Virus record (IMG/VR): IMGVR_UViG_3300032242_002545
Span: 1-53,896 of that record
Strand: one strand, 5' to 3'
From: a virus
DNA length: 53,896 nucleotides
Each line of letters starts with the position of its first letter. Positions within the stretch are counted from its first letter, which is position 1. Of this stretch, positions 1 through 53,896 are shown piece by piece. Below the pieces are notes generated by a model, which saw only the letters and a list, made by a program, of their open reading frames with translations, did no database searches and was not told where the DNA came from. The translations under genes and the position numbers were made by a program.

Positions 1-1936
1 CCCAAATTAAACCATAACCATTTTCTTGTAAGAGTTGGTATCCATCTTCGGTTAGCACTAGATTTGTGTCTTGAATACCGTATCTAATCGCGTCATTTAG
101 ATAATTATACTGAATACCAGCGTAGTCCAAGTCACAAATATTGAACTTAAACTGCGAAATTCCACCTATAAAGCTACCACCGAAGTTCTTTTCTATAGGT
201 AAGCCTCTATCATCCATATCCAATCCGTCAAATGTCTGGCTATCTATCAAGCCTTGGCTACCACCACCTAAGCTGAAGTTAAATGGCACACCAACTTGCT
301 TTCCTTTGTAGTCATTAAGTCTTTTAGCTATAAATTCTGGAAATTCATCAACAACAAACTTTAACTTAGCATTTACATAAAACATAAGCTTACCAGTTCT
401 TCGCTTAGCGTATTTTAAATCACAATCATCCATGTAGTTAGTTACGAATCTGATAACAACATACTGCCATTCGCTAGGAAGCACCATATTAGGTGCCGAA
501 TAAGCTTCATGTATGGTTACTCCGCTTGTATAGAGTCTTTCACCAGTACTAGCAGTATAACAAGTTCCTGTTACTGTAAGTAACCTGAAGCCTATACTTC
601 CATCATCCTTGATTCTGAAGCCTAATGCATTATCTATGATATCTTCGTTGTAATCTATATAACCTTGTAACGATGTTTTTCCGCTATAACTACAAACGGT
701 ATCCTGACCAAGACCATCATTAGGACCATAACAATAATAACAAAAACTATCGCCGCTTACGAAACCAGAACCTCTACCGTATATCAAGAATGGGTTCCTG
801 TAATCGGTTATAACCTCTTTTTGTCTAGCAACTGGAATTCCATTACCGTCATAATTCCAAGTCTGATACGTACCTAAGCCATCGGTACTAACCATATTAC
901 AAGCTGCGCCACTATCAACCAAATAACCATATGGTGGTGTTGGGTTACAACCAGCGTGACGACCAGGCGAGGTATTGGTTATTGCACTTAAAATAATTGT
1001 ATCGGTTGCACCAGTTAACCTAGGTGCCCTTGCATCTGTTGCTTGTCCATAAATAAGGAACTGATTTTTTATCAGCTCTATTTCAACTTGAGGTGGGTCA
1101 AGCGGTATGCCAAAGCCGTAGTCACCAATAAGCGTGATATCTGATTCTTTTAAAACGGTACAAAATGGTGATATACTTGTTGAACCAGTACATGCTGAAG
1201 TAACGGTACAAGCACTAGTACAACCAGTATCATTTCCAGCAAATTGATTCCAAAACTTATTTTCCGCACGTGTACCCATGTAGAAAAAGAAACCTTTATT
1301 GTCTGGATACACATCGTTAAGTGTTGTACCAGAACTACTGCAAGTGTCTTGGGGATTTATCCAAAATTCAGCAGCCCAAGCTTGATTTACCCTTGTTGGT
1401 AGAATCTCATATGTGCTTCCATCTATCTTATAGTAACCTTGATAAAAACCACCACAAAATTGCATATAGTCACCGAAGGTTCCTGTTGGGTCTATGATTC
1501 TTTGAGTTGGGTACACATACTGACCAGTAGTACCAGTAACCAGAGTCATTATAAGCCTAGTATCGCCAGATGCTAGCGTAAGACTAGACCCAGTAAGTGC
1601 TTGTATGAGGTTTTGGTTAGTTGGGTCCGAAGGATTTTTGGTGTAAGGGACCAAACCGTTATCGATACCTGTTAGACCAATGGTATTAAAGGTATAACCA
1701 GTATTAGTTGCGCCAGTCCAAGTTACAAGACTAAATATGGTAGAAGCGGTTGTTGCGCTATCTGGATATATCGATGGGTTATTGAAATCATACCAAACAA
1801 CAAAACAGCTTCCAGACATCAAACCAGTACTTGGAGGTACATTCGAACCATCAGGAGCCAAGAACAAATCCCAATAGTCGCTGTTTGATAGCTGTAAGTC
1901 AAATTTGTTGAAGTTAAAATTGCGTATGTTTCCCAT
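1..1936 (-). CDS. Large tail/surface structural protein (3' end beyond window)
   Basis: An open frame runs on the minus strand from an ATG at 1936 to the left edge (about 645 codons) with no stop seen, so the C-terminus is missing. The start reads MGNIRNFNFNKFDLQ and follows a TATTTATA motif by 13 bases, which supports this start. The protein is rich in Gly, Thr, Asn and aromatics, as in beta-rich phage tail proteins. The part nearest the left edge (LNDYKGKQVGVPFNFSLGGG and what follows) suggests a lectin/glucanase-like beta-sandwich, but this is weak. It lies just downstream of the S74 fibre gene on the same strand, so a role in the tail tip or adsorption apparatus is inferred from context only. 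No specific family is recognised. Confidence 0.7.
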   Translation of the reverse strand, partial: MGNIRNFNFNKFDLQLSNSDYWDLFLAPDGSNVPPSTGLMSGSCFVVWYDFNNPSIYPDSATTASTIFSLVTWTGATNTGYTFNTIGLTGIDNGLVPYTKNPSDPTNQNLIQALTGSSLTLASGDTRLIMTLVTGTTGQYVYPTQRIIDPTGTFGDYMQFCGGFYQGYYKIDGSTYEILPTRVNQAWAAEFWINPQDTCSSSGTTLNDVYPDNKGFFFYMGTRAENKFWNQFAGNDTGCTSACTVTSACTGSTSISPFCTVLKESDITLIGDYGFGIPLDPPQVEIELIKNQFLIYGQATDARAPRLTGATDTIILSAITNTSPGRHAGCNPTPPYGYLVDSGAACNMVSTDGLGTYQTWNYDGNGIPVARQKEVITDYRNPFLIYGRGSGFVSGDSFCYYCYGPNDGLGQDTVCSYSGKTSLQGYIDYNEDIIDNALGFRIKDDGSIGFRLLTVTGTCYTASTGERLYTSGVTIHEAYSAPNMVLPSEWQYVVIRFVTNYMDDCDLKYAKRRTGKLMFYVNAKLKFVVDEFPEFIAKRLNDYKGKQVGVPFNFSLGGGSQGLIDSQTFDGLDMDDRGLPIEKNFGGSFIGGISQFKFNICDLDYAGIQYNYLNDAIRYGIQDTNLVLTEDGYQLLQENGYGLIW

Positions 1937-1949
1937 TTTAGTATTTGTC

Positions 1950-1959
1950 TATAAATATC
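1950..1959 (-). promoter_or_regulatory. Late-promoter-like TATTTATA motif
   Basis: Read on the minus strand the sequence is GATATTTATA, ending 13 bases before the ATG at 1936. It is the same motif found ahead of other first-in-operon genes in this window. It would give a very short leader if used as a -10 element. Confidence 0.5.
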
Positions 1960-2035
1960 TTACTTGCTATTTAAGTCTTTAATTTATACCAAGCTTTTGA
2001 ATTGTTCTCACATATTCTTTGCTTCGTATAACGTG

Positions 2036-3781
2036 TTAAAAGATTTCTAGGATACTTCTTTTCCAACCACTTGATGTTTTTACATACAAATAGTTGTCAT
2101 CTCTTGTTATATTTCCTTCGTTTCCATATGTATCTTCAGAAGATGATGGTGTATATGTTGGTATGCTAAGTGATTTTGGTTTTAAATCATTGTTTGTAAC
2201 CCAATTTCCTTCTGAATCAGTTATGAATTCAGCTTCATTTCCGTTTCCAAGCGCATGAAGCACCCTAATACCTCCACCAATAGCAGTTTCTTGTGTTCCG
2301 CTGTAGTTTAATTGTATATCATTATCTTCCGCAAGGATTGTTTGCGTCTCTAAATATACGCTTCCATTTGTTGAACTACCAGAAGATAACTCTTTAACTG
2401 CTTCAACAAGCATAGGGATGATTGAATCACTATGAATACCCATATAACCATCAACCTTATTGGTGAAAACAAGTCTTGGGTCAACGCTTTCAACATCTTG
2501 AGCTATAAAACCTATTCTTACGTCATCACCACCTGCAACTCTATCAATCCACTGATATGTAACACCGCTAAGTTGTTTTATTTTGTTCAAAGAATCTGTT
2601 AGAGGTGATATGTTTTCTTTTAAGCGTCTATCCGAAGTATTGGTTGTCAAGTTACCAGAGCCGTCTATTCTTATTTGGTTAACAAATGCACTAGAAGCGA
2701 CTGTTGATATGTTAAGGCTCTCTACATATGTATAATGAGATTGGCTTCCTGTTATGTTATCACCAAGCACTATTGTTGATGTACCATTTGCTTGACTACC
2801 CGAACCATGAACAAAAGATGTCGTACCGCTAGCTATACTAACATTACCACCAGCATGACTATACAAACCAATCGCTTTTGTTAGTCTACCTTCAGAATGA
2901 CTACCTTGACCGCTTGCAGTTGTACTATAACCTTCAGCATGGCTACCTTGGCCACTAGCAGTAACCTTAGCCTCAGGACCATAACCTTCAGCGTGGCTAC
3001 CTTGGCCACTAGCTATCGTATAATACCCTTCAGCGTGACTATATGTTCCACTAGCCGTTGTATTATACCCCTCAGCCAATGCATTTGTATTACTAGCCAA
3101 TGAATTACTATTATTCATTACTATTGCGTGTGTTCCAGTAGATGCTGACCAAAAAGCCGTTGATGCCGTTACACCGCTAATAGGCTGCCAAGCCCCTAAT
3201 CCTTCAGAACTAACACATGACCAAACATAACCAACACTTGGTGAATCAGTTATTATCAAGTCTTGAGTTCTTGTTATCCCAGATACATCAACCCAAATTG
3301 TTCTACCAGTAAAATCAAGCGTACCTGCGCTCAAGTATAATAGAGTATTAGTGTGAACGGTACCACTATAAGCTCCACCGCCCAAGCTAACAACAGAAAC
3401 AGGTGTGAGGTCAAAACTAACACCGCTATATGTCAAGTTAACCAAGTTGCCATCTATAGTGGTTGATGAACTACCAGTGTAGACTTGACCAGTATTTTGT
3501 GTTGTTGCGCTATTTGTAGGTGTTATCGCTGATAATTCTGGATAAGCCAAGGCCATGTTCGGGTCGTACCAATTAAAAATGGTTGTTCCTGTGTTTCCTG
3601 AAAATGTGCTTACAAGATTTGTAAGTGTTTGAGTAGCAGCACTTGTTGTTAAGTTTGGTCCTTTGATTAATAAACCAAAAGGAAGACCAAAGCTAGTTGC
3701 ACCAGATAATTGTGTCAGGGTTTCTGGATACTGCTTTACTTGTCTATTGTTTGAAAAGTCTAATTTTGTGATAAATGGCAT
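2036..3781 (-). CDS. Tail fibre/adhesin with YadA-like repeats and S74 chaperone domain
   Basis: Likely a trimeric host-binding fibre. The N-terminal part (MPFITKLDFSNNRQ onward) probably attaches to the tail. Next come repeats of the type HAEGY-x-T-x-ASGxGS, as in trimeric YadA-like heads. Then comes the hallmark SDRRLKENI, which opens an S74 intramolecular chaperone; in that family the Ser before Asp is the self-cleavage site. About 115 residues follow, ending in a pattern (DDNYLYVKTSSGWKR) often seen at the ends of phage structural proteins, so the chaperone is not terminal here. The ATG at 3781 is preferred over a TTG six codons upstream, because it follows TATTTATT by 16 bases and an A-rich stretch. 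The gene is divergent from 3844. Confidence 0.88.
   Translation of the reverse strand: MPFITKLDFSNNRQVKQYPETLTQLSGATSFGLPFGLLIKGPNLTTSAATQTLTNLVSTFSGNTGTTIFNWYDPNMALAYPELSAITPTNSATTQNTGQVYTGSSSTTIDGNLVNLTYSGVSFDLTPVSVVSLGGGAYSGTVHTNTLLYLSAGTLDFTGRTIWVDVSGITRTQDLIITDSPSVGYVWSCVSSEGLGAWQPISGVTASTAFWSASTGTHAIVMNNSNSLASNTNALAEGYNTTASGTYSHAEGYYTIASGQGSHAEGYGPEAKVTASGQGSHAEGYSTTASGQGSHSEGRLTKAIGLYSHAGGNVSIASGTTSFVHGSGSQANGTSTIVLGDNITGSQSHYTYVESLNISTVASSAFVNQIRIDGSGNLTTNTSDRRLKENISPLTDSLNKIKQLSGVTYQWIDRVAGGDDVRIGFIAQDVESVDPRLVFTNKVDGYMGIHSDSIIPMLVEAVKELSSGSSTNGSVYLETQTILAEDNDIQLNYSGTQETAIGGGIRVLHALGNGNEAEFITDSEGNWVTNNDLKPKSLSIPTYTPSSSEDTYGNEGNITRDDNYLYVKTSSGWKRSILEIF
2765..3085 (-). repeat. YadA-head-like peptide repeats inside the fibre gene
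   Basis: About seven degenerate repeats of roughly 14 residues, centred on HAEGY and ASGQGS, are encoded here. Three HAEGY copies and three ASGQGSH copies are nearly identical at DNA level too. Such units form left-handed beta-roll trimers in YadA-like adhesins. Near-identical copies could recombine and change fibre length. Confidence 0.75.
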
Positions 3782-3797
3782 TTTTATGGGTTTTATC

Positions 3798-3805
3798 AAT
3801 AAATA
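3798..3805 (-). promoter_or_regulatory. Late-promoter-like motif for the fibre gene
   Basis: On the minus strand this reads TATTTATT, 16 bases before the ATG at 3781. It lies back to back with the motif at 3822-3829 for the plus-strand operon, so one 45-base gap serves both directions. Confidence 0.45.
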
Positions 3806-3821
3806 TTCCGCGACAGCAATA

Positions 3822-3829
3822 TATTTATA
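3822..3829 (+). promoter_or_regulatory. Late-promoter-like TATTTATA motif
   Basis: TATTTATA on the plus strand, 14 bases before the ATG at 3844. It also contains the longer form TATATTTATA, which overlaps a Bacteroidetes TAnnTTT -7 box. No TTG lies at the -33 spacing. Confidence 0.5.
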
Positions 3830-3843
3830 TAAAAAGATAATTT

Positions 3844-4317
3844 ATGCGTATATTAAAAAAGAAAGACTTAAATGAATTGGTCGGTGGAGATATGAATTCA
3901 GATGGTGGTGATAAACCATACAATGGAGACCACGAAATTGAAACAGGCCCAGTTCAAAAATCTTATAATGACAGTTCAAACTATGAAAAGGGCGAACCAC
4001 CTACTAGCGATAAGGTATTTGGCAGATATGTTCAAAATATACCTTGGTTTGCGGTGTATAGTTATGGTAGTAGACGTGCTGGTGTTGGTGCCTTGGTTGC
4101 ATTCGAAGGAAAAGGCAAGATAATGACCAAGAAAACGGTTGAAGAAAAGATTGAAGACTTGGTTAAAAAGACCAAAGATAGAGAATTATCTGATAAAGAC
4201 TTTAATCCAAAGGTTGAAAAGATTATCGATACAATCAAAGACGCTGAACTAACCGAAAAACAGCTTGAAGAACTTAAAAAAGCCCTTGAAGATAAGAAAA
4301 CAAGTAAAAACCTATAA
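3844..4317 (+). CDS. Hypothetical 157-residue protein, first gene of a five-gene operon
   Basis: I do not recognise the family. The first half is polar and rich in Gly and Asp (NSDGGDKPYNGDHEIETGP). The second half, from about residue 95, is almost entirely charged and predicted to form long helices or a coiled coil (KKTVEEKIEDLVKKTKD and onward). The gene follows a TATTTATA motif and its stop is one base before the next ATG, so it is probably the head of a late operon running to the terminator at 6449. A virion or assembly role is inferred from the late-type promoter and neighbours only. Confidence 0.75.
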   Translation: MRILKKKDLNELVGGDMNSDGGDKPYNGDHEIETGPVQKSYNDSSNYEKGEPPTSDKVFGRYVQNIPWFAVYSYGSRRAGVGALVAFEGKGKIMTKKTVEEKIEDLVKKTKDRELSDKDFNPKVEKIIDTIKDAELTEKQLEELKKALEDKKTSKNL

Positions 4318-4318
4318 G

Positions 4319-4768
4319 ATGAACTCACAAATAAGCAATGATATACACGTAACCAAAGATGGAGAGACAAAAAATCACCAGGCTTTTGCTATGGAACTAT
4401 CTAGGCTTAAAAAAGCCAAAAAAACTTGCGAGGAAAACAAAGGTTGTGACGAATTTAATAGACTAGGCGGTGAAAATAAGTTAAAAGAAGTTGAAAACCT
4501 AGTTAAGAAAGCCAAAGATGCGAACTACCAACAAAAGAAAACAGGTATGGACGCAGGTAGAGAAAATCAATTCATCAAGACCCACACAAAAGACAAAGAT
4601 AACGCAAACCCAACAAGCGTTGGCGGCGTACCTCAAGTGACCAAGGGTAGCATAAATCGTAAGATTATGTCAAATAAAGAAGTCTACAACGAAGGTATTC
4701 AAAAAGAATTATCTGAAATTAGATATTTAATAGAATACATGGATAACACTAAAAAACAAAAATTATAA
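4319..4768 (+). CDS. Hypothetical Lys-rich helical protein
   Basis: 149 residues, starting MNSQISNDIHVTKDGETK. The frame is open further upstream, but only within the previous gene. The ATG at 4319, one base after that gene's stop, is therefore the natural start. The protein is highly charged, with Lys/Glu-rich helical stretches (LSRLKKAKKTCEENKG) and a C-terminal helix (ELSEIRYLIEYMDNTKK). It has no recognised domain and no membrane segment. The central KGSINRKIMSNKEVYNEG stretch may be a short conserved linker. Co-transcription with its neighbours is likely from the spacing; no function can be assigned. Confidence 0.72.
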   Translation: MNSQISNDIHVTKDGETKNHQAFAMELSRLKKAKKTCEENKGCDEFNRLGGENKLKEVENLVKKAKDANYQQKKTGMDAGRENQFIKTHTKDKDNANPTSVGGVPQVTKGSINRKIMSNKEVYNEGIQKELSEIRYLIEYMDNTKKQKL

Positions 4769-4770
4769 CA

Positions 4771-5151
4771 ATGCCAGTATCACAACCTTACAATGGTGGT
4801 CAATCACCTCTTGAAGCAGCTGCAATTGCGGCTAGAGCAACGTTGATTCCAATCAACACATACAATAACTATGCACCAGCAAATGAGTACACCGCTACTC
4901 ACACAAGGGCTTTATCTGATACCACAACACCAGTATATGGTAAGGGTTCGGGTCAGTTCTTGGACATAGACAATTATGTTGGTGTTGGTGGTTCATATGA
5001 CATATTCGGTAATCCAACATACGCAGGTTCTGGTAGAAACCCAGAAATGTCGATGAACAATTCTCTTTGGGGCTATGGTCCACAGGGTTTGAACATGCAA
5101 AATTATATAGCACCTAACACAGCATTAAACGTAGGTCAAGTTATAATCTAA
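4771..5151 (+). CDS. Hypothetical Gly/Asn/Tyr-rich protein
   Basis: 126 residues, unlike its charged neighbours: rich in Gly, Asn, Tyr and Pro with little charge, as in virion structural or decoration proteins. An Ala-rich helix near residues 13-25 (LEAAAIAARATL) is followed by extended turns (GYGPQGLNMQNYIAPNT). No signal peptide or membrane helix is seen. It begins two bases after the preceding stop and ends one base before the next ATG. The family is not recognised, and a structural role is only suggested by composition. Confidence 0.72.
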   Translation: MPVSQPYNGGQSPLEAAAIAARATLIPINTYNNYAPANEYTATHTRALSDTTTPVYGKGSGQFLDIDNYVGVGGSYDIFGNPTYAGSGRNPEMSMNNSLWGYGPQGLNMQNYIAPNTALNVGQVII

Positions 5152-5152
5152 G

Positions 5153-5833
5153 ATGAAACTTTACAATTTATTTGAGAACGTTATATTCGAAGAAATCCAA
5201 AAAGCTCGTCAAATTTTGACGGAAGCTATTTCTATTGCTGATGTTGAAAAAGCAATAGATGGAAAGTATAACGTTAAGATAAAGTATAAAGATTCAGAAG
5301 ACGAATTACCAAGCGATAGGTATATTCAAGTATATAACTTGAGCAAAACCAAAGCTGGAAACTTAGCCATAAGAGCCTATCAGATTTCTGGAGGCTCTAA
5401 AGGTGGTGATGCTAAAGGATTTTGGAAGATATTTAGGCTAGATAAGATAGAAGGCTGGACACCAACACAAGCTAGATGGAAAAATCCAGTTTCTGACTTC
5501 GACTCTAGGATACCAAAATACAATGCGGATGGTGATAGAAGTATGTCATCTGTATTGCATAAGGTGAATCTTGACGAGCCAATAACTAATGCTATTGCTA
5601 AGACACCACCGACACAAACGTCAACAAATAATACGATGGCTAAGCCTGTTCAAAAACCAGCGACCAAGCAACCAGTTAAAACACTTGTTCAAAAACCTGT
5701 TGTTAAGCAGCCAGTTAAGCCAGCGGCTCAAAAACCTGTTCAAAAACCAGCAACGCCTAGTACGCCAAATACGGAGAAAACGCCAGCGGTTGAACCAACA
5801 AATAAAGAAAAAGAAACAAAAGAAAAAGTTTAA
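5153..5833 (+). CDS. WYL-like domain protein with Pro/Lys repeat tail
   Basis: 226 residues. Residues about 28-108 resemble a WYL-type Sm-like beta barrel: AIDGKYNVKIKYKD, then SDRYIQVYNLSKTKAGNLA, IRAYQISGGSKGGDAKG and WKIFRLDKI follow the WYL order of strand, RxIxVY, AYQ and FRLDRI segments. WYL domains usually bind nucleic acid or small ligands in regulators. Here there is no DNA-binding helix-turn-helix before it, only a short N-terminal helix (MKLYNLFENVIFEE). The last 85 residues are low-complexity repeats of KPVQKPATKQPVK type, probably disordered. Its place in a late-type operon argues for a virion-associated or host-takeover protein rather than a classic regulator. Confidence 0.6.
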   Translation: MKLYNLFENVIFEEIQKARQILTEAISIADVEKAIDGKYNVKIKYKDSEDELPSDRYIQVYNLSKTKAGNLAIRAYQISGGSKGGDAKGFWKIFRLDKIEGWTPTQARWKNPVSDFDSRIPKYNADGDRSMSSVLHKVNLDEPITNAIAKTPPTQTSTNNTMAKPVQKPATKQPVKTLVQKPVVKQPVKPAAQKPVQKPATPSTPNTEKTPAVEPTNKEKETKEKV

Positions 5834-5835
5834 TT

Positions 5836-6441
5836 ATGGATACACCAGCACCAATAGACGTGAGTAGATTAAAATCTATACTAGGTAAAGCCAAACACGT
5901 CATGAAAGCAACTGACCAAATGTTCCCAGAAAAGAAATTAAGTCAAATAAGCGAGAGCCAAAGAGGCCTAGCTGGTACCCCAGCAACTTCTGCTCCAATT
6001 TATGACGAGAGAGATGAAAGAGAACCTAACTACGGGGAAGACCATAGCGGTTATTTGACCGAAGCACCTATTCATCAACCTAAAGACTATACGGTAGAAA
6101 GTGTTATGAGGTCTAACCTCCCACCGTCAATCAAACAAGCTATGATTGACAAACACATACCTAAGATAACCTCTATGCCTTCTAAGTTTAGCTTAGATGG
6201 TCTTGAAGACTTGGTTGATAAAAAACCCAACAGAAGCCAACCTATTCGTGAAGCTCAGAGACCAAGACAAGTTGATTCTGATATGCTTATGATAAGCAAA
6301 TCAGAACTAAACGAGATGATTGAAAATAAGGTAAATGAAATGATTGCTAAGTTGTATACCAAAACCATCAGCGAACAAGCAATCAAGAAAACGATAAATA
6401 CGCTTATAAGCGAAGGAAAGATATCAACAAAGAAAAAATAA
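5836..6441 (+). CDS. Hypothetical 201-residue protein, last gene before terminator
   Basis: No recognised domain. The start MDTPAPIDVSRLKSILGKA lies two bases after the preceding stop. The middle is Pro-rich and likely flexible (LAGTPATSAPIYDERDEREP). The C-terminal 70 residues are helical and charged (KSELNEMIENKVNEMIAKLY), which could support oligomerisation. A strong intrinsic terminator starts eight bases after the stop, so this closes the operon that begins at 3844. A structural or scaffolding role is possible but not shown. Confidence 0.72.
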   Translation: MDTPAPIDVSRLKSILGKAKHVMKATDQMFPEKKLSQISESQRGLAGTPATSAPIYDERDEREPNYGEDHSGYLTEAPIHQPKDYTVESVMRSNLPPSIKQAMIDKHIPKITSMPSKFSLDGLEDLVDKKPNRSQPIREAQRPRQVDSDMLMISKSELNEMIENKVNEMIAKLYTKTISEQAIKKTINTLISEGKISTKKK

Positions 6442-6448
6442 TAAAAAA

Positions 6449-6469
6449 GGGACCCATGTCCCTTTTTTT
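6449..6469 (+). terminator. Intrinsic terminator
   Basis: Five-bp stem GGGAC/GTCCC with a CCAT loop, preceded by six A and followed by seven T. It is well formed and ends the 3844-6441 operon. Confidence 0.9.
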
Positions 6470-6517
6470 ATTTACTTAATAAAAAACATCTTGTATTGTT
6501 ATGTTTAAAAACTAAAC

Positions 6518-7780
6518 ATGAGCAATAAAAAATTAAGAGTGCTGGTTGTCCCATCTGACAGAACTGGCGTAGGCTACTTTAGGTCTACAATGCCTCACAT
6601 TGCATTAGAAACTAACTATCCTGACGAATTTTCGGTTGACATCGACTACGAGCCTCAATTAAACGATGATAATTTCCTTAAGCAATACGATATCATACAC
6701 TATCATAGAAGCATAGGTCCATTCGAACAAATGCCTAAGTTATTAGAAAAGTTTGATGAACTTGGAATCATAAGCATTATGGATTTGGATGACTACTGGG
6801 CACCAGGTTCACACCACCCAGCTTATCATATCATAAAAATAAACAAGATGGATGAGCACATCAAAAATAACCTTAAGATTGCGAGACACATCACAACAAC
6901 AACATCCACTTTTGCTAAAGAAATTGGAAGACTAAACAAAAACGTATATGTCTTGCCTAACGCAATCGACCCAACCGAACCACAATACATTTCTAACCCT
7001 GAACCATCAAATAGACTTAGGATTGGTTGGTTAGGTGGTTCCTCTCACTTGAAGGACCTTGAAATTCTTCAGGGAGTTGTTAATAGACTCTCTACCGATA
7101 ACTTGCTTGATAAGGTTCAATTTGTTTTATGCGGTTTTGACTTAAGAGGTCAGCATACAGAAATAGACCAAAACGGCCAACAAAAGGTAAGACCAGTTCT
7201 TCCAAAAGAAACCTCTTGGTATCAATACGAAAAAATATTCACCGATGACTATAGGTCTGTTAGTCCAGAATATAGAGAATTTTTGATGAAGTTCACGCAA
7301 GGTGAGTATCCAAATGTTGCTAATGAACCATACAGAAGAGTTTGGACGAAGCCTATATCTTCATACGCTACAAACTATAACTTGTTTGATGTTTCATTGG
7401 CACCGCTTGAAGAAAATATGTTCAACCAATGCAAGAGCCAACTTAAGGTTATTGAAGCTGGTTTCCATCACAAAGTAATCATCGCTCAAGACTTCGGTCC
7501 TTATCAAATAGACGTTAAATCAGCAATACAATTTGGCGGTGGTTTTGATACAACAGCTAATGGTATACTTGTTGATTCTAAGAAGAATCATAAGGATTGG
7601 TATGGTGCTATAAAGAAGCTAATAAACAATCCAGACATGGTTAAAACGCTACAAGATAACCTTTTTGCTAGTGTTAAGGATACTTATAGTATAAATAAGG
7701 TTACCGAAGACAGAAAAAATCTATACTTGAAATTGGTAGCCACCAAAAAACCAAACATGGTTTTAGAAAATACACTATAA
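6518..7780 (+). CDS. GT-B fold glycosyltransferase (GT4-like)
   Basis: 420 residues, a normal length for a GT-B enzyme. The N-terminal Rossmann half begins with a strand and a Gly-containing loop (LRVLVVPSDRTGVGYFRSTM). Near residue 90 comes DLDDYWAPG. The domain link is at about 145-170 (VYVLPNAIDPTEP, RLRIGWLGGSSHLKDLE), which is the typical entry to the nucleotide-sugar half. The acceptor-side loop QCKSQLKVIEAGFHHKVIIA matches the C-terminal conserved region of GT4 enzymes. The sugar donor cannot be read from sequence. It stands between a terminator and nucleotide-metabolism genes. A weak TATGTTTA box at 6500-6507 may drive it. Likely role: glycosylation of virion or host surface. Confidence 0.8.
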   Translation: MSNKKLRVLVVPSDRTGVGYFRSTMPHIALETNYPDEFSVDIDYEPQLNDDNFLKQYDIIHYHRSIGPFEQMPKLLEKFDELGIISIMDLDDYWAPGSHHPAYHIIKINKMDEHIKNNLKIARHITTTTSTFAKEIGRLNKNVYVLPNAIDPTEPQYISNPEPSNRLRIGWLGGSSHLKDLEILQGVVNRLSTDNLLDKVQFVLCGFDLRGQHTEIDQNGQQKVRPVLPKETSWYQYEKIFTDDYRSVSPEYREFLMKFTQGEYPNVANEPYRRVWTKPISSYATNYNLFDVSLAPLEENMFNQCKSQLKVIEAGFHHKVIIAQDFGPYQIDVKSAIQFGGGFDTTANGILVDSKKNHKDWYGAIKKLINNPDMVKTLQDNLFASVKDTYSINKVTEDRKNLYLKLVATKKPNMVLENTL

Positions 7781-7781
7781 T

Positions 7782-7931
7782 ATGAAAAGTATTAAATGGA
7801 AGAACCTTTTAGATAAGGTTAAAGCGTTATATGACAAGTATGTGGCAGAGCCATTAAAAAAACGCAAAGAAAAAACAGACTATGACAAAAAGATTTCTGA
7901 TATCAAAAAAGACTTTGAAAAAAAGATTTAA
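7782..7931 (+). CDS. Small Lys-rich protein (49 aa)
   Basis: ATG at 7782 follows the preceding stop by one base and the frame gives MKSIKWKNLLDKVKALYDKY and on to a stop at 7931. It is strongly basic and predicted to be one long helix. No family is recognised. Its tight spacing to 7780 and its codon use like its neighbours support it as real. The next gene's upstream ATG at 7882 would overlap it by 50 bases, which is one reason to prefer the later start for that gene. Confidence 0.55.
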   Translation: MKSIKWKNLLDKVKALYDKYVAEPLKKRKEKTDYDKKISDIKKDFEKKI

Positions 7932-7959
7932 TATCAATATCGATTGGGTTAATAAGATA

Positions 7960-8373
7960 ATGGCAATCAATGCAAAAAATGATGAACAATTTTTTGCTAA
8001 ACGTGAACGTATGACCGAAGACTTAATTGCTGGTCGTATTAACACTATTAATGCTAAGACTAAGTCTGGTTGGAGAACAGCATTCTTTTATGACCCAGAA
8101 ATTTGTGATATCCACAATGAACACTTGAACCTAAAAGCCAAAACCATAGAACAAATTTCAAGTGAAGACTTATCTAAGTCTCAAGCTTTTCTTAAGGCAC
8201 AAGCTAAAGCTATTGGTCAATTTGAACGCAAAGAATACCCAGTTTCAAGCGAGAGTAGGTCTGGGTATTGTTTTAGAGGGTTAGCTACCTTAGACGTTGA
8301 AGCTATGATTAACGCTGAAGCTGACACAAGACGCTCAGAAGATTTCAGAAGAAATTTTATCATTCAAAAATAA
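7960..8373 (+). CDS. Hypothetical protein (137 aa)
   Basis: Starts MAINAKNDEQFFAKRERMTE. An in-frame ATG at 7882 would add 26 basic residues but overlap the small gene before it, so the internal ATG at 7960 (after TAAGATA) is preferred; the longer form remains possible. The protein has a mixed alpha/beta composition with IINTINAKTKSGWRTAFFYD and SESRSGYCFRGLATLDVEAM stretches but no motif I can name. It ends just before a host-type promoter and a long inverted repeat, so it is probably the last gene of the 6518 unit. Confidence 0.65.
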   Translation: MAINAKNDEQFFAKRERMTEDLIAGRINTINAKTKSGWRTAFFYDPEICDIHNEHLNLKAKTIEQISSEDLSKSQAFLKAQAKAIGQFERKEYPVSSESRSGYCFRGLATLDVEAMINAEADTRRSEDFRRNFIIQK

Positions 8374-8385
8374 TTTAGGTATTAC

Positions 8386-8416
8386 TTGCTAGTTTAGAAA
8401 ATATTTCGTAGTTTTG
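8386..8416 (+). promoter_or_regulatory. Bacteroidetes-type promoter before the HD/dUTPase operon
   Basis: TTG at 8386-8388, 20-base spacer, then TAGTTTTG at 8409-8416, an exact match to TAnnTTTG. The start codon of the HD gene is at 8450. Its -33 element and spacer overlap the left arm of the inverted repeat at 8387-8401. Confidence 0.65.
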
Positions 8417-8445
8417 TAAAAAATAACAACTTTTCTAAACTAGCA
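8387..8445. repeat. Perfect 15-bp inverted repeat flanking the promoter core
   Basis: Left arm TGCTAGTTTAGAAAA (8387-8401) and right arm TTTTCTAAACTAGCA (8431-8445) are exact reverse complements, with 29 bases between. The -7 box lies in the loop and the right arm ends four bases before the ATG at 8450. This fits a repressor-type operator with two half sites, or a hairpin in read-through mRNA that would hide the start of the HD gene. Confidence 0.8.
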
Positions 8446-8449
8446 TTTA

Positions 8450-9022
8450 ATGTCTTTAGACCAAACCAAAATACTTGCCAATACAAAAAAATACTTTGAA
8501 ACGGCAACAAAGATTGGGTTCATGAATGATGAACTCATGGCACTCTTAGGTGAAGATTTCATCAAGGCCCCAGCTTCCAGCATGGCTGATTATCATAACG
8601 CATTCGAAGGTGGTCTTATCGACCATTTACTAAGAGTTGCTTCATATGCTGTGAAAATAAACAATACCCTACCAGAAGACGAAAGAGTGGACCAAAATTC
8701 ACTTTTAAAGGTATGTCTGCTTCATGGCATCGGTAAAGCTAAGCTTTATAAGCCTTGTACGTCTGAATGGCATCGCAAGAATCAAGGCAAGATGTACGAA
8801 TTTAATGACGACCTTGTATCTATGCGTGTTGGTGAGCGTAGTGCTTACTATATCCTTTCTCACGGAATAAGCCTAACCGAAGAAGAATTCGCTGCAATCC
8901 TATTCTTCGATAAGGTTGATGATAGGATGTCAGACTACCATAATTCAATGGTTGGAGAACTCCTTAAGATGGGAAATGTACTTGCAATAAAACACTCACA
9001 AAAACACCATACCCATGAATAA
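8450..9022 (+). CDS. HD-superfamily phosphohydrolase-like protein with altered HD motif
   Basis: 190 residues. The order of motifs fits the phage HD family related to YhaM-type domains: YHNAFEGGLIDHLLRV (His49, His59), LLKVCLLHGIGKAKLY (about 85-100), then a conserved WHRKNQGKMYEFND segment and GERSAYYILSHG. The defining His-Asp pair reads His92-Gly93 here (codon GGC), so the metal-binding Asp is missing. The protein may be inactive, use another ligand, or act as a binder. Family members are thought to act on nucleotides. It overlaps the dUTPase gene by eight bases, which supports a nucleotide-related role. Confidence 0.68.
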   Translation: MSLDQTKILANTKKYFETATKIGFMNDELMALLGEDFIKAPASSMADYHNAFEGGLIDHLLRVASYAVKINNTLPEDERVDQNSLLKVCLLHGIGKAKLYKPCTSEWHRKNQGKMYEFNDDLVSMRVGERSAYYILSHGISLTEEEFAAILFFDKVDDRMSDYHNSMVGELLKMGNVLAIKHSQKHHTHE

Positions 9023-9611
9023 TCTGATTGAAAGAATGAGGGCTAGGATTCAACAAATCGCAGACCCAAACGACCCATATTCTCAAAGAGACTTCGATAT
9101 CGAATTCGCTAATTCTAGCGAAGAATACTTAAGCGAATTAGATGGTATGGAAGAAAGCTATCAATTCCCTATAAGCTTCACCAATAAATCAAACAATCCA
9201 GACCCAGAATACGCAACGTCTGGTTCATCTGGCTTCGACTTAAGAGCTAATCTAACAGAGCCTATGACAATACCTGCTGGTAAGCGTGGTATAGTAAATA
9301 CTGGACTATACTTCGAATTACCACAAAACTTCGAAATACAAGTACGTCCACGTAGCGGATTAGCTGCTAAGAACGGGGTTACGGTTCTAAACACACCAGG
9401 CACGATTGATTCAGATTACCGTGGTGAAATCATGGTCATTCTAATCAATCTAGGTGAAAATGACTTCGTTATTAATCATGGCGACAGAATTGCTCAAGGT
9501 GTTGTTTCAGCGGTAACGGCTAAGAACTTCATAAAGCTACAAAACGTTTCAGAAATAAATACCGATACCGAAAGAGGTGCTGGTAAGTTCGGCTCAACTG
9601 GTGTTAACTAA
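9015..9611 (+). CDS. dut: Trimeric dUTPase
   Basis: Hydrolyses dUTP to dUMP and pyrophosphate, which keeps uracil out of phage DNA and feeds dTMP synthesis. All five family motifs are present: SSGFDLRA (71-78), RPRSGLA (111-117) with the conserved Arg-Ser, GVTVLNTPGTIDSDYRGEI (121-139) with the catalytic Asp and Tyr, HGDRIAQ (155-161) and RGAGKFGSTG (187-196). At 198 residues it is about 50 longer than usual. The extra part is an N-terminal acidic helical extension (1-50) of unknown role. It overlaps the HD gene upstream and a small ORF downstream, giving a compact nucleotide operon. Confidence 0.97.
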   Translation: MNNLIERMRARIQQIADPNDPYSQRDFDIEFANSSEEYLSELDGMEESYQFPISFTNKSNNPDPEYATSGSSGFDLRANLTEPMTIPAGKRGIVNTGLYFELPQNFEIQVRPRSGLAAKNGVTVLNTPGTIDSDYRGEIMVILINLGENDFVINHGDRIAQGVVSAVTAKNFIKLQNVSEINTDTERGAGKFGSTGVN

Positions 9612-9775
9612 TGGAAACAGAAAGAATACAGAAGATTAAAGAGCGAATGGCTTGGCTACACCTACAGTTCACGCATGAATCTTACCTAGATGGTTATACA
9701 CTCGAAGGGTTAAGAGAAGAATACGAAAAACTACAAATTGAATTATCTAACTTAGAAAATATAAATAATGACTGA
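9611..9775 (+). CDS. Small helical protein (54 aa)
   Basis: ATG overlaps the dUTPase stop (TAATG) and the ORF ends eight bases inside the next gene. The product begins METERIQKIKERMAWLHLQF and is predicted to be helical, with Glu/Lys pairs suggesting a coiled coil. No family recognised. The overlap on both sides and clean codon use argue that it is a true gene and translationally coupled. Confidence 0.6.
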   Translation: METERIQKIKERMAWLHLQFTHESYLDGYTLEGLREEYEKLQIELSNLENINND

Positions 9776-10784
9776 AAAATTTGATTTTAACGATATACTT
9801 ATCGTTCCAGCAACAACTTCAAGAATTAGTACCCGAAAAGACATAAACCCATATCACTATGGGTTTTTGCCTCTTATAACGGCACCAATGGATACCGTAA
9901 TAGGTCCAGATAACGAAATGTTGTTTTTTAACCACAAGATTAATACTTGTCTTCCAAGAGGTGAAAAATCAAACTATGGTTGGAATTCATATTCTTTGGT
10001 AGAAATGAAAATACAATATCAAAGGTATAGTTTTGGCTATGAATTTGGAAGATTTTTTGAAAGAGAAAAATTCTTGATTGATATAGCAAATGGACATATG
10101 GATGAACTTGTTGAATTCGTCAAAGAACTTAAAACTTCATATCCTAGCATGATTCTAATGGTCGGCAACATCGCCAATCCAGAAACATATGCTGAACTAT
10201 CAAATGCTGGTGCTGACTACATAAGAGTTGGTATTGGAAACGGCGGTGGTTGTTCTACTACCGTACATACAGGGGTTGGTTATCCTATGGCTTCTCTCAT
10301 ATCAGAATGCTATGCTGAATCAATGAATCTAGCAAGACCAGCTAAGATTGTTGCTGACGGTGGAATGCAAACATATAGCGACATCATAAAAGCCTTGGCT
10401 TTGGGTGCTGATTATGTTATGGTTGGTAGCATATTCAACAAGGCCATAGAATCTTGTGGCGATAACTATCTCTGGGGAAAGGTTAAGGTAGGTCAAGAAC
10501 TGGCTGAATTTGCTTATAATCACGGCATATCGGTAGAAAAAAAGTTCAGAGGTATGTCTACTAAAGAAGTTCAAAAAAAATGGGGCAAGCAAACCTTGAC
10601 AACTTCAGAAGGAGTAGTTAGATTTAGGAAGGTTGAGTACACGCTGGCTAAATGGGTTGAAAACTTTGAAGCCTACCTACGCTCATCCATGAGTTACTCT
10701 AACGCTCTTACACTAGACGAATTTATTGGTCATGCGAAAGTGGTTAGAATAACCGATAACGCATACAATAGATTTAAAAAGTAA
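9768..10784 (+). CDS. IMP dehydrogenase / GMP reductase family protein
   Basis: 338 residues, close to GMP reductase length and without the CBS pair of most IMP dehydrogenases. The TIM-barrel signatures are clear: FDFNDILIVP (5-14), APMDTV (39-44), the NAGADYIRVGIGNGGGCSTT block with the expected catalytic Cys162, HTGVGYP (167-173), ADGGMQTYSDI with Asp197-Gly-Gly for the ribose, and MVGS for phosphate. KKFRGMSTKEVQKKWG resembles the flap. The usual GPGSxCxT loop reads GNGGGCST, so substrate choice may differ. Known family members interconvert IMP with XMP or GMP with IMP using NAD(P). Next to dUTPase it may rebalance purines or feed a modified base, which is inference. Confidence 0.85.
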   Translation: MTEKFDFNDILIVPATTSRISTRKDINPYHYGFLPLITAPMDTVIGPDNEMLFFNHKINTCLPRGEKSNYGWNSYSLVEMKIQYQRYSFGYEFGRFFEREKFLIDIANGHMDELVEFVKELKTSYPSMILMVGNIANPETYAELSNAGADYIRVGIGNGGGCSTTVHTGVGYPMASLISECYAESMNLARPAKIVADGGMQTYSDIIKALALGADYVMVGSIFNKAIESCGDNYLWGKVKVGQELAEFAYNHGISVEKKFRGMSTKEVQKKWGKQTLTTSEGVVRFRKVEYTLAKWVENFEAYLRSSMSYSNALTLDEFIGHAKVVRITDNAYNRFKK

Positions 10785-11971
10785 TGTTAACAATAGTATA
10801 CTGCACAAGACAAGAAAATTCAGAACACAAAGAACACTTAATCAAAACCTCTGGGCTGCATAAGCACCTAGAGGTTATTGAAATTATCAATAATGGTGAA
10901 AGCCTCACCAAATCATACAATAGAGGCCTACAACAAGCTAAGAACGACATCGTGGTATTCTGTCACGATGACTTAACCATTGAAACCAAACAATGGGGTA
11001 CTAAGCTATTGCGTTTATTTGAAAAGAACCCAGAATACGGAATCATAGGCGTTGCTGGGACCAAGTTTCTATCAACTAGCGGACAATGGTGGGAAAATCG
11101 TAAAAAGATGTATGGCCGTGTTGCACATACGCATGAAGGTAAGACTTGGTTAACTTCTTATTCTGATGATTTAGGACAAGAATTAGAGCAAGTTATTACC
11201 GTGGACGGTGTATTTTTCGCCGTAGATAAAACAAAGCTTAAAACAGGGTTTAATGAATCAGTAGAGGGTTATCACTTTTATGACGTTACGTTTTGCTTTG
11301 AAAACTTCACCCAAGATGTTAAGATAGGTGTTACAACCGTCATTAGGGTCAACCATAAGTCAATTGGTATGACCAATCAAAAATGGGAGGATAACAGGCA
11401 AAAATTTGCTGAAGCCTTTAAAGATAAGCTTCCAGTAAGTCTTAAAAAAGTCTTGCGTAAAGGTGAAAGACTAAATGTGATGCTAACAACGCTAGCGTTT
11501 GACGACAACACACCAAAAAGCAACTTGGTTCTTGAATTAGCTACTAAGCTTAAGAAAGAAAACCATAATGTAACTATATGTGCAAATGTTGCTGGAAATC
11601 TTCCTTCAATTGCGAAAAGAAGAGGTATAGAGTTAGCTCCAATACAACAACCACCAGGATTTGTTTTGGGTGATGGAAAGTGGAAATTAAAAACGAATGA
11701 AGGTGAAATAGAATCTAGGCCAAATACTCTATATAAGATTAAAGACGAAAATTTTGATGTTATACATTTATTTGATGATGAAATTATAGAGCATATGTAT
11801 AAGTTGTATCAAGGCACTAGTTTGATAAATACGAACTTTCCTAATGGTTTGTTTGTAAACATCAACCAAACCCCCATGACCTCATCAACAATTGAAATAA
11901 GTAATAACCTTGAGGAGGTTAAAGCTATGGATATAAATAACGTAATATCTAAATATGTTGATAGTATATAA
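10784..11971 (+). CDS. Two-part glycosyltransferase: StrF-like GT-A plus GT-B-like half
   Basis: 395 residues. The first 215 match the StrF/GT2-type fold: strand MLTIVYCTRQ, then SLTKSYNRGLQQAKNDIVVF and the metal/donor motif CHDDL (60-64), and later VDGVFFAVDKTKL, the usual acceptor-side segment. From about residue 225 (LNVMLTTLAFDDNTPKSNLV) a second Rossmann-like unit begins. It resembles the N-terminal half of GT-B transferases, but the usual C-terminal half is absent. The following gene (11971) begins similarly, so the split could reflect an old rearrangement. It shares one base with its neighbours on both sides. Likely first committed gene of the glycan cassette. Confidence 0.75.
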   Translation: MLTIVYCTRQENSEHKEHLIKTSGLHKHLEVIEIINNGESLTKSYNRGLQQAKNDIVVFCHDDLTIETKQWGTKLLRLFEKNPEYGIIGVAGTKFLSTSGQWWENRKKMYGRVAHTHEGKTWLTSYSDDLGQELEQVITVDGVFFAVDKTKLKTGFNESVEGYHFYDVTFCFENFTQDVKIGVTTVIRVNHKSIGMTNQKWEDNRQKFAEAFKDKLPVSLKKVLRKGERLNVMLTTLAFDDNTPKSNLVLELATKLKKENHNVTICANVAGNLPSIAKRRGIELAPIQQPPGFVLGDGKWKLKTNEGEIESRPNTLYKIKDENFDVIHLFDDEIIEHMYKLYQGTSLINTNFPNGLFVNINQTPMTSSTIEISNNLEEVKAMDINNVISKYVDSI

Positions 11972-12756
11972 TGGTAAAGATAGTCTCAGGTTATTCTGAA
12001 AAGGGTGGGTCGACATCTGCGTTTATTGATTTAACTAATGAATTTAATAAGCAAGGTATTGACACAACTTTTTATGGTCCACATACTTGGCACTTGGATA
12101 AGTGTAAATCAGGTATTTTAGATTCTGGTTTTATAGTTAATAAAGAAGACACTTTGGTGTGTCATTTCCTACAACTACCCAGCAGACCTAACGCAAAAAA
12201 AGTTATTTTAAGCTGTCACGAAAAATGGTGGTTTAAGGTTGGTGATATTAAACAATACTGGGATACGGCTATATTCTTACATCAAGCACACAGAGACTAT
12301 CATAGTTCATATCAAGGACCATACGTTATCATACCAAACCTAAAACCAAATCTAAGACCAACGGAAAAACAAGACTTGGATTTGGTGGCTGGTATCATAG
12401 GTGCTATTGAAGACAGAAAACAAACCCATTTATCAATACAAAGAGCTTTAGCTGATGGGTGTAAAAAAATAAACATATATGGGCATGTAAACGAACAAGC
12501 ATATTTTGATAAATATGTTAAACCCTTATTAAATGATGATATCCAAATCATAGGGTTTACAACCGACAAACAATCAATGTATAATTCTATTGGTAGAGTA
12601 TATCATTCATCTAAGGGTGAAGTTGCTTGTTTGGTGAAAGATGAATGCTGGTTAACAAATACAAAATTTTTCGGTAACGAAGAAACAAATAATATCGTTT
12701 CTCCATTATCAAATGATGATATATTTGAATTATGGAAACAAACACTTGAATTATGA
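11971..12756 (+). CDS. GT-B family glycosyltransferase
   Basis: 261 residues, short for GT-B (usually 350-400). The N-terminal half has KIVSGYSEKGGSTSAFIDLT, the Gly-rich entry typical of GT4 enzymes, and the middle has VIIPNLKPNLRPTEKQDL and GAIEDRKQTH, which resemble the inter-domain link. The C-terminal half is compact, and the canonical E-x7-E pair is not evident (near ECWLTNTKFFGNEE at most). It may depend on the adjacent genes for a complete fold. ATG overlaps the previous stop (TAATG). Donor and acceptor are unknown. Confidence 0.65.
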   Translation: MVKIVSGYSEKGGSTSAFIDLTNEFNKQGIDTTFYGPHTWHLDKCKSGILDSGFIVNKEDTLVCHFLQLPSRPNAKKVILSCHEKWWFKVGDIKQYWDTAIFLHQAHRDYHSSYQGPYVIIPNLKPNLRPTEKQDLDLVAGIIGAIEDRKQTHLSIQRALADGCKKINIYGHVNEQAYFDKYVKPLLNDDIQIIGFTTDKQSMYNSIGRVYHSSKGEVACLVKDECWLTNTKFFGNEETNNIVSPLSNDDIFELWKQTLEL

Positions 12757-13469
12757 TTATACACGCACACATACTAGCATTTAATGAGGAAAAAATCCTT
12801 CCTTTTACGCTAGACTATTATTCAAATATTTGCGAAAAAATATTTGTTTATGATAACATGTCTACCGATGGGTCAGATGAAATATACTCTAAGTATCCAA
12901 AGGTTAGTGTTATAAAATGGTCTAGCAACAATGAAATAAACGAAATGAATTATGTTAATATAAAATCAAACGGTTATAAGCAACATAGTAGAAAAGCGGA
13001 TTGGGTTATAGTTTGTGATTGTGATGAAATACTATATCACCCTAGACTATTGGATAAGCTAGAATACTACACCAAAAATGGTATTACTGTTCCAAAGGTT
13101 AACGGACATGATATGGTTAGCGAAACTTTTCCAATTTATGATGGAGGTCTAATTACTGATAAGATAAAAACTGGTTCTGAAGTTTACCCTCCATTCTGTA
13201 AAAATATCATATTTAACCCTAAAATAGATGTTCAATATGGTATCGGAGGTCATTCGTTTCAATCTAATAATTCCGTTTATTCAAATAGTCCAGAATTAAA
13301 GCTACTACACTATAAGTTTCTAGGTGTTGAGTATGTTGAAAAGATATATAAATCTAGGGTGGATAGATTAAGCGAGTTCAATAAACAACATAAATTTGGT
13401 GAACACTATTTTAACGTACCGTATGAATATATGGATAAGCTTTTAAAAGAAAACATACAAGTAATATGA
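12753..13469 (+). CDS. GT2-type glycosyltransferase
   Basis: 238 residues with a GT-A fold. It opens with IIHAHILAFNEEKILPFTLD, the NE-containing start of the Glyco_tranf_2_4 group. YDNMSTDGSDE (34-43) is the donor base region and VCDCDEIL contains the Asp89-x-Asp91 metal motif. HYKFLG near residue 190 is the usual late His-containing motif. There are no membrane helices, so it should be cytosolic. The gene overlaps both neighbours by four bases (ATGA type), showing translational coupling in the glycan cassette. The sugar added is not readable. Confidence 0.85.
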   Translation: MIIHAHILAFNEEKILPFTLDYYSNICEKIFVYDNMSTDGSDEIYSKYPKVSVIKWSSNNEINEMNYVNIKSNGYKQHSRKADWVIVCDCDEILYHPRLLDKLEYYTKNGITVPKVNGHDMVSETFPIYDGGLITDKIKTGSEVYPPFCKNIIFNPKIDVQYGIGGHSFQSNNSVYSNSPELKLLHYKFLGVEYVEKIYKSRVDRLSEFNKQHKFGEHYFNVPYEYMDKLLKENIQVI

Positions 13470-14287
13470 GAAAAATATTGATTTCAGATTTTACAATAAA
13501 AGAAGTTTCTCATGGTGGTTCGGAATGGGTTAACCAAGTTTTGATTGAAAAATTTGGTTTAGAATTTATGTATTCAAACCAAGTTACAGAATTAAACCCA
13601 AGTGATTTTTACATAATATCAAACATATCCTTGATGAATCCAAGCCTTGTGAGACAAATACCTAGTTTAAATTATATTATAATTGAAAACGACTATAAGA
13701 TTTGTCACTCTAGACACCCGTGGCGTTGGCAAGATTCCATCATACCAAAAAATGAGAGGATTAATTATGACTTATACGAAAAAGCTAAGGCAGTATTTGT
13801 TCAAACCAATGACCATCAAAGAGTCTTCAAAATAAATGATGTTAAGGCTAATTTTATTAATCTACACTCATCAATTTGGAGCGAACAAGACTTAAACTTG
13901 CTTGAAAAAATACTAAACGAAAAACCCGTTAAAAATGGTAAGTATGGTATTTATTCAACAAATAATTGGATTAAAAATACGCAGGGTTCAATAAAATACT
14001 GTCAAGATAATAACTTAGACTTTATATTTATTAATAATCAAGATGAGAGAGAAGACTTTCTTAGACTACTTGCTGATTGTTCATACTTAGTTTTTTTCCC
14101 TATAGCTAGGGAAACGTTTTGCCGATTAGTTGTTGAGGCTAAGTGTATGGGTGTTGACGTAATAACAACTAAAAATTATGGCGCAGCCTTAGAAGGTTAT
14201 TTTGAAATGAATGGACAAGAATTAATCGATTTATTGCGAAATCAAACAGAAGATAATTTATATAAGATTTCAAAGTTTTTAAAATGA
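13466..14287 (+). CDS. GT-B family glycosyltransferase
   Basis: 273 residues. The start ILISDFTIKEVSHGGSEWVNQVL fits the Gly-rich acceptor loop of GT4-like enzymes. The C-terminal donor region FPIARETFCRLVVEAKCMGVDVITT (about 213-237) carries the family pattern E-x-FCR-x2-VEA that positions the nucleotide sugar. The middle has NDYKICHSRHPWRWQD, unusual in its run of His, Arg and Trp. Four-base overlaps on both sides. Cytosolic; donor not predictable. Confidence 0.72.
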   Translation: MRKILISDFTIKEVSHGGSEWVNQVLIEKFGLEFMYSNQVTELNPSDFYIISNISLMNPSLVRQIPSLNYIIIENDYKICHSRHPWRWQDSIIPKNERINYDLYEKAKAVFVQTNDHQRVFKINDVKANFINLHSSIWSEQDLNLLEKILNEKPVKNGKYGIYSTNNWIKNTQGSIKYCQDNNLDFIFINNQDEREDFLRLLADCSYLVFFPIARETFCRLVVEAKCMGVDVITTKNYGAALEGYFEMNGQELIDLLRNQTEDNLYKISKFLK

Positions 14288-15234
14288 AGAAAATAAAAAA
14301 ATGGCTTAAAGATAAAGCAGCTATTGCGTCTGTAGCGTTTGCTAACGTTGAAAAGAACGCATTAGGACAGAGTTATGAATCTCTAGGCAGCGATGTAAAC
14401 CAACTTAGAAGAAATACACAAGGTCAATTGGCTGATTCTCTTAAGCATGGCGAAGTAACTCAAGAAGTAATGGATTTGCGCTGGAGAACCTATCGTGTTT
14501 TAAAAGCTGTTGATGGTTATGTGACAGAAATAATCGGATACGATGATGATGGTTTCCCGATAACAAGAACCAAAAAAATAGACAAGAAAAAAGGTCTTGA
14601 AAAAATAAAGATGGATGAATATGATTCATACCCTCTTGAGATGATGGTCATTAACGATGAGATTTCCTTGGGTGGTACCGAAGTAATGGATAGAACACCA
14701 GTTAAATCAGAGGGTGAGCCAGTAGAATCCAAGAATGACAAAGGTGAAAAAATCATGCTGCATGGAAACGTTGAATCTTTGATGTTAAACGCTTTGAATA
14801 AAGCTGAAAGGCCACTTATAGTATCAAGAAATATATTTCCCAAGTTTAAGATAGAAAGCTATGCTAAAAAATTAAATGTAAGAACCATAGATGATACAAA
14901 AAAGCTATTGGAATTCTATATAAGCAAGTACCCAAACGAATATGATAGGAAAAGCTATTTGCTTATAAGCGAAATAAAGAAAGCTATGGTTAACCCTTTT
15001 GCTATTACCCTGCTTGAGATATCTGAAGTTGAATTTATAACATATAAAACGCTGGGTTCTGATGATTTTATGAAGTACTCATATAAGATTGATTCTTTTG
15101 ATAAGATAATTGAATATGATGGACACTATGTTATAAAATTTAACGCTAGTGTTTTGGTGGATGGTGAAGATACTCTTGAAAAATACAGACAAGTTGAGCT
15201 TGATAAGAAATATGAAAATAAAGAAAGGAAATAA
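14284..15234 (+). CDS. Hypothetical protein inside the glycan cassette
   Basis: 316 residues, not recognised. The N-terminus is basic and amphipathic (MKKIKKWLKDKAAIASVAFA), followed by a conserved-looking helix region (LRRNTQGQLADSLKHGEVTQ, then EVMDLRWRTYRVLKAVDGYV). The middle is acidic and loop-rich; the last 120 residues are mixed alpha/beta. It has no nucleotide-sugar motif and its codon use is more like the structural genes than the very A+T-rich genes after it. It could be a phage core gene around which glycosyltransferase genes accumulated. It overlaps 13466-14287 by four bases and abuts the next start. Confidence 0.68.
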   Translation: MKKIKKWLKDKAAIASVAFANVEKNALGQSYESLGSDVNQLRRNTQGQLADSLKHGEVTQEVMDLRWRTYRVLKAVDGYVTEIIGYDDDGFPITRTKKIDKKKGLEKIKMDEYDSYPLEMMVINDEISLGGTEVMDRTPVKSEGEPVESKNDKGEKIMLHGNVESLMLNALNKAERPLIVSRNIFPKFKIESYAKKLNVRTIDDTKKLLEFYISKYPNEYDRKSYLLISEIKKAMVNPFAITLLEISEVEFITYKTLGSDDFMKYSYKIDSFDKIIEYDGHYVIKFNASVLVDGEDTLEKYRQVELDKKYENKERK

Positions 15235-15954
15235 ATGATTGTTTTAACAACACTATACAACGCCGAAAAATATGTTGAAAAATGTATTGGGAGCATTATG
15301 GGACAGGATTTTAATGATTTTAGATGTTTTATAACAGATGATTTATCAACCGATAATTCAGTTTCTTTGGTTAGAGATATGATATCAAATGATAACAGAT
15401 TTGTTTTAATAGAAAATAAGATAAAAATGTATCAACCAGGTAATTATGACCAAATAATTAGGGGTGACTATGATATTGATGATGATGAAATTATTGTAGA
15501 GGTTGATGGTGATGATTGGTTGCCAGATTCTAAGGTTTTTAGTCGTTTAATAAATGTTTATTCGGATAAAAATGTTTGGATGGCAAACGGCTCTTTTAGA
15601 TATTCAGATGGTAGAATGGGGTTCTCAGCACCGCCAAAAAGTATTGATAATATACGAAATGAAAGCTTTACCGCTTCTCACTTAAGAAGCTGGAAAGCAT
15701 TTTTGTGGAGAGCCATAGACCAAGATTATTTAAAAGACGAGAATGGTAAATACTGGGAGGTAGCTGGTGATTTATCTTTTATGTATCCTATGATAGAAAT
15801 GTGTGGTGATGAACACTATAAATTTATGTCAGACATAAATTATATCTACAATGAAGAAAACCCAATGAATGACCATAAAGTTAATGTTATCAAGGTATCG
15901 GAAACAGTAAATATTTTAAGAAATAAACCAAAATATTCAAAATTAAATAGATAA
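15235..15954 (+). CDS. GT2-type glycosyltransferase
   Basis: 239 residues with a clear GT-A fold: IVLTTLYNAEKYVEKCIGSI at the N-terminus, then TDDLSTDNSV (34-43) and EVDGDDWL with Asp91-Gly-Asp93-Asp94 for metal and nucleotide binding. A later Trp/Glu-rich stretch (LSFMYPMIEMCGDEHYKFM) fits the acceptor side. This is the classical family-2 arrangement. It follows its neighbour with no gap and shares one base with the fucosyltransferase gene. The product is likely cytosolic and adds one residue to a growing glycan. Confidence 0.87.
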   Translation: MIVLTTLYNAEKYVEKCIGSIMGQDFNDFRCFITDDLSTDNSVSLVRDMISNDNRFVLIENKIKMYQPGNYDQIIRGDYDIDDDEIIVEVDGDDWLPDSKVFSRLINVYSDKNVWMANGSFRYSDGRMGFSAPPKSIDNIRNESFTASHLRSWKAFLWRAIDQDYLKDENGKYWEVAGDLSFMYPMIEMCGDEHYKFMSDINYIYNEENPMNDHKVNVIKVSETVNILRNKPKYSKLNR

Positions 15955-16754
15955 TGGTATATTGTAATTTAAAAGGTGGGTTAGCAAATATGTTATTTCA
16001 AATAGCCGCAACAAAATCTTTTTCTTTAGATAAAGGTGTTGACTGTTCATTCCCTAATTTTAACACGGTGTTAGACTATCTAAATAATGATACTTTTTAT
16101 AACCCAACCTTAAAACATAGTTATGACTATAAAATTTTTTTAGGTCACATCAACACGTCTAAACCTAAAAATACAATACCAACATATTATTTTCCGTTTG
16201 AATATCAAAATATTCAATTACCAGATGACGAATTTTTCATAGATGGTTTTTTTCAATCTGAAAAGTACTTCAAACATAACAGAGATAAAATATTAGAATA
16301 TTTTAAAATACCTAAATCTATTTTAAAAACAATTCAGGAAAAATACGGTAATTTATTAAACAAAAGAACTACGTCAATACATGTTAGACGTGGTGATTAT
16401 GAAAAACACCCAAATCATCATCCTATGCAATCTATAAATTACTATTTAGAATCAATTGAAGAATTAAAAAAAGAAACTGATTTGTTCATGGTTTTTAGTG
16501 ATGATATTGAATGGTGTAAAAATAATATTAAACTAGCTAATTGTGTTTACATTGAAGGGGAAAAAGATTACATTGAATTGTTTTTAATGTCTAAATGCGA
16601 TAATAATATTATATCCAATTCTTCTTTTTCTTGGTGGGGAGCTTGGTTAAACGCAAATAAAAATAAAATAGTTATTGGACCTAAACAATGGTTTGGTCCA
16701 GCTATAAAACATTATACTGGTGATATACTACCAGAAACTTGGTTAAAAAAATAG
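15954..16754 (+). CDS. GT11 family alpha-1,2-fucosyltransferase
   Basis: Transfers fucose (or a related 6-deoxy sugar) from a GDP donor to a galactose-type acceptor. The 266 residues carry the family marks: KGGLANMLFQIAATKSFS at the N-terminus (usual form GGLGNQMFQ), the donor-binding motif HVRRGDY at 143-149, and NSSFSWWGAWL at 222-232. Length fits bacterial GT11 enzymes (270-300). No signal or membrane segment. The gene is visibly richer in A+T, with mostly TTA leucines, than the virion genes, which suggests transfer from a bacterium. GDP-mannose 4,6-dehydratase, the first step towards GDP-fucose, is in the same cassette. Confidence 0.93.
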   Translation: MVYCNLKGGLANMLFQIAATKSFSLDKGVDCSFPNFNTVLDYLNNDTFYNPTLKHSYDYKIFLGHINTSKPKNTIPTYYFPFEYQNIQLPDDEFFIDGFFQSEKYFKHNRDKILEYFKIPKSILKTIQEKYGNLLNKRTTSIHVRRGDYEKHPNHHPMQSINYYLESIEELKKETDLFMVFSDDIEWCKNNIKLANCVYIEGEKDYIELFLMSKCDNNIISNSSFSWWGAWLNANKNKIVIGPKQWFGPAIKHYTGDILPETWLKK

Positions 16755-16758
16755 TAAA

Positions 16759-17178
16759 ATGGAAAAATTTTATTCAAAAATAGAACCAGAAAAATTACTA
16801 CACGTAATTAATCGATTAAATGAAATACATGGGAGACAAGAAGTCATACCAGAAAATAATTTTATTCAATGTGCAACACTAAAAATGGAAAAAGGTAAAA
16901 CGTTCCCACCCCACAAACACATAACAAAAGATAGACACTACGCTGAACAAATAGCTCAAGAATCTTGGGTCGTAATAAAAGGAAGTGTTAAGTGTGTCTT
17001 TTATGATATTGATGATACTATAATAGCAACACCCATATTAGAAGCTGGTGATGCTAGTTTTACGTTATATGGCGGCCATACCTACGAAATTTTAGAAGAT
17101 GACACTATTGTTTACGAGTATAAAACTGGACCTTATGAAGGTCAGAAATTAGATAAAATATTTATAAAAAAAAATTAA
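16759..17178 (+). CDS. Cupin-fold protein of the glycan cassette
   Basis: 139 residues forming one double-stranded beta-helix. The metal-type motif is FPPHKH (about 51-56), with further ligand candidates in QESWVVIKGSVKCVFYD (72 onward), and the second motif is AGDASFTLYGGHTYEIL. In sugar clusters such small cupins are often isomerases, epimerases or metal-dependent enzymes acting on deoxysugar intermediates (WxcM-like), or regulatory binders. The conserved end, PYEGQKLDKIF, is seen in related cupins of polysaccharide loci. The exact reaction is not readable. It lies between the GT11 gene and the SGNH gene with 1-4 base gaps. Confidence 0.72.
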   Translation: MEKFYSKIEPEKLLHVINRLNEIHGRQEVIPENNFIQCATLKMEKGKTFPPHKHITKDRHYAEQIAQESWVVIKGSVKCVFYDIDDTIIATPILEAGDASFTLYGGHTYEILEDDTIVYEYKTGPYEGQKLDKIFIKKN

Positions 17179-17179
17179 T

Positions 17180-17791
17180 ATGATTTACGTAATTGGCGAT
17201 AGTCACACACAAGCATTTGATGATAACTTTACTAAAATTTGGTTAACAGCACCAACTGCTTATCAAAACATTAAAAAAATACCTGAAATAGATGGTAAAT
17301 TATCAACATATAAAATAGATAAGAATAATGATTATTTATTTTTTGTATTTGGCGAAATAGATGTTAGATGTCATTTAGGGTTTATAGCAGATAATAATGG
17401 TAGAACCTATGAAGATGTTATTAATGAATGCGTTAATCGATATATTGTTTTTTTAGAACACTATATTAATAATGGGTATAAAGTTGGTGTTTGGGGTGCT
17501 ATCCCATCTGGCCCAGATAATGGGGTTCAGGGTAATGGTTCACCTAGTTACAAGACAAAAGATGAAAGAAATATTTTAACCAAAATGTTTAATGATAAGT
17601 TAAAAAAAATGTGTGAAGAAAAAAACATATTGTTTAAATCAATTTTTGATTTAATAATGTCTGATTATGAAAACTATAACTCTTATCACGCTAACGATAA
17701 AATACATCTAAATGCTGGAATGTTTAGAACACATACTAACGATAAAAATTGTGAAGAATTAGTTAAAAATTTATTTAATGATTTATTATGA
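17180..17791 (+). CDS. SGNH-type esterase/acyl hydrolase
   Basis: 203 residues. The N-terminal block VIGDSHTQ carries the nucleophile Ser8 in a GDSH context, FGEIDVR (58-63) sits where the block II/III oxyanion residues lie, and DKIHLN near the end supplies Asp173 and His176, giving the expected triad. SGNH proteins of polysaccharide loci remove or transfer acyl groups on sugars. No signal peptide, so it would act in the cytosol. It overlaps the acetyltransferase gene by four bases; the pair could set the O-acetyl pattern of the glycan. That pairing is inference. Confidence 0.75.
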   Translation: MIYVIGDSHTQAFDDNFTKIWLTAPTAYQNIKKIPEIDGKLSTYKIDKNNDYLFFVFGEIDVRCHLGFIADNNGRTYEDVINECVNRYIVFLEHYINNGYKVGVWGAIPSGPDNGVQGNGSPSYKTKDERNILTKMFNDKLKKMCEEKNILFKSIFDLIMSDYENYNSYHANDKIHLNAGMFRTHTNDKNCEELVKNLFNDLL

Positions 17792-18318
17792 TAAAATTAT
17801 TAGGCGATGATATAATAGTTGATGAGGATATTTTAGTTAAACAAGAATTAAATATCGAAGGGTCACATGTAGCGATTGATAAAGGGTTTTATTGCACAAC
17901 AAAAGCTATTATTGGTAATTATGTGCATATTAGTCCTTATGTAACAATTATAGGTGGTAAAAATGGTTCATTCACTGCTAAAGGTTTTAATAATATTATG
18001 GCAGGTGCTAGGATAGTTTGCGGTTCTGATAGATTTGATGATAGCGGTTTATTTGGCGCAATGATACCAAAAGAATTAAAAGGTACTCAAATAATTGAAC
18101 CTGTAATAATGGAAGAATTTTCTAACGTTGGTACCAACGCAATTGTATTACCTGGTTCAACATTAAGAAAAGGTGTGTTACTTACCGCTGGTAGTTTATT
18201 AATGGGTGATACTGAAGAATGGGGTGTATATAAAGGTAACCCAGCAGTATTGGTTAAAAAAATCGACCCAAAAAAAATAATCGAAAATGCTAAAAAATTA
18301 GGTTATAATGAATTATAA
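17788..18318 (+). CDS. Left-handed beta-helix (hexapeptide) acetyltransferase
   Basis: 176 residues with hexapeptide repeats of the I-x-GNYVHISPYVTIIG and FSNVGTNAIVLPGSTLRKG types, and the C-terminal cap YKGNPAVLVKKI that marks the WbbJ/maltose-acetyltransferase group. These trimeric enzymes move acetyl from acetyl-CoA to a sugar hydroxyl or amine. In this cassette, with GDP-mannose dehydratase and a DegT-type aminotransferase, N-acetylation of an amino-deoxy sugar such as perosamine is a plausible role, but O-acetylation is equally possible. Overlaps both neighbours by 4-11 bases. Confidence 0.87.
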   Translation: MIKLLGDDIIVDEDILVKQELNIEGSHVAIDKGFYCTTKAIIGNYVHISPYVTIIGGKNGSFTAKGFNNIMAGARIVCGSDRFDDSGLFGAMIPKELKGTQIIEPVIMEEFSNVGTNAIVLPGSTLRKGVLLTAGSLLMGDTEEWGVYKGNPAVLVKKIDPKKIIENAKKLGYNEL

Positions 18319-19129
18319 ATTTACCTTTGAAAAAATATCACCACAGCACGAATTTGCTGGTGTTGGGTTTGCTGGTAATATTTTTATAATCCTTAATGCT
18401 TTATCAGTTATTGGTGATGATGATTTATTATTTGTCGATATGGAAACCAATGATTGTGTTTGCACTGAAAAAGATTTAATTCTTTACGACACAAAAAATT
18501 GTTGGGAATATTATTTTAACCAAGTAAAATTAGGTAAAGATTTTTCAAATTTAGATTTTAGAACACCATCAATTTTAAATTATGAAAGCAAAACTGATTT
18601 TTTGGTTCCAGAAAACTTTATAAGGTTAAAACATCGTTTTTATAAATCATTTAAACCAAAACAATATTTAATCGATTTTATTGATGATTTTTATTGTAAA
18701 AATTTAAAAAACAAAGTTACCTTAGCGGTTCAAATCAGACTAACAGATATGTTAAATCATCATAATGTATCACCATTGAATAGATACTTAGAAAAAATCA
18801 ATGAAATATTAAAAGAAAACGAAAAAATAGAACAAATTTTTTTGGCTACTGATGATAATTCCGTTATCAAAACATTAAAAAACGAAATAAAAATACCAAT
18901 TATATTTCATGAAAATATGTCTAGGGCCGATGTAAATAAACCAAATTTAAACCCTTATGACAGATATAAAAGCAGTAGAGAACAACATAAGTATAAATTA
19001 GGTATGGAATGTTTAGTTGAAATTTTAACAATGTCTAAATGCGATTTTTTGTTAAAAGCGGATAAGTCGGCTCTATCAATAACCTCAGTTATTTTATCCG
19101 ATAATTTACAAAAAATATATGCAACATAA
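18308..19129 (+). CDS. Putative fucosyltransferase-like protein (GT23/GT11-like)
   Basis: 273 residues. The central VTLAVQIRLTDMLNHHN aligns with the donor-binding (V/I)-H/Q-(V/I)-R-x-x-D motif of fucosyltransferases, and the later IEQIFLATDDNSVIKTLKNE fits the (F/V)xATDD segment seen in NodZ-type enzymes. TMSKCDFLLKADKSALSIT is placed like the late conserved Ser-rich motif. The match is partial, so the exact family is uncertain. Very A+T-rich. It resembles the next gene in layout and may be a diverged paralogue. Confidence 0.55.
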   Translation: MNYKFTFEKISPQHEFAGVGFAGNIFIILNALSVIGDDDLLFVDMETNDCVCTEKDLILYDTKNCWEYYFNQVKLGKDFSNLDFRTPSILNYESKTDFLVPENFIRLKHRFYKSFKPKQYLIDFIDDFYCKNLKNKVTLAVQIRLTDMLNHHNVSPLNRYLEKINEILKENEKIEQIFLATDDNSVIKTLKNEIKIPIIFHENMSRADVNKPNLNPYDRYKSSREQHKYKLGMECLVEILTMSKCDFLLKADKSALSITSVILSDNLQKIYAT

Positions 19130-19130
19130 T

Positions 19131-19988
19131 ATGAATACATTTTATAATATAAAGCCAACAAATCATGGGTGGAATTATGGTTATGGTTTCTTTTCAAATT
19201 ATAGAGTTTGTTTAGAACAATTGATAACCCACCATAATAGAAATAATGATATCATACCTTATATTAATTGGGACAATACAACATGGCTTGAAGGGTTTAA
19301 CCCGTTTGAATCTAAAGTTATTTTGAATCATTATAACCCATTTGATTTATGGTTTGACCAAAAAATTCCAACCTCAAAAGATATAATAATTCAATCTGAT
19401 GAAACCCCTAACTCAGAAATAATTGACCATGGTAAACATTATTTTGACGAGCCAGAAGAATTAATTAAACAACAAACAATTGATAGGTTATATATAAAAC
19501 CAAAAAAATATATTTTAGACAAAATAGATGAAATATATGAAAAAGAAATTAAAGGAAATGTTGTTTTAGGTGTTATGGCTAGGGGTACCGAATATAATTT
19601 ACATCATCCTATGTATGGTGTTTTTGATGTAAAGGATTACATTTTAGAAATTAAAAAAATACTAAAAAACAACCCACAAATAAATAAACTATTTATTGTT
19701 AGTGAAGATTCTGAATATATTTCAGCAATTCATAATGAATTTCCATCATCTTATTTTATACCTGATGTTTTTAGACGAACAGATGAAACAATGGAATACA
19801 TAAACAGAGTACATTGTTGGCCAAATGTTAGTACAAAAAGAAAAGACCATTGTAAACTATTAGGTGAGGAAACAATAATTCAAACTAAATTATTAGGTAA
19901 ATGCGATTATCTTTTTGGTCGATTATCTGGCGTATTAGCTGGTGCAATACTTTGGAATGATAATATAAAAGAACTATTTAAAATATAA
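19131..19988 (+). CDS. Putative fucosyltransferase-like protein (paralogue-like of 18308)
   Basis: 285 residues from the ATG at 19131, directly after the previous stop; an ATG at 19119 would overlap that gene by 11 bases. The donor-type motif is VVLGVMARGTEYNLHHP, followed by INKLFIVSEDSEYISAI, in the same order and spacing as the IRLTD and LATDD segments of the preceding gene. Near the C-terminus, LLGKCDYLFGRLSGVLAGA matches the SKCDFLLKADKSALS segment there. The N-terminal HGWNYGYGFFSNYRVCLEQL resembles acceptor-binding entries of O-fucosyltransferase-type enzymes. The assignment to the GT23/O-FucT fold is by pattern only. Confidence 0.55.
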   Translation: MNTFYNIKPTNHGWNYGYGFFSNYRVCLEQLITHHNRNNDIIPYINWDNTTWLEGFNPFESKVILNHYNPFDLWFDQKIPTSKDIIIQSDETPNSEIIDHGKHYFDEPEELIKQQTIDRLYIKPKKYILDKIDEIYEKEIKGNVVLGVMARGTEYNLHHPMYGVFDVKDYILEIKKILKNNPQINKLFIVSEDSEYISAIHNEFPSSYFIPDVFRRTDETMEYINRVHCWPNVSTKRKDHCKLLGEETIIQTKLLGKCDYLFGRLSGVLAGAILWNDNIKELFKI

Positions 19989-19990
19989 TA

Positions 19991-20620
19991 ATGAAATCAT
20001 TGTTAATCCAAGCAAACGGTAATAATATTCGTCTAGGTAAATATTTCAAACAACCTAAATATGAATTATATTACAATAATGAAAAGATAATAAACACAAT
20101 CATATCTAATGCTTATAGCTGTGTTGATAAAATATTTGTTGCTATTAGAAAAGATTTTGAGATTAAATTCGATACCTCAAAAGTGACAATAATACCCTGC
20201 GAACAAACAACTAGTAGATTAGATACGCTAAAACAATGTTTTCCTAATTTAAAAGAGTTTGAAACAACTATAATCCATGATTGTGATACGATTATAGAAC
20301 CTTATGTTTTAGGTAAATTAAACTATGATTCTTTAGCCATAACTAATTATAAATTAGATGGCTTAAAATATGGTTTTGTTGAGCTAGACCAAAACTTTAA
20401 TTATATTAAAGGTAATGAAAAAGAATATGAAACTGGTCACATTGCTATAGGTGCTTATTCTGTCGTTAATAAATTTTTTTGTGAATACCTAGAAAACGCA
20501 AGTGAAGAAAGTTTGTTATCATACTATAATCAAACTAAAAATGTTAACGTAATATATTCTAAAAATCACACCAATTTAGGTGATATTAATTCTTATATAG
20601 ATAATTTATGGTTGTTGTAA
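19991..20620 (+). CDS. Sugar/small-molecule nucleotidyltransferase-like protein
   Basis: 209 residues with a GT-A/MobA-like entry: LLIQANGNNIRLGKYFKQPK resembles the signature (G/N)-x-x-x-R(L/M)G-x(n)-PK that binds the NTP. IIHDCDT (Asp97-x-Asp99) is the metal-binding pair. The entry loop is degenerate compared with AxGxGxR, so activity needs checking. Enzymes of this fold join a sugar phosphate or an alcohol phosphate to NTP. It overlaps the HAD-kinase fusion by 13 bases; together they could phosphorylate, dephosphorylate and activate one building block. Confidence 0.68.
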   Translation: MKSLLIQANGNNIRLGKYFKQPKYELYYNNEKIINTIISNAYSCVDKIFVAIRKDFEIKFDTSKVTIIPCEQTTSRLDTLKQCFPNLKEFETTIIHDCDTIIEPYVLGKLNYDSLAITNYKLDGLKYGFVELDQNFNYIKGNEKEYETGHIAIGAYSVVNKFFCEYLENASEESLLSYYNQTKNVNVIYSKNHTNLGDINSYIDNLWLL

Positions 20621-21597
20621 TTGATTTTGACGGTACGTTAGCTCTAGGGGATACAGCTAATATCAATACCATGGTATTAAATATTAAATTAGCTTCATTG
20701 ATTAATAAAATGTATGATGATGGTAACTATATAAAAATAGTTACCGCTAGAGGTTCAAAATCTTGTCAAACATTTTTAGAAAGAGAGGAAAAATATAAGG
20801 AAATAATCACTAATTGGTTAGTTAGTAATAATGTCAAATTTAATGAATTATCGTTTAATAAAGAATATGGTGATGTTTATATTGATGATAGATGCTACAA
20901 CATTAAGGGGGATATTGAATACAAAAAATTAGATTCTAAATTTACAACGAATAAAGTTAGACGAATTAATGATTGTGTAATTAAAAATACCGATAACGTT
21001 AAAAATGAATATAGTTGGTATTCCAAAGCAATTGAAATAGGTTTAAATGTTCCTATCGTATTAAGTTATGATACTGATACTATTACTACTAGTTATATTA
21101 ATGGTGTTAGTTGTGATAAGGTAGAATTACTAATTAACACCTTACGAAAATTTAAAAATACAAAATCAACAAATAAAGTAAACTTTAACACTTATATTGA
21201 AAGGATACAAAAACACATATATAATAATCGCTTAATCAAAAATGGTGATAAGTTAATTGCTAAATTAAACACCATAAATCCTTACAATACCTTCAACCAC
21301 GGCGATTTTTCAACTCATAATCAAATTATGTATGATAATAAACTATTTTTAATCGACCCAATATATTCAGAAGATATATATCAATCATACATAATTGATG
21401 CTGCAAAACATTTATTTAGTGTTTTATACTATGATTTAGACTATAATTTTTTTAACTTATGTTATAATGAATATATCATAAATTTAGACATAACAGATAA
21501 AGAGTTAGATATATTGATAGCTTGTGAATCAATAAGAGTTTCAAATAGGAAAAAACAATTAACAGATATTACAAATAATTTAATCGATGTGTTATGA
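20608..21597 (+). CDS. HAD phosphatase fused to an APH/choline-kinase-like kinase
   Basis: 329 residues in two parts. Residues 1-105 are a small HAD domain: VIDFDGTLALGD with Asp6 and Asp8, VTARG (motif II Thr) at 45-49, and GDVYIDDR (motif IV acids) at 88-95. Residues from about 140 form an aminoglycoside/choline-kinase-like unit: the Brenner-type catalytic loop NHGDFSTHNQ holds His231, Asp233 and Asn238, and LIDP holds the metal Asp250. The N-lobe of the kinase is short. A kinase, a HAD phosphatase and a neighbouring nucleotidyltransferase are the three activities of the GDP-heptose route and are also near the LicA/LicC logic for phosphocholine. Substrate unknown. Confidence 0.75.
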   Translation: MVVVIDFDGTLALGDTANINTMVLNIKLASLINKMYDDGNYIKIVTARGSKSCQTFLEREEKYKEIITNWLVSNNVKFNELSFNKEYGDVYIDDRCYNIKGDIEYKKLDSKFTTNKVRRINDCVIKNTDNVKNEYSWYSKAIEIGLNVPIVLSYDTDTITTSYINGVSCDKVELLINTLRKFKNTKSTNKVNFNTYIERIQKHIYNNRLIKNGDKLIAKLNTINPYNTFNHGDFSTHNQIMYDNKLFLIDPIYSEDIYQSYIIDAAKHLFSVLYYDLDYNFFNLCYNEYIINLDITDKELDILIACESIRVSNRKKQLTDITNNLIDVL

Positions 21598-22268
21598 AAA
21601 AAATGATAGTTATTACGTGCCGAAATTCTAACATAAATTATATAACAAATTGTGTTAAAAGCATTAGAGATTCAGGTAATAAAGAAATTATCTGCATTGT
21701 TGATAGTGGTTCGCCAGATAAAAGTTATTTTAAAGAAATAGAACCATACAATGTAATAATAGAGGATATAAATAATCAAAATTATGTTGATGGGGCTATA
21801 TGGTATTGCTATGAAAAATATACGGATATTGAATTTTTTTATTTTATTCATGATAGTATGATAATAAATAAAAATTTAACACCTATTAGTAATAATGATT
21901 TGACTGTTTTTAGTTATTTTGAAGGTTTACCATTTGACTCTGAAGCTCAATTAATTTATAGCCTAGATAAAATAAATTCAGTATCATTAGATATTAGTGA
22001 TGTTATATTAAATTCGTTAGCTGGCTTATTTGGTACTAGTTTTTATTGTAAGCGAAAAATATTAGACGAACTAAAAAGATTAGGTTTAAATAAAATTTTA
22101 CCAACAAATAAATTAGAAGCTTGTGCCAGTGAAAGAATATGGGCAATATTTCTATATAAATTAGGTATCGATATTAGAATAAATAATTTACGCACATTCA
22201 TAAATCAAAACACTGAGTTCGATAACAAAACAAACTATATAACAAAAATATTTGCTGGTAGAAGTTAA
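21594..22268 (+). CDS. GT2-like glycosyltransferase
   Basis: 224 residues. The start MIVITCRNSNINYITNCVKS and the following ICIVDSGSPDKSY (31-46) fit the GT-A beginning. FFYFIHDSMII (about 80-90) sits where the DxD motif should be, but shows His-Asp-Ser rather than two Asp, so the metal site is altered. A later FGTSFYCKRKILDEL resembles the conserved acceptor-side GxxFxxxRxxL segment. The family call is moderate. Overlaps the gene before it by four bases; strongly A+T-rich. Confidence 0.6.
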   Translation: MKKMIVITCRNSNINYITNCVKSIRDSGNKEIICIVDSGSPDKSYFKEIEPYNVIIEDINNQNYVDGAIWYCYEKYTDIEFFYFIHDSMIINKNLTPISNNDLTVFSYFEGLPFDSEAQLIYSLDKINSVSLDISDVILNSLAGLFGTSFYCKRKILDELKRLGLNKILPTNKLEACASERIWAIFLYKLGIDIRINNLRTFINQNTEFDNKTNYITKIFAGRS

Positions 22269-22269
22269 A

Positions 22270-23073
22270 ATGGATAAAATAAAAATAAACATGATTGGCG
22301 GTGGTTTCCAACACAGTATATCTACTAATGACATACCACCTAAATTTATTGAATGGGTTAAAGACGGTTCAGCTCCATTATCAATACATATTGATAATGG
22401 TTTATTTACCCCAACAAACCCAAATACTAAAAACTATGGGTGGCTATGTGAATCTAAAACAATAATACCTAACATTTATTCTTGGGCTAGTAATAATATT
22501 AATACGCTTAAGTCTAATTTTATTAAGGTATTCACACATGATGTAGAATTATCTAAACTATCAGATGCTTTTCAATTAACACAATGTAGTGCTAAATCAT
22601 ATTTTACTAATGGGAAAGTATACCCAAAAAATAAATTAGTATCGATGGTAGCGTCAAATAAAACAATGTGTTTTGAACATGTTTATAGACAAGAAATCAT
22701 TAGAAAATTTTCTGATAAATGCGACCATTTTGGTAGAGGATATAGACCAATAGAAAATAAGGAAGACGCATTAATAGATTATTGTTTTTCTATTGTTATG
22801 GAAAACGCAACTTATGCAAATATGTTCACTGAAAAAATAACAGATTGTTTTATGACTGGAACGATTCCAATTTATTATGGTATTGCAAATATTGGTGATT
22901 ATTTTGATACAAACGGGGTTATCATTTTAAATGATGACTTTAAAATTGAAGATTTATCTGTTGAACTATATGAATCAAAACTTAAATCGGTAAAAAAAAA
23001 TCTACAATTAGCTATTGATTTATTGTCGGCAGAAGATTATATTTATAACAACTTTATTAAAACAAAAATATAA
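22270..23073 (+). CDS. GT10-like (alpha-1,3/1,4) fucosyltransferase
   Basis: 267 residues from the ATG at 22270, the first ATG after the preceding stop. Residues 173-204 read FSIVMENATYANMFTEKITD and then CFMTGTIPIYYG. This is the GT10 donor motif F-x-(F/V)-x-x-EN-x(6)-TEK-x(6)-G-x-(V/I)P-(V/I)-x-G, in which Glu, Asn and Lys contact GDP-fucose. CDHFGRGYRP before it matches the usual CDxxG region. Length is shorter than Helicobacter FucT (about 430) but covers the catalytic core. With GT11 and GDP-mannose dehydratase it makes a GDP-6-deoxyhexose donor likely. Confidence 0.85.
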   Translation: MDKIKINMIGGGFQHSISTNDIPPKFIEWVKDGSAPLSIHIDNGLFTPTNPNTKNYGWLCESKTIIPNIYSWASNNINTLKSNFIKVFTHDVELSKLSDAFQLTQCSAKSYFTNGKVYPKNKLVSMVASNKTMCFEHVYRQEIIRKFSDKCDHFGRGYRPIENKEDALIDYCFSIVMENATYANMFTEKITDCFMTGTIPIYYGIANIGDYFDTNGVIILNDDFKIEDLSVELYESKLKSVKKNLQLAIDLLSAEDYIYNNFIKTKI

Positions 23074-23075
23074 AT

Positions 23076-23678
23076 ATGTCATTTGAAATTATTAGTGAAT
23101 TTGAAAAAAAAATTGCAGAATTTTTTGGTTCTCCTTATGCTATAGCTGTGGACAGTTGTACTCATGGTATTGAGTTATGTTTAAGGTATACTAAAGAAAC
23201 TAAAATAAGTGTACCAAAAAGAACATATTTGTCGGTACCATTTTTAGCGGAAAAAATGGGTTTAGAAAGAGAATGGAGAGATGAAGAATGGGAGGATTAT
23301 TATACACTTAACTATGGTGATAAAAAAATAATAGACGCTGCCGTTCTTTGGCAAAAAAATAGCTACATACCAAATACATTTATGTGCATTAGTTTTCAAT
23401 ATCAAAAACACCTTTCATTAGGTAGAGGTGGTGTTATTTTATTAGATAATGAAGATGACTTTATAACGTTAAAAAAAATGTCTTATGATGGTAGGTTACC
23501 TATCATACCATGGAGAGAACAAAATATTGACACTATTGGTTATCATTATTATATGACACCTGAAACCGCAAAATTAGGGTTAGAAAAAATAAAACAAGCA
23601 ATTGAGACAACACCTAGAAAATGGTTAGTTACCGATTGGCCAGACTTAACTAAAATGGAAATTTTTAACAAAAAATAA
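23076..23678 (+). CDS. Minimal DegT/DnrJ-type PLP aminotransferase
   Basis: Only 200 residues, about half the usual 370. Family features are still there: FFGSPYAIAVDSCTHGIEL (17-34) is the substrate/cofactor N-terminal loop, IIDAAVLW (85-92) replaces the EDAAQA acid, and ISFQYQKHLSLGRGGVILL (105-123) holds the expected PLP lysine, Lys111, just before the GxGG turn. The middle of the large domain and most of the C-terminal domain are reduced. There is no frameshift in the surrounding sequence, so it looks like a true short form. Next to GDP-mannose dehydratase it would fit a GDP-perosamine-type step, or it may be a binding relic. Confidence 0.72.
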   Translation: MSFEIISEFEKKIAEFFGSPYAIAVDSCTHGIELCLRYTKETKISVPKRTYLSVPFLAEKMGLEREWRDEEWEDYYTLNYGDKKIIDAAVLWQKNSYIPNTFMCISFQYQKHLSLGRGGVILLDNEDDFITLKKMSYDGRLPIIPWREQNIDTIGYHYYMTPETAKLGLEKIKQAIETTPRKWLVTDWPDLTKMEIFNKK

Positions 23679-23682
23679 AAAA

Positions 23683-24675
23683 ATGGAAAACAATAAAATA
23701 AAAAAAGCGTTTATTACAGGTATAAACGGTCAAGATGGCTCTTATTTAGCCGAATACTTATTAAGCTTAGGTTATGAAGTTCACGGTATTATAAGAAGGA
23801 ATTCAAATGTTGAAACACAACAAGATAGGTTTTCAGAAGAAGTTAGAAATTCATTACATATTCACTATGGTGATTTGTTAGACCAAGGTGGCTTAGAAAA
23901 ACTTTTGGATGCTATTCAACCAGATGAAATATATAACTTAGCAGCGCAAAGTCATGTTAGAATTAGTTTTGACATACCACAATTTACTGTTCAAACAAAT
24001 GCGTTAGGCATTTTAAACATACTGGAGGCTTACAGACGCTCATGCCCTAATGCTAGATTTTACCAAGCAAGTTCATCCGAAATGTTTGGTAATTCAGTAG
24101 ATGCCGATGGTTTTCAAAGAGAGACAACCCCAATGAATCCTGTTAGCCCATATGGTTGTTCAAAAGTTTTTGGGTATAATATTGTTAGAAACTACAGAAA
24201 TTCTTATAATTTACATGCTTGTAACGGCATATTATTTAACCACGAATCGCCTAGAAGAGGTTCAAATTTTGTTACCAATAAAGTTGTGAAAACAGCTGTT
24301 CAAATTAAATTAGGTTTAGCTGACAAATTAGTATTGGGAAATATGGATTCATATAGAGACTGGGGACACTCAAAAGACTATGTTAAAGCTATGCATTTAA
24401 TAATAAATCACGACAAGCCAGATGATTTTGTCGTATCAACTATGACTACTCACTCTGTTAGAGAAATGGTTGAATATGTGTTTAAAAAATTAGATTTAGA
24501 CTACACTAAATATGTCTCTCAAGATGAAAAATTTTTGCGACCAGAAGAACTTAAATATCTAAAAGGAGACTCAACAAAAATTAGGGAAACCCTAGGCTGG
24601 AAACCAGAATATACTTTTGAAACTCTGATGGATGATATGATTGATGGTTGGCTTAAAAGGTTTACAGAAAAATAA
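23683..24675 (+). CDS. gmd: GDP-mannose 4,6-dehydratase
   Basis: Converts GDP-D-mannose to GDP-4-keto-6-deoxy-mannose, the branch point for GDP-fucose, rhamnose and perosamine. 330 residues, normal length. The Rossmann entry TGINGQDGSYLAEYLL (GxxGxxG at 13-19) binds NADP(H). The catalytic set is ASSSEMFG (Ser-Glu at 132-133) with Tyr157 and Lys161 in SPYGCSK. The family loop LFNHESPRRG is intact and SYRDWGH is the GDP-binding segment. No GDP-fucose synthase (epimerase-reductase) is visible nearby, so the keto sugar is either used by the short aminotransferase upstream or finished by host enzymes. Last gene of the cassette. Confidence 0.97.
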   Translation: MENNKIKKAFITGINGQDGSYLAEYLLSLGYEVHGIIRRNSNVETQQDRFSEEVRNSLHIHYGDLLDQGGLEKLLDAIQPDEIYNLAAQSHVRISFDIPQFTVQTNALGILNILEAYRRSCPNARFYQASSSEMFGNSVDADGFQRETTPMNPVSPYGCSKVFGYNIVRNYRNSYNLHACNGILFNHESPRRGSNFVTNKVVKTAVQIKLGLADKLVLGNMDSYRDWGHSKDYVKAMHLIINHDKPDDFVVSTMTTHSVREMVEYVFKKLDLDYTKYVSQDEKFLRPEELKYLKGDSTKIRETLGWKPEYTFETLMDDMIDGWLKRFTEK

Positions 24676-24785
24676 TTTTTTAGAACATATTAATAAACAT
24701 GAGGTTACGTCAGTTTAACCTTATGGTGATGGGTATTCAGCAATAAAAATTTGTGAAATATTAAAACGATTCTAAAATACTAGGA
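24676..24785 (+). other. Non-coding gap after the glycan cassette
   Basis: About 110 bases before the PhoH promoter motif. It holds a short inverted repeat (GGTTA/TAACC around 24704-24721) without a T run, and a 15-codon ORF that I do not trust. Nothing else seen. Confidence 0.3.
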
Positions 24786-24793
24786 TATTTATA
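24786..24793 (+). promoter_or_regulatory. Late-promoter-like TATTTATA motif
   Basis: GGATATTTATATA ends 13 bases before the PhoH ATG. No TTG at -33. Same form as the other operon-head motifs. Confidence 0.5.
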
Positions 24794-24806
24794 TATAAAC
24801 GATTGA

Positions 24807-25559
24807 ATGGCGAAAAAACCTGTTACCAGAAAAAGGAAAAAAACCGTAGAAGAAGAGGAATTGCTAGTTAAAGAAATCTTCGAAGGATTTAGCTCTGATA
24901 TTTTATCATCTATCAAGATTGATATCAAACACAAAAACGAAACTCAAAAAAAACTCACAAACTCAATCAAGCTCAACGATGTTACGATATGTACTGGTCC
25001 AGCTGGTACAGGAAAAACCCTTCTTAGCGTAGCAGAGGCCTTGCTCTTGCTTAAGACCTATCCCAAGAAATACAAAAAGATTCAGTTATCAAAGTCTGTA
25101 ACGCAGCTTAGAAACGAAGAATTGGGTATACTACCAGGCGATGAGAAAGAAAAGCTTAAGTTCTACATGATGTCCTACATGGATGCTTTTTATAAGCTAA
25201 TAGGTAAGGCTAAAACAGAAAAGCTTATCGAAGCTGGTCTTATAGAATTTGAAGTATTCGGTCAAATACGTGGTAGGTCTTGGGAAAACTCTATCTTATT
25301 GGTAGACGAATTCCAGAACATCACCAAAGACAACGCTAAGACATTCTTAACAAGGTTTTCTGAAGACACCAAAACAATTGTGTTGGGTGATAGCGGTCAG
25401 ATAGACCTTAAAAACAAAAGCGATAGTGCTCTATCGTTCTTGGTTAAGAGGGTTAAAGAAATGCCAGAAGAAGGTGTTGACGTGGTAGAATTTGACGAAT
25501 CGGATATCGTAAGACATAGACTTACCAGCTATTTCATTAACATTTTTAAAGAAGACTAA
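24807..25559 (+). CDS. phoH: PhoH-like P-loop ATPase
   Basis: 250 residues. Walker A GPAGTGKT (64-71), the KSVTQLRNEELGILPGD stretch typical of PhoH (96-112), Walker B ILLVDEFQN (163-171) and the sensor-like IVLGDSGQIDL (191-201) are all present in family order. PhoH-type proteins are common in large phages; an ATP-dependent RNA helicase or ribonuclease-associated role is suspected, not settled. A Lys-rich N-terminal tail of 20 residues is specific to this copy. It is alone after its own late-type promoter, and a weak GACTAA/TTAGTC hairpin with a T run follows its stop. Confidence 0.93.
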   Translation: MAKKPVTRKRKKTVEEEELLVKEIFEGFSSDILSSIKIDIKHKNETQKKLTNSIKLNDVTICTGPAGTGKTLLSVAEALLLLKTYPKKYKKIQLSKSVTQLRNEELGILPGDEKEKLKFYMMSYMDAFYKLIGKAKTEKLIEAGLIEFEVFGQIRGRSWENSILLVDEFQNITKDNAKTFLTRFSEDTKTIVLGDSGQIDLKNKSDSALSFLVKRVKEMPEEGVDVVEFDESDIVRHRLTSYFINIFKED

Positions 25560-25640
25560 TTTTTTTTAGTCTATTACATATTTTTACTTTACTTATAGAT
25601 ATTTAACCGTTAGATTGGTTTTATGAAAATAGGTATAAGT

Positions 25641-26648
25641 TTATTTTCTTTTAAGATGTTTTATAAGATAATCTTTATTAACCCTTTTAATGTGTTTGTA
25701 AAGTTGTAATTCATTTTTTCTAAAATCTGTTAGATTATCATACTTTTGTACAACAGAATTTATATACTCATTGGAATAGCCTAATTTATTTAATTTTTTA
25801 TCTTTCATATGATTAGTAGCTATATCTATAATCTTTAGTTTATTAAGTTTTTTATAAATTGCCAATTCTTTTTCTTTAAAATCTTTAAAACTATCATAGG
25901 ATTTAGCCACCTCAATTAATTCTTCTCTATTATATAGTTTTTTATAAATGTTATTAATTACACATTCTTCAACATCTTCTTTAGTTATTTTATTTTTGGT
26001 GTGATTATTTATTATTTTTAATTTATCAATTAGTTGTTTTTTAATATCGGCCTCGTAATTTCTACTATTATTTATTTCATGAATATAAATTATTTTAATA
26101 CCTTTTTTATCGGCTAATTTTTTTTTTATTTTATCGTTTTTATTGTTTACGTGCCAAGCAATACCTTGAAATTCAAAACCTAAATTAATATCTTCATAGA
26201 ATATGTCTATTTCATATGGTTTAAGAATTTTACGGTTGTTATACGTAGATGGTACTTTAATAATTTTGTCTGTTATTTCTCTAAGAATAAGTTGTGGTAT
26301 ACTAAATTTAATAACTGTCATATGAGAACATATGTTGGATAAAAAACCCTTTAATCTAGCAGCTTGGTAGGCTGGACCATCATTCTGAATAAAATCAATT
26401 TTTGTTTTATATTTACTAGCTATTTTTTTTAACACATCATAAGTCAGACATCTACCACCTTTTGCTAGTTTACCCTTAACCCCAAGATTATTTCTATTAT
26501 CTAACAATTCTTTTGATTTAATCAATCCTAACCTATATCCTTTATTATCTATTTGTGATTTAGTCTTACACATAATTGTAGCTATTTCATTGTTGAATTT
26601 ATTTGGGTATAAATTGGTTAATATTTTTTCTTCTTGTTTAGTCCACAT
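25641..26648 (-). CDS. Free-standing homing endonuclease-like protein (PD-(D/E)XK/Vsr-type)
   Basis: 335 residues on the opposite strand to its neighbours, a common sign of an inserted homing gene. It opens with a Myb/SANT-like DNA-binding unit (MWTKQEEKILTNLYPNKFNN, then KSQIDNKGYRLGL). Near residues 145-200 is a nuclease-like core: KPYEIDIFYEDINLGFEFQG with acids spaced as in PD-(D/E)XK or Vsr-like enzymes, then AWHVNNKNDKIKKK and KGIKIIYIHE. The C-terminus has repeated helical units (SYDSFKDFKEKELAIYKKL and YDNLTDFRKNELQLYKHIK) of a nuclease-associated DNA-binding kind. Very A+T-rich, unlike PhoH. Its own TATTTATT motif lies 18 bases upstream. Confidence 0.75.
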   Translation of the reverse strand: MWTKQEEKILTNLYPNKFNNEIATIMCKTKSQIDNKGYRLGLIKSKELLDNRNNLGVKGKLAKGGRCLTYDVLKKIASKYKTKIDFIQNDGPAYQAARLKGFLSNICSHMTVIKFSIPQLILREITDKIIKVPSTYNNRKILKPYEIDIFYEDINLGFEFQGIAWHVNNKNDKIKKKLADKKGIKIIYIHEINNSRNYEADIKKQLIDKLKIINNHTKNKITKEDVEECVINNIYKKLYNREELIEVAKSYDSFKDFKEKELAIYKKLNKLKIIDIATNHMKDKKLNKLGYSNEYINSVVQKYDNLTDFRKNELQLYKHIKRVNKDYLIKHLKRK

Positions 26649-26666
26649 AAGTCTCCGTTTGTTTCT

Positions 26667-26674
26667 AATAAATA
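26667..26674 (-). promoter_or_regulatory. Late-promoter-like motif for the endonuclease
   Basis: TATTTATT on the minus strand (in GATATATTTATT), 18 bases before the ATG at 26648. It has the longest spacing of the set. Confidence 0.4.
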
Positions 26675-26736
26675 TATCGTATTTTCATAAAAAATAAATA
26701 TTGATGATAAAAAGTTTACAAAGTTACAAAAAACAT

Positions 26737-26744
26737 TACGTTTG
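26737..26744 (+). promoter_or_regulatory. Possible host-type -7 box before 26760
   Basis: TACGTTTG matches TAnnTTTG exactly, 15 bases before the ATG. At the -33 spacing there is TTTAC rather than TTG, so the match is partial. Confidence 0.35.
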
Positions 26745-26759
26745 TTAAAATGATTATTA

Positions 26760-27371
26760 ATGGCTAGAATAGGAATTACATTAAACGAAGTATTACGTGA
26801 CTTTTTAAGTCAATTTGCGTACACATACGACAAGTATGTTGAAAAGACAGATATCGAAGTAAAAGATATCACTAGCTTTAATTTAATGGATTCATTTCAT
26901 TTTGATAGCATAGATAAGCTAAACTCATTTATGTTTTTGGAGGCACCTCTTGAAATATTCGGACATGCCGACCAAATGTATGATGGTTTGATGAACAGTC
27001 TAAATCAATTCTTATCTGACATAGAATATGACGGAGAACATGAAATAGAGTTGGTAAGCCGCGAAGTAAACAAGGCAATCCCATCAACGCTATTCTTTTT
27101 ATCTAAGACAGGATGCAGAGCTGAAAAAATTCGCTTTGTAAAGAAATATGAAGACAAATGGGATGGTCTGGATGTTCTTATCACCGCTAACCCAAAAGTC
27201 CTTGAATCCAAGCCTAAAGACAAAATAAGCATAAAGATAAACGCACCTTATAACAAGGATGCTAAGGCCGACTACGAACTTGATTCTATCTTGGAATTTT
27301 TCAAAAATGAAGAGCTTAGAAAAAAGATGCTAGTCAAAACAATAACAGCAACATACGAAGAAATTAATTAA
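26760..27371 (+). CDS. Hypothetical protein with HAD-like N-terminus (degenerate)
   Basis: 203 residues. The start MARIGITLNEVLRDFLSQFA has the look of phage HAD-type proteins that begin with a strand and a DxDEVLRD-like loop, but the two catalytic Asp are replaced (ITLNEV), so a phosphatase activity is unlikely. ALFFLSKTGC-like (STLFFLSKTGCRAEKIRFVK) at about 118-138 would be the motif II region, with Ser in place. LDVLITANPKVLESKP fits a Rossmann continuation. Function unknown; likely a non-catalytic or binding form. Stop is one base before the next gene. Confidence 0.5.
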   Translation: MARIGITLNEVLRDFLSQFAYTYDKYVEKTDIEVKDITSFNLMDSFHFDSIDKLNSFMFLEAPLEIFGHADQMYDGLMNSLNQFLSDIEYDGEHEIELVSREVNKAIPSTLFFLSKTGCRAEKIRFVKKYEDKWDGLDVLITANPKVLESKPKDKISIKINAPYNKDAKADYELDSILEFFKNEELRKKMLVKTITATYEEIN

Positions 27372-27372
27372 C

Positions 27373-27726
27373 ATGCTAGAATTTGGAGGAACAATTTATT
27401 ACTTGGATTTATCAGCTTTCGATAAAACAGTAGAACCATTTGGTAACAAACCTACCGACACACTCATAACAAACGAAACAAAGGTCACAAAAGACGCTAA
27501 CGGTTTGATTACTGGAATAGAAGAACTAACACACAGTCATGCAAGAGGTAAAGAATTAGACCCAGCAAGATTTGACATAATAAAAACAATGATTGACGTT
27601 GTATTGGATTTTGAAGATGACGGCGATTCATCACTTGGTGTTGACAGAGCACTTGAATCAGCTCCACTATCCTTTAAACTCGCATTTAATACACTATATA
27701 ATTACGGAATCCTAAAAGAAAAATAA
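27373..27726 (+). CDS. Hypothetical 117-residue protein
   Basis: No family recognised. The first half is beta-rich (FGGTIYYLDLSAFDKTVEPF), and the second half is helical and acidic (ARFDIIKTMIDVVLDFEDDG). It begins one base after the HAD-like gene's stop and is followed one base later by a glycosyltransferase gene, so it is part of the same operon. No membrane segment. A structural or small partner role is possible but not supported by any motif. Confidence 0.68.
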   Translation: MLEFGGTIYYLDLSAFDKTVEPFGNKPTDTLITNETKVTKDANGLITGIEELTHSHARGKELDPARFDIIKTMIDVVLDFEDDGDSSLGVDRALESAPLSFKLAFNTLYNYGILKEK

Positions 27727-27727
27727 A

Positions 27728-28888
27728 ATGGAAGACAAATACAAACAATTTACTGACCAAATAGAACAAGGTAATAAAGTCATCGAAAAGCTTAACGCTA
27801 AAGACTTCACCATCTATTTCTTCACCCTTGACACCAAGGGTAACCCAACAGCAGGTATCGCTACTATCTACGAACACGTTAAGGTGCTAACTGAATTGGG
27901 CTACAAAGCAGCTATTCTTCATGAAAAGAATGACTACAGACTAAGAGCTAACGAAAATGGACAAGGTATTGCTGATTGGCTAGGCGAAGAATACGCTAGC
28001 CTTCCACACGTATCTATCGAAGGTCAACAACTTAATGTTGGTCCTTACGATACTATCGTTGTACCAGAAATATTTTCGAACATTATGGACCAACTTAAGG
28101 GTTTCCCTTGCAAGAGAGTTGTTCTATCACAGAGCTATGATTATCTTTTGGATTTGCTACCAATTGGCAAAAGATGGAGTACAGACTTCGGCATCTATGA
28201 TGTTATTACAACAAGCGACAGACAAGCAAGATATCTTTCTAGTCTTTTCCCTAACATGAGAACACATGTGGTTCCAGTTTCAATCCCAACATACTTCAAG
28301 CCTAGCGATAAACCAAAGATGCCAGTGGTATCGATACTTACAAGAAACCAAGGTGATGCCGCTAAGATTGCTAAGTCTTTCTATCTTCAATTTCCTATGT
28401 ATAAATGGATTACCTTTAAAGAACTTAGAGGTATTTCAAGAGAAACATTTGCAAGCGAATTGGCTAAGTCTTGCTTAGCGGTTTGGATTGATGACCAAGC
28501 TGGCTTTGGTACGTTCCCAGTCGAAGCTATGGAGTGTGGTACGCCAGTAATAGGTAAGATACCTAATATGGTTCCAGAATGGATGGAAGATAAAGATACC
28601 GATGGAAATCCAGTTATAAAAGGTAATGGTGTTTGGACCAACACAACACTTAATATTCCAGAACTTGTAGCGACTTATATGAAGTTGTGGTTTGAAGACT
28701 CTATCCCTTCTGAGATAATTGAAGGTATGAAGGATACTACAGGTAGATACACCCCAGAAAAACAAAAAGAAAAAGTGTCTGAAGTTTACGGAACACTTAC
28801 ACAAATAAGAATTAGCGAAGTTCAAACTCTTGTTTCTAACCTAGAGGCACAACTTGAAGAAGCTAAGGCAACACCAATAACTCAATAA
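27728..28888 (+). CDS. GT4-like glycosyltransferase (GT-B)
   Basis: 386 residues. The N-terminal Rossmann part has IYFFTLDTKGNPTAGIATIY, the loop typical of GT4 enzymes. The C-terminal part holds GFGTFPVEAMECGTPVIGKI (about 260-280), the conserved acidic donor-binding segment E-x-M-E-x-GTPVIG. The last 40 residues form a coiled-coil tail (VQTLVSNLEAQLEEAKA), absent in plain GT4 enzymes and perhaps used for anchoring. It is far from the main glycan cassette and lies before the late sigma gene, in core-type base composition, so it is probably a stable phage gene that modifies DNA, virion or host surface. Confidence 0.82.
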   Translation: MEDKYKQFTDQIEQGNKVIEKLNAKDFTIYFFTLDTKGNPTAGIATIYEHVKVLTELGYKAAILHEKNDYRLRANENGQGIADWLGEEYASLPHVSIEGQQLNVGPYDTIVVPEIFSNIMDQLKGFPCKRVVLSQSYDYLLDLLPIGKRWSTDFGIYDVITTSDRQARYLSSLFPNMRTHVVPVSIPTYFKPSDKPKMPVVSILTRNQGDAAKIAKSFYLQFPMYKWITFKELRGISRETFASELAKSCLAVWIDDQAGFGTFPVEAMECGTPVIGKIPNMVPEWMEDKDTDGNPVIKGNGVWTNTTLNIPELVATYMKLWFEDSIPSEIIEGMKDTTGRYTPEKQKEKVSEVYGTLTQIRISEVQTLVSNLEAQLEEAKATPITQ

Positions 28889-28896
28889 TATACACT

Positions 28897-29694
28897 ATGG
28901 AAACTACAAATATAAGCGTAATCCTTCCAGTTCATGAATTGAACGAAGATACAAAAAAATTATTTCAAAATGCTGTAACTAGTGTTGCAGAACAAACAAC
29001 TAAGCCAGATGAATTGGTTATTGTTGTACCTAAAGATAGCGAAGCTTCAGCATACGTTAAGTCACTAGACTTAACTTCTGTTGGTGTTACGGTTACCATA
29101 GCTGAAAACGAAGGTAATACTGACTTTGCGTCACAAACAAACTACGGCGTAAGCGTTGCTAAATCAGATTGGATTAGTATTCTTGAATTTGATGACGAGT
29201 ATGCTAAGATATGGTTTAAAAATGTTGTAGAGTATCGTGCAGCGTATCCAGATGTTGAATTGTTTATGCCAATCATAATCGATGTGGATACTAATAACAA
29301 CTTCATTGGTTTTACAAATGAAGCAGTTTGGGCACAAAGCTTTTCAGATGAACTAGGTGTCTTGGATAATAATGCATTATTGGCTTACCAAAACTTTAAC
29401 ATAGATGGTATCGTAATCAAGAAATCAGCCTACGAAGGTTTCGGCGGTATCAAGTCAAGCATTAAACTTACGTTCATTTATGAATTCTTGCTACGTATGA
29501 CATTCAAGTCTGTTAAGACCATGGTAATTCCTAAGTTTGCTTACAAGCATGTTAACCAAAGAGAAGGTTCTCTATTTGCATCTTATAAAGAAACGCTTAA
29601 CCCTACCGAAGTAAAATGGTGGTTAGCACAAGCAAAGAAAGAATACTATTTTGGTAGAGATAGAAATATAACATATCAGGAACAAACAGCATAA
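28897..29694 (+). CDS. GT2-type glycosyltransferase
   Basis: 265 residues. ISVILPVHELNEDTKKLFQN is the family opening, with KPDELVIVVPKDSE following as the donor region and ISILEFDDEYAKIW carrying the metal site as Phe-Asp-Asp. The late part LTFIYEFLLRMTF is acceptor-side. It pairs with the GT4-like gene before it (8-base gap) and overlaps the sigma gene by one base. The two transferases could act in sequence on one target. Donor unknown. Confidence 0.82.
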   Translation: METTNISVILPVHELNEDTKKLFQNAVTSVAEQTTKPDELVIVVPKDSEASAYVKSLDLTSVGVTVTIAENEGNTDFASQTNYGVSVAKSDWISILEFDDEYAKIWFKNVVEYRAAYPDVELFMPIIIDVDTNNNFIGFTNEAVWAQSFSDELGVLDNNALLAYQNFNIDGIVIKKSAYEGFGGIKSSIKLTFIYEFLLRMTFKSVKTMVIPKFAYKHVNQREGSLFASYKETLNPTEVKWWLAQAKKEYYFGRDRNITYQEQTA

Positions 29695-30419
29695 TGGTTA
29701 AGAGAGGACGCAAAAGGAAAAATGAAATGTACTTTGGTCCCGATGAAGAAGAGGCTGTAATAAAATTTTTAGAATCAACAGACGATAAAGAAAGGAATCA
29801 GATTTTTAATGAGTGGCTTAAAGCTCCACTTGATAAAATGATTGAGTCGATAATAAGAAGGTACAAATTGTACAGAAAGGGAATCAGTTTTGATGAATTA
29901 CATAGAGACACGGTTTCCTTTCTTATGACAAAAGTACATAGGTTTGAAAATGAAAGAGGTAAAAAGGCTTATTCATATTTTGGAACCATAAGTAAAAATT
30001 ACGTTTTAGGCTTGCTTATCAAGGATAAGAAACACTTAAAACAAACGTCTTCCTATGAAGATATCTCTGAAGATATCGAAGAAAGAGAAGACTTGACTTA
30101 TGAGATAGATACCGAAGAATTTCCAATGGACGAATTTATTGCAAATGTGATAGAGGGTGTCAAAAAAGAATTGGATGACGAAACAAAAACAAGCAAAAAA
30201 AAGCTAAGCGATAATGAAAGAAAAGTCGGTTACGCTTTGATAGATATTCTTGAAAATTGGGAAGAGATATTTAAAACCATGGAAGGTGGGTCGAAGTACA
30301 ATAAGAATTCGGTCCTTGAAACCATGAGAAACTATACCAATCTATCAACAAAAGACATCAGACTAGCTATGAAACGTTTTAAGGAGCTTTACGAGCTTTT
30401 AAAAAACCATGGGTTGTAG
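29694..30419 (+). CDS. gp55-like late transcription sigma factor (putative)
   Basis: 241 residues. The central segment RYKLYRKGISFDELHRDTVS, FLMTKVHRFENERGKKAYSYFGTISKNYVLG follows the sigma-70 region-2 layout of T4 gp55-type late sigmas. In these, a run like F-x(n)-AxSYF-x-I-x-x-N binds the -10 element of late promoters. The N-terminus is basic (MVKRGRKRKNE) and there is a central acidic stretch. No region-4 domain for a -35 box is evident, which agrees with the TATTTATA motifs lacking a -33 partner. It sits in a unit ahead of the virion genes. Call made by pattern, not by alignment. Confidence 0.7.
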   Translation: MVKRGRKRKNEMYFGPDEEEAVIKFLESTDDKERNQIFNEWLKAPLDKMIESIIRRYKLYRKGISFDELHRDTVSFLMTKVHRFENERGKKAYSYFGTISKNYVLGLLIKDKKHLKQTSSYEDISEDIEEREDLTYEIDTEEFPMDEFIANVIEGVKKELDDETKTSKKKLSDNERKVGYALIDILENWEEIFKTMEGGSKYNKNSVLETMRNYTNLSTKDIRLAMKRFKELYELLKNHGL

Positions 30420-30444
30420 ATACTCAACAAAACCCTAATCGAGG

Positions 30445-30452
30445 TATTTATA
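30445..30452 (+). promoter_or_regulatory. Late-promoter-like TATTTATA motif
   Basis: GGTATTTATAG ends 15 bases before the ATG at 30468. It heads the structural unit 30468-33918. Confidence 0.5.
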
Positions 30453-30467
30453 GTAAAATATTAAAGT

Positions 30468-30863
30468 ATGCCTAGGAAAAAGAAACAAGACGTAAAAGTA
30501 AACGATAATGATTCGTTAGAAGGACTTATGCAAGAGACCTATGATGATGCATGTTTGCAAATTAGCGATGCTCAAAGAACCATCAATGAATTAGCTGTTA
30601 GTGCTAACCCTACCGATGTAGATGACTTGACCAAGATAGCCAAAGAAAAAGGCGGTCTTTTGAAGATAAAAGACTCAGCCATCAGGATTAAGCTGGAGCT
30701 GGCCAAGCTACAAAGCGATATCATCAAAAATAGAGGTGATGTCGATTCAACAATTGCCGAAAGAACACATGGAACAGCATCAGCTGATGACTTCAGGTCA
30801 ATTAGACAGATGCTTAAGAATGGTGCGTCAGAAAAAGATAACGATGATGTAAACGAAGAATAA
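30468..30863 (+). CDS. Hypothetical small protein; terminase small subunit is one candidate
   Basis: 131 residues, charged and mainly helical. The Lys-rich start MPRKKKQDVKVND could touch nucleic acid. Helices at about 25-50 and 60-90 (LLKIKDSAIRIKLELAKLQS) may form a coiled-coil hairpin like that of T4-type small terminase subunits, which are of similar size. The match is only by size, charge and fold guess, so the call is weak. Acidic tail. It shares one base with the next gene and is the first gene after a late-type promoter. Confidence 0.5.
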   Translation: MPRKKKQDVKVNDNDSLEGLMQETYDDACLQISDAQRTINELAVSANPTDVDDLTKIAKEKGGLLKIKDSAIRIKLELAKLQSDIIKNRGDVDSTIAERTHGTASADDFRSIRQMLKNGASEKDNDDVNEE

Positions 30864-32284
30864 TGGCTTCAATTGTTGATAGTAAAAAACAAGTCTTTGG
30901 TCAAATAGCTGCTTTCAAAACGATTACTGAAGGTATGCCTAAGTTTAAGCTAAGCTCATCTATGTCATCCATCAATAATAGTGGTGATGTTATGGCTTTT
31001 CTAACCGACTTGATTAACCAGTTAATAGGTTATGAACAATACCTTTCTTCACTAATAGATATCATACTAAGTGCGCTACCAAGAATAGAAAAAAGGATAA
31101 AAAAAGCCTTGATGGTGGAACTTAAGAACATCGTTAGTTGCGGTGTTGACCCAAGTCTTCCTTCATGGATTAAATCAACTGGTAACGGTATTGTAATACC
31201 TGTTAACAAGATAGACTTGTTGGATATACTAAGAACCGACCCTAATTCACAAGGCGGTCAATTGCTTTATTCAGACACAACAACCCCTTTGGCTAGTACT
31301 GACTTCAATACGTTTTTATATGGTGTTATACAGGATGAAGGTCAAACACATGTTTGGAAAAACATCTTCGATATAAGATTTGATTCGATAGGTCTAAATG
31401 GACACCCAAACAATGCGTTAACTATAAAGGCTAATGCGAATTATGATTCAAAAACACTTACAGACTTAAACAATGATTTTGTTAATAGTCTTACGCTATT
31501 CAGAACCGAAAACGCCATCAACCAAGTTATGGATATCATTTATGGTACCGTATCATCAACTATAGGTAAAAGCCTTAAGCAGTTAGAAAAAGAAGCACAA
31601 ATACACGGTATCATAGATAAGATGGTAAATAATGTTAACAAGAATCCTTTGAATGATTCTGCGTTTTCTTTTACCAAAGAAGAAACACTAGCGCATCAAG
31701 TACAAGCAAGTGCTAGGAAAGCAGGTACATCTATTATTAAAACATCTGTAACAGTAAATTCAAACGTACCTGTGAATGTGTTAAGCGATTTTAATAATTC
31801 TTTCAAAGCAGCAACAACAGCGATAGATAAAAGAAATATACTCTCAAACCATTTGAATATAATGGCTAATGCAAGTATTGCAAATATACCTAACCCTGTT
31901 GATGGTATTGCTGGAAAAGCAAACTTTATCATTCAAATTATCCTTAACTTGGTTAAGAGTTTGGTAAATAATATACTTTCACCAAAGGTTGTTTTTATAT
32001 TCTTGATAAACTTTTTGATTGTGTATGGACCTACCGCAGTTTATGGTGATGGTTTAGATTTTATAAAGAAAAACAAACGACTATTCAACGCTATTATTCT
32101 AGGTATTGTTGAAATTATAGTTAAAGCTTTAATTAGTATTGCTTTGAAGTATATTAGTATACTAGTTGCGCAAGCAATACTTAAAAAACAACAAGAACAA
32201 GGTGCTTTAAAGCTTGCTCAGTTACAAACACTAGTAGGTGTACCATTTGATTTGATAAATAATTTACTACAAAGTTTAATATAA
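30863..32284 (+). CDS. Virion/baseplate-region protein with hydrophobic C-terminus
   Basis: 473 residues, not assigned to a family. It is mostly helical at the start (SGDVMAFLTDLINQLIGYEQ, then SLIDIILSALPRIEKRIK), with an extended middle. Two long hydrophobic stretches follow: FIIQIILNLVKSLVNNILSP plus VVFIFLINFLIVYGP at about 352-388, and NAIILGIVEIIVKALISIAL plus a further hydrophobic run at about 405-445. These could cross or enter a membrane, as in a tail hub or infection-channel protein, or pack as amphipathic helices. It lies between a small gene and the gp5-like hub gene, so a tail-tip role is the leading guess. Confidence 0.68.
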   Translation: MASIVDSKKQVFGQIAAFKTITEGMPKFKLSSSMSSINNSGDVMAFLTDLINQLIGYEQYLSSLIDIILSALPRIEKRIKKALMVELKNIVSCGVDPSLPSWIKSTGNGIVIPVNKIDLLDILRTDPNSQGGQLLYSDTTTPLASTDFNTFLYGVIQDEGQTHVWKNIFDIRFDSIGLNGHPNNALTIKANANYDSKTLTDLNNDFVNSLTLFRTENAINQVMDIIYGTVSSTIGKSLKQLEKEAQIHGIIDKMVNNVNKNPLNDSAFSFTKEETLAHQVQASARKAGTSIIKTSVTVNSNVPVNVLSDFNNSFKAATTAIDKRNILSNHLNIMANASIANIPNPVDGIAGKANFIIQIILNLVKSLVNNILSPKVVFIFLINFLIVYGPTAVYGDGLDFIKKNKRLFNAIILGIVEIIVKALISIALKYISILVAQAILKKQQEQGALKLAQLQTLVGVPFDLINNLLQSLI

Positions 32285-32715
32285 TGGCAGACACAAAACC
32301 GATACAAGACAATGGATTTAACTTCACATCAATTCTTGGTGTGTTGAATATAATTACATCTGCTTTTAAGATACCAGATACTCCAGCAGAACCTCTTCCA
32401 CCACCATTAATTATGACTGGTGCCAATCTTAGACCAGGTTTAACACCCACAGACCTTGCAGCTCAAATCATAAGCAAACAATCAGATGCTGGCAGAGCTG
32501 TTGGTGACGTTTTTGCTGACGGTCCAAATGTTGAAGAGGCTATGGAAGTGATAAGGATACAACAAATAATAGAAGCAATACTTACCAAAGCTAGGGTAGA
32601 TGTGGTTATACCGCCAGGAATTCAAGTTACAACGGCTGGTGCTAATGCCGCTGGCCCAGTAGCATCTCAAGGTGCAACAGTTGGTATGGGTATTGGTAGT
32701 GGTATAATAAGATAA
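32284..32715 (+). CDS. Hypothetical Pro/Gly/Ala-rich protein
   Basis: 143 residues, no family seen. The middle has a Pro run (PDTPAEPLPPPLIMTG) and the end is Gly/Ala/Val-rich and hydrophobic (GPVASQGATVGMGIGSGIIR). One helix at about 83-100 (VEEAMEVIRIQQIIEAIL). It shares one base with the gene before it (TAATG). The context is a tail-hub region, so a small structural role is likely. Confidence 0.65.
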   Translation: MADTKPIQDNGFNFTSILGVLNIITSAFKIPDTPAEPLPPPLIMTGANLRPGLTPTDLAAQIISKQSDAGRAVGDVFADGPNVEEAMEVIRIQQIIEAILTKARVDVVIPPGIQVTTAGANAAGPVASQGATVGMGIGSGIIR

Positions 32716-32722
32716 TAAGCAT

Positions 32723-32902
32723 ATGAACAACGATTTAGAAGAAAAAACAAACAACGAAATACTGTTTGAAATCAAGCAATTAGAAGCTGACCATGAAGCA
32801 TTAAAGCTTAAGATGCTAAAAGACTTTGACAAGCTTGTAGAAATTGAAAAACGCTATGACAAAGCTAACGGAATATTACACAAAAGACTAACAAGTAAAT
32901 AA
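32723..32902 (+). CDS. Small coiled-coil protein (59 aa)
   Basis: The ATG at 32723 gives MNNDLEEKTNNEILFEIKQL and on to a stop overlapping the next ATG (TAATG). Heptad-like Leu/Ile spacing over nearly the whole length predicts a coiled coil. Charged, with no membrane helix. Overlap with the hub gene's start supports coupled translation. It may be a tail chaperone or connector; unproven. Confidence 0.62.
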   Translation: MNNDLEEKTNNEILFEIKQLEADHEALKLKMLKDFDKLVEIEKRYDKANGILHKRLTSK

Positions 32903-33918
32903 TGGAAAATTTTAATACCAAAATAACCAGAGGTGGACATAGCGTATATAATAACTTATCTGAATTTTCAATAATCAAGTATGGTATCGTAAAAGCTATT
33001 GAAAGCGATTATGGTAACAAAGATACTGGACTTGGAAGGATAAAGGTATATATAAAAGGACCTATATCACAAGGTTGTGATGGGGATATATCAATAGATA
33101 GTCAAGATGCGATTATGAATCTGGCTTGGTGTTTTCCTTTACTACCTAAGCATTTATCTGTAACACCAAAGGTTGGTGAAGTTGTTTGGGTGTTGGTATT
33201 AGATAAACACTCACAACATGCTGATAGGCTTTATATCGGGCCAGTAATATCTCAATTACCTAACTTAAATTACGACCCATTTCTATATAGTGCTTTGGCA
33301 GGTTTTACATTCGGACCGCAAGCACCAGATACCAACCCAGCACAGATACCAGAAATGCAAGGTATCTTTCCAGACCCGCAAGATGTTTCAATACAAGGTC
33401 GATACAATACCGATATCACACAAAAGAATAACGAGATTGTTATTCGTGCTGGTAAATTTGAAACCATGTCACCAACAAGTACCAACCCATATGGTATGAA
33501 GTTTAATGGTACCACACAAGGTTATATCCAAATAAAAAACAATGCAGTTGTTAAACCAGCAACCAAAAACCAAGATGAACTAAAGGGGTCGGTTACAAAT
33601 ATCGTAGCCAATAAGATAAACCTAATTACACATGTTGATGGTAGTCCTAGATTTAATGTTACAAACCAAGATAACTTGATTAGTGATGATGACCTAGCAA
33701 CTATCCTTTCTGAAGCCCATCAATTACCTTTCGGTGATGTATTGTTGCAATACCTTATTTTACTAAAAGAAGCCTTCCTAGCGCACGTTCACAATGGTAG
33801 TGGTAACATACCTACCGATTTAACTATTTCGGGTAATAAACAGTCCGTAGGCATTTTTAAATCAAAAGCCGATAACCTAGAAAAATCTATGCTATCAAAG
33901 AACATACGTATAAACTAA
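32902..33918 (+). CDS. Baseplate hub/spike protein with gp5-type OB fold
   Basis: 338 residues. Residues about 25-125 match the OB-fold domain at the start of T4 gp5 and related spike proteins: YGIVKAIESDYGNKDTGLGR and IKVYIKG, then LAWCFPLLPKHLSVTPKVGE and VVWVLVLD, ending DRLYIGPVIS. No lysozyme domain follows; instead there is a beta-rich region and a helical part (LLQYLILLKEAFLAHVHNGS). It is probably the central hub that plugs the tail tube and carries a puncturing device encoded elsewhere. ATG overlaps the coiled-coil gene's stop. Confidence 0.78.
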   Translation: MENFNTKITRGGHSVYNNLSEFSIIKYGIVKAIESDYGNKDTGLGRIKVYIKGPISQGCDGDISIDSQDAIMNLAWCFPLLPKHLSVTPKVGEVVWVLVLDKHSQHADRLYIGPVISQLPNLNYDPFLYSALAGFTFGPQAPDTNPAQIPEMQGIFPDPQDVSIQGRYNTDITQKNNEIVIRAGKFETMSPTSTNPYGMKFNGTTQGYIQIKNNAVVKPATKNQDELKGSVTNIVANKINLITHVDGSPRFNVTNQDNLISDDDLATILSEAHQLPFGDVLLQYLILLKEAFLAHVHNGSGNIPTDLTISGNKQSVGIFKSKADNLEKSMLSKNIRIN

Positions 33919-33932
33919 TTGTGTTTTTTAGA

Positions 33933-33940
33933 TATTTATA
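33933..33940 (+). promoter_or_regulatory. Late-promoter-like TATTTATA motif
   Basis: GATATTTATAG ends 11 bases before the ATG at 33952. TTG at 33919-33921 is too close to be a -33 element (9 bases). Confidence 0.5.
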
Positions 33941-33951
33941 GATAAAACACA

Positions 33952-35358
33952 ATGGTACTACATACATACTTTGATAAAAGCAATACGATAGTTAGCAACC
34001 AAAACGTAAACACTGGTCTTAATCCAGTTACCGAGATATTCTACGGTGGAGCTATTGGTGAACAACAATATAGCCGTTATATCTTTCACTTCGATGCTTC
34101 AAGGCTACAAAACCTTTATAACAATGGAACATATACCGACCTTACAAAGCTTACCCATACGCTAAGGATGACAAATACCAACACATTTGATACTGATTTA
34201 TTAAATGGTACATATGCTGGTAAAGACAAGGCTTCATCTTTTGATTTGATAGTATTCAAGATAAATCAAAATTGGGATAATGGTGTTGGTTATGACTTTG
34301 ATGTTCCAGCAGTTATACTTGGTAACCCAGCATATTCAAATGGTGCTTCCAACTGGATTGAAGCCCAAACTGGTATTGTTTGGCAGGGTGGGCCAGGTAT
34401 TTATTCTGGTTCTACATCTGGTGTTACAATAGCAACCCAACACTTTGATAAAGGTAACGAAAATATTAACATAGATATTACCGATTATGTTAATGGTCTT
34501 ATAACTGGGGCCACAAATTACGGATTAGGTATAGCTTTTACAAGAGGATTTGAATTGCTTAATACAATTGCGCTTCAGTATGTTGGTTTCTTTACAAACA
34601 ATACCCAAACATTCTATGAACCATACGTAGAAACGGTTTATGATAACCACATAACCGATGATAGAAATAACTTTTTCTTGGATAAACCAAGCAAGCTGTA
34701 TCTATATGTTAACTTAGCTGGTAACCCTACAAACCTAGATACCAAACCATCTGTTGTGGTTCATGATAATAATGGAATTCTTCTTTCAGCTTATACGCCA
34801 TCACAAGTTAATCACGTTACTCTAGGTGTATACTCGATTGATATAATCGTACCATCAAATGGCGATAACGTAGAAGTTATGTACAATGATACTTGGTCTG
34901 GTATTAGTATAAATGGCGTTACTCGCCCAAATCTTACCTTAGACTTTGTTACAAAGGACTCTATGGGTTACTATAATATTGGTGTAAATGATATGCTACC
35001 AAGAAAAACAGCTGTCTCAATTAGCGGTATTAAAAACAAGGAAAAAATAAAACGTGGTGATGTAAGAAAGGTACTTGTATCAGCTAGGATACCTTATACT
35101 GTTGAACAAACGCAAAACATAAGCGGAATGAAGTACAGGATATATGTATTGGAAGGTACAGCTGAATATACGTTTATTGATTTCCAACCTATTGAAATGG
35201 CCAATAACTACTATTATTTCTTGATAGATACAGCTAGCTTTATACCTAATAATTACTTCATTGATGTATTGGTTGAATCTAATCAAGAGGTTACAACGCT
35301 TAAAAATGTGGTAGAATTTGAAATAGTTAATCAAGTAGAATTAAGACAAGGACAGTAA
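33952..35358 (+). CDS. Beta-rich virion protein (DNRLRE-like region), baseplate/tail
   Basis: 468 residues, rich in Thr, Asn, Tyr and Val. The N-terminal 215 residues have the layout of DNRLRE-type carbohydrate- or surface-binding sandwiches: QQYSRYIFHFDASRL, then SSFDLIVFKINQNWDNGVGY, WQGGPGIYSGSTSG, and NINIDITDYVNGLITGATNY. The C-terminal part, from about 245, has Ig-like beta segments (KPSKLYLYVNLAGNP, ISGIKNKEKIKRGDVRKVLV). It may be a baseplate wedge or adsorption protein; the exact family is uncertain. It follows its own late-type promoter and has a one-base gap to the next gene. Confidence 0.68.
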   Translation: MVLHTYFDKSNTIVSNQNVNTGLNPVTEIFYGGAIGEQQYSRYIFHFDASRLQNLYNNGTYTDLTKLTHTLRMTNTNTFDTDLLNGTYAGKDKASSFDLIVFKINQNWDNGVGYDFDVPAVILGNPAYSNGASNWIEAQTGIVWQGGPGIYSGSTSGVTIATQHFDKGNENINIDITDYVNGLITGATNYGLGIAFTRGFELLNTIALQYVGFFTNNTQTFYEPYVETVYDNHITDDRNNFFLDKPSKLYLYVNLAGNPTNLDTKPSVVVHDNNGILLSAYTPSQVNHVTLGVYSIDIIVPSNGDNVEVMYNDTWSGISINGVTRPNLTLDFVTKDSMGYYNIGVNDMLPRKTAVSISGIKNKEKIKRGDVRKVLVSARIPYTVEQTQNISGMKYRIYVLEGTAEYTFIDFQPIEMANNYYYFLIDTASFIPNNYFIDVLVESNQEVTTLKNVVEFEIVNQVELRQGQ

Positions 35359-35359
35359 T

Positions 35360-35698
35360 ATGAAAACATTTATACGCAGAAGGCTCCATGAAGAGCTGAT
35401 TGATGGTGAGAAGATGAATAAGGGCACACAAGTAATTTGTGACAAGCTAACGATAGATAGCTATGAAGAAGCTTTGCATTACGTAAAAGCCGCTCTTAAA
35501 GGACTAGAACCTGATGTTAAAGAAAGACTGATTCAAAAGATTCTTTCGCCTCTTAAAAACATAAAACAACAACAAGGAATAATAGGTTCAGAAATTAAAA
35601 AATACCATATGTCTGGTGATTCTATGCCAGATGAAGCTGATACCTATTGGACCGAAATCCAAACAGCTTTTTGTGACGCTGGCCCAGAGTTTGAATAG
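35360..35698 (+). CDS. Hypothetical 112-residue protein
   Basis: No family recognised. It starts MKTFIRRRLHEELIDGEKMN, a basic helix often found at the start of small phage structural proteins. The body is helical (TIDSYEEALHYVKAALKGLE, LIQKILSPLKNIKQQQGIIG) and the end is acidic with Trp and Cys (DTYWTEIQTAFCDAGPEFE). It begins one base after the previous stop. The next promoter's TTG starts two bases after its stop, so this is the end of the 33952 unit. Confidence 0.65.
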   Translation: MKTFIRRRLHEELIDGEKMNKGTQVICDKLTIDSYEEALHYVKAALKGLEPDVKERLIQKILSPLKNIKQQQGIIGSEIKKYHMSGDSMPDEADTYWTEIQTAFCDAGPEFE

Positions 35699-35700
35699 TC

Positions 35701-35730
35701 TTGACAATTAAATCATTTTTGGTATATTTA
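35701..35730 (+). promoter_or_regulatory. Bacteroidetes-type promoter with TTGACA
   Basis: TTGACA at 35701, a 19-base spacer counted from TTG, and TATATTTA at 35723-35730. This is one of the best host-type matches in the window and it faces the structured leader at 35731. Confidence 0.65.
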
Positions 35731-35812
35731 TTATTGCGTTAACTACGCATCGGTCCCGACCAATAATATTGGTTTAGAGTTGTCCATGACAACAAAGGTA
35801 TTGGTGCAATAA
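35731..35812 (+). ncRNA. Structured leader with a closing stem and internal hairpins
   Basis: TTATTGC (35731-35737) pairs with GCAATAA (35806-35812) as a seven-bp closing stem. Inside are GCGT/ACGC (35736-35748, competes with the closing stem by two bases), CCAAT/ATTGG (35760-35772) and the six-bp GTTGTC/GACAAC (35779-35793). ACCAATA can pair with TATTGGT at 35767 or with a second copy at 35799, giving a possible two-state switch. It lies between the promoter and the zinc-ribbon gene. It does not fit tRNA (no T-arm). Could be a riboswitch-like leader or a small RNA. Confidence 0.5.
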
Positions 35813-36711
35813 CATATTATAAAGTTAATTAAAAATGAAACAAAACTACTTGGTACCCAGCGTACCCTCAGCAAACATTGCTGTAAACAAGAGCCGTATT
35901 AAGCTCTACAACAAGGAAGGTGAAATACCTACCTATTATCTTCAAAAAGGACAAGAGTTCCAGATTGAATTATTCAACCCAACATCAGACGTAGTATTAG
36001 CAAAGATTGATTTGAACGGAAAACCCATATCCCAAGGAGGTTTGGTTGTCAACCCTGGTCAGCGTATATTTCTTGACCGATATATCGATATCGCTAAAAA
36101 GTTCTTATTTGATACTTATGAAGTATCAAGTTCCGATGAAGTTAAAAAAGCAATCGAACACAATGGTGATATAAAGATAGAATTCTACAAAGAAAGGGTA
36201 TATATTCCAAGGCCCACTTATAGACCTCATATTTTTTGGGATACCAATGGGTTAAAAAAATTCTCTTCAACTAACGATATTGTTTATGGTGATAACACAA
36301 GCCTACTAAGAACAAATATAGCGGGGTCATATTATAACTCCACCGATGAATTAAATATGAGCAACACATATACTAGCACTTCTAATTATGTTGATTCAAA
36401 TATCAGTACAACACTTGATTTTCTAAGTCAAGAAACAACATTTCCAATTAAAAAACAAAAGCTAGAAACTGGACGTGTTGAAGCAGGGTCTGATTCTGAC
36501 CAAAAATTTGAATATGTCAGCAAAACATTTGAATACAGCCCATTTCATACCATAGAGTATAAGTTGCTACCTGTATCTCAAAAAATAAACACCACAGCCG
36601 ATTTAAACGTTAAATTATACTGTACTCAGTGTGGTGCTAAACTCGGTAAAACAGATAAATTCTGTTCCCAGTGTGGTCATAAGGCCTAAATAAATCATAA
36701 AGTTAACGCAA
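35734..36711. repeat. 11-bp inverted repeats flanking the zinc-ribbon gene
   Basis: TTGCGTTAACT at 35734-35744 and its exact complement AGTTAACGCAA at 36701-36711. Extending outward the match continues with one extra T. They lie on either side of the 35835-36689 gene. Both contain the palindrome GTTAAC, so part of the match is self-symmetric. They could mark a mobile gene cassette or pair in mRNA. Confidence 0.5.
35835..36689 (+). CDS. Phage protein with N-terminal beta domain and C-terminal zinc ribbon
   Basis: 284 residues. Residues about 15-125 form a beta-rich domain: KSRIKLYNKEGEIPTYYLQK, IELFNPTSDVVLAKIDLNGK, ISQGGLVVNPGQRIFLDRYI and KKFLFDTYEVSS, a pattern I associate with a widespread phage family of unknown role. 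A flexible Ser/Thr/Asn stretch follows. The end is a clear zinc ribbon: Cys263-x2-Cys266 and Cys277-x2-Cys280 in CTQCGAKLGKTDKFCSQCG. It has its own strong host-type promoter and a long leader, so it is probably expressed earlier than the virion genes around it. An intrinsic terminator follows. Confidence 0.75.
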   Translation: MKQNYLVPSVPSANIAVNKSRIKLYNKEGEIPTYYLQKGQEFQIELFNPTSDVVLAKIDLNGKPISQGGLVVNPGQRIFLDRYIDIAKKFLFDTYEVSSSDEVKKAIEHNGDIKIEFYKERVYIPRPTYRPHIFWDTNGLKKFSSTNDIVYGDNTSLLRTNIAGSYYNSTDELNMSNTYTSTSNYVDSNISTTLDFLSQETTFPIKKQKLETGRVEAGSDSDQKFEYVSKTFEYSPFHTIEYKLLPVSQKINTTADLNVKLYCTQCGAKLGKTDKFCSQCGHKA

Positions 36712-36718
36712 ATAAAAA

Positions 36719-36745
36719 CCCGAACTTGACAATTCGGGTTTTTTT
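36719..36745 (+). terminator. Intrinsic terminator after the zinc-ribbon gene
   Basis: Stem CCCGAA/TTCGGG with an eight-base loop, A run before and seven T after. The loop (CTTGACAA) contains the TTGAC -33 element of the next promoter. Confidence 0.88.
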
Positions 36746-36756
36746 ATGTATATTTG
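36726..36756 (+). promoter_or_regulatory. Bacteroidetes-type promoter nested in the terminator
   Basis: TTG at 36726-36728, 20-base spacer, TATATTTG at 36749-36756 (exact TAnnTTTG). The next start codon is at 36768, giving a short leader. Confidence 0.65.
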
Positions 36757-36767
36757 AAATAAAAATT

Positions 36768-36914
36768 ATGAATACACTAGAAGCAAGAGTTTTACAGGAA
36801 ATACTTAAATTGGTTGAAACAACGCCTAACGATTATGACCTAGGAAAGGTTGTAAGAATTGTTTACCATGATTACAAAGAAGGTAAGCTAAACGATAAGG
36901 TTGAAAACCCATAA
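36768..36914 (+). CDS. Small helical protein (48 aa)
   Basis: The ATG at 36768 gives MNTLEARVLQEILKLVETTP and ends at 36914. Upstream TTG starts in the same frame would fall in the promoter, so the ATG is preferred. Mixed charged helices, no known family. It stands alone between two terminators and has a host-type promoter, so it may be an early, host-directed protein. Confidence 0.7.
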   Translation: MNTLEARVLQEILKLVETTPNDYDLGKVVRIVYHDYKEGKLNDKVENP

Positions 36915-36927
36915 GCATTACACAAAA

Positions 36928-36959
36928 CAAAAAAGCCTAGATTTCTCTAGGCTTTTTTT
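36928..36959. terminator. Bidirectional terminator between convergent genes
   Basis: Stem GCCTAGA/TCTAGGC (36935-36941 and 36946-36952) with a TTTC loop, flanked by A and T runs on both sides. It can end both the plus-strand gene at 36914 and the minus-strand capsid operon that ends at 36985. Confidence 0.92.
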
Positions 36960-36984
36960 GTTTATATAAGATATTCGTTTAAGA

Positions 36985-38925
36985 TTATCTCAATTCTGCT
37001 ACGTTAAATGTAGGTACACCATCAACACGCACGTGACCGTAGAATCTGTTGTTAACAGACTTCTTAGCGTAACGAGTCATGATACCCTTAACTGGAGCAA
37101 AGTTAAATGGATTGTACATTGTTGGAGTCAATTGCAATGGCACGTATGGTGCGTAGATGTAACCTGTATCCAATAATGACTTACCTTTGTGACCTACAAC
37201 AACTGAGTAAGATGGTGAGTAAGGGTCACGGTATACTTGATAACGACCACCCAAAGTACCAATTCTTTCGATACCCATGTTATATTGGTCTTGCTCTGGG
37301 TTAGCATCACTTACGTGGAAGTATTCAAGGTCATCGAATACAGCTGATATCTCAGAAGATACAACTACGAAGTTAGCACCACCACGAAGAGTTGACTTGT
37401 GGATTTGAGCAGACAACTGGTTAATTCTTGTGATAAGAGTTTGGTTCCAGTCTTTTTGTGTGTAAGGTGCAGCAGCTGAAGAAGCTTTTCTCCAACCATT
37501 GTAATCCCAACGCAATTGCCATGCAGCCAATTTACGCAAATCTCTAAGGATTTCACGGTCAATTTCCGCAGCAACTTGTTCTGACAACATAGCTGTCAAT
37601 TCAGCTTCAGCATCGATGTTGTGGAATGCACTAACGTCTTGTGCCAACTCTGGAGACCAAGTAGCTCTTAATTTTCTTTCTTCAACAGCAACTACAACTT
37701 CAGCAAGGTTGAAAGATACTTCACCAAGTTCAGTTTCAAGTTCCAATGAAGCGTATTCAGCCCATGCGAAGATAAGGTTGCTAGTTACAGCACTAACTGA
37801 GCTTGCAAGGCTAGAACTTGTAACACCTGTAGTACCTACATAACCATCATAAGTTGATGTACCAGCTTTAGCTACACCAGATGCAGTTGTACCAACTGGG
37901 TGACGGAAGTCAAGTTCAATATATATAAGACCTTGGTCAGTTACCAAGTTACCAGTTGTATTTTGAACGATACCTTTACCATATTGTTGAGTAACTACAC
38001 GGAAAGGAATTTCTTTGTTTTGAGCGATAATTGTGTTACCATCCGCATCAAGATAAGAAGATGTACCGTTAACAACGTGCAATGAAGCCAAGAATGATTC
38101 TGTATCCATGTTGTTACCATCTGGACCAGTCAATACTTCACGACCACCATTACCAGTACCAGAACCGTTAGGGGCACCACCAGTGAAACCAGAAAGACCA
38201 ACAATCGCGTGTCTTACGCTACCGTCACTTGACAAAGGCAAGATAGTTGCACCGTAAGCGGCAGACAATGAACCATCTGTGTTAAATGTAAATGTAGTGT
38301 AATTTACTTGTGTTTTGATAGTAAGGGTACCCTTAGAGTTATCAAACATACCGTCATTGTAGAATATATCATACAAGTTCTTAGCTTGGAATCTAGTTAT
38401 AGGGTAAGAGTTACCAGCAGCTGCAACAGGAAGAGCAGCAGCAGTAGCTGTACCATTGTGTTCACCGTTCAAACCAGTTTGAGCAGAGAAGCTAGGTCCA
38501 GTTTCACCAGCCCAACGGTCACTAGAAGCAGTTGTTGCATATGGGTCACCATAGTTAGCAGCTGCGTTAGAATTAGCACCGTTATAACGAGCTGAAGTTT
38601 GAGGTACGAAATAGAACAATTTACCGATAGGCATGTTCATCGCTTGTACTGATACGATATCATTTGCAAGTAATTTAGAGAATACACGTCTTACGATAGG
38701 GAATACAACTGTTTCGAATGAACCAGATGAAGTTGCCGATGTAGTTTCAGTCAACAAAGCAGAAGCTTCGTTTTCATACAATTGAGCAATGTTTTCTTTT
38801 ACGTGGCCTTTAAGACCATCAAGGAAACCTAGGGCTTCCCATTTTGCTTGGGTTTCTTGGCGAATCGCTTTCATGTGATTCAAACCGATGTTACCCACTT
38901 GTCCAGATGTTAATAAATGTGACAT
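36985..38925 (-). CDS. Major capsid protein (T4 gp23-like)
   Basis: 646 residues, longer than T4 gp23 (521). Family features: an N-terminal helical arm; FETVVFPIVRRVFSKLLAND plus VQAMNMPIGKLFYFVP (about 68-110), matching the gp23 VRRV and PxGxI/LF segments; and ATWSPELAQDVSAFHNIDAE plus LTAMLSEQVAAEIDREILRD (about 433-472), the well-conserved spine. A large Gly/Ser/Thr-rich insertion between them (about 120-400) is likely a surface domain. T4-type capsid proteins lose an N-terminal piece to the prohead protease, which is encoded upstream in the same operon. It builds the hexamers of the head shell. The stop is 26 bases from the bidirectional terminator. Confidence 0.95.
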   Translation of the reverse strand: MSHLLTSGQVGNIGLNHMKAIRQETQAKWEALGFLDGLKGHVKENIAQLYENEASALLTETTSATSSGSFETVVFPIVRRVFSKLLANDIVSVQAMNMPIGKLFYFVPQTSARYNGANSNAAANYGDPYATTASSDRWAGETGPSFSAQTGLNGEHNGTATAAALPVAAAGNSYPITRFQAKNLYDIFYNDGMFDNSKGTLTIKTQVNYTTFTFNTDGSLSAAYGATILPLSSDGSVRHAIVGLSGFTGGAPNGSGTGNGGREVLTGPDGNNMDTESFLASLHVVNGTSSYLDADGNTIIAQNKEIPFRVVTQQYGKGIVQNTTGNLVTDQGLIYIELDFRHPVGTTASGVAKAGTSTYDGYVGTTGVTSSSLASSVSAVTSNLIFAWAEYASLELETELGEVSFNLAEVVVAVEERKLRATWSPELAQDVSAFHNIDAEAELTAMLSEQVAAEIDREILRDLRKLAAWQLRWDYNGWRKASSAAAPYTQKDWNQTLITRINQLSAQIHKSTLRGGANFVVVSSEISAVFDDLEYFHVSDANPEQDQYNMGIERIGTLGGRYQVYRDPYSPSYSVVVGHKGKSLLDTGYIYAPYVPLQLTPTMYNPFNFAPVKGIMTRYAKKSVNNRFYGHVRVDGVPTFNVAELR

Positions 38926-38953
38926 AGTTTTTTTTTATTTTTTTTTGTTAGGG

Positions 38954-40138
38954 TTATTTTGTTTCAACTCTCTTGATTAGGTCAAGAATTCTTTTAGTTG
39001 AAGGGTCTACATACGCAGTACTTTCATTTAATTGTTTTGAAGTACTTGTAGTAGCCTCTTTGATTATTTTATTCTCTACCGATTCAGCGATTGGCTTTCT
39101 TGAAGTCAATTCATTCTCGATAGTTTTATATAACTTTTTGGACTCTTTAAGGGTTGTAACCTCTTCATCAAATCTCTTGATGATAGTTTGTTTTTCTCCC
39201 TTGGTTGTCGCATGTTCCATAAACAACTTTGTTACGTAAGTAAGGTTGCTATTGAACACCACAGTTTCTACCAACTTGTTTCTAAATTCTTTAAGAGCCT
39301 TTCTGAATTCTTCGTTCTCGGTCTTAAGCTTTTTAGCTTCGGTTAATAGTGTATTGTATTTTTTTGTTGTTTCAGAAACAAGTTTCTTAGCTGCAACAGA
39401 TTCTTGAAGACTTTTTGGATGTTCAAAATCATGACCAATCGAACCAGTAGCATGTTTGTTAACATGATTACCAACACTCATACCTTTACCAATTCTCATT
39501 TTTTCCTCAATAGTTTCTTCTTCCTCCATTTCAACTTCAGTCAGTTCGCTTTCTTCTTCTGATTCTTCTTCGTCATCAACTGGCTTAAATTCGTCTGAAC
39601 CTTCTTCTGATTCACCGTCTTCATCACCGTCAAGTTCAATTTCATAATCAACATCATCTTCTGATTCTTCATCATCATGGTGTCCACCAATTTCAGAAGC
39701 TTTAACGATATAATCGCCTGGTTCCGCGATGTGTAAGTGAACTTCGTCACCTACGATTTCGATTTCATCATCTCCACTCAATTTCTTGTAGATTTCGATA
39801 ACGTCATCATCTGATGCGTGTGTCATGTCTAGTTCTTCTGATGTAGTATCATCCATTCCTTCTTCGTATGTATCTTCGTGCATGTCTTGTTCTTCCATGC
39901 CTTCTGTTTCCATACCTTCTGCTGACATTTCACTTTCAGTCATTTCTTCAGATTCAGTTGTGGTTTCTTCCATAACTTCCTCTTCTTCGTAATCTTTGTT
40001 TAAAGATTCTTTCACAACACTGTCAATTTCTTCCTTAGCTACGCTACGAAGTATTTCTTTTGTGTTGGCATTAAGAGCGTTTTTGATATTTTGTATGTCA
40101 AGTAACGCTTCTTCAAGTATTGTCTTTTTATCTGCCAT
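38954..40138 (-). CDS. Prohead core scaffold (gp22-like)
   Basis: 394 residues, extremely acidic. Residues about 45-205 are dense in Glu and Asp (for example EEVMEETTTESEEMTESEMS and EGSDEFKPVDDEEESEEESE). The rest is helical and coiled-coil (KKYNTLLTEAKKLKTENEEF). This composition and its position between protease and capsid genes fit the internal scaffold that is cut up and leaves before DNA packaging. Sequence match to gp22 is weak, as usual for this family. The protein may be cut at the V/I/A-x-E type sites of the prohead protease. It has a 113-base leader with a distant AATAAATA-type motif. Confidence 0.82.
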   Translation of the reverse strand: MADKKTILEEALLDIQNIKNALNANTKEILRSVAKEEIDSVVKESLNKDYEEEEVMEETTTESEEMTESEMSAEGMETEGMEEQDMHEDTYEEGMDDTTSEELDMTHASDDDVIEIYKKLSGDDEIEIVGDEVHLHIAEPGDYIVKASEIGGHHDDEESEDDVDYEIELDGDEDGESEEGSDEFKPVDDEEESEEESELTEVEMEEEETIEEKMRIGKGMSVGNHVNKHATGSIGHDFEHPKSLQESVAAKKLVSETTKKYNTLLTEAKKLKTENEEFRKALKEFRNKLVETVVFNSNLTYVTKLFMEHATTKGEKQTIIKRFDEEVTTLKESKKLYKTIENELTSRKPIAESVENKIIKEATTSTSKQLNESTAYVDPSTKRILDLIKRVETK

Positions 40139-40251
40139 TTGTGTTTATTTATTTTGAATTATTAATAGATAAAAAATTCGAGTTTATTTGATAATAAATA
40201 TGCGTATTTTATTGAAAAGACACATATTCAATAAAAAAATCTTATTTTTGA

Positions 40252-40974
40252 TTAGTCTAGCAAAAATTTATCCAATTTGGTTACCAAGTTTTCAGTCAAA
40301 ATTGGCTTAACCACCTCTACGCTTTCTGTATAAGGCCTAGCTTCTTCAACACTCTTGAATATCCAAGCATCTGGTGTTGATGGTGCCGTAACAACGTCCC
40401 AACAAATAATCTCGAAATCGTCTTGTACTATTTGTTCCCCGTTACGACCTTCTTTCAATGAACCAACACCTCTTGAAGAAACACCAATCTTAATTCTGTT
40501 TCTTAATAGGTTTGCAACTTCATCACCTTTCGTTGATACGATACCGTAGTTTATAAAACCTGGCGACATTAGGATTTCCATCTTACCCATAAGCGTTTTG
40601 CCTTCCCACCATGTTTCAATGATATTGTGTGATATTCTATCACCAGCAATGATACTAGATTCTGGGTGGTCCAATTCACCTACAGCTGCACGTTCCTTTA
40701 TTAGTTTTTGATATAGTCTATCTTGTTTAACCAATACATGTTCTGGATATATTCTTCCATTACGGTTAAGAACACCATACTTCTGTAGAATAACATAAAC
40801 CACAAGAGGTTCAGCTATTACCAATTTTTTGCTATCAAGCTTTTGTATTTCGTTAATGAAGGCTTGGTTTCTTGGTTCATCAGGGCTGATGAATCCAGCA
40901 TCGTGTTCAATCAAATAACCAAAACCGCTGTCACCGCGTTTAAGTACCTTTATATCTTTATAGTTTATATCCAT
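40252..40974 (-). CDS. Prohead protease (gp21-like serine protease)
   Basis: 240 residues. The catalytic His lies in AAVGELDHPESS (His103) and the Ser in IKIGVSSRGVGSL (Ser166 or Ser167), the order and context of the U9/gp21 herpesvirus-type protease fold. NGRIYPEHVL (72-81) is the conserved N-terminal piece and DDFEIICWDVVTAPSTPDA is the C-terminal conserved strand. It cuts the scaffold and capsid proteins during head maturation. The two neighbours downstream are its expected substrates. A TATTTATA motif lies 16 bases upstream of the ATG. Confidence 0.95.
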   Translation of the reverse strand: MDINYKDIKVLKRGDSGFGYLIEHDAGFISPDEPRNQAFINEIQKLDSKKLVIAEPLVVYVILQKYGVLNRNGRIYPEHVLVKQDRLYQKLIKERAAVGELDHPESSIIAGDRISHNIIETWWEGKTLMGKMEILMSPGFINYGIVSTKGDEVANLLRNRIKIGVSSRGVGSLKEGRNGEQIVQDDFEIICWDVVTAPSTPDAWIFKSVEEARPYTESVEVVKPILTENLVTKLDKFLLD

Positions 40975-40990
40975 GATAGTCTGTTATAGA

Positions 40991-40998
40991 TATAAATA
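40991..40998 (-). promoter_or_regulatory. Late-promoter-like TATTTATA motif
   Basis: GATATATTTATA on the minus strand, ending 16 bases before the protease ATG at 40974. It lies between the protease gene and the terminator of the upstream unit. Confidence 0.5.
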
Positions 40999-41010
40999 TA
41001 TCCCTAGAAT

Positions 41011-41032
41011 AAAAAAGCCCCGATATCGGGGC
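41011..41032 (-). terminator. Intrinsic terminator of the upstream minus unit
   Basis: GCCCCG/CGGGGC stem with an ATAT loop. Read on the minus strand it is followed by six T. It ends the 41038 gene and separates it from the protease promoter. Confidence 0.9.
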
Positions 41033-41037
41033 CTTTG

Positions 41038-41481
41038 TTATTTCTTTCTTTTGTGAAATTCAAATGTTTCGTCTTTTTCAAACACATTCTTGATGATGTC
41101 TTCGGTAATCCACTCTAGCTTTCCTTGCATGAACTCTGTATTTACCGATATTTCTTCTTCCAAGAATAGTGTTAATTCGCAATTCATAAAGCTTCTTTTA
41201 CCGAACTTGATACCTGATTCTCTGATATCCAAATCAACAATGGTTCTTTCTTTTACAAACTTGCTGGTTATGTCTGTAGATAGCAAGTTATAAGTCTGTT
41301 GCTTAATGAGCTTATTGATATTTCGTATAACCCTTAGATAACTAACGTCATCATTTTCTTTGGGTGCCGCCCAAGCTGAAATATTGATATATACAGCCTT
41401 TGGGTTTTTGTTATTTACGCTACCGAATACAACGCTGTATTCTTTAAATTTGTTTGTTTTTACTTCTTTTCCTGTTTTCAT
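41038..41481 (-). CDS. Hypothetical head-module protein (147 aa)
   Basis: No named family. The sequence has a short basic start (MKTGKEVKTNKFKEYSVVFG), then beta-strand segments (KAVYINISAWAAPKENDDVS) and a later stretch KFGKRSFMNCELTLFLEEEI. It ends in a basic tail. It lies in the T4-like head region between the membrane-anchored small gene and the protease, and has a strong terminator six bases after its stop. A small head or neck part is the simplest reading. Confidence 0.65.
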   Translation of the reverse strand: MKTGKEVKTNKFKEYSVVFGSVNNKNPKAVYINISAWAAPKENDDVSYLRVIRNINKLIKQQTYNLLSTDITSKFVKERTIVDLDIRESGIKFGKRSFMNCELTLFLEEEISVNTEFMQGKLEWITEDIIKNVFEKDETFEFHKRKK

Positions 41482-41534
41482 AATACCTGGTGTTTTTAAG
41501 ACTAAGTATAATGAAAATAATTCAATAGGTCAAA

Positions 41535-41870
41535 TTATTTTTTTAGGTTTGACCAAATTGAAATTGCTATTGTTAAAGCTATTTGAGCAAAGCCTAGGAT
41601 AGCCATCGCCGCTATCCAACGATTTTTTTGTCTGTATATTTCATCCTTGGCTTCTTTCATTTGAGTTGGTGACCAAACGTCATTAACCTTCTCTATCCAT
41701 TTAGAATGTCCATCTACCTTACCTTCGACATTTTTAAATTCGGTAAGCTTCTGATTAAGTTCAGAAAAACGACTATCCATGTCGCTTCTCATTTTATCAT
41801 AATTATCGTTTAGTCTTTCTAATTCCTTAAGAACTAATTTGCTATAGTCCCCCCAAGTTTCTTCAGCCAT
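41535..41870 (-). CDS. Small coiled-coil protein with C-terminal membrane anchor
   Basis: 111 residues. A long charged coiled coil (LERLNDNYDKMRSDMDSRFS) fills the first 60 residues. One clear transmembrane helix lies near the end (RWIAAMAILGFAQIALTIAI, about 86-105), with a short WSNLKK tail. This layout is like XhlA-type lysis-associated proteins or small membrane-tethered phage factors. A holin partner is not recognised nearby. It lies two bases after the stop of the 73-residue gene in the direction of transcription. Confidence 0.7.
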   Translation of the reverse strand: MAEETWGDYSKLVLKELERLNDNYDKMRSDMDSRFSELNQKLTEFKNVEGKVDGHSKWIEKVNDVWSPTQMKEAKDEIYRQKNRWIAAMAILGFAQIALTIAISIWSNLKK

Positions 41871-41872
41871 CT

Positions 41873-42094
41873 TTATACGTTTACGGTTGTTAGAATGTTA
41901 GTTATTGTGGTACACATTTGTTCGTAACACTTTATTTTGCTTTGCGGAGTCTCAGAATTTCCTATTTCAGTTTTACCTTCACTCACCACTTTTTTTAATC
42001 TACGTAAAACACTTTCATATTCATTTTCTGAGTTACTGCATAATTTTTCGGTTAATTGTCTTAATTTTAAGATGTTTTCACTCATTTCAGCCAT
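41873..42094 (-). CDS. Small hypothetical protein (73 aa)
   Basis: MAEMSENILKLRQLTEKLCS opens a mostly helical, charged protein with three Cys residues. No family is seen. It is one base from the previous gene (42096) and two from the next, so it is translated in a tight chain of small head-region genes. Helices could form a hairpin. No function is assigned. Confidence 0.68.
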   Translation of the reverse strand: MAEMSENILKLRQLTEKLCSNSENEYESVLRRLKKVVSEGKTEIGNSETPQSKIKCYEQMCTTITNILTTVNV

Positions 42095-42095
42095 A

Positions 42096-42884
42096 TTAAT
42101 TTTCTTTTAGGTTACTTCTTAATTCTACCAACTTAGAAATATTCTTAACATAGTTTTCGTTAATTTCTAACTTATCGTTAAGAAGCTTATCTTTTACCTT
42201 CAGCAATTTATCTTTTGCGTCTAAATCTTTGGTGTCAAGCTTTTCGTCAATCAAGTTAAGACACTCTCTAATCATGCTAGAGTATACATCTTTCTTGGTC
42301 TCATCACCTTCAACAAAGCTTTTAATAACCGATTGCTCGATTGTATCAAGCTCTGAGTATTTGCTGTTGTATTTTTCTACCAATAAGCCCAATAACATAC
42401 TATTAGGTACATCGTAGCTTTCAAGTATTTCTTTTGGTTTATTATTAACCAAATGGTTAACTATCTTGCTGGTAGACTCAACAATAACATCTATTGTATT
42501 TGGTGTTTTTTCTGTGAAGATAAGATTGGTTATAGATTCATGAAGTTCCGCTAAATCACTAGTAGTATCTTGTTCGAATGAAACCTTTTCAGCCAATTTT
42601 TTATTGGCTTCGTATATATCTTTTTTGCTGTATTTATTTAGCAAAGCTATTGATTCATTAACATATAGAGTAGCCTTGTTAAAGTCTGGCTCTACCTTAT
42701 TTTCAAGGTTGGTATAAACCTCAAATAGTGTTCTTAGAATCTTGCTTTCGTTTATGGTATCAACATAGTGCTTAAACAACTTCTTTTTATCTGTGCTTTT
42801 GTCTATTAGACTCTCGCTTAACAAGTGGTTGTAAACTGATTTTATCGTACCAAAGTTTTTTATATTTGACTGTAATTCTGACAT
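42096..42884 (-). CDS. Helical head-module protein (262 aa)
   Basis: Almost entirely alpha-helical and charged, with repeated KLL/LNDK-type heptads (KDKLLKVKDKLLNDKLEINE) and a central Thr/Glu-rich region (FEQDTTSDLAELHESITNLI). It is not matched to a family. Between portal and protease genes, T4-like phages carry small core or neck factors, so an inner core protein is plausible. It follows a TATTTATA motif by 13 bases and so is the first gene of a small unit. Confidence 0.65.
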   Translation of the reverse strand: MSELQSNIKNFGTIKSVYNHLLSESLIDKSTDKKKLFKHYVDTINESKILRTLFEVYTNLENKVEPDFNKATLYVNESIALLNKYSKKDIYEANKKLAEKVSFEQDTTSDLAELHESITNLIFTEKTPNTIDVIVESTSKIVNHLVNNKPKEILESYDVPNSMLLGLLVEKYNSKYSELDTIEQSVIKSFVEGDETKKDVYSSMIRECLNLIDEKLDTKDLDAKDKLLKVKDKLLNDKLEINENYVKNISKLVELRSNLKEN

Positions 42885-42897
42885 TTTTGAATTTTAT

Positions 42898-42905
42898 TAT
42901 AAATA
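42898..42905 (-). promoter_or_regulatory. Late-promoter-like TATTTATA motif
   Basis: GATATTTATA on the minus strand, ending 13 bases before the ATG at 42884. Lies between the portal stop and this gene. Confidence 0.5.
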
Positions 42906-42924
42906 TCGTTATTTAACACAAAAA

Positions 42925-44973
42925 CTATTGGTCACCCAACATTTTATCGATGTCATTAATCATGTCATCAACTTCCGCATTAATTTTTACATTTTTATCT
43001 AGGATTCTTGTCTTGGGTTCCTTAAGTTCTTTTGTTGGTTGTATTGATTCTATCAGCCTATTGACGAAGACGTTTTTATATTTTTGCGTCCTATCATCAA
43101 GCTTCTTAGCCAAGACTGCCTTCTCTTCTTTTAGAATCTTACTAACCTTTCTGAACGATTCTGTTACGTTTTCTGGTGCCGCTTCTCCTTCTGCTCCAGT
43201 TTCGGTAGCAGTTTCTTCTGCTCCAGCTTCAGCACCAGCTTCGGTAGCCGCTTCTGATTCACCTTCTTCTCCGAAGTTCAAGTCTTCACCTCCAACGCCG
43301 CCACCCCCGAATGAACCGCCTCCTCCAGCAGGGCCTCCAGCAGGACCTCCTTCTTCGTTTCCAGCACCTTCTCCAGCACCGCCGCCGCCTTTAAGAGCTA
43401 ATTTAAAGTCACCATAAACACGGTCAACTATATCGAACATACCTGTATGCTTAATAACATTTGCTGAATTTGCCAATTCAGCAGCTGCCGCTTTTTCCAT
43501 ACGTTGTTCAAGTAAGTCTTGTTTGATATCATCATCTGACATACCAAGTATATCTCTCTTAGCACGTGTCATTGACATAGCACCAAATCCGTTACCAGAA
43601 TCAGATACAGCGTCTTTATATAGGGTAACCTTGGTCTGCAAGTGTTCAACCTTAAGCATTTCGGCTTGTGTTGATGGGTTATTAAGCGTAAGGGTAAAGT
43701 TATCGAAGTCTTCTTCAAATCCAAGAATATACAAGTGAATCATAGCTATCTTGTTAAGCTCTTGAAGCATTGCTTGTTGTATACGATTTATGGTTCTTGA
43801 GAAACGAATATCTTGTAATGCAAGGTTTTTGCCTTCACCAGTTGTATCATCAAAACCCAAGAATGGCTTAGGTACGCGTAATGCTGTAAACAAATTGTGT
43901 TGCAAGTATTGTATATCCGCAATTTGGTCTAGGTTCGAGGCACCTGGCAACGTATCAATTGGATTTGGTGCGCTTTCATCACGAACTGGGATGAAGAAGT
44001 CTTGGTCATTTGATAACTGATTATATCTCAAGTCTATTTGACCTGTATTAGGGTCGGTAATAGGCATACGTTTAAACCTATCAGCGATTTGGTTTACATA
44101 TGCTTCAACGTCACCGTCATCAATGTTACCAACATATATCTTGTATACACGTCTTTCTGGAGCACGGGTAACACGGTAAACAAGCATCGAGTCTTCAGAA
44201 AGAATAAGTTGCTTCCAAATACGTCTTGCTTTTTCAAGAACGCTGGTACCATAAGGTAGTCTTCTATCATCTCCCAACAAACGGAAGTGAGCAATTTGCC
44301 ATGAGTTAAATTCAACGTCACGACCTCTCCAGTAGAACTTTATCTTATCACCAGTACTTACTTGACCATTAACCGTATCACGACCAGTAATCATATCAAA
44401 TAGACCGCTTTCTCTGCGCTCCATTTCGTAGTTAGGCATTTGCTTGGCACTTAACACACCATGCTTATCATCAATGTTTAAATATACGAAATTATCACCG
44501 TATTTGCAGGTATTTCTGGTCCACATCGGAAGCGATACGTGAATATCCAAACGGTTAAAGAATAAGTCTTCAAGAATACCCTTAACACGCTTGCTATCTG
44601 AGTATATATTCATTACCCTACCCTTATCATTTATGGTGGTTGATTCTTCCATCATGATATCCAAAGCAGCTGCAATGGTTGGATAGAACTCCATAGCCTC
44701 GAAGTCAGAATATGAACCTATACGTGTTGTTTCATAGTTGATAGATTGTTGAAACAATCCGCTCTCAACCTTTTTCCACATTTGACCCAAGTACTTAACT
44801 TGTTGAGCCTGTAGCTTAGCTCTTTCGAAATCAGCTTTATTATCTGTCTTTAATAATACATCACCACCTATGTTATATCTTTGTGGTTGTTTTGCTGGTT
44901 CTTTTAGTCTTACCGCATCTGGACTAATTATTTGTCCTAGTCGTTGAAAGACCGTTAGTTTTTTTTCTGCCAT
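42925..44973 (-). CDS. Portal protein (gp20-like)
   Basis: 682 residues; T4 gp20 has 524. Forms the dodecameric ring through which DNA enters. Typical portal segments: YETTRIGSYSDFEAMEFYPT and IAAALDIMMEESTT near residue 75-110, KFYWRGRDVEFNSWQIAHFR (about 215-235), LLGDDRRLPYGTSVLEKARR and then IWKQLILSEDSMLVYRVTRA plus PERRVYKIYVGN, the well-conserved stem-to-wing region. PFLGFDDTTGEGKNLALQDI is also conserved. An extra C-terminal tail has Gly-rich repeats (GGPAGGPAGGGGSFGGGG, about 540-575) and acidic Ala/Glu repeats. That part is probably flexible and specific to this phage group. No TATTTATA motif is found in the 50-base gap before it. Confidence 0.93.
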   Translation of the reverse strand: MAEKKLTVFQRLGQIISPDAVRLKEPAKQPQRYNIGGDVLLKTDNKADFERAKLQAQQVKYLGQMWKKVESGLFQQSINYETTRIGSYSDFEAMEFYPTIAAALDIMMEESTTINDKGRVMNIYSDSKRVKGILEDLFFNRLDIHVSLPMWTRNTCKYGDNFVYLNIDDKHGVLSAKQMPNYEMERRESGLFDMITGRDTVNGQVSTGDKIKFYWRGRDVEFNSWQIAHFRLLGDDRRLPYGTSVLEKARRIWKQLILSEDSMLVYRVTRAPERRVYKIYVGNIDDGDVEAYVNQIADRFKRMPITDPNTGQIDLRYNQLSNDQDFFIPVRDESAPNPIDTLPGASNLDQIADIQYLQHNLFTALRVPKPFLGFDDTTGEGKNLALQDIRFSRTINRIQQAMLQELNKIAMIHLYILGFEEDFDNFTLTLNNPSTQAEMLKVEHLQTKVTLYKDAVSDSGNGFGAMSMTRAKRDILGMSDDDIKQDLLEQRMEKAAAAELANSANVIKHTGMFDIVDRVYGDFKLALKGGGGAGEGAGNEEGGPAGGPAGGGGSFGGGGVGGEDLNFGEEGESEAATEAGAEAGAEETATETGAEGEAAPENVTESFRKVSKILKEEKAVLAKKLDDRTQKYKNVFVNRLIESIQPTKELKEPKTRILDKNVKINAEVDDMINDIDKMLGDQ

Positions 44974-45023
44974 ATCTTTTAATTTATATTATAAGTGTTT
45001 TTTAACCAAAATAAATGATAACG

Positions 45024-46811
45024 CTATTTTGTTCCGCTAAATAACCACAAGAATTGTCCTGTTGGGTCTTGCATATTTTTAGCCACCGTAGGGTTGAATT
45101 TTGGTTTTGGCATCGCTGCCTTATTTCTGTTATTTTTACTTACAAATCCACTTCCTTTTTCAAGTTCAATCTGTTCTAGTGTCTTGGTATTTCCTATCAC
45201 CCAACTATTTAAGATTGCTTTGTTTTGCTTTTCAAGACGCTCAAGATTTTTGAATGAGTGTTCGAGAACCCATAGACACATAGCCAGTGACATCAACAAG
45301 TCATCATGGTATCCATCCATGTGGTCAGGTCTACCATTCTTGTAAACGAATGTTTTCATTTCCATAGCAAGTCTCATCGAACGAATCTTAACCGCATTGG
45401 TTCTTATCTTGTATTCAAGATTTGAAACCATAGGAAGCCTTACGTTTGTTGCATGGAAACCTGGCGTTTTGCTGTTCGTATCGTATCTTGATAGTTCTCT
45501 TTGTCTAGCGGATAGTATCTTACCATTGGTTGTTTCGTAGTGTAGTCTCTTGTAGTTAAATTCCATGAGCTTTAATACGGTAGAAACACCCATACCACCA
45601 GTTACATCCACTACGGTATATGCCTTGTATTGTTCTCCGTATTCCTCGACCAATTGAGCCAATAAGTCTGGTTGTATCTTTCCTTTGTACTCCAATACTT
45701 GTTCCATGGTCGTGAAATCAATGATTACAATGGTTGATGAATCCTCTCCGTCACCCCTTGAAACGTCTACGCCCATGATATACTGATGACCCTCTTGTGG
45801 AAGTTCCCATATCCAAGTATCCTTATCGGCACCAAGCATTATTATTGGTTCCTTTACGTTGTTTTTTATCTGTAGGTCTATGAATTGTTCATCAATAACG
45901 TTACCACCCGAACCAATAAACGACACATCAAGCTCTTGTGCAATCATCTTAGCATCGTTGTTCATACCTTCACACATCTCTTCATACCAACTAGATGTTG
46001 GTTTCCAACCATCTGATATTCTCTTTTCGTAAGATGCAAATGTAAACTCGGTTTCTAGTTCAATAACATCATCTTTTACCCAACGCAAATCCTTATTATA
46101 TCTCAAGTCTTCATACCATTTCATTTCAATGATATTAAAACCGTTCTTTTTTTGTTTTGCAAGGTCGTATGTTTTGTAATAGAGTTCGTCCATACCACGT
46201 GGAGTAGATATAAGCATCGCTCTACCACCCGTACCCAACGCTGTTAATGCAGCACCAAACACTTCGGCACCGTTATCGATATATGCTGCTTCATCCATAA
46301 CAAGATACGTAGGTGTAAAACCTCTTAACGCATCCTTAGAGGTTGCAACGGCCTTAACACGACTACCATTAGGTAGCTTTATTTCTTGTTTAGAATCTGT
46401 AAGGAAAATGGTTTTCTTTTCATTTTTAGGGTTACCGTAGTAATCTGGTCCCCAAATCCATCTGGGTAGCTGGTCTAGGAAGTCTTTAATCTTGCTTAAG
46501 AATTCAAAAGCCAATGCTTGTTTGTTGGCGATAATCAATACGTTCTCTGGGTTATCTGAATCTGCTAATCCAACCTTTACGGCCATGTAAGCTGCTGTTG
46601 TAGTTGATACACCAGCCTGTCTTGGTTTGGTAATTAGATTAAACCTATTATTCTCGTAAGCGTATATGATTTCTTTTTGTTTTGGAAATAACTTGAAAGG
46701 AACAAAGCCCTCTTGGGTCTTGTCGAACGTTTCAAAGAATGTCTCGATTGCGTATACTGGACTTGCCAAACACTTTGCGTATTCTTTAAGTATTTCACCT
46801 CTTGTTAGCAT
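45024..46811 (-). CDS. terL: Terminase large subunit (gp17-like)
   Basis: 595 residues, near T4 gp17 length (610). Packages DNA into the head with an ATPase and cuts concatemers with a nuclease. Adenine motif FPKQKE (42-47); Walker A TKPRQAGVST (61-70) in the variant RQAGVST form of T4-like terminases; Walker B YLVMDEA (169-175); coupling motif LISTPRG (200-206). Nuclease acids: MGVDVSRGDGED (Asp349), VVDVTGGMG (Asp402) and GYHDDLLMSLAM near 515. All key residues are present. It follows its own TATTTATA motif nine bases upstream. Confidence 0.97.
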   Translation of the reverse strand: MLTRGEILKEYAKCLASPVYAIETFFETFDKTQEGFVPFKLFPKQKEIIYAYENNRFNLITKPRQAGVSTTTAAYMAVKVGLADSDNPENVLIIANKQALAFEFLSKIKDFLDQLPRWIWGPDYYGNPKNEKKTIFLTDSKQEIKLPNGSRVKAVATSKDALRGFTPTYLVMDEAAYIDNGAEVFGAALTALGTGGRAMLISTPRGMDELYYKTYDLAKQKKNGFNIIEMKWYEDLRYNKDLRWVKDDVIELETEFTFASYEKRISDGWKPTSSWYEEMCEGMNNDAKMIAQELDVSFIGSGGNVIDEQFIDLQIKNNVKEPIIMLGADKDTWIWELPQEGHQYIMGVDVSRGDGEDSSTIVIIDFTTMEQVLEYKGKIQPDLLAQLVEEYGEQYKAYTVVDVTGGMGVSTVLKLMEFNYKRLHYETTNGKILSARQRELSRYDTNSKTPGFHATNVRLPMVSNLEYKIRTNAVKIRSMRLAMEMKTFVYKNGRPDHMDGYHDDLLMSLAMCLWVLEHSFKNLERLEKQNKAILNSWVIGNTKTLEQIELEKGSGFVSKNNRNKAAMPKPKFNPTVAKNMQDPTGQFLWLFSGTK

Positions 46812-46820
46812 AGTTTTAAC

Positions 46821-46828
46821 TATAAATA
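46821..46828 (-). promoter_or_regulatory. Late-promoter-like TATTTATA motif
   Basis: CATATTTATAG on the minus strand, ending nine bases before the terminase ATG at 46811, the shortest spacing of the set. Confidence 0.48.
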
Positions 46829-46864
46829 TGTAAAACTACGCTAAAACGCCTTTTTTTAAATAAT

Positions 46865-46884
46865 AAAGGCCCTTTCGGGCCTTT
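46865..46884 (-). terminator. Probable intrinsic terminator
   Basis: AAAGGCCC/GGGCCTTT stem with a TTTC loop. On the minus strand it runs into TTTATTATTT, a weak T stretch. Lies between the 46886 gene and the terminase promoter. Confidence 0.65.
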
Positions 46885-46885
46885 G

Positions 46886-48178
46886 TTATTCTATATCATT
46901 TATACCTAAGTCATCAAAGCTAAAACCATCGCTATCACCTTCATCAGTATCTTTGGTTCCGAATATTTCATCGAATGAATAACTAGATTTTGGTTGGGTA
47001 GCATCTTCTGGACTTCCAACTTCATCAATCTTTTTCATCGCAGAATTAAATTCGTCTTCTTGAAGACCAGCCTTAACATCGTTAAGTATTTCTTTTACTA
47101 TCTTTTTACCTTCTTTCGTACCAGCCATTATCTCGCGCATCTTAGCGTTGAATTCTTTTACTGGCAAAGCCGCTAATTCAGCATATACATGATGCTTAAG
47201 ACCAAAGTCATCAGCACCGACAGCTTCGGTAAATCGCTCCCAGAGGCCTGGCCCCAGACGCATATCCCATGGTTCAGCGGACAAAAAGTCAGCCTTATTT
47301 ATTACGTATTCACCTATTCTTTTGTTTTTAGGTAAACCGTGAGCTGATATCAACTCCATAACACCTTTAACCAATTCATGGATAAGAACAGGGAAAACCA
47401 TTGCTTGTGCGTATATCACAGCTTTAGGGTTTGATTCGGTAGGGAACTGAACCCTAACAACGCCACCACTAACACCATTTTCCATTTCTGGCATGATATA
47501 ATACATGTAGTCAGCAGCTGACATCATTTTTGAATACTTATTTGGAAGTCTTGGGTCAAGTTCCATCAATTCTTCATCAACCATATGAAACATATGGTTT
47601 GTTTTTTTAGCAGCACCTTGAATCATGGCGTTCAAAAACCTACGCTTGTAGACTTCATCTTTTGCATTTACCATTTCTTCGTGATTTTTGAACTGAGTTT
47701 CGGTAGTCATCGGCTTAGCATTCTTCTTGGTACCTTCCATGTTAATATTCGGTGTCAATTCAGCGTGTATCTCAACAACATCTTTGCTCATATCAAATTC
47801 TTCACGAATCATTTCTTCAGCCAATTTTTCGAGAGCTTTTTTGTGGTTAGCTTCCAATTTCATAGCTTCTGTCACCATTGGCATCATTTCTGACATCACC
47901 TTACGATTATCGATTGACTCGCTATCGTAAGCTCTTTTAAGTCTATTTACAACTTCGCTAAAACGCTTACCCATGATTTTTTGTTCAAAGGTTGTTTCGT
48001 CACTTTCTGGAAATATAGGGTGAGCACCAAGAGAATGCGAACGATTAATCAAATCCTCTTCCAATTTTGGATGCATTCTTTCGGTTAGTCCTTCTGGATA
48101 AACTACGCTTTCATTAAGTCTCTTGCCTTGTTTCGATTTTTTCAAAGCGGCCTCGGCTATTTTTCTGTAATCGCTCAT
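46886..48178 (-). CDS. Structural-module protein (430 aa), function unknown
   Basis: Not assigned. It begins MSDYRKIAEAALKKSKQGKR and is mainly helical. A conserved-looking core lies at about 215-330: YSKMMSAADYMYYIMPEMEN, GGVVRVQFPTESNPKAVIYA, VFPVLIHELVKGVMELISAH and FLSAEPWDMRLGPGLWERFT. IHELVKG looks a little like a zinc-protease HExxH but lacks the second His, so I do not call it one. The end is acidic with Phe-Asp repeats (GFSFDDLGINDIE). It overlaps the next upstream gene by four bases and sits beside terL, so a virion or neck role is likely. Confidence 0.68.
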   Translation of the reverse strand: MSDYRKIAEAALKKSKQGKRLNESVVYPEGLTERMHPKLEEDLINRSHSLGAHPIFPESDETTFEQKIMGKRFSEVVNRLKRAYDSESIDNRKVMSEMMPMVTEAMKLEANHKKALEKLAEEMIREEFDMSKDVVEIHAELTPNINMEGTKKNAKPMTTETQFKNHEEMVNAKDEVYKRRFLNAMIQGAAKKTNHMFHMVDEELMELDPRLPNKYSKMMSAADYMYYIMPEMENGVSGGVVRVQFPTESNPKAVIYAQAMVFPVLIHELVKGVMELISAHGLPKNKRIGEYVINKADFLSAEPWDMRLGPGLWERFTEAVGADDFGLKHHVYAELAALPVKEFNAKMREIMAGTKEGKKIVKEILNDVKAGLQEDEFNSAMKKIDEVGSPEDATQPKSSYSFDEIFGTKDTDEGDSDGFSFDDLGINDIE

Positions 48179-49146
48179 TTTATGTCTTTTACTTTTATTA
48201 CTTTAATTACGTTTTCTGTTACTTGTTGTGCTTGTTGCTGTGGTTGTGCTTGTTGCTTGGCCAAATCCTTCAAGTTATTAATCAATTGCGGTAATTGATT
48301 TCTTTTTACACCAACCAATTCAGCAAATGCTGCAATAACTTCTCTTTGAGCAACTGGAGTCTTAATAGTACCAATGATGTTATTTATTCTGCTATTTGAT
48401 TTGATAACATCCATTAGCTTTTGCGCCTTTGCGTTCATCTCTTCATCAGACTCAACACCAGTTGGCATAACTTCTTTAAGGCTTCTGTGCTTAGAACCAA
48501 ATAGTCTTTCAGCCACGTGTTTTTTGAACTGAGGAAGATTCATATAGCTCTCATCTTCGGTCATATTAGCTTTAGCCAATTCTTCTATTGATTTAAACTT
48601 TCTAACCTTTCCGTTTTTCTTGTTTATGATATAGTGCTTAAATTCGCTTAGATTAGAAGCCTTTTCTGGTATTGGTTGAATGTCTTGACCCATAGGTGCC
48701 GCCATAGCTTCTTTCATTGGTCTTGCTATGGTTTCTTCGAAGTGGTCCACTGGGTGAATAATATTCTCGCCAGATTCATTCAAGTCATCAAAACAATATA
48801 CACCCATAACAACTTCTCTGTTTGGAGTTATACCTCTAACCATTTGATACTTCTTATTAGCTATTTCAAATGGCTTAGATACTTCACCAGTTTCACCATC
48901 AACAACATTTGATAAGTACTTTATAGTTTCTTTATCTTGAGGCTTGATTACTGCTTCTGGTTGTTCAGTCATAGTTGGAAAACCGCCACTAGTACCGCCA
49001 CCTTTTGCGGTAACGTTAAGCTTAACTTTTTTTTGTTGTTGTAGTTTTTTTAACGCATCTAAGTCACCAGTTGGCATCTTTTCTATGTCTTTAAGACCAA
49101 GATTTAGACTTAGTGAATTATCCTCGTTTATGTTTTTATTCTTCAT
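48175..49146 (-). CDS. Structural-module protein (323 aa), function unknown
   Basis: No family identified. Charged and mixed; the first 50 residues are disordered (KKLQQQKKVKLNVTAKGGGT), then short beta segments (YQMVRGITPNREVVMGVYCF). A Gln/Ala-rich run appears near the end (AKQQAQPQQQAQQVTENVIK). AFAELVGVKRNQLPQLINNL near 265-290 could form a small helical domain. Overlaps both neighbours by 4-11 bases. Position suggests a virion-associated protein. Confidence 0.65.
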   Translation of the reverse strand: MKNKNINEDNSLSLNLGLKDIEKMPTGDLDALKKLQQQKKVKLNVTAKGGGTSGGFPTMTEQPEAVIKPQDKETIKYLSNVVDGETGEVSKPFEIANKKYQMVRGITPNREVVMGVYCFDDLNESGENIIHPVDHFEETIARPMKEAMAAPMGQDIQPIPEKASNLSEFKHYIINKKNGKVRKFKSIEELAKANMTEDESYMNLPQFKKHVAERLFGSKHRSLKEVMPTGVESDEEMNAKAQKLMDVIKSNSRINNIIGTIKTPVAQREVIAAFAELVGVKRNQLPQLINNLKDLAKQQAQPQQQAQQVTENVIKVIKVKDIK

Positions 49147-49543
49147 GATATTGTTTATTATAGATTAGTGTTAGGTCTTTTTCATAAAGCTTGTCTGAAA
49201 CGATTTGTAACGAGTCTCCAAATCTAAAACATAGTCTTTTATCTGGATACGCATCATATGCGTTTATGTTCTCCCAAGCCAAGGCTATTACACCATCAAC
49301 GGCATCCCAAACAGCGAAGGTATCGCTATTTTGAACCACATCAAGCTTTAGTGATGACTCCAAACGACCAACTTTTTTTATAAATTCGTCATGAGGAGCT
49401 TCTGGTCGGCCTGAAGCTGGGAACGTATCCCATTCATTACCGTCAATATTTTTGGTCGTATCAGAAAAGATAAACTCATAAAGGTAATTACCTTCATAGT
49501 TTTTTCCAATCATATTAACGTATACCAAAAATAACTTATCCAT
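49136..49543 (-). CDS. Hypothetical protein (135 aa) of the structural module
   Basis: Compact mixed fold: LFLVYVNMIGKNYEGNYLYE and FIFSDTTKNIDG at the start, then SLKLDVVQNSDTFAVWDAVD, IALAWENINAYDAYPDKRLC, and a final QIVSDKLYEKDLTLIYN. No named family. Overlaps the next gene by 11 bases and the frameshifted structural gene by one base. Likely a small structural or assembly partner. Confidence 0.66.
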   Translation of the reverse strand: MDKLFLVYVNMIGKNYEGNYLYEFIFSDTTKNIDGNEWDTFPASGRPEAPHDEFIKKVGRLESSLKLDVVQNSDTFAVWDAVDGVIALAWENINAYDAYPDKRLCFRFGDSLQIVSDKLYEKDLTLIYNKQYHEE

Positions 49544-51585
49544 TACTTACTAGCTTTTGGGTTTGGTTGAACCTTAGGTGTTGGTAAAAATGGCTTATCC
49601 TTTCTACTTGGCGTTGCTGGTGCTTCCTTTGGCTTAGTTGTTGGCTTTACAACTGGTGCGGTTTCGGTATCTCTAAATGTTTCTCTAAGCATATTCTTAA
49701 TCTTGTTTTTATTTTCAAATATACTATTATTTTCCGAATTATTCAAGTCCTCTACTATTTTTGATACTGGTTTTCTTGACCACATTCTGCATGACCAATA
49801 CTTAGGTGTTGTTCTATCCTTAGCTTGAGAACACTTATGTCTCGCTCTGAATGATTTTCTTCTTTCTGGATTATCTCTCTTGATTTCCATGTTAGGGTCA
49901 CCAAAGTTAACCTTCACAACTTTACCAGCACTATTTTTAACATAAACCTTGAACTTCTTAACGTCACCTTTAGTAGGTTTACCTAGCTTTACTTCTCTTC
50001 CATGATATTCAGCTTCGCTCATAGATATGTTTTCTACACTACCGTATTCATCGCTATAACCACCTTGTGTTTCGCCATCGTAAACATCCAATTCCGTTTC
50101 TAATAAATGATATACGTGTTCAATCATTTCTCTAATCTTAGAAATATTATTGATTGCCCATCCATGACCGTTAACTAACAATTCATCTATTTTTTGGTGG
50201 TCCATTTCTAGTATTCTACCACTAGCGTGGTTAATCACTTTAAGGTCTCTCCAAAACATATAGTTGTTTGTTTCGTTCTTTAGATTTACGTTTTCATCTA
50301 TCATGTCTTCCATAAAATGGTAAACCTCTTCCATTGATTCAGCGGCTCTTGCGATGTGGTCCAAAGCCCAAGCATTACCATCTGATAGTACCGTATCAAC
50401 GTGGTTAAAGCTCATATGAAGAATTTGACTTGCATCTTCATGTATTCCTTTCATGTTTGACCAAAACATATAGGTTTGATTCTCATTCATTTGATTTGTT
50501 TCTTTTAAATTATGTAACTCATTATTATTAGATTCATTTGCGGATTTTTTACCCCATGAATCACCTTTTCCTTTTGTCTTACAAGCACTAGGTGTTGGTC
50601 TACATGAAGGATAAGACCTGTGTTCACCTTCTTTTCTACCACAAGGCTTGCATTTACCATCTCTACATGTATTGCAGTCTACCCAGCCTTTGCTACCTTC
50701 ACCACCTCTTCTGGTAAACCAACCATGAAGACCGCTTTCTTTTTCTTTTGAAAAGTCAGTCTTTTTAGCTGTTTCTTCTACTGATTCATCATGTTTTTTT
50801 CTACCTTGGCAGTGTGCTTTTTGACTGAAGCCTTTTGGGTTATTGCAGTCAATACTTCTCTTGTATTTTTCTGACCACTTTTCATCCAATTGTTCGTCAG
50901 TCATGCTCTTATAGTCACCTAGTTCTTTTAGGTCCTCTTCTTTAAGACCTTTCCAAATCTTACCTTTTCTACACTTAACAACAGCACCAGACGCATAAGC
51001 AGATGGCCAAACATCATATTTTCTTTTTGCTATGTTTGTGCATCTGTCTTCATCAAGTATATCGTTTGAACCCTCTTGAAACATATTATTTTTCTTAGGG
51101 TCGACAAATAAATTATCCATGTTTTCGTAAATATACAATTCATCCAAGCCTTCTTCATCAGATGGTTCAGATTCTGGTGCTGGTTCTTTACTAGGTGTTT
51201 CACCGCTTTCTGGGGCAACATCTTCATCACCTTGACCAACTTTCTTAACTTTGCTTATGATATCTTTTTGGTCTTCAGCATCCATTTCACCAGTATGCGT
51301 TGCTGACAATAAAGAGTTAATTGCGAACTTTTCTAGCTCGAAGTCTGGCTGTCCTTGTTCGTCAGTATATTTTCTTAGGGATTGTCCTAATTTACCTGTA
51401 AGTTGTTCTATGAATTTTTTTGGGTCTGATTCTTCATCAGCCTCTACACCAGCATCAAATGGCTCGTCATCAAACGGCTTATCATTAGCTGGCGGTGTTT
51501 TAGCTTCTGGCTCAGGCATTGGAGCAGCCTCTGGAGCAGCCGCTGGAGTTGGAGCAGCAGGTTCTGGTGAACCTGCAACTTTCAA
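49543..51585 (-). CDS. Structural protein, -1 frame part of a probable frameshifted gene
   Basis: 680 codons from a TTG at 51585, but this is not a credible start: no ATG, no promoter motif, and the frame is open back to the run of ten A at 51612-51621 at the end of ORF 51606-52454. A -1 shift there joins the two into about 970 residues. Features: Pro/Ala/Glu linker at 1-50; CTNIAKRKYDVWPSAYASGA and VVKCRKGK (about 182-210); Cys-rich WVDCNTCRDGKCKPCGRK (about 302-320), a zinc-knuckle-like region; two similar units at about 372-435 and 443-505 starting YMFWSNMKGIHED and YMFWRDLKVINHA; and RARHKCSQAKDRTTPKYWSC with RMWSRK. These Cys-rich motifs recur in structural proteins of large T4-like phages. 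Confidence 0.8.
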   Translation of the reverse strand: MKVAGSPEPAAPTPAAAPEAAPMPEPEAKTPPANDKPFDDEPFDAGVEADEESDPKKFIEQLTGKLGQSLRKYTDEQGQPDFELEKFAINSLLSATHTGEMDAEDQKDIISKVKKVGQGDEDVAPESGETPSKEPAPESEPSDEEGLDELYIYENMDNLFVDPKKNNMFQEGSNDILDEDRCTNIAKRKYDVWPSAYASGAVVKCRKGKIWKGLKEEDLKELGDYKSMTDEQLDEKWSEKYKRSIDCNNPKGFSQKAHCQGRKKHDESVEETAKKTDFSKEKESGLHGWFTRRGGEGSKGWVDCNTCRDGKCKPCGRKEGEHRSYPSCRPTPSACKTKGKGDSWGKKSANESNNNELHNLKETNQMNENQTYMFWSNMKGIHEDASQILHMSFNHVDTVLSDGNAWALDHIARAAESMEEVYHFMEDMIDENVNLKNETNNYMFWRDLKVINHASGRILEMDHQKIDELLVNGHGWAINNISKIREMIEHVYHLLETELDVYDGETQGGYSDEYGSVENISMSEAEYHGREVKLGKPTKGDVKKFKVYVKNSAGKVVKVNFGDPNMEIKRDNPERRKSFRARHKCSQAKDRTTPKYWSCRMWSRKPVSKIVEDLNNSENNSIFENKNKIKNMLRETFRDTETAPVVKPTTKPKEAPATPSRKDKPFLPTPKVQPNPKASK
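51557..51576 (-). other. Hairpin downstream of the putative frameshift site
   Basis: GCAGGTTC/GAACCTGC, a perfect eight-bp stem with a four-base loop on the minus-strand transcript. It lies 35 bases after the A run, further than the usual 5-9 bases of frameshift stimulators, so its role is uncertain. Confidence 0.45.
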
Positions 51586-51605
51586 CTTATATTTTGTGTC
51601 TTCAA

Positions 51606-52454
51606 TTAGACTTTTTTTTTTGAGCTTTCGTTTACGCTATATTCTTTTCCGTCTACGCTAAACTTAGACTTACCAGCCTCTTTAGCTTTTGCTAATTCTC
51701 CAGAAAATTTGTTACCCTCACCTATTTCTTTTTCCATCTTTGAAGGTTCAATCATTTCATCGATAGCTTTTTCGTATTCAGTCATGTGTGGCTCTTCTTC
51801 CATGTATCCGCATTCAGCCATCCAACCTTCTTCGGTCATAGACTCATCCATACGCATTTTCTTCTTAACGTCCATAACGCAAGATTCGTATTTTTCTGAA
51901 TTTCTACCAACACTAGCTGTGCAAATAGCCCATGGGTTTTTTGCTTTACCTTCTTCCATCCAGTTTTCTTCCATCCAAGTCTCTTCCATTGGTCTGTTGT
52001 TCTCAAGATTGCCATGACCACTAAAGCCATTACCTTTCATTTCAGAGAATCCACCAGCCATTGGCATAGATTCGTTCAATAGGTTATCGTTTAAGAATAC
52101 ATTGATTTCGCCTTCGAAGTCATAGGCTTCAGCAAGACTTCTGAACTTAAGATTTAAGTGCTTCAAAGCATTTGCATATGAAGGATAAACTTCAGATTTT
52201 TTGTTTTGTAGACCTCCGATATACTTGAAGTCTTCAGCAACTAAATTAGCTGTCTTATCAGCTTTTTTGATGTACCATTCGTGGTTTTCTCTTATGATTG
52301 CATAAGCTTTTCCATCTGGACCCATCTTGGTTGTTTCAACAACTATCTTAGATTTATTTTCATTGATAGATTGTATTCCCATCAATTCTTTCATACGTTC
52401 GGTAATCTGGTTACCTTTAAGCCCTAGTGGGTTGATTAATACTTGTTTTTTCAT
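51606..52454 (-). CDS. Structural protein, 0-frame part of a probable frameshifted gene
   Basis: 282 residues, start MKKQVLINPLGLKGNQITER with a TATTTATA motif 14 bases upstream. A beta-containing first domain (YAIIRENHEWYIKKADKT, about 50-68; FKYIGGLQNKKSEVYPSYAN) is followed by Met/Glu/Trp-rich repeats (EETWMEENWMEEG) and by NPWAICTASVGRNSEKYESC (about 173-192), a Cys-containing motif I associate with large-phage structural proteins. The frame ends in Ser-Ser-Lys-Lys-Lys-Val-stop at the A run. The sequence before the stop (FSVDGKEYSVNES) continues naturally into the -1 frame (SLIEDTKYKLKVAGS), so the protein is likely longer than it looks. Confidence 0.82.
   Translation of the reverse strand: MKKQVLINPLGLKGNQITERMKELMGIQSINENKSKIVVETTKMGPDGKAYAIIRENHEWYIKKADKTANLVAEDFKYIGGLQNKKSEVYPSYANALKHLNLKFRSLAEAYDFEGEINVFLNDNLLNESMPMAGGFSEMKGNGFSGHGNLENNRPMEETWMEENWMEEGKAKNPWAICTASVGRNSEKYESCVMDVKKKMRMDESMTEEGWMAECGYMEEEPHMTEYEKAIDEMIEPSKMEKEIGEGNKFSGELAKAKEAGKSKFSVDGKEYSVNESSKKKV
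51612..51621 (-). other. Probable -1 frameshift or slippage site (A10)
   Basis: Ten consecutive A on the minus-strand transcript (zero frame TCA AAA AAA AAA GTC TAA). A -1 slip gives AAA AAA AAA AGT CTA and enters the long 680-codon frame. A homopolymer sequencing error is the rival explanation. Confidence 0.7.
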
Positions 52455-52468
52455 CCTAAGTTTTTTTA

Positions 52469-52476
52469 TATAAATA
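52469..52476 (-). promoter_or_regulatory. Late-promoter-like TATTTATA motif
   Basis: TTATATTTATA on the minus strand, ending 14 bases before the ATG at 52454, head of the unit that runs down to about 46886. Confidence 0.5.
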
Positions 52477-52494
52477 TAAGCGTTTTATTGAAAA

Positions 52495-52740
52495 TTAATA
52501 CATGTTTGTCGAACCTTGGAATACATTTTGATTATCACCCAATAAGTAACAACCTGTACCTCCACTTATGCTTCTTACCCAAATCTTTATATTTGTACAG
52601 CCAGCTACTTGTACTAGTGTTCCATTAAGAACCATCGTACAACCACTAGCTCCACCATATACTTCGTTATAAGTATGTGCGGTGAAGTTTGGTGCATCGG
52701 CAGAAACTATTATGCTATGTATGTCGGTTATATTTGCCAT
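52495..52740 (-). CDS. Small beta-rich structural protein (81 aa)
   Basis: MANITDIHSIIVSADAPNFT starts a compact, uncharged, beta-rich chain ending CYLLGDNQNVFQGSTNMY. The pattern ASGCTMVLNGTLVQVAGCTN followed by ISGGTGCYLLGDN repeats a Gly-Cys turn, suggesting a small jelly-roll or decoration-type fold. It is alone between two promoter motifs. Capsid decoration or a tail accessory is the guess; no family assigned. Confidence 0.68.
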   Translation of the reverse strand: MANITDIHSIIVSADAPNFTAHTYNEVYGGASGCTMVLNGTLVQVAGCTNIKIWVRSISGGTGCYLLGDNQNVFQGSTNMY

Positions 52741-52756
52741 GTTTATCTTTTTACCT

Positions 52757-52764
52757 TATAAATA
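52757..52764 (-). promoter_or_regulatory. Late-promoter-like TATTTATA motif
   Basis: GATATTTATAA on the minus strand, ending 16 bases before the ATG at 52740. Confidence 0.5.
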
Positions 52765-52774
52765 TCGCTTAAAA

Positions 52775-52798
52775 TAAAAAAAGCACCTATTAGGTGCT
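52775..52798 (-). terminator. Intrinsic terminator
   Basis: AGCACCT/AGGTGCT stem with a three-base loop. On the minus strand it is followed by TTTTTTTATTTT. It ends the type IX-like gene that stops at 52804. Confidence 0.9.
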
Positions 52799-52803
52799 TA
52801 TAT

Positions 52804-53896
52804 TTATTGTTTTGTGTAAAGAATCTTTCGACCCACTCCATTGATTACTTCGATATAAAACTTGTATGGTAATAACTCGTGTTCTTGTATTCCTAATAGA
52901 TTATAGTATTTCACATCTGTATCATTGGTTATTGATATGATATCAGAATAAGCATACTGGCCGTCTATATCCACTTGCTTTAACCTGTAGTAGTTGCTTC
53001 CTTGTATCGGCAAAGCATCTATAAAAGAATACTCTGTTTGACTTGTTGTAGTACCCATTCCCTTAACGATTCCTATGCTTGACCAATTTAACGCAGAATC
53101 GGCCCTTTCCACCTCAAATCTATCGTTATCTATCTCTGATGCTGTTACCCAGTATAAAACGTTCTTATTGCCGTATTTTTGCCCGTAAAATGCCGTTAGC
53201 TTAACTGGTAGTTCTGTGGCTATCGATAACGTTCCAGAACTTGAATAAGCAACGCAAGGCGAATTTGTTGAAGCTATTCTATAACGATAACCGTTTATTC
53301 CATGATTTGCTGGATAAATCTTCAAGGTATCCCCACGAGTTGAATAGGGCGAAGCTATCGTTAAGCTAGACCAACTTGACCCTCCATTGGTTGAAACCTG
53401 CCAAACAAATGGATAATTTGCGTGAGCTATAAACCAATAAGTTGTGCCAACATGTACCGCAGTAACATTTGATGGATTTATACTAATCGTTGGCATAGAA
53501 TTTATAACCACCGAAAAGGTATCGGTCTTTGACCATACGCTTGTACAGCCAGCTACCACCGAAACCGTTCTTGCGTAGTATGTTCCAGACGATGAAATGG
53601 TTGTTGATACGCTTTTGCTGGTATCTCCAGAATTTAATTCGATATACGAGTTAGATGGAAGGCTTATAACGCTTGACGTACAAGCTGGGGTCGTATATGT
53701 TGGTGTAGGCATCGTTGGTACCAAACATCCGACCAACTTTATATCATCAATACGAACAGTATTGGTTGACGAGGTTGAGGCATATCTAAAACGAATTCTA
53801 AGATTTGCTGTTGATGGAATTGAACCAGACGCTGTTAAATACTGCCAAACGCTTGCAGTACCAGTACCAGTACTTGGTGACATCGTAAGAGATGTC
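52804..53896 (-). CDS. Surface protein with Bacteroidetes type IX secretion-like C-terminus (5' end beyond window)
   Basis: The frame is open to the right edge (at least 363 codons), so the N-terminus lies outside; the ATG at 53883 is internal by context. Order seen: a beta domain (LRIRFRYASTSSTNTVRIDD), Ig/PKD-like repeats with paired Cys (WQVSTNGGSSWSSLTI, YRYRIASTNSPCVAYSS), then ELPVKLTAFYGQKYGNKNVL, WVTASEIDNDRFEVERADSA and YSFIDALPIQGSNYYRLKQV plus DIDGQYAYSDI. This is the membrane-proximal module typical of type IX-secreted proteins of Flavobacteriia. The end, YYNLLGIQEHELLPYKFYIE and KILYTKQ, resembles the type A sorting domain. In a virion gene order it may be a host-derived tail part or a display protein. 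Confidence 0.85.
   Translation of the reverse strand, partial: TSLTMSPSTGTGTASVWQYLTASGSIPSTANLRIRFRYASTSSTNTVRIDDIKLVGCLVPTMPTPTYTTPACTSSVISLPSNSYIELNSGDTSKSVSTTISSSGTYYARTVSVVAGCTSVWSKTDTFSVVINSMPTISINPSNVTAVHVGTTYWFIAHANYPFVWQVSTNGGSSWSSLTIASPYSTRGDTLKIYPANHGINGYRYRIASTNSPCVAYSSSGTLSIATELPVKLTAFYGQKYGNKNVLYWVTASEIDNDRFEVERADSALNWSSIGIVKGMGTTTSQTEYSFIDALPIQGSNYYRLKQVDIDGQYAYSDIISITNDTDVKYYNLLGIQEHELLPYKFYIEVINGVGRKILYTKQ

Follow-up and report, generated by a model that had tools for sequence, protein, structure and literature searches.

Bacterial RNA polymerases slip efficiently at nine A or T, a property that is productive in the dnaX gene of Thermus thermophilus (PMC5009743), and slippage at ten A in dnaX is found in other bacteria as well (PMC3711429); under a published criterion for slippage, the frame relation may differ among orthologues (PMC3711429). 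The ribosome of E. coli slides robustly on eleven A and little on nine or ten (PMC4363877). Short and long forms of one protein are also known from phages, namely gpG/gpGT of lambda, 10A/10B of T3 and T7, and the capsid protein of Listeria phage PSA, and these known cases are ribosomal (PMC5009743). A single poly-A frameshift, for which slippage has been suggested, is described in a methyltransferase gene of the T4-like Campylobacter phage CPt10 (PMC2853527). Descriptions of frameshifting in phages usually involve the ribosome and a nearby stimulator, whereas the large natural data set presented here points to transcriptional slippage.

The window, which is the whole stretch of DNA analysed here, is a virus record from IMG/VR, 53,896 bases in length, and carries a T4-like head module in its right part, on the minus strand. 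Upstream of the terminase in this module lies a locus composed of two frames, A and B, with the following features:

51606-52454, minus strand: ORF A, the putative short isoform (282 aa, ending KKKV*), with the N-terminal domain that would be common to both isoforms
51612-51621, minus strand: A10 run, the candidate slip site, in the frame TCA AAA AAA AAA GTC TAA (T10 on the plus strand)
51606-51608, minus strand: TAA stop codon of ORF A (unshifted frame), 3-6 nt past the A10 run
49543-51636, minus strand: frame B, the predicted post-shift reading, 688 residues beyond KKK, without a proper start of its own
51547-51587, minus strand: RNA hairpin, conserved and covarying, that overlaps the KYKLK codons of B, with an inner 8-bp stem at 51557-51576
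45024-46811, minus strand: TerL, downstream of A-B
42925-44973, minus strand: portal, T4-like head module
40252-40974, minus strand: prohead protease, T4-like head module
36985-38925, minus strand: major capsid protein, T4-like head module

The 3' end of ORF A reads ...AGC TCA AAA AAA AAA GTC TAA, with the stop two codons past the run, and a -1 shift would produce ...SSKKK followed by SLIEDTKYKLKVAGS..., that is, 281 + 688 = 969 residues. The initial annotation had described this ORF as ending at ten A and had estimated a combined product of about 970 residues; the run does lie there on the coding strand and the computed length agrees. A neighbourhood comparison gave matches to the small gene at 52495-52740 in 94 of 101 loci and to the gene at 49136-49543 in 87 of 101, and TerL was located downstream of A-B in 28 loci, mostly those for which the fetched stretch was long enough. 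The protein encoded at 52804-53883 (minus strand) has a C-terminus that resembles the T9SS sorting tails of Bacteroidota, and no Pfam or NCBIfam match to it was obtained at E 0.1. Elsewhere in the window, a second A10 tract is found at 26118-26127 (minus strand) within an uninterrupted ORF of unknown family (25641-26648), some transcripts of which may be frameshifted too. Two A9 runs separated by one base (38928-38946, minus strand) form an A-rich leader abutting the start codon of the major capsid protein (38925), and a fucosyltransferase-like gene of glycosyltransferase family 10 is present in this phage at 22252-23073 on the plus strand (Pfam PF00852, E 6e-7).

Homologous loci were first collected through two protein searches of viral contigs and then enlarged by further searches to 104 distinct loci, all of them on environmental contigs, while no homologue of A was found in the bacterial and archaeal genome collection or in isolate phages. 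These loci share descent and do not represent 104 independent events, a kinship that the tree and the 85% identity filter address only partly. A and B are split in 102 of the 104, with nine to twelve A just before the stop of A (A9 in 6 loci, A10 in 92, A11 in 3 and A12 in 1) and with the -1 frame open into B, in most cases over 250-930 codons. The run is never shorter than nine A in any of the 104 loci, and the stop of the unshifted frame falls no more than 27 nt past it in all 102 split loci. The nearest relative, another metagenome record that is 96% identical in A, likewise has A10. Moreover, the transition is kept in about 70 loci below 85% identity, and on a tree of 100 sequences it is conserved beyond chance. 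The sequence that leads from the N-terminal domain to the run shows poor conservation and is difficult to align; the run is, therefore, conserved in its own right. On the tree, the length of the run must have changed eight times or more. As to the frame relation, 102 loci have B at -1, one A11 clade shows the fused state (0), and no locus has +1. Judged from these loci, the A10 arrangement is neither a product of chance nor an assembly error, and run length is conserved, while a change of one base flips the frame relation. The -1 join within the ten A that the initial annotation had proposed is thus strongly supported, as the same arrangement recurs throughout the split loci, and the comparison with homologues that it had named as a check revealed, in addition, the two parts as one ORF in the A11 clade. 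Since gene callers would cut such genes in two, about 100 phage genomes probably need reannotation at this locus.

The fused state comprises two loci, represented by three contigs from three metagenomes, in which A11 is read through in a single frame, ...RILKKKRLTEYKK...STGLF...:

L143:92-1738; L144 from 122; L145 from 4001: fused A-B ORF of about 550 codons

This clade is derived and nested among A10 lineages with 100/100 support. An A10 copy of its message would end in KKKD*, exactly as the short form does in relatives such as L142. The pair of states, split at A10 and fused at A11, constitutes a natural experiment that helps to separate slippage from a ribosomal mechanism.

We propose, with a probability of roughly two in three, that A-B is one gene with two isoforms generated through slippage of RNA polymerase at the A10 tract. 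Comparison of the loci establishes that the tract, the adjacent stop in the unshifted frame and an open frame at -1 are conserved throughout a diverse family of T4-like environmental phages; that the polymerase slips on the tract is what we infer. Slippage would generate transcripts with 10, 11 or other numbers of A, of which those with ten A would encode the short protein A (282 aa, ...KKKV*) and those with one additional A the full-length A-B (969 aa). The A11 clade would follow the converse scheme, faithful transcripts giving A-B and slipped transcripts the short A. Both isoforms would contain the N-terminal domain, to which the long form would add a helical core and mosaic Cys/Lys-rich domains as a C-terminal extension, a logic analogous to that of phage capsid or tail proteins with short and long forms.

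A homopolymer of about nine or more A/T, as expected for slippage, stands at the frame transition throughout the family (A9-A12 in the 102 split loci and A11 in the two fused ones). A ribosome slipping at A_AAA_AAA needs seven A. Slippage is therefore favoured by the persistent minimum of nine A, together with the avoidance of such runs elsewhere and the lack of nearby structure. This avoidance was assessed in 438 other genes of the same loci as the ratio of observed to expected runs relative to synonymous shuffles, which was 0.99 for A7, 0.87 for A8, 0.33 for A9 and 0.22 for A10, with none of the 14.8 runs expected for A11 or longer. Runs of nine or more A are scarce in each codon phase, whereas A7-A8 are not avoided, and other Lys-Lys-Lys sites are written AAA AAA AAA in only 8 of 116 cases, though AAA makes up 80% of Lys codons. 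The fused A11 clade argues in the same direction, as its A10 transcript would yield the KKKD* ending of its relatives, and so does the weakness of ribosome sliding at A9-A10 (PMC4363877). On the other hand, the scarcity of A9 and longer runs could equally stem from DNA replication errors, triple consecutive AAA codons are avoided in E. coli as well (PMC4363877), the fused state comes from a single clade, and the E. coli RNA polymerase slips more on T than on A runs (PMC6260861), and another polymerase may serve these phages. Stops in the third frame were also considered as a sign of slippage; they occur within 28 nt in 100% of cases against 87% by chance, and are thus a weak indicator. On balance, the shift may well occur in transcription rather than on the ribosome.

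The perfect eight-bp hairpin that had been noticed 35 bases downstream of the run is indeed present at 51557-51576 as GCAGGTTC-ACCA-GAACCTGC (minus strand), and it forms the tip of the longer conserved stem. Folding was evaluated in 48 loci below 85% identity against synonymous shuffles that preserve protein and codons; the folding energy 20-90 nt past the run lies 2.5 standard deviations under the shuffles, and windows from 60 nt on are near zero. The stem is built from differing sequences, e.g., GCTGGTTCT/AGAACCAGC, TTGGGTAG/CTACCCAA and CCACTGCT/AGCAGTGG, and pair counts in 24 sequences showed that both sides had changed at 10 of 15 pairs; the covariation score was 0.223, as against 0.120 in shuffles. 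A covariance model detected the hairpin at the site in about 40 of the 48 loci and gave just weak, chance-level matches elsewhere. Rfam had no match at the hairpin site. RNAalifold returned no structure from a MAFFT alignment of the hairpin, probably as a result of variation in arm length, while direct counting of the named structure supported it. Closer to the run, no conserved structure was found 0-40 nt downstream (mean z of -0.59, -0.59 and -0.06 in windows of 0-24, 0-30 and 5-40 nt) or in the 60 nt upstream (mean z about -0.6). A small hairpin directly past the run, of the GTCTAA...TTAGAC type, was discarded because it did not stand out clearly from synonymous shuffles (mean z -0.59, median about 0).

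The conserved hairpin tracks the KYKLK codons of B, which lie from 20 to more than 100 nt from the run, and where this motif is 80-450 nt away, windows anchored on the motif have a mean z of -2.33 versus -0.76 for those anchored on the run. It is thus too far from the run, and too variable in its distance, to be a likely frameshift stimulator, and its position fits no recoding stimulator that we found described in the literature. Collided ribosomes were rejected as the cause of its spacing because of the same wide range of distances. The fused A11 clade lacks the hairpin (z about 0), as do a few split loci (L128, L136 and L164), so that a tie of the hairpin to recoding is a hint at most. As a guess, it might shield or insulate the message behind the stop codon of A. 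A broader and rather doubtful scenario would be that, in this T4-like lineage, programmed polymerase slippage at an A10 of fixed length sets the ratio of two late proteins, and that a dedicated hairpin has evolved, linked to the codons of the extension and not to the slip site, which assists the recoded message, for instance through protection or insulation of the mRNA behind the stop of the short ORF.

Programmed -1 ribosomal frameshifting, in which the mRNA would be uniform and the ribosome, moving one base backwards on an A_AAA_AAA of the run, would continue into B, is a less likely but still plausible explanation that accounts for part of the evidence. AAA AAA AAA is in frame in nearly all runs, so that the slippery heptamer A_AAA_AAA is present, the heptamers A_AAA_AAG and A_AAA_AAA are mildly avoided elsewhere (0.63 and 0.69), a conserved hairpin exists downstream, and the direction of the shift, always -1 in the 102 split loci, is by a published rule a ribosomal mark (PMC3711429). 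However, runs of at least nine A are always kept though seven suffice, and AAA within the run is never swapped for AAG. The 3' structure expected at 5-9 nt (3-15 at most, PMC5009743) is missing, which lowers the case for a ribosomal site and does not remove it, since such structures are common but not obligatory; the hairpin that does exist starts 20-44 nt off, and in one entire group beyond 80 nt, yet stays fixed to KYKLK. Moreover, a -1 shift in the A11 clade could not yield the same short protein.

Phase variation, i.e., the gain or loss of A in the tract during replication, toggling B between individual phages, would be consistent with the mutability of long A runs, the differences in run length among relatives (A9-A12) and the one fused clade; yet fused frames should then be common, whereas 102 of the 104 loci are split, the differences in length mostly preserve the -1 relation and the nearest relative keeps A10, all of which make this reading highly improbable. 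Least probable of all are a homopolymer error in assembly or sequencing, a decayed gene, or separate A and B genes with a start of B's own. Homopolymers are error-prone, and the window offers in frame B a TTG at 51583-51585, its earliest start and located inside the KYKLK codons, as well as an ATG 30 codons past the run. Nevertheless, the same split occurs in loci from many metagenomes, which refutes error for the family as a whole, and the conserved codons of B begin right at the run. In 17 of 28 relatives, B lacks ATG over at least its first 100 codons, and in six of the 28 it lacks ATG, GTG and TTG alike over at least its first 83; this start-free region covers the KYKLK motif as well as the strongly conserved core KPFDDEPFDAGVEADE...LEKFAINSLLSATHT. 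Relatives devoid of start codons over conserved residues thus rule out the ATG of the window as the normal start of B. The initial annotation was right that B lacks a believable start, although the TTG is not the sole candidate. Homologues with the two parts as separate, properly started genes, which it had regarded as contrary evidence, are not borne out by these start-free relatives, and reads with nine or eleven A, which it had taken as a sign of error, cannot serve in that way, since natural genomes carry both A9 and A11. Further frame shifts within B were also considered; however, the loci in which B seemed to be split (L013, L030, L031 and L047) give the impression of separate genes and not of new slip sites.

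As for the proteins, the predicted model of A (pLDDT 69.6) contains a small beta-sheet domain at residues about 37-120, with pLDDT mostly of 80-92, followed by a low-confidence linker. It has no significant match in the PDB (best E 0.68), and its significant viral fold matches are solely uncharacterised proteins, including the two closest. B consists of a Pro/Ala linker, a core that probably comprises three helices according to a low-confidence model, and mosaic Cys/Lys-rich modules, some of which are found in other genes of other phages. For A and for the core of B, Pfam, PHROGs, NCBIfam and the PDB yielded no informative match, while accessory modules of B show local matches to PHROGs of unknown function. 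These modules are all that annotated isolates share with the locus, as in Flavobacterium phage immuto (NC_055915.1 111063-111654, L224), where B modules occur in two overlapping short hypothetical genes and no homologue of A was found. B modules also recur in a second ORF after B in L002, L003, L005 and L006, which makes the extension a mosaic that is in some cases split or duplicated. A large insertion in B at L012:5684-8485, between WPSAYA and SGAVV (C...TGN), is intein-like by eye, with no Pfam intein family match at E 0.01. Only the location beside terminase, portal, protease and capsid genes suggests a head, packaging or internal role. The two products had initially been called structural; they do adjoin head-module genes, and in view of the lack of an informative family match this label stays unproven.

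If the proposed mechanism is true, transcriptional slippage would be a fixed, inherited expression device in phages. Among known phage systems, lambda gpG/gpGT, T3/T7 10A/10B and the PSA capsid protein resemble A-B in being late genes in which a change of frame close to the 3' end of the first ORF yields a C-terminally extended form, whereas no sequence relation to them was found and the extension of A-B is long (about 260-930 codons) and mosaic. CPt10 differs in that it has a single frameshifted gene with a suggested rescue and no site conserved in a family. E. coli dnaX shares with A-B a -1 shift at in-frame AAA codons and a downstream hairpin; however, it uses A_AAA_AAG, an upstream Shine-Dalgarno-like sequence and a stem-loop at 5-9 nt, in place of which A-B has at least nine A and a hairpin 20 to more than 100 nt away. 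Thermus thermophilus dnaX is alike in its A9-A10 tract, in the stop of the other frame right after it and in its short and long proteins with a common N-terminus, as A-B is predicted to have. It differs from A-B in that the latter is a phage gene, carries a covarying hairpin further downstream and encodes the short form in the plain frame in most lineages, whereas the A11 clade displays the same arrangement as Thermus dnaX, the plain frame leading to the long form.
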